From assembly GCA_900617975.1 (NCBI GenBank), contig UZAE01014037.1:1-17199 (forward strand): 17,199 bases of DNA, written 5' to 3'. Position numbers and translations under genes: made by a program. Positions 1 through 17,199 of this stretch are shown one piece after another. The notes under the pieces were generated by a model, which did no database searches, was not told where the DNA came from, and was given only the letters and a program-made list of their open reading frames with translations. Origin of the DNA: Rodentolepis nana. Its lineage: Eukaryota; Platyhelminthes; Cestoda; Cyclophyllidea; Hymenolepididae. Numbering within the stretch: the stretch's first letter is position 1; each line of letters opens with the position of its first letter.

Positions 1-1159
1 AGAGTCGACACCTGCACCAATGTTTGCTTGGTTTTCTATGTGTGACACATCAGTGAAGACTTGGAGCCATTAATCTGTAGGATAGTTGACATTGATTGTC
101 TCAAGGGCCAGTGAGAGCATTATGTTATGCACTTTCAGATTTGAAATTATATAACAATATTTGCTCATCATTTGTATCTCATTCCCATTGTACTGTCACT
201 TAATTAAAATAATCATTCAAGTGGTCTTTGACTGCAATCGCTTTTCAAAATCATTTTTTTGTGGATTAAGGCTGTCGTAACACTAAAATGCGCCAATAAA
301 CAATGTACCAAATGCCCGTAAATGAGAACAAAATGTAAATATACGCTAATTTCCAAGTCTGTCGCCATGCAATCTTTTGCAACTTTTGAAAATACGAGTC
401 CATTTATACAGGTAGAAATCAGAAAATTGCAAAGTTTGATAAACCGCTTCGTTTTGCATAAATATTTAAAAAAATACTTGATGTCCTAATTTTTATCAAG
501 AATGTATTAACGCCGATACATAAAAGTTAAAATACAGTGAGCATGTTCGATGTTAACTTTAGAGCAAAGTGAACTCACAGTATTGATATGAATAGACAAT
601 CGATAATCGAAGAGGTGTTATCCCATGATTGATCTTAATGCTCAATAAGTGGATACTCAACGAATAGGAAACGTTCGAATGGCTCGATTACCTAAATTGG
701 TACAACTGAACTTTAGACATCTAAAGGGAAAAGTGTGAATTTAATTTTCTGATTCTAACTGTAACTCTGTAAATATATGCCAAAAGGGTGTGAAATTATT
801 GAAAGTTTTCAATGTGTCGCTTCAAATTTGAATTTTTCTGTTGTCGATCAATAAATAAGCAAAATTTTAATTTTACTTTTCTTCCCATAACTTGATTAAT
901 AAAGTAAGGCTGTAATAGTATTTATTATTAGAACCCTAAAAAAGAAGAAAACTTTCTTTATTAGCTTATTTGACACCCTAATTATGACCTTGTTTTTTTT
1001 AACTCTACGTTACTTGGGTTATTATTACAGATAAAATGCACATTCTAATTTTGTATAAATTTGAGTAACTTATGTGGAATACCACGTCAGTATGGCTAAT
1101 GCAGTGGTTCGCCAAATATTCTGGATCATTCCTTACGTCCTGCCAATCCCTCCAGGAGG
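1..1159. other. AT-rich spacer, no gene seen
   Basis: No open reading frame of credible length or composition, no tRNA-like fold and no recognisable repeat was found here on either strand. Base composition is strongly AT-rich with many short A and T runs, as in the other spacers of this window. The upstream edge of dispersed repeat family Y may reach into the last ~100 bases, but similarity there is too weak to place. Confidence 0.5.
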
Positions 1160-1430
1160 TCTCAATCAATCAATTATGCCCGAAAGAACATATATTGACT
1201 AAGCTCCCTGCCAGTCGAAACACAACACAGCAGATATGCATCTCCAACTTAACATCATCCGAATAAGCAAATTCCACATCATACGTCTGTTTTCTCTATA
1301 GCATTGCAGTACCTTAGGTAATCTCATAGGGGCCATTCCAAATAAGGAGAATCTACCATAGAGCCTACTATGAATAAGTCCTGGCTTACAAGTGTAGCAA
1401 TGGGCCACAATCTTTAAAAACCTCTTGATT
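1160..1430 (+). repeat. Dispersed repeat family Y, copy 1 (diverged)
   Basis: This stretch aligns by eye with about 9410-9640. Shared blocks occur in the same order: AGCTCCCTGC near 1202, then a GAATAA block near 1261, then ACGTCTGTTT near 1282, then CTATAGC followed by TTGCAGTA near 1298. A block like GAGAATCTACCATAGAG near 1348 and GTAGCAAT followed by a CTACAA-like motif near 1395 complete the series. I estimate roughly 30% divergence, so this is an old copy. No long ORF, terminal repeat or poly(A)-like tail defines its class. The short overlapping ORFs on both strands have no recognisable domain. Confidence 0.5.
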
Positions 1431-1871
1431 GGTTGTTTGTATTTCATCTTGATGGTATTTACCAGCATCAAGTTTATGTTTGACTTAGTTTAGATGTACT
1501 TATGACAAAAAACTGAACTAGATTGGGGCTATTTTGAACTAGTTTGTACATCCATAAGCACTTGTGGAACCATGCATTTTGCAGATGGCGCGAAGTAAAT
1601 AGATTTTGTTTTGGTACATTTTCACTTAACAACAGTTCTTTTTGACATTTTCTCAAAGTTCGTTTTTTATGACCTCTCAATGAAGGTTCCAATTGGTTGT
1701 TGTCTGGTAAATTTCAGTTGCTTAAATATGGCCGGTGGGCTAGAATTGAGCCCTTGCAATTCCCAGACCTGCAACTGCGTTATTCATTACATGACTTATA
1801 AAATTTTTTAGACAACTATTTATTTACTATCAGTTCACGTACTATAAATGTAACATTTATATTTAAACATA
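1431..1871. other. Spacer, no gene seen
   Basis: Short ORFs occur on both strands (1474-1692 minus, 1611-1811 plus), but they overlap each other and carry no recognisable motif or protein-like composition. I see no RNA gene or mobile-element terminus. The stretch ends at the 5' end of Rz-SINE copy A. Confidence 0.45.
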
Positions 1872-1940
1872 GGGTATACGATAGACTTACCTCCACGTGG
1901 AGCAACTGGGCAACGATACTCATACGGCAAAAAAGTCTAT
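1872..1940 (+). ncRNA. Degenerate HDV-like ribozyme (copy A)
   Basis: Homologous to the ribozyme of copy B, with P2 intact (ATAGACTT at 1881-1888, AAGTCTAT at 1933-1940), the J1.1/4 sequence TGGGCAAC intact and the GGCAAA around the candidate catalytic C kept. P1 is broken: the 5' strand is GGGTATA, and the partner CACCC has become CAAC with a one-base loss. P3 has lost its closing T, and P4 has a deletion on its 5' side. I infer that it no longer cleaves. Confidence 0.7.
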
Positions 1941-2316
1941 TAACCGGCAGTTGACTTCTCACTTCAAACAACCACCACCCCCCACTGTATGTCATATTTG
2001 ACCCCTATCACAGTACTCATCTTACCCTATCTGAGCCTTTGTGTCTGTCTGTCTCTTTTACATCTGTGAATCACTCTTCTATTCTCCCTCCCTTATTCTT
2101 CTCACTTTGATGTTCCTCTTCCCCTTCTGTGAAGCCTGAAGTCAACTAAAGGGCTAATGATAACTATCAAAACGCCTGCCATTTGATATAAATAACATTT
2201 GGGAATCGCTCTTTTGTTCCTGCCCCCCCCCCCCACTTTTGTGACCTTGATGTTTCCTCCTCTGTGAAGCCCGAAGTCAACTAAAGGGCAAAACGCCTGC
2301 CATTTGATATAAAGAA
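1872..2316 (+). mobile_element. Rz-SINE copy A, decayed, with duplicated 3' part
   Basis: A non-autonomous retroelement of the same family as 3477-3803. It runs from GGGTATACGATAGACTTACC at 1872, through a C/T-rich middle, to the family 3' end GAAGCCTGAAGTCAACTAAA ... GCCTGCCATTTGATATAAAT near 2130-2194. A second, shortened copy of the 3' third follows directly (about 2202-2316). It begins at the GGGAATCGCTCTT-like segment, contains a 12-nt C run at 2223-2234, and repeats the GAAGCCCGAAGTCAACTAAA and GCCTGCCATTTGATATAAA blocks. This is either a partial tandem duplication or a 5'-truncated copy inserted at the tail of the first. No clean target-site duplication was found. The 5' ribozyme region is damaged in P1, P3 and P4. 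Confidence 0.85.
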
Positions 2317-2376
2317 ATTATGAAAGAAGAAGCTTCTTAGCGATGATTTCGTAAAGTACCATCGTAAAATATATTC

Positions 2377-2400
2377 ATATATATATATATATATATATAN
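2377..2400. repeat. (TA)n microsatellite ending in an assembly N
   Basis: A run of alternating A and T from about 2377 to 2399 is followed by a single N at 2400, probably a collapsed assembly gap. True repeat length and the sequence immediately beyond are uncertain. Confidence 0.9.
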
Positions 2401-3462
2401 CCTTGCCTCGGCCTCACCCCCTGTATAAGTTTATTAAAATTTTAGCCAAAAAGCTATTGGTTCACTTTGACTTTACTGCAGGAAAAGATTACATCTTGAC
2501 CACATGATTCATTTAAATGAATACAAGCTAGTGTTTTTAAACTATTATGACTTGTGGAGCTGCAATCAGTTACCTCACTTGAGTTAGTTGGGCAATACAT
2601 CACCTATAATAGCTTATCCTCGTGGCCACCCTAAATCTAATAAAGCTTCCTGAAGAGAAAGAGGAGATGAGGTATTCAACCGCTATTGTTTTATTTGACA
2701 AAGAACAGGGTTATATAGAACCTAAGCATTGTAATGTCCATGAGATATCTTCAATCAGCTAGATAATGATTGCGAGTATTTTGATCACCAAGCCACGCCT
2801 CTTTGAAGACATCAATATGAAAAATCAGAGAGGTTCCAACTTATGATCTCATTCGGAAGGGCTGTATTGTTTAACAAACTGATAGTATTTCTTGGAAGAT
2901 GAGCCAAGGTCCTGCGGTTACTTTTGAAGAGTCCAAAAGGAACAACCAACGGCATACAGCCTGCCTCCTTCCTCTAATTAAATTCCATGCTACTCAAGCC
3001 ACATTCCGGTTCATCATGGCAAATTATGTACAAGTCACTTATGCCAGCCATGGATTTTATGCAAAGCAACACGGTATTTTTGGTGTCTGCATCCTATCAC
3101 CAACTTCCTAACACTGGCCCATCTACTCAATCACGCATAATCCGTATACAGGAATGGTTACCAACACCTATATCCAAACCTGTTTATTCTGAATAAATAC
3201 CCCCGTCTGGATTTGATTCCATACAGTCTACTGTATATCAAATTTGGACTAATGAACAGTTGTTGGACACTCTGATTTACTTTCTAATTTCATTCTTCAC
3301 GTCACAAAAGTGAAAGTGACTTAAGTTAATGATTGAATAAAGGGAAAAGACGCACACTCTACCAAACGTCTTACTGATAAATTTAAGTAGTACAATAGTT
3401 GCTTCAAATCGATCGATAAGACAAATGAATCTTTGGCTTACTATTATGGAATTTAATTCACT
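2401..3462. other. Spacer, no gene supported
   Basis: Two overlapping plus-strand ORFs of ~70 codons (2899-3111 and 2987-3196) and one minus-strand ORF (3277-3537) are present. None shows a recognisable domain, and the last runs into the Rz-SINE. I regard them as chance. No RNA gene, tandem repeat or element terminus was seen before the target-site duplication at 3463. Confidence 0.45.
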
Positions 3463-3476
3463 ATATCCATAAAATG
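3463..3476 (+). repeat. Left target-site duplication of Rz-SINE copy B
   Basis: ATATCCATAAAATG here is repeated exactly (14/14) at 3804-3817, directly after the (AAAT)n tail. The duplication ends one base before GGGTGTG, the first strand of ribozyme helix P1, so the element starts where an HDV-like ribozyme would cut. Confidence 0.93.
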
Positions 3477-3547
3477 GGGTGTGCGATAGACTTACCTCCA
3501 CGTGGTGCACCCTGGGCAACGTATACTCATACGGCAAAAAAGTCTAT
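3477..3547 (+). ncRNA. HDV-like self-cleaving ribozyme (best copy)
   Basis: The 71 nt fit the nested double pseudoknot of hepatitis-delta-like ribozymes. P1: GGGTGT (3477-3482) pairs with GCACCC (3507-3512), with a possible seventh G-U pair. P2: ATAGACTT (3486-3493) pairs with AAGTCTAT (3540-3547), 8/8. P3: ACC (3494-3496) pairs with GGT (3504-3506), closing L3 TCCACGT, whose CC can form P1.1 with GG of J1.1/4. J1.1/4 is TGGGCAAC (3513-3520), matching the genomic HDV sequence at this position. P4: GTAT/ATAC (3521-3524 / 3529-3532) with loop ACTC. J4/2 is GGCAAA, whose C3535 is the candidate general-acid cytosine. Predicted cleavage is between 3476 and 3477. Family knowledge: HDV-like ribozymes sit at the 5' ends of several non-LTR retrotransposons, where they release the element RNA from a co-transcript. 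Activity here is inferred, not shown. Confidence 0.88.
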
Positions 3548-3803
3548 TAACAGGCAGTTGACTTCTGACTTCAAACTACCACGACCCCCCTGGCTGTCAT
3601 ATTCGACTACTTTCACAGTACTCACCTTACCTTTTTCTCTACCTTTGTGTCTGTCTGCCTCTTTTACATCTGTGAATCGCTCTTCTGTTCCCCACCCCTC
3701 GACTTTCTGCTACTTTGATGAACTTTCCCTCTGTGAAGCCCGAAGTCAGCTAAATGGCTAATGATATCTATCAAAACGCCTGCCATTTGAAATAAATAAA
3801 TAA
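3477..3803 (+). mobile_element. Rz-SINE copy B, complete non-autonomous retroelement
   Basis: The best-preserved member of the family, about 327 bp. In order: a 71-nt HDV-like ribozyme (3477-3547); a linker with GGCAGTTGACTTCTGACTTC; a C/T-rich middle of about 130 bp; then a 3' block with GAAGCCCGAAGTCAGCTAAA and AACGCCTGCCATTTG, ending in an (AAAT)n tail. Exact 14-bp target-site duplications flank it, so it inserted by target-primed reverse transcription and relied on an enzyme supplied by a LINE. No tRNA-type A box or B box and no 7SL or 5S similarity was seen, so this is not a standard pol III SINE. A 95-codon ORF (3474-3761) crosses ribozyme and linker and is not a real gene. Presence of a single precise insertion with a perfect duplication suggests it is younger than copies A, D and F. 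Confidence 0.93.
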
Positions 3804-3817
3804 ATATCCATAAAATG
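3804..3817 (+). repeat. Right target-site duplication of Rz-SINE copy B
   Basis: Exact repeat of 3463-3476. The first A residues could equally belong to the (AAAT)n tail, so the left edge is uncertain by up to three bases. Confidence 0.92.
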
Positions 3818-3943
3818 CCTTAAGTTATTTCACTGAAAAACTTTGCCGAGTTCCAACTGCTTTTAAAAATTTCAGTTGATCATAAGTTCTTCACGTACTT
3901 TGAAGGCCTTAACTTCTCCCTATAAATAAAAGAATGAGTTTTC

Positions 3944-3944
3944 N

Positions 3945-3978
<34 letters not shown>
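3944..3978. repeat. Assembly N followed by (TA)n microsatellite
   Basis: A single N at 3944 precedes CTTTA and an alternating TA tract to about 3978. As at 2400, an ambiguous base adjoins a simple repeat, so the local sequence may be collapsed. Confidence 0.9.
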
Positions 3979-3981
<3 letters not shown>

Positions 3982-4246
3982 AAGCTAAATATATATCTAT
4001 TTTAATTTTCGATTCGTTGTTACTCAGAATAAGAAATTCTATTATTTTCTGGTGAAATATTTTACCTATTTTAAATTACTTAGAATGGAGATTAATCACA
4101 TTACTGGCACTGGTATGTAGCGGTTCGCTACACTATTAAGCATTGACTATGCTCAGAAATTTCTATGACATAATCTCTTGTTTTTAAAAGTCTTCCAGAA
4201 CTAGCTAAGCAACCCCAAGGCCATAGAGGGAACAGATGCATCACTT
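3979..4246. other. Spacer with one perfect hairpin
   Basis: No gene seen. The only structured element is an inverted repeat at 4116-4132: TGTAGCG, loop GTT, CGCTACA (7/7 pairs). It is too short to assign a role. Confidence 0.4.
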
Positions 4247-4438
4247 GGAACATGTTTATTTGGGATGTGGGTATGAGTAGGCGTGCACAGTCAAGGAGCT
4301 TAGTCATTATACTAATATGGCGGGTTTAAAACACCAAGTGAGCACTATTGAAGTTTCACGGAACCACCTTCAAGCCTGTCTGAGTACACACGAGGTAGCG
4401 TTGTTCAGCAGGGACAACGTGGAGTGCTCCACAAATAG
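4247..4438 (+). repeat. Dispersed repeat family X, copy 1
   Basis: Aligns by eye with the copies at 5027-6012 (+) and 10648-11225 (-). Shared blocks in order are TGGAACATGTTTATTT near 4245, GGAGCTTAGTCATTATA at 4296, and GTGCTCCACAAA near 4424. The 5027 copy matches as TGGAATGCGTTTATTT, GGAGCTTAGTCGTTAAA and GTACTCCACAAA. The middle is diverged. No coding capacity, tail or terminal inverted repeat identifies the class. Boundaries are approximate. Confidence 0.5.
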
Positions 4439-5026
4439 GTCCTGTTTTAGGGTGAAAACAAAGTCAGTAATTTCTTCCTTGAAATAATTACCTTTTCCTT
4501 TCTCATCCTCACTATCTGTACAATCTACAAACCCACGTGCGTTTAATCAAGCCTCATACTACGAGAGAAGCAGGTTAAGCTTAAAAAGTCAACATATTGC
4601 GTTGCCTATCTCTGAAGTTGCATCTCGCCACAGCAACATTTATCTTCAAATGGCAACTTTGCAGTAGAGCAGTAGAGTTGAAACTAAAATCATGTTCCTG
4701 AATTTGCCTTTTAAAAATTTAGATTGCGCATAACAATATTCAGGCAATGGGGGAGATTTGCTTAAAATGGTAAAAAAGAGGAAACGTTTATTGAAAACTC
4801 ACTTTAAATATTGGTAAATAAGTGGAGGAGTTGATTAAAATAGGCTTTAAAAGCTCTTATCTATTTAATCGTAGCGAATAGAGATTATGGCTCCCATTGA
4901 AAATGAAAGTAGAATTTGCAACGAACTGCTGCACGAATACGCGTTGACTCTACAATCAAATATTAAATGACAGCTGGAATTAGCTAATTAGCCTGAACGA
5001 TATTCAAAGAGGAAGCAGACATAGGG
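4439..5026. other. AT-rich spacer, no gene seen
   Basis: No ORF of note, no RNA fold and no recognisable element terminus on either strand. AT-rich, with several AAAATGG or TTTAAAA runs. Confidence 0.45.
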
Positions 5027-5150
5027 CGTGGAATGCGTTTATTTATGTTGTGTTTCTTCGGTATGGAGCTTAGTCGTTAAATACGGATTTGGGCACATTG
5101 GCCTTTGATTATTGATTGATAGGGAGGTCTCAGCACTCGTTTCACAATTT

Positions 5151-5164
5151 ACTTCCTAACGTAA
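5151..5164 (+). repeat. Left target-site duplication of the 5165-5899 element
   Basis: ACTTCCTAACGTAA here corresponds to ACTTCCTAATGTGA at 5900-5913 (12/14, both differences transitions). The pair encloses both the inverted ribozyme fragment and the RNase H fragment, which argues that they arrived together. Confidence 0.7.
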
Positions 5165-5189
5165 GAGTACTGAAGTCAACTGCCAAGTT

Positions 5190-5259
5190 ACAGACTTTTC
5201 CCAGCATGAGTATACGTTGTTCAAAGTGCAACACGTGGAGGTAAGTTCGGCGCACACCT
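5190..5259 (-). ncRNA. Degenerate HDV-like ribozyme, inverted (copy F)
   Basis: On the minus strand this reads AGGTGTG at 5259-5253, then GAACTTACCTCCACGTG and GTATACTCATGC, ending in AAGTCTGT at 5197-5190. P1 is preserved with changed bases: AGGTGTG pairs with TGCACTT, the terminal G-C of copy B having become A-U and the next pair G-U. P4 survives with one G-U wobble. J1.1/4 has changed (GAACAAC), P2 has mismatches and the candidate catalytic C is lost (GGGAAA for GGCAAA). I infer that it is inactive, but the compensated P1 supports the fold. Confidence 0.75.
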
Positions 5260-5260
5260 C

Positions 5261-5862
5261 TCCAAAGCAATAATTCTTTCGGACTCGCAGTCAGCAGTAA
5301 ATTCAATTGGAAGCAGAGAACCACCCTAAACAGCCGAGATACATGAACGTAAAAAACTGTATCAGTTACTGTGAGAATAAAAAACAAAACAGTAGTTCAT
5401 CAATGGATCCCCAGACATTGTGACATCATAGGCAATGAGCTTGCTGACTTACTTGATGAGAAGGACACCAAAGTGTTGCAAGGCATAGACTGGCCGATGT
5501 CTTTCCACACAATGAAGACCTTAATCAGGAGAGAATTCAAGACTTCAAGAAGCAACGAACTTAAACTCGAACATAGCCGAATGGCTAAGGAACAAAGCTG
5601 TTGCAGATTTTAGACTGCGTAATGGACACGATTGCCTGTCAAAGTACCTACACATAACAGGAGTATTGCTCAACCATCATGTCCCCTATGTGACTTGCAA
5701 GAGGATATTGAGAGGACCCACCTGATTCGGTGCCCAGACCTAAAGACAACGAAAGAAACCCAGAGATACTGGGAAGCGAGAAGTCAACTACTGTTCACTA
5801 TCCTAAAGCCTATATATATATGCTCTACTCCCCCCCTGGTAAAATCTGAAATAAATAAATAA
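5261..5862 (+). pseudogene. Broken RNase H domain and CCHC finger of a non-LTR retrotransposon ORF2
   Basis: Three frames carry successive pieces of one polypeptide end. Frame one (5261-5326) reads SKAIILSDSQSAV, the RNase H strand with a catalytic Asp (codon 5282-5284), then stops at TAA 5327-5329. Frame two (5371-5613) reads HQWIPRHCDIIGNELADLL, the family's WIPGHC...GNE.AD motif with Gly changed to Arg. Frame three (to 5862) holds CPLCDLQEDIERTHLIRC, a C-x2-C-x9-H-x3-C finger, and RYWEARSQL, a C-terminal motif seen with RNase H-bearing LINE ORF2 proteins. The reverse transcriptase and endonuclease domains are missing because the copy is 5'-truncated. At least two frameshifts and a stop make it a pseudogene. 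The intact parent would be an I/Jockey/LOA-type element; which clade I cannot say. Confidence 0.85.
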
Positions 5863-5899
5863 ATAAACATCATAAGGCCTGCAATTCGATATACTAATA

Positions 5900-5913
5900 A
5901 CTTCCTAATGTGA
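5900..5913 (+). repeat. Right target-site duplication of the 5165-5899 element
   Basis: ACTTCCTAATGTGA, matching 5151-5164 at 12 of 14 positions. Repeat family X resumes immediately afterwards. Confidence 0.7.
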
Positions 5914-6012
5914 TCAACATCTCTCCGCATGTTCCAGAATGTTCGAACGTGTATGAGATTGCTTAGTTTAACCGTGTTAGGGTTGTGTACTCCACAAACT
6001 TACATTTTCATC

Positions 6013-8027
6013 TTTTGTTTGAAGTCGGAAGGGCAATAATTAACATACTTTAATGTTACTTGATTGGCTTCATTCTACTTTAAAAACTCATCTTAAGGTT
6101 TGTGTTCATTTTTTAACAGCCCAACATATTTACCTACTAAAATAGAATCTCAGTTACTACAATGACGGTACAGCATATCTGTACTTTATGTTTTGGTAGG
6201 AAATAACTTTGGGAAGAGAAGGGTAGATTTAAATTGTGCTACTGTCATAAAATAAGCGCCGTGAGACAAATCAATGAAAGTGTGAACTGACACCAAGAGC
6301 AGTAGATACCTTTGGGATTTCTTAGTGCAAAAAATCGAGTACTTTAAAGGACGACATTATTTGAAAGGGTCCACACCTTGTAAGTCCTTCGAGACGTTTA
6401 CAAGTTTTGTCGTGGCCTGTTGGGGGGAGGGGGGAGGGGGGAAGGGGGTTGGTGGGATTTGTTGTTGAATACTTTTATTTGAAAAGAGCATGACGCGGTA
6501 AGATTTCTTGCACTATAAATGGCTAGCAATGGAAAATCGACTCCACCATGGGGGAGTTTTAGAATAATGATAGCTTGATCGGGGAAATGAACAGTGAGGA
6601 CATCGTGAGATTAATTCATCCCTACGTAATCTACCTGCTCAGTGTTAAGAATAAATTAAAATTACCCAAACAGGTGGGGCAATGTATTCTTTATGATTTG
6701 GAAGTGGATTCCTTGATTATCAATAATAATTCTACTCTCCTTCCTTATTGAAACTAGTTTAGTAAAATAGTTATTTATTGTCTTAAAATCCGAATTTTAT
6801 TTGGTGACATATAGAATTTATGGCGGGGGCGGAAGAGCTTAAGTTAAAATTGGTTATCATTTCTTCTTAAAGCTTTGATGTGAGGCATTTTCGTTGATAA
6901 TTTTACCGGAACTATTTGTGTCTTTAACTCTTATTTATTTTAAAACTATTATAACGGTCACCTTGACGTCTCATTCTTCTTTCCACTATACCTTACCTAA
7001 TTAAGGTACATTTCAAATATTTCCTCTAATACCTTAAAATGCTGCAGGATGCTTGTTTGATAAACCTTGTCAAAAGGTTATTTTGAATTCCAATTTTTGA
7101 TGATGAAGAAACTGAAAGGTCAATTATTGGTACTGCCTCACATATTAACAGTCCACAAAGTAATTAACCTCCCCTGGAGCTTGTGAAGGTCTGTTGAGAT
7201 AAGCTGAAATATTTAGTTAATCCAGCATACCTGAATATGCTTAAAATTCGAGCACTCGTTAAGTGCACTAGCATTTAAATCAATTATTATATTTAAACCG
7301 ATAAGTACATCCAATCAACTCGCCTTCTCTATTTTAATTACGTGCATTTATTAAAAAAGGTAATTCCCTATTTTTTTAAAAAAAACTTGCTATAAAAAGA
7401 AAATATGCAAACTTGACTTCTGAGTGGGGGGGGGGATTATTCCATCCTAATTGGTCACCTTTTAATTGAAATGTACCGTTCTGATTACTTCTGGCTAAGT
7501 AACTTTCTCTACTCATTTCTGTCTCCACAAATTGAAGGCCAATTCAATTAAAAAACTTGTTTGCCTATTATAAAACTCCACTAAGTCACTAAAAATGAGT
7601 GAGTTTGTAAACATAAAAAGCATTATCAATATAACCCTTTCACACTCCTTTAAATTTTAATCACTTAAAGTAAATTGTCATAAAATTCATTCGCCTACAA
7701 TAATCATGGCAAATATCGATTTTTTGGATGATTCATCAAGTAAGGGACATATATCAGGACCACCGGCAGATTGTTAAATTCAGAAATGAAACATCTATTT
7801 TCATTGCAATAAATCAAGGTGAATCATAGGCACATTGTTTTCAATAATAGCACTTCCGAGGGACAATTTGGCAAAATTATAAGTGCACAAATATAGCATA
7901 GGTTTAGTCACCTCATAATATTGCAATTTTGAACTTCTAGAAGGGCATTACTTTTCGCTAATTGGTACGCGATTAAGGGTAAACTACTATCGATGCAAAA
8001 AGAACCATGTGACAAGATTACACACCG
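6013..8027. other. Long AT-rich spacer with G-rich tracts
   Basis: No gene was recognised in about 2 kb. The stretch holds a strong quadruplex-type motif at 6422-6448 (listed separately) and a 10-nt G run at 7426-7435. The rest is AT-rich sequence without long ORFs, tRNA-like folds or element termini. Downstream sequences of the minus-strand gene at 8684-8076 end at its right edge. Confidence 0.45.
6422..6448 (+). other. G-quadruplex-forming motif
   Basis: Three runs of six G separated by single A residues, then AA and a run of five G, all on the plus strand. This satisfies the simple rule of four G runs with very short loops and should fold readily in single-stranded DNA or RNA. Two further GG/GGG groups follow to 6456. 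No adjoining gene suggests a function. Confidence 0.8.
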
Positions 8028-8033
8028 TTTATT
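8028..8033 (-). promoter_or_regulatory. Poly(A) signal AATAAA of the four-helix membrane protein gene
   Basis: TTTATT on the plus strand gives AATAAA on the minus strand, about 43 nt past the stop codon at 8076. This is the only canonical signal close to the stop and is well placed for a short 3' UTR. Confidence 0.6.
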
Positions 8034-8075
8034 TAAAAGAATCAAAGTTAAAGTAACACTCTAAGAAACAGTAGT

Positions 8076-8684
8076 TTACCTACTGCGTGAATTAACAGAT
8101 GTGTCATCGGGTATTCTCTTGATAACAACAGCAGGTTTCGCACGACCTGAGGCATAGGAAGCTGGGTTCGTTACGGAGAAGTGAGTTTCCGAGTTCTTCG
8201 GAGTGTTCATAAGAGAAGTGAATGCGAGAAACGCGGGAAGAATGCAGAAAATGGTGTTCGCTAGAGATATACCCGCAAGAGTGATGTACTCTTTTCCAGT
8301 AAATACCAACATAACACTCGAACTGACAACACAGAGAAGGAATTGGACGACATCTACAGTTAGCATTAACCAATTCATGAAGTAAGCAGCACGTTTTGAA
8401 ACCAAGGAACGGACAATCATAATAAGGTGGAGAACAATTGCTACAATTCCTACGGCAATGCCGAAGTAACCAAATAAAAAATTGGGCTTTGGTGGGTCAT
8501 TAGGAACGCCTTGATAAATGAGGTAACCACCGATTGTTAGTGGCAAGAGGCTGTGGAGAAAGATCAGAATAGTATCAGCATTCCGATGAACGTGGCGGCG
8601 AAGTTTAGGGAACTTCTTGGGTTTTTTACCATTCGCTTTGTATTTGGGTGTCACATCCTTCGTATTCTTCTTACCAAGACCCAT
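8076..8684 (-). CDS. Four-transmembrane-helix protein, family not recognised
   Basis: Intronless ORF of 202 codons from ATG 8684 in a good context (AAAATGG). The frame stays open about 90 nt further upstream to a TAG but with no earlier ATG, and a GTG at 8720 is not a likely animal start. Residues 1-34 are very basic (KK, KPKK, KLRRHVHR) and should face the cytosol. Hydrophobic segments at about 37-58, 70-93, 102-127 and 134-158 predict four membrane helices with both ends inside. The first outer loop holds a Pro-rich stretch (NDPPKPN, 62-68). The tail (159-202) is polar with Ser/Thr and basic residues and no lipidation or ER-retrieval motif. It lacks the CCG motif and large Cys-rich loop of tetraspanins. 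An endomembrane or plasma-membrane protein is likely; function is unknown. The intact frame and the AATAAA just downstream suggest a real gene, possibly retroposed given the absence of introns. Confidence 0.8.
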   Translation of the reverse strand: MGLGKKNTKDVTPKYKANGKKPKKFPKLRRHVHRNADTILIFLHSLLPLTIGGYLIYQGVPNDPPKPNFLFGYFGIAVGIVAIVLHLIMIVRSLVSKRAAYFMNWLMLTVDVVQFLLCVVSSSVMLVFTGKEYITLAGISLANTIFCILPAFLAFTSLMNTPKNSETHFSVTNPASYASGRAKPAVVIKRIPDDTSVNSRSR

Positions 8685-8720
8685 TTTGAGTGCGTAGAAG
8701 AGTGAGAAGAGAGAGATCAC

Positions 8721-9230
8721 AACTGCTGATCGTGATGTGCAATTATCACCGGTAATTGTGGGGTTGACCTTAACCTAAGAATCTGACTGGGTGTACTAAA
8801 ATTGCTGCTATGGATTAAGCGCTTTGCGGAGAAATTGTAACTGTTATCACCACTGCTGTAACAACGATAAATATGAATTTTGACTTTGATGGAACAGTGA
8901 AACAAATTAAATTATTTTTCAATTAATTTAATAAAATTACAATGTCTTAAACGTAATATACGAAAAGTAAATTAGCGATTTTCCTTATTACATCCTCACT
9001 AACTAATTAAAGACAGAGATGCTTTCCTTCCTGAATGACTTCACCACCGATTGACTGGAGAAAAAATGTTTGGCATCTTTCATTATGATATTTTCTTAAG
9101 TCTTAAATGACAAATAAGCCGAAATGTGCTTGTACTAAATTCCGACTAAAAGTGCAGTTCCTTAAAGCTGCAAAGAATTGAATAAATGCTTTTGCAATAT
9201 TAAGAGTGTTGGTTAAAAAATCTAAATTAG
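8721..9230. other. Upstream region of the membrane-protein gene, no other gene
   Basis: Holds the presumed 5' UTR and promoter of the minus-strand gene. The first in-frame stop is reached within ~90 nt. I could not pick out a convincing TATA box or splice acceptor. The short minus-strand ORF at 8717-8905 has no recognisable motif. Confidence 0.4.
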
Positions 9231-9409
9231 TGAGCTGGAATCATTATGAGGTAAATCATGTCAGATACCAATAATTTACGCATTCTCAACTTAACTCCAG
9301 AAAACTGTGGGACACGTTATCGCTCTGTGCGCCATCGTATGCCTGCATGCCAGGATTGGGAGGTGCGGCCGTACAACTCTGTGTGCAGCGACCGTACAAA
9401 CAGTGACCA

Positions 9410-9868
9410 ATCATTAACCCCTGTTAAACCTAATCCCCCATCCTGATCATGAGTAGCTCCCTGCGTGTACACTTTATCCGCAATATACTTACTGAATAAA
9501 CGTGCTCCGTGCTACACGTCTGTTTCCTTTATAGCTTTGCAATAGCTTAGCTGGTTCTGGGAGTCTAGCTAGATGTTGGAGGATCTGCCATAGAGATTAC
9601 TGAGTCAATCAGGCTTTACTAAGGTAGCAATCCGCTACAAAACTTTCGCCCAATGGCCCTCAAAGCTAAGCTTAGACTGCAAATNCTATAGCTAAACTGG
9701 TTCCGGGAGTCTAGCTAGATGTTGGAGAATCTGCCACAGAGATTTCTGAGTTAGTCAGGCTTTACTAGAGTAGCAAAGAGATACTGAGTCAATCAGGCTT
9801 TACTAAGGTAGCAATCCGCTACAAAACTTTCGCCCAATGGCCCTCAAAGCTAAGCTTAGACTGCAAAT
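9410..9868 (+). repeat. Dispersed repeat family Y, copy 2, with internal tandem duplication
   Basis: Related to 1160-1430 (shared AGCTCCCTGC, ACGTCTGTTT, CTTTATAGC, ATCTGCCATAGAG and GTAGCAATCC blocks). The 3' half is present twice: 9541-9684 and 9686-9868. The stretch 9599-9684 is identical to 9783-9868 over 86 bp, while the preceding parts (9541-9598 and 9688-9760) are diverged. The repeat can fold a small hairpin, GTAGC-loop-GCTAC. An N at 9685 lies exactly at the unit junction. The upstream ORF at 9258-9446 has no recognisable domain. Confidence 0.7.
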
Positions 9869-10647
9869 CGTGCTTTGTAGAATTTTCGAAATCAATTCAT
9901 TTAACTTTCCCCTTAGTAATTCCTATAGTACTATGATCATGTCATTGATACATTGATTATCCCAATTATCTAATTATCAGATTATCAAAAATATAACTTT
10001 GAGTTCAATGGAGAATGAGTAGAGTCTCTATCAGAGAATCTTGCGAACCAATTTGAGTCATAAATTAGTAATATATTGGAAGGCATTTGCAACGCAGATA
10101 AACTCCTTCGCTGTTATCGATTGTATCAATTTGTACCTTTATTCTATTAACATTTATATAATTAATTAAAGAAGTATTTCCAGACGCATACCCCATACAA
10201 AATGTATGCCAAGAGAAGAAAACGCTTGCATTTCTACCAATTCTGCCAACACTCTGTGACCTGTGGTTGGCATGTATTTGGTGTGAAATTATGGCATTTT
10301 TGGATGACCTCTCTGATCACACTGCCGTGTTGCAGCAAAATTCTATGCATAGCTAACGGGGTAGTTTTCACGTGGCCTGCGGCTTTACTTTTAATTTTTT
10401 TAATAGAATTAAATTAAACTCCAAATCGATTATTTTGTTAAACATGCCTAAAATAATTCAATTAAACTTTAAATACGTGTTCATTAAATCCTTCCATAGA
10501 ATTGAAAAAAGATCTCGTTGACCATAACGTTAACAGATCTCTTATTGTTTAAAAATCGATCGATTCCCTGCGCTTTTCATAGGTAAAGGGACATTTTTGC
10601 TGTTCATATCGCGGCCCGGTTGTTGTAGAGAGAAAAATAAAGAGAAG
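9869..10647. other. Spacer, no gene supported
   Basis: A 71-codon plus-strand ORF (10202-10417) has a hydrophobic C-terminal run, WPAALLLIFLIEL, but no start context, homologous motif or adjoining gene features that would support it. No RNA gene or mobile-element end was seen. Confidence 0.4.
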
Positions 10648-10898
10648 AAATATTTAAAATATTGTGTAGAACACAGCGCCAACTTGATGAACCAAATGAT
10701 CTCACGTGAGGTCGAACATTCTAGAACGGATGGTGTGCTACGGATCCCGTAGCAATCGGGAGCGAAGTGATAGCGATTGAGTTACGGAGCAGTGCAGTGG
10801 TGAGTGTAGAGACTTCTCAACCAATCAATAGTCACGCATGTTCAGTGTAGCCACAATCGTATTTTAATGACTAAGCTCCGTTCCGATGACAACTACGT

Positions 10899-10911
10899 TA
10901 AACACAATTCT
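10899..10911 (+). repeat. Left target-site duplication of Rz-SINE copy C
   Basis: TAAACACAATTCT, matching TAAACGCTATTCA at 11196-11208 at 10 of 13 positions. It ends directly before GGGTGTG of the ribozyme, as in copy B. Confidence 0.65.
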
Positions 10912-10982
10912 GGGTGTGCAGTAGACTTACCTCCACGAGGTGCACCATAGGCAACGTATACTCATACGGCAAAGAAGTCTAT
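10912..10982 (+). ncRNA. HDV-like ribozyme of copy C, probably impaired
   Basis: The same 71-nt length as copy B. P2 is kept with one G-U wobble (GTAGACTT/AAGTCTAT), P3 ACC/GGT and P4 GTAT/ATAC are intact, and GGCAAA is kept. Two core changes are likely to hurt: the last base of the P1 3' strand is A instead of C (a G-A mismatch next to the cleavage site), and J1.1/4 reads TAGGCAAC, which weakens P1.1. Confidence 0.82.
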
Positions 10983-11195
10983 TAACCAGCAATTGATTTT
11001 TGACTTCACACTACCATGACCAGACTGCACGCAATATTTCATCACTTCGCTGTACTCACTTTACCTTACCTGGTTCTCAACCTTTTGTCTGTCTCTTGTT
11101 GTGCCTTTGATGCTCCTCCCTCTGTGAAGTTCGAAGTAAGCTAATGGGCTAATGATAATTTTCAAAACGCCTGTAATTTGAAATAAATAAATAAA
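10912..11195 (+). mobile_element. Rz-SINE copy C, full-length but shortened in the middle
   Basis: About 284 bp, with the ribozyme at 10912-10982, the C/T-rich middle, GAAGTTCGAAGTAAGCTAAT, CGCCTGTAATTTG and an (AAAT)n tail. It is about 43 bp shorter than copy B, mostly through losses in the C/T-rich middle. Imperfect 13-bp target-site duplications flank it. It interrupts repeat family X copy 3. Confidence 0.9.
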
Positions 11196-11208
11196 TAAAC
11201 GCTATTCA
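11196..11208 (+). repeat. Right target-site duplication of Rz-SINE copy C
   Basis: TAAACGCTATTCA, partner of 10899-10911 (10/13). Its first bases merge with the (AAAT)n tail. Confidence 0.65.
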
Positions 11209-12124
11209 CACCACATATTAATGGATTTTGCGTAGCCGAGGCTTATCAACCACATTTATTAAAAACTGTTCCTTATTTTTAACATGGTGTTCTGAAAAAT
11301 TGAACAGCATAATATTCGTGTATTATTTGTAGTTTGTGCTTAAGGGTTTCGCGTTGACTTCTCTTCCTTCCAAAGTTTAAGGCCTTCACTAGCCATACAG
11401 TTGGTGACAACGCGAATGGATGATAGGAATTCATCTGAGTCATTAAAAGACCTAACTTGTATCGTGGAATTCGCGGCGACCACCAAAAGAATTTTAATGG
11501 CAAGCAGAAGATTTATTTAATTAAGTTAATTTATTTACTTTGATTGACCTCACCAAACAGTGTTCCTCAATAGTGTGCATGTGAGAGAGTCAGAACAATC
11601 TATCATTGGGAATCGAGCATTGTCATCGCAGTCAATTGAATGCTGTAGGTTCTACCACAAGCCTTTCATCCATTGTAGACCTTCGCTGCTATAAGCTTAA
11701 ACATGTGTCTCAAAGGTTAACTTCTCACAAAAATGACTAAAGAGAAATTTTGACTAAATTTTTAACAGGCCGGTGAATGAAATAACTGAAATAAGTGATA
11801 GCTTGGTCTGTATACATACCTAAGCACATTCTTCGGATTGTGTGACTTATTTTTCCTATTGCCATGATATGAATGAGAGATATATGTCATCTTTCGTGGG
11901 TAATTTAGTCAAATTTATCACACCGCAAACGATTAAAGATGCGCTTAGGTTGAATTCAGATGGACGCGCGGTATTTTAAAACACTAGATTTTAGGCCCTA
12001 GATAACGAACGAGGGTGGCTAGTAATAGACCATATGTGTGGAGACAGCAGGATTCTTTCCCCTACCATTCCCATTTTAACAACTGTACCAATCCTAGTGC
12101 ATGTCGACACCCCGAGCTCCTTTC

Positions 12125-12125
<1 letters not shown>

Positions 12126-12155
<30 letters not shown>
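12126..12155 (+). repeat. Homopolymer run of 30 C
   Basis: Thirty consecutive C residues followed by AACCTCCCCCTCCCCC. The minus strand is a G run able to form quadruplexes, and the plus strand can form an i-motif. Run length from sequencing is unreliable at such tracts. Confidence 0.95.
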
Positions 12156-12157
<2 letters not shown>

Positions 12158-13480
12158 CCTCCCCCTCCCCCAATCTTAACCCAAAGGCCGATTAAATACA
12201 TGTGGGCACTGCAAAGAAAACGACTAGGCGCTTGTCAGTACTACAAAAGCTGAATAGAATAAAAACGTTTTCTTGAGTCCCTTCTCGTGATAAACATAAA
12301 ACAGATTGTTTCGGCTCTGGAGTTGAGGTTGTAGTCGGCACTGGTTTGAGAATGTAAGAAACTTCAATGACAGTCATTCATAGTAAAACTATTAGATTCT
12401 AGTCTAATTTTGGTTGTCTTTTTAAATTCTTTCAAGTCTGTTGTGTTTTGGTAGCTAACAATCACTTATATTTTTGGATGGAACAGTCAAATATATTGCG
12501 AGTAACCAAATAATTTCTTTCCAGTTTCGTAAGAACCCAGTTAATGCCACTAAATCACCCCAAATGTTAAAACTAAATACTATGTCTTTCGAAGTTTAAA
12601 GTAATCCAGGATAGGGTTCTTGGGAGAAGATGATGGCCATGTTTATAAAAGATCTTACTAATAACGTAAGATAAATATCAATAATAAAAATGCATGCTAC
12701 TTAATAAAATCAGTAGCAAAATAGAAAAGTGTCCAATATTGTATAAAATATAAGTCCAAGATGCAGAAAATGAGGTGTATGCTGCAAATATTTGGAACCC
12801 AAAGACGAAATTTAGTATTTTAAGGTTGAAATCAAGTTGATAATTTTTCCCCATCAATTGTAATATTTTCTCATTTTGCTCTTGTAGTTTTGATATACTT
12901 TTAAAAATAAAATTTCTACTTTTGAAAAAAATTACTCTATTACATGGTTTTCGATTTCAGCCATAGTTCGCAAACGCATTTCTCTTAGAGCGTGGTTTAT
13001 GCACCTTAGAAAATGGTAATGGAATGAGGCAATTTCACAATTCATTTCCTGAATTTTTGGAAGATCATTCATGCTTTGTTGGCACCGACCACTGTTACAT
13101 TGAAATAATATCACATTTTTGTTAAGAAACTTGGATAACTAAGCCTTATTTTCTGGTTGAATCTTCCAAATTTTTGAAAGTAATAAAATTTGAGGTGTAA
13201 CTGTTCCGTTCGGTTTTAGCAGTTCTCAACGGATAATCCCATGTACATTCGACAACATGCGTGGAAGAATTTTCCGAAGGATTAACTTTGGCTTTGGTTA
13301 GGTGATGATATGGAATTACTATTTGATTTCGAGGCAAGCATTGTTATGCCTCAATGACTTTGTCCTAACCTGTCCACTTCCTCTGTCCAATAACAGTTCG
13401 GTTTTAGAGAACGAATACTTAGTTGCGAAGACAATAAAGAAATTCATATGTTTCTCCCTACACATTTTATTATACCCCGG

Positions 13481-13504
13481 AGAGGGTGGTGGGGGAGGGG
13501 GTGG
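13481..13504 (+). other. G-quadruplex-capable tract
   Basis: GGG, GG, GGGGG and GGGGG groups with short loops on the plus strand. It is weaker than the motif at 6422. It lies in a region without a gene. Confidence 0.6.
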
Positions 13505-14567
13505 ATGTATTGGCGCCCAAATTCCCATCCTATTCTATTTTCCCATGCACTTCAAGCGTAACTGCATAGTTGGCCATGAACAGATGAGTGTTACGAGCAT
13601 TATTCCATGGTTAACCGATAATGTGGCACGACCAAGGATCTTAATACGTCATCATCAAAATTTGTAGGTGGTCCCGATTTCAATGAAGCATTTAAATTCA
13701 TATTGATTGAGCTGAACCTTTCTGTAATTGACTTTCATGTTCTTAATTCTCAATGCAAGAAAAGGCGGATGTGTTTTCAACACCGTGTCTGAACTTGAAA
13801 TGGTACTCAAATATCTGTTTGCGAGATACTCGATTTCTAATTGGTACCTGTAATTGATTATTTACATTTTTGAGTAATAAAATTTCATCATTGACAGTGG
13901 GAATACTTAAGTCACAACATACTTCTGGCGCGCTACCACTTTGTGCAGCTTTGGCTTCTTTTTATATAAGGAGGTAGGTGAAAAATTCACGTTCAAGGTC
14001 AATATCACATAGTGCTATTCGATTTTTAATTAAGAGGAATAAATGGAAGTTTCTCTTGTGCAAATTCCACCTCACCCAACTTGAATTTCAAAGTTATATA
14101 TTAGAAAAAAATTGCTTAACAAACACTTGATGTTTTTTGCTAGGGAATCTTTAATTTTTCCCCTAAGTTAAAAATGGTAAGGCAGTTTTCAAGATTATTA
14201 AGTGATGTGTAAGCTGTAAACAATAATTATTCTGGATATTTGTGACATCTGCCCTCCTGAAATCTAATCACCCCCCTAATTTAACATTGCTTTCACCGAA
14301 AGGGCTCAAGTGTCTTCAATGTATGCTTCAATGCTCCGATAGAATGCAATAGACAAATTCTTTGTAAGGGGAACCTTCAAACTACTCACAACTGCAAAAT
14401 ACGAACTTATATCGATGATGGTTTTATTGGCCAAAAAAAGAGCTCGATATCGGTAGAGGTTTCGGTTTGTTCAAATAAATGAAGTTCAATTTTGTGAAAG
14501 TATTTCAAATGATCACCCTGAATTACCTCAAAAGATTGCTCCTGAATGCTTGCCACATCCATTCCTG

Positions 14568-14883
14568 TCAAATGGCAGGCGTTTTAATAGTTATCGTTAG
14601 CCCTTTAGTTGGCTTCGGGTTTCACAGAGAGGAGGAGGAACATCAAAGTTGCAAAAAGTCAGGAGGAGGGAACAGAAGGGCGATTCAAAGATGTAAAAGC
14701 GACAAACAGACACAAAGGCAGAGAAAAAAGAGAGGTGAGTACTGTGGAAGTGGTAGAATATGACATAGTGTGGGGTGATGGTAGCTTGAAGTCAGAAGTC
14801 AACTGCCGGTTAATTGACTTTTTTGCCATATGAGTATACGTTGTCCAGGGTGCACCGCGTGAAGGTAAGTCTATCGCACACCC
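14568..14883 (-). mobile_element. Rz-SINE copy D, minus strand, tail lost
   Basis: Read on the minus strand it begins GGGTGTGCGATAGACTTACC at 14883, passes through GGCAGTTGACTTCTGACTTC and the C/T-rich middle, and ends GAAGCCAACTAAAGGGCTAA ... CGCCTGCCATTTGA at about 14568. The (AAAT)n tail is absent and no target-site duplication is clear, so the 3' edge is truncated or eroded. Most differences from copy B are transitions. Plus-strand ORFs at 14479-14833 are antisense readings of this element. Confidence 0.9.
14813..14883 (-). ncRNA. HDV-like ribozyme of copy D
   Basis: Again 71 nt. P1 is intact (GGGTGTG with TGCACCC), P3 ACC/GGT is intact, and P4 is GTAT/ATAT with a G-U wobble replacing G-C. 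GGCAAA is kept. Changes are one mismatch in P2 (AAGTCAAT), L3 TTCACGC and J1.1/4 TGGACAAC. It may retain weak activity. The strand is the same as that of the oxidase gene upstream. Confidence 0.8.
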
Positions 14884-15771
14884 GTAAATGTTTGCCTAAT
14901 ATATTCGGTATTAAGCAAAATATATATCACTTTCCCGCCTGTCAACAAGCTTTGTTTTTCACAGATGGCGGTGACCCAGAATAGATTGCAAGCTTAATTG
15001 TTGAGTTAACTTAAACAAAGGCCGCTTCTTATTGAAAGTGACCGGTCTCAGTGACTAGTCATTAGCCCAGACCCGAATAGTCAACTCTTATTGACAGAAA
15101 ATGAAGCCGCACCACCAATACGATAGCCCGGGTGCGAGCACAGAAATTCATTGAGCAGTGATCTAGCTCATTTTGGATGAAACCCGCCGGCTTCATTCGG
15201 GTGTACCAGATTTGCGGCTCGACCCGCAACCATCCTTCTTGGGAGTATGCTTTTTTTCTGACTGCTAATGTCGGATTATCATTATAAATAAGCCAACAAA
15301 CCTCACCGTGAACATCGTAGAAATTGAAAGCGATTAACTATTTGTACAAACCCCACACACCTCCCCTTCCCCCCCCCAACCCCCGGCCCCTTCGTGGCCA
15401 ATAAAATAAGAGCTCGTTCATAAATATAAAAGAACTAACTGCATTTGAATTATGAACAACAAGAGATAGACGCAAACATTACTTCAAAAGGACAACGTTT
15501 GCAAGATATATATATAGAATACAGCGTCTAAATTAGCATCCATAACCAGCCAAAATGAATAAAGAAGGTGACAAAATTAATATTTACAGAAGAACAAACG
15601 AATTTGTTAAAGTAGGAGAAAGCTATAAGAGACAGGAAATCGCTAAGAAAGCAAGCCAAAATAAGGGAGAGAGAGGAAATGCTGACAAAGAAGACGCACG
15701 AAATGAGTGAACACAACACCAAAATTTGTTATATAAAAAGAGGGAATAGTAGAGCAATCGAACGGTCAGGC
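14884..15771. other. Region downstream of the oxidase gene, no other gene
   Basis: Contains the presumed 3' UTR of the minus-strand oxidase near its right end. No canonical AATAAA on the minus strand was found close to the stop. A C-rich tract lies at about 15361-15388. Short ORFs here lack recognisable features. Confidence 0.4.
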
Positions 15772-16419
15772 TTAAGATTTCGGTGCTTCAAGAGCCGGAA
15801 GATTGCATAGAGGGAGGAGGTTGAAAAGCTGCCTAAAAGTTTCAAGAGATACAAAGGACACGACCTCGATGTCACCGTCATCTTCAGGTCGTTGGCAAAA
15901 ACGCTTTTTGGGAGGCGGTGAAGCTGCTCTCTCATCTTCTGCCACTTTGAAAGGACTCTGGAGTTCTGAACATCTCTCCGTTTGATCTCGTTGTGATTCT
16001 GCGATTGTAGAGCAGTTGGATGAGCAGTTTGAAGAAAGAGATGCACATGGAGAGGAGGAAAAATTATCCAGACCGTCTAGGCTTGCATTTCCAGAGTCAC
16101 GACGCTGTCGACGGTTCATTCCACGACGTTCACGCTGGGGTGTGGAACGGGAGCTAGTGCTAGTTGTGCTGGTACTACTAGAACAGGAGGTTGTTTGACC
16201 TCGACGTAGCATGGAGTGGGGAGGAAGGGCCCGATTTCCACGACCCATTAGATAGTCAACAATTCGTACGTCACGAAGTCGACAACGACCACCTTGTTGA
16301 ACGTGATCCAAAATGTCAAAAGCTCGTTCAACTCCCGTGAGAAAGGCACCATGGGTGCATTGTTGACCTCCTTGACTATCAATTGTGGCCTCACCAGCGA
16401 AAAGAACCCGTGGTCGACC
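15772..16419 (-). CDS. Flavin amine oxidase, last exon (polyamine oxidase/LSD1-like), partial gene
   Basis: The 215-codon final exon starts at the acceptor TTTTTTCCTAG/GGTCGA in phase 0 and ends at TAA 15774-15772. Residues 1-12, GRPRVLFAGEAT, and 22-33, THGAFLTGVERA, match the C-terminal FAD-binding segment of flavin amine oxidases such as spermine oxidase and lysine demethylase 1: GEAT/GEHT contacts FAD pyrophosphate and a (T/V)HGA..SG helix follows. These enzymes oxidise polyamines or methyl-lysine to give H2O2. The family usually ends soon after this point, yet here ~175 residues follow: a Ser/Thr run (78-90), Arg-rich RERRGMNRRQRR (96-107), a Ser/Asn/Cys-rich part, PPPKKRF (168-174, nuclear-signal-like) and acidic DDGDIEVV (180-187, SUMO-interaction-like). 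A nuclear location is therefore inferred. Substrate cannot be decided from this end alone. The start codon and catalytic domain lie beyond the right edge. Confidence 0.82.
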   Translation of the reverse strand, partial: GRPRVLFAGEATIDSQGGQQCTHGAFLTGVERAFDILDHVQQGGRCRLRDVRIVDYLMGRGNRALPPHSMLRRGQTTSCSSSTSTTSTSSRSTPQRERRGMNRRQRRDSGNASLDGLDNFSSSPCASLSSNCSSNCSTIAESQRDQTERCSELQSPFKVAEDERAASPPPKKRFCQRPEDDGDIEVVSFVSLETFRQLFNLLPLCNLPALEAPKS

Positions 16420-16523
16420 CTAGGAAAAAACAGACGACACGACACTCACCATGATGTGAGGTATTAAAGGATCAGGTATTCACTTGGGAATTTCAAAATG
16501 ACTCCGGAACAATCATCGCTTAC
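16420..16523 (-). other. 104-nt intron of the oxidase gene
   Basis: The donor is CAG/GTAAGC (GT at 16523-16522) and the acceptor is a T-rich tract with TTTTTTCCTAG (AG at 16421-16420). Both match the animal consensus. Splicing joins ...GAGAATGCAACTCAG to GGTCGACCACGG in frame. An alternative donor, ATGGTGAGT, lies inside the intron near 16450. Confidence 0.72.
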
Positions 16524-16558
16524 CTGAGTTGCATTCTCGACACCTAAGTTCAATTGTG
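16524..16558 (-). CDS. Probable penultimate exon of the oxidase gene (short; 5' edge uncertain)
   Basis: The frame continuous with the last exon reads QLNLGVENATQ immediately before the donor at 16524/16523, which then joins GRPRVLFAGEAT. The frame stays open upstream only to a TAA near 16608, so the exon is at most about 77 nt. Possible acceptors are the AG before 16543 (20-nt exon), the TTTCTAACAAAG before 16558 (35 nt, best pyrimidine tract) and the CAG before 16600 (poor tract). I chose the second. The residues fit the variable linker that precedes the GEAT strand in this family. Confidence 0.45.
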
Positions 16559-17165
16559 CTTTGTTAGAAAGAGAACTGAGTTTAAATCGTCCATCGATTA
16601 CTGGCCTTTATTCTTTAGGCTAGAGAGAAGTGACTCGAATATCTTCAAATGTGCATAACTTAGAGCCAAACTAACGTGTCTGAGGGAATCATTTTTGACT
16701 TTCTTTCATCTCTGAGTTTGTCCGTTTACGACATAGAACGATCTAATCAATCTTAATGTCTCAATTGCTATCGTTTTTTTTAAAATTGTTTACCGCGTTG
16801 AAAACCGTGTTAGTGCCGAAGCTCCAACTGCAGTTTTTTTTTCAACCAAATACTCTACACTACAGCCATGATGACGAAAGCAGCACAAAATCTCAAGCTG
16901 TAAAGTTGTGCACCTTAAGTTGTGTGCCTCCCTGTAAAAAGGGCTTTATAATAAAGCGAGCGCCAGTGACTGTGGCCTAGCACTCATGAAAAACGACAAC
17001 CGGTTCAATTATCTGCCGAATTGCGCTCTAGGAAATTCGGACTTTTAAAACCGAAATCTCCATTCTCCCAATAGATCTAAACACATGCAGTGTGTGCCTA
17101 ACGTTTACCTGGTGAATGCGAAAAAAGCCATTTAATACTTAATTTGATTTATGAAGTCATTTCTG
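16559..17165. other. Upstream intron of the oxidase gene (inferred)
   Basis: No further exon of the oxidase was recognised on the minus strand up to the window edge, so this is most likely intron. The plus-strand ORF at 16756-16980 has no recognisable motif. Confidence 0.4.
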
Positions 17166-17199
17166 GGGTGTGCGATAGACTTACCTCCACGTGGTGCAC
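17166..17199 (+). mobile_element. Rz-SINE copy E, start only, cut by the window edge
   Basis: The final 34 nt are identical to the first 34 nt of copy B (GGGTGTGCGATAGACTTACC then TCCACGTGGTGCAC), covering ribozyme P1, P2 and P3 5' strands and L3. As in copy B it is preceded by a G. The element is antisense to the oxidase gene and probably lies within one of its introns. Perfect identity over this stretch suggests a young copy. Confidence 0.85.

Follow-up and report, generated by a model that had tools for sequence, protein, structure and literature searches.

The closest described systems, cited here from parts of the respective papers, join a long retroelement to a short one. In trypanosomatids, the L1Tc/NARTc, ingi/RIME and SIDER groups comprise a LINE with an APE endonuclease, a reverse transcriptase (RT) and an RNase H, together with a short partner (PMC4035085). 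L1Tc and NARTc start with the same 77-nt HDV-like ribozyme, and the ends of the long element are found in the short one (PMC4035085). In Drosophila, the R2 SIDE and the R2/R1 hybrid SIDE have a ribozyme 5' end and the 3' end of the mobilising element; these SIDEs sit in rRNA genes and were described as rare (PMC3414825). Self-cleavage at the 5' junction was also reported for the LINEs R4, Dong, Baggins, L1Tc and RTE, and planarian R2 is among the elements with HDV-like ribozymes (PMC3774820), so that HDV-like ribozymes had already been described in flatworms. For tapeworms, the titles and abstracts consulted on such elements yielded no case. Hymenolepis and ribozyme were not found together in the open-access literature, most subscription journals lying outside the search, and the main text of the H. 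microstoma genome paper, in the part consulted, mentions neither a ribozyme nor a SINE (PMC7653826).

The DNA analysed here is a stretch of 17,199 nt from Rodentolepis nana (contig UZAE01014037.1, hereafter the window). An earlier note, made from its sequence alone, had described an HDV-like ribozyme at the 5' end of a short retroelement family lacking a tRNA-like promoter. That interpretation is supported overall, with the corrections given below.

The ribozyme motif

The motif spans positions 3476–3547 of the forward strand (72 nt). All five helices listed in the earlier note were found, both in the sequence and in the alignment of copies, with the extents given in Table 1; they form a nested double pseudoknot P1-P2-P3-P1.1-P4. 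The candidate catalytic C3535 precedes the 3' strand of P2, and we take its role from the HDV ribozyme literature. HDV ribozymes carry a G.U wobble at the cleavage site, and the first pair of P1, G3476.U3513, is presumably the HDV-type pair at the predicted site. The L3 loop reads UCCACGU and retains, at 3497 and 3502, the positions of the U..G pair described for L3 of HDV-like ribozymes (PMC3774820, in part).

Table 1. Positions of the ribozyme elements, the SINE copies and the LINE pieces in the window.
Feature	Position	Strand	Remarks
P1	3476-3482 / 3507-3513	+	7 bp; first pair G3476.U3513, last pair U3482.G3507
P2	3486-3493 / 3540-3547	+	8/8 bp
P3	3494-3496 / 3504-3506	+	3494-3506 including L3
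P1.1	C3498, C3499 with G3515, G3514	+	CC/GG; C3498 and C3499 are L3 bases
P4 hairpin	3520-3524 / 3529-3533 (3520-3533)	+	5 bp
Candidate catalytic C	3535	+	Place relative to P4 and P2 in Rfam alignments
5' TSD copy (ATATCCATAAAAT)	3463-3475	+	14-nt exact match to 3804-3817
SINE-like non-autonomous retroelement, full length, AATAAATAAATAA tail at end	3476-3803	+	TSD, repeat alignment
Stretch after ribozyme, still alignable to LINE 5' UTR, less conserved	3548-3572	+	8/25 columns differ
SINE-specific middle	3573-3741	+	No match to LINE copy L063 (blastn, E 1e-4)
LINE-like 3' end and tail	3742-3805	+	81.8% to L063; consensus 56/65
3' TSD copy	3804-3817	+	Exact match to 5' flank
Second SINE copy, decayed	1871-2195	+	Part of 3' half repeated downstream to ~2318
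Third SINE copy	10911-11195	+	Ribozyme 39.4 bits
Fourth SINE copy	14568-14884	-	Ribozyme 34.0 bits
Fifth SINE copy, cut by window end	17165-17199	+	Begins GGGG
LINE 3' part, RNase H region to AAATAAATAAAT tail	5258-5868	+	75% to L063 over 5258-5793
LINE fragment	7-120	-	92% to L063
Decayed ribozyme head, inverted, abutting LINE 3' piece	5172-5258	-	

The earlier note had named covariance-model searches of the locus and of the genome as checks, and both returned HDV-like matches. In the Rfam search of the 17-kb window, RF02682 (HDV-F-prausnitzii) matched 3478–3547 with 44.5 bits and E 1.5e-5, only 0.5 bits over its gathering score of 44; in this alignment the register of P1 was shifted, starting from 3478, with one non-standard pair. 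RF00094 (HDV ribozyme) matched 3474–3547 with 36.7 bits and E 0.033, under its gathering score of 50, and its P1 began at G3476 paired with U3513, with no non-standard pair. Matches to RF02682 below the cut-off were located at 10913–10982 (+) and 14882–14813 (-), with a weak one at 1873–1940 (+). The genome search with RF02682, in which 61 of 25212 first-look candidates were scored, gave 59 places at E ≤ 0.001, of which 37 passed the cut-off, the best with 54.5 bits, and the same search of 14 control genomes gave 0 positives. All 20 of the 59 places that were inspected proved to be variants of this one family (mosaic heads in at least two), so no independent ribozyme lineage was obtained.

A repeat with a 5' end that fits the motif by chance might give a narrow pass such as the 0.5 bits in the window, and the minimum-energy nested fold is no better than that of shuffled sequences (z -0.31). 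The ordinary energy is expected, since a nested fold cannot represent the double pseudoknot. The E value of the window match and the 37 genomic places over the cut-off argue against such a coincidence, as does the agreement of the cleavage position in the RF00094 alignment with the ends defined by target-site duplications (TSDs; see below). Moreover, a motif descriptor, composed after the motif had been seen, found one place on both strands of the window and none in 60 one-strand Markov-1 windows. We consider chance resemblance extremely improbable and regard the HDV-like ribozyme motif at 3476–3547 as confirmed.

Start of the element and its copies

Ribozyme and element start at G3476, and cleavage is predicted between U3475 and G3476. 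The earlier note had taken the ribozyme, from 3477, to be the exact 5' end of a ~330-bp family; the 5'-end position is borne out by Rfam, the TSDs and the genome-wide 5' ends, and the first base is not. Position 3476 is preferred to 3477 because of the RF00094 register, in which P1 starts at G3476, the TSDs of SINE and LINE copies, and the first G of heads across the genome.

The TSDs were followed in 35 distinct SINE copies of full length; most had been taken as the closest matches to the window copy, and the others came from loci retrieved for the LINE. In 20 of them the 5' and 3' flanks share an exact match of 9 nt or more, which ended within 1 nt of GGGTG in 16, as against 0.25% of 1190 mismatched pairings. 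Fourteen of these 16 have an extra G between the duplication and GGGTG, i.e. the TSD lies directly before GGGG, and in the other two (the window copy and L025) the extra G also equals the next flank base. For the window copy, we assign the fourteenth matching base, G3476, to the element as its first G, which by coincidence equals the next base of the flank. We must also note what speaks against an exact 5' end: 15 of the 35 copies had no 9-nt flank match, and in 4 further copies the match ended 2–7 nt off the head.

Among the LINE copies, a TSD of 13–15 nt directly abuts GGGG in 4 of 9, the duplication being shorter, displaced or not clear in the other 5. In 17 of 21 aligned LINE 5' ends (20 of 41 matches, among the best and 5'-complete, plus the query L063; L095–L097 were added to the set later), GGGG stands exactly where the flanks turn unrelated; L067 and L080 have another base at that point, and L082 and L085 have other sequence. 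Across the genome, 2687 of the 3099 heads with the next 31 bases intact read GGGGTGYGCG followed by the 22-nt core, and 412 have another first base. Since the TSDs end just before GGGG in SINE and LINE copies, the predicted cleavage site coincides exactly with the 5' end of the element.

The 22-nt core ATAGACTTACCTCCACGTGGTG has 6699 exact matches in 107 Mb, and its reversed control has 0; these counts refer to heads and not to elements, because mosaic copies contain several cores. The full 72 nt of the window ribozyme recur unchanged at 292 places, and the exact LINE-type 3' half occurs at 123. The inserts are spread over many contigs, with unrelated flanks and differing TSDs. Exact DNA scans of the viral and prokaryote collections gave 0 places.

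In the mosaic heads (L034:817-1906, L085, L126–L130), ribozyme halves of ~40 nt, spanning roughly positions 1–42 or 30–72, are repeated and mixed, and in L129 LINE-type and SINE-type halves lie side by side. L034, L128 and L130 have the same arrangement and L126 and L127 another, so that mosaic heads seem to be propagated as such. They look as if RNA or cDNA pieces had repeatedly been joined at the 5' end. Among L126–L130, only L129 was matched by Rfam.

Some further observations concern single copies and the rest of the window. The SINE copy at L002:1-840 contains about a dozen degenerate repeats, each of ~40 nt, of the stretch just after the ribozyme, as well as 83-nt repeats in its pyrimidine-rich middle. 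An ATG frame at 3474–3761 in the window was considered and given no meaning. The open frame at 8076–8720 (-) encodes 214 aa with hydrophobic stretches and no Pfam match, and is possibly an exon of a host gene. At 9542–9868, two overlapping pairs of direct repeats of 87–89 nt lie 184 and 146 bases apart, with 100% and 89% identity.

The partner LINE and the shared ends

The earlier note had described a short non-autonomous family. The ~330-bp repeat is such a family, and it does not stand alone: a ribozyme-headed LINE is its long partner. Judged by sequence, this LINE is abundant, bears an RNase H and has the same predicted ribozyme at its own 5' end and the 3' end of the SINE. It was reached from an RNase H-like fragment at 5371–5613 of the window, which itself had no match in the Pfam search; all 150 scored candidates matched it (1295 first-look candidates).

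In the LINE copy L063, the ribozyme lies at 4467–4538 and endonuclease coding begins at 4578 (PF14529, Exo_endo_phos_2, E 3.9e-19), with an RNase H match (PF00075, E 1.6e-15); both domains were also found in L065. L063 is interrupted by stops and frame changes. The Pfam search found no RT match in its pieces; related R. nana proteins, e.g. P0030, do have one (PF00078). The order endonuclease-RT-RNase H was therefore assembled from several copies. The LINE 5' consensus, made without loci L082, L085 and L096, has an ATG 104 nt after its start; judged by eye, this ATG shares its frame with the endonuclease. Open frames of 824–1265 aa near RNase H matches were rejected as coding, because the four longest (L059–L062) are open in three frames at once through runs of N of ~2.0–3.4 kb.

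Rfam matched an HDV family at E ≤ 0.1 in 14 of 20 LINE 5' loci and found none in 6 (20 of 23 loci were used; L076, L085, L096 and L063 were left out). Against a ribozyme reading of these heads, none of the 20 reaches the gathering score, the best having 40.2 bits against 44.

Scoring of 7998 candidates for relatives of the LINE protein gave 142 matches, of which 120 are listed. The best of these are R. nana proteins; among the matches listed, named Hymenolepis microstoma proteins are 63–66% identical and proteins of spiders, a cockroach and psyllids about 29–47%. Eight loci on viral contigs, matched at 25–35% in a protein-profile scan and mostly by the RNase H part of the query, were not counted as relatives.

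Two observations concern the shape of single LINE copies. At 5172–5868 of the window, the inverted head is joined at its outer end to the LINE 3' piece, resembling a twin-priming 5' inversion; this would be expected if the cDNA had reached the 5' end of the RNA and had then been joined inverted; no clear duplication was found for this insert. Five copies (C2269, C2522, C3365, C3879 and C4111) have only ~1.5–2.0 kb from head to RNase H, and two (C3413 and C4088) have ~2.8–2.9 kb. The five short ones are read as internal deletions, a possible route to short partners.

The two elements were compared through their consensus sequences. LINE and SINE show 5 differences in the 72 ribozyme positions and 8 in the 25 alignment columns that follow (Fisher 0.0037, or 0.022 when gap columns are omitted). 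Those within the ribozyme fall at position 7, where a U.G pair becomes C-G and the P1 pair is kept, at position 41 in J1.1/4, at two loop bases of P4 and at the innermost P4 pair; P1, P2, P3 and P1.1 all remain paired. The innermost P4 pair is U-U in the LINE consensus, which, like the changed J1.1/4 base, speaks against the ribozyme reading. At the 3' end, involving the last ~63 nt of the window copy, 56 of 65 positions are identical. A SINE-like 3' end, 79–87% identical, follows the RNase H match on the same strand after 242–355 nt in 30 of 38 LINE loci (two of which, L043 and L063, are the same genomic copy); against a shared 3' end, 8 of the 38 lack it. Taken together, these alignments show 5' and 3' ends common to LINE and SINE. 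The SINE-specific middle had no match in L063, and other LINE copies could hold it, since L063 is itself incomplete. A stem-loop is predicted before the AATAAATAAA tail, at 3745–3790 in the SINE and in the LINE 3' ends, and its shape differs between the two; such stem-loops are a possible recognition site.

The earlier note had named, beforehand, missing P1/P2 covariation across copies as a point against the ribozyme, and on this point the result did not favour it. In an alignment of 64 ribozyme copies, only 2 cells showed a two-sided change, a number reached by 403 of 500 shuffles, and all other covariation measures were at or below the shuffle means. The copies were nevertheless paired in 91.8% of structure cells, compared with 29–50% when the structure was slid along the alignment; the slid structures had more two-sided changes (4–9 pairs vs 2) and far fewer paired cells. 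The alignment left out duplicate sequences and copies that contain N or are truncated at a locus end; some of its P2 columns are off by one where a copy has five A's and not six, and 12 cells are gaps. The copies are young (mean pairwise divergence 4.5% in 21 good SINE copies) and decay independently after insertion, so we read the absent covariation as uninformative, of little power, and not as support.

The absence of covariation would also suit a vestigial ribozyme, inherited and no longer cutting, with the 5' ends of copies set by a promoter and the extra G derived from the mRNA cap. For other LINEs, caps are a known source of untemplated G. Several results argue against this explanation. 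Of the stretches compared between LINE and SINE, the head is the most conserved (67/72, vs 56/65 at the 3' end), and the five changes within it keep P1, P2, P3 and P1.1 paired, with U.G turned into C-G in P1. Moreover, the first G found in most genomic heads completes the HDV-type G.U pair, and 292 places match the window ribozyme over its whole length. We regard a vestigial ribozyme as quite improbable. From sequence, the ribozyme is probably working in the copies that spread, where cleavage is predicted.

Transcription, life cycle and known systems

The earlier note's statement that a tRNA-like promoter is lacking held. No A or B box was found in the SINE or LINE head, and the SINE has no pair of them placed to start a full-length transcript; along the 329 positions of the SINE there are only one-mismatch lookalikes at 126 (B), 272 (A) and 294 (B), which lie too far 3'. 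Neither a tRNA gene nor a small-RNA gene or Pol III head was found. The element thus has no tRNA-, 7SL- or 5S-derived head with Pol III A and B boxes, by which classical SINEs are recognised. Release from read-through transcripts would fit this lack of a usable Pol III promoter.

We consider it very probable that the HDV-like ribozyme at the 5' end of the SINE and of its partner LINE frees the RNA of the element from host transcripts, and that the LINE protein mobilises the SINE. Within this explanation we infer self-cleavage, dependence on host transcripts and mobilisation by the LINE. An element would lie inside a longer transcript (an intron, a UTR or a read-through RNA) in which its head would fold. 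The ribozyme would most likely cut before G3476 and yield an RNA with the exact 5' end of the element; the LINE, with its endonuclease, reverse transcriptase and RNase H, would use the same device. The LINE protein would most likely recognise the 3' end common to the SINE, and reverse transcription from the nicked target to the 5' end of the RNA would give an insert again headed by the ribozyme. New inserts would leave TSDs of 10–15 nt abutting ribozyme nucleotide 1. A self-cutting head would explain how copies without a promoter of their own have correct front ends.

A promoter may instead reside in the head, which would then be dual-purpose, with an internal promoter that starts transcription at the first base or close to it, and a ribozyme that serves for trimming or as a secondary function. 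Such a promoter would be inherited by every copy, and thousands of copies in any context need transcription. There is a precedent in trypanosomatids, where Pr77 of L1Tc/NARTc was reported, in the part of the paper cited, as both a promoter and an HDV-like ribozyme (PMC4035085). The missing A and B boxes in both heads, the distant lookalikes and the lack of a tRNA gene weigh against it, these tests being blind to Pol II downstream promoters. The conservation of the head is explained by helices and loops without extra signals, which is still compatible with a promoter. We think a dual-purpose head unlikely on balance, and it is compatible with ribozyme cutting. Our preferred explanation remains release from host transcripts by the ribozyme. 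Extended further, and only tentatively, R. nana may harbour a promoterless animal LINE/SINE system in which each new copy is excised by its ribozyme from host transcripts; self-cleaving RNAs would then number several thousand in this compact genome and cut a sizeable share of host introns and UTRs. A further mosaic lineage, its heads put together from ~40-nt halves of LINE and SINE type, would mark the processed 5' end as a hot spot of RNA joining in reverse transcription.

With so many copies at hand, one can ask how SINEs lacking a promoter come to be transcribed, whether active intronic ribozymes are harmful to the genes of the host, and in what way cleavage by the ribozyme determines the 5' junction in target-primed reverse transcription.

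In R. nana, the SINE combines a ribozyme 5' end with a 3' end common to a LINE of the same genome, and TSDs abut the ribozyme start. In plan, the pair is like L1Tc/NARTc as described in the cited part of that work, a ribozyme 5' end being common to the long and the short element. In contrast to L1Tc/NARTc, its host is an animal, the middle of the SINE has no match in the single LINE copy compared, and the head has given no evidence of a promoter. The SINE also resembles the R2 SIDE, as far as it is described in the cited part, in joining a ribozyme head to a LINE 3' end; unlike the R2 SIDE, its inserts are dispersed over many contigs with differing TSDs, and its heads number thousands. The LINE has an Exo_endo_phos_2 endonuclease and unrelated flanks, and not the restriction-like endonuclease and 28S target of the R2 clade. 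It differs from R4, Dong, Baggins and RTE, with endonuclease coding ~100 nt after the ribozyme start. Like the SINEs headed by tRNA, 7SL or 5S sequences, the R. nana SINE is short and non-autonomous and has a LINE-like 3' end; unlike them, it has no Pol III head or small-RNA gene. By these comparisons, the R. nana pair appears to belong to the known type of L1Tc/NARTc and R2/SIDE, its distinguishing features being the dispersed, very high copy number, a SINE middle unmatched in the one LINE copy compared, and the mosaic heads. If this is true, the design of L1Tc/NARTc would extend to a parasitic flatworm, in copies numerous enough to form a conspicuous part of its genome.
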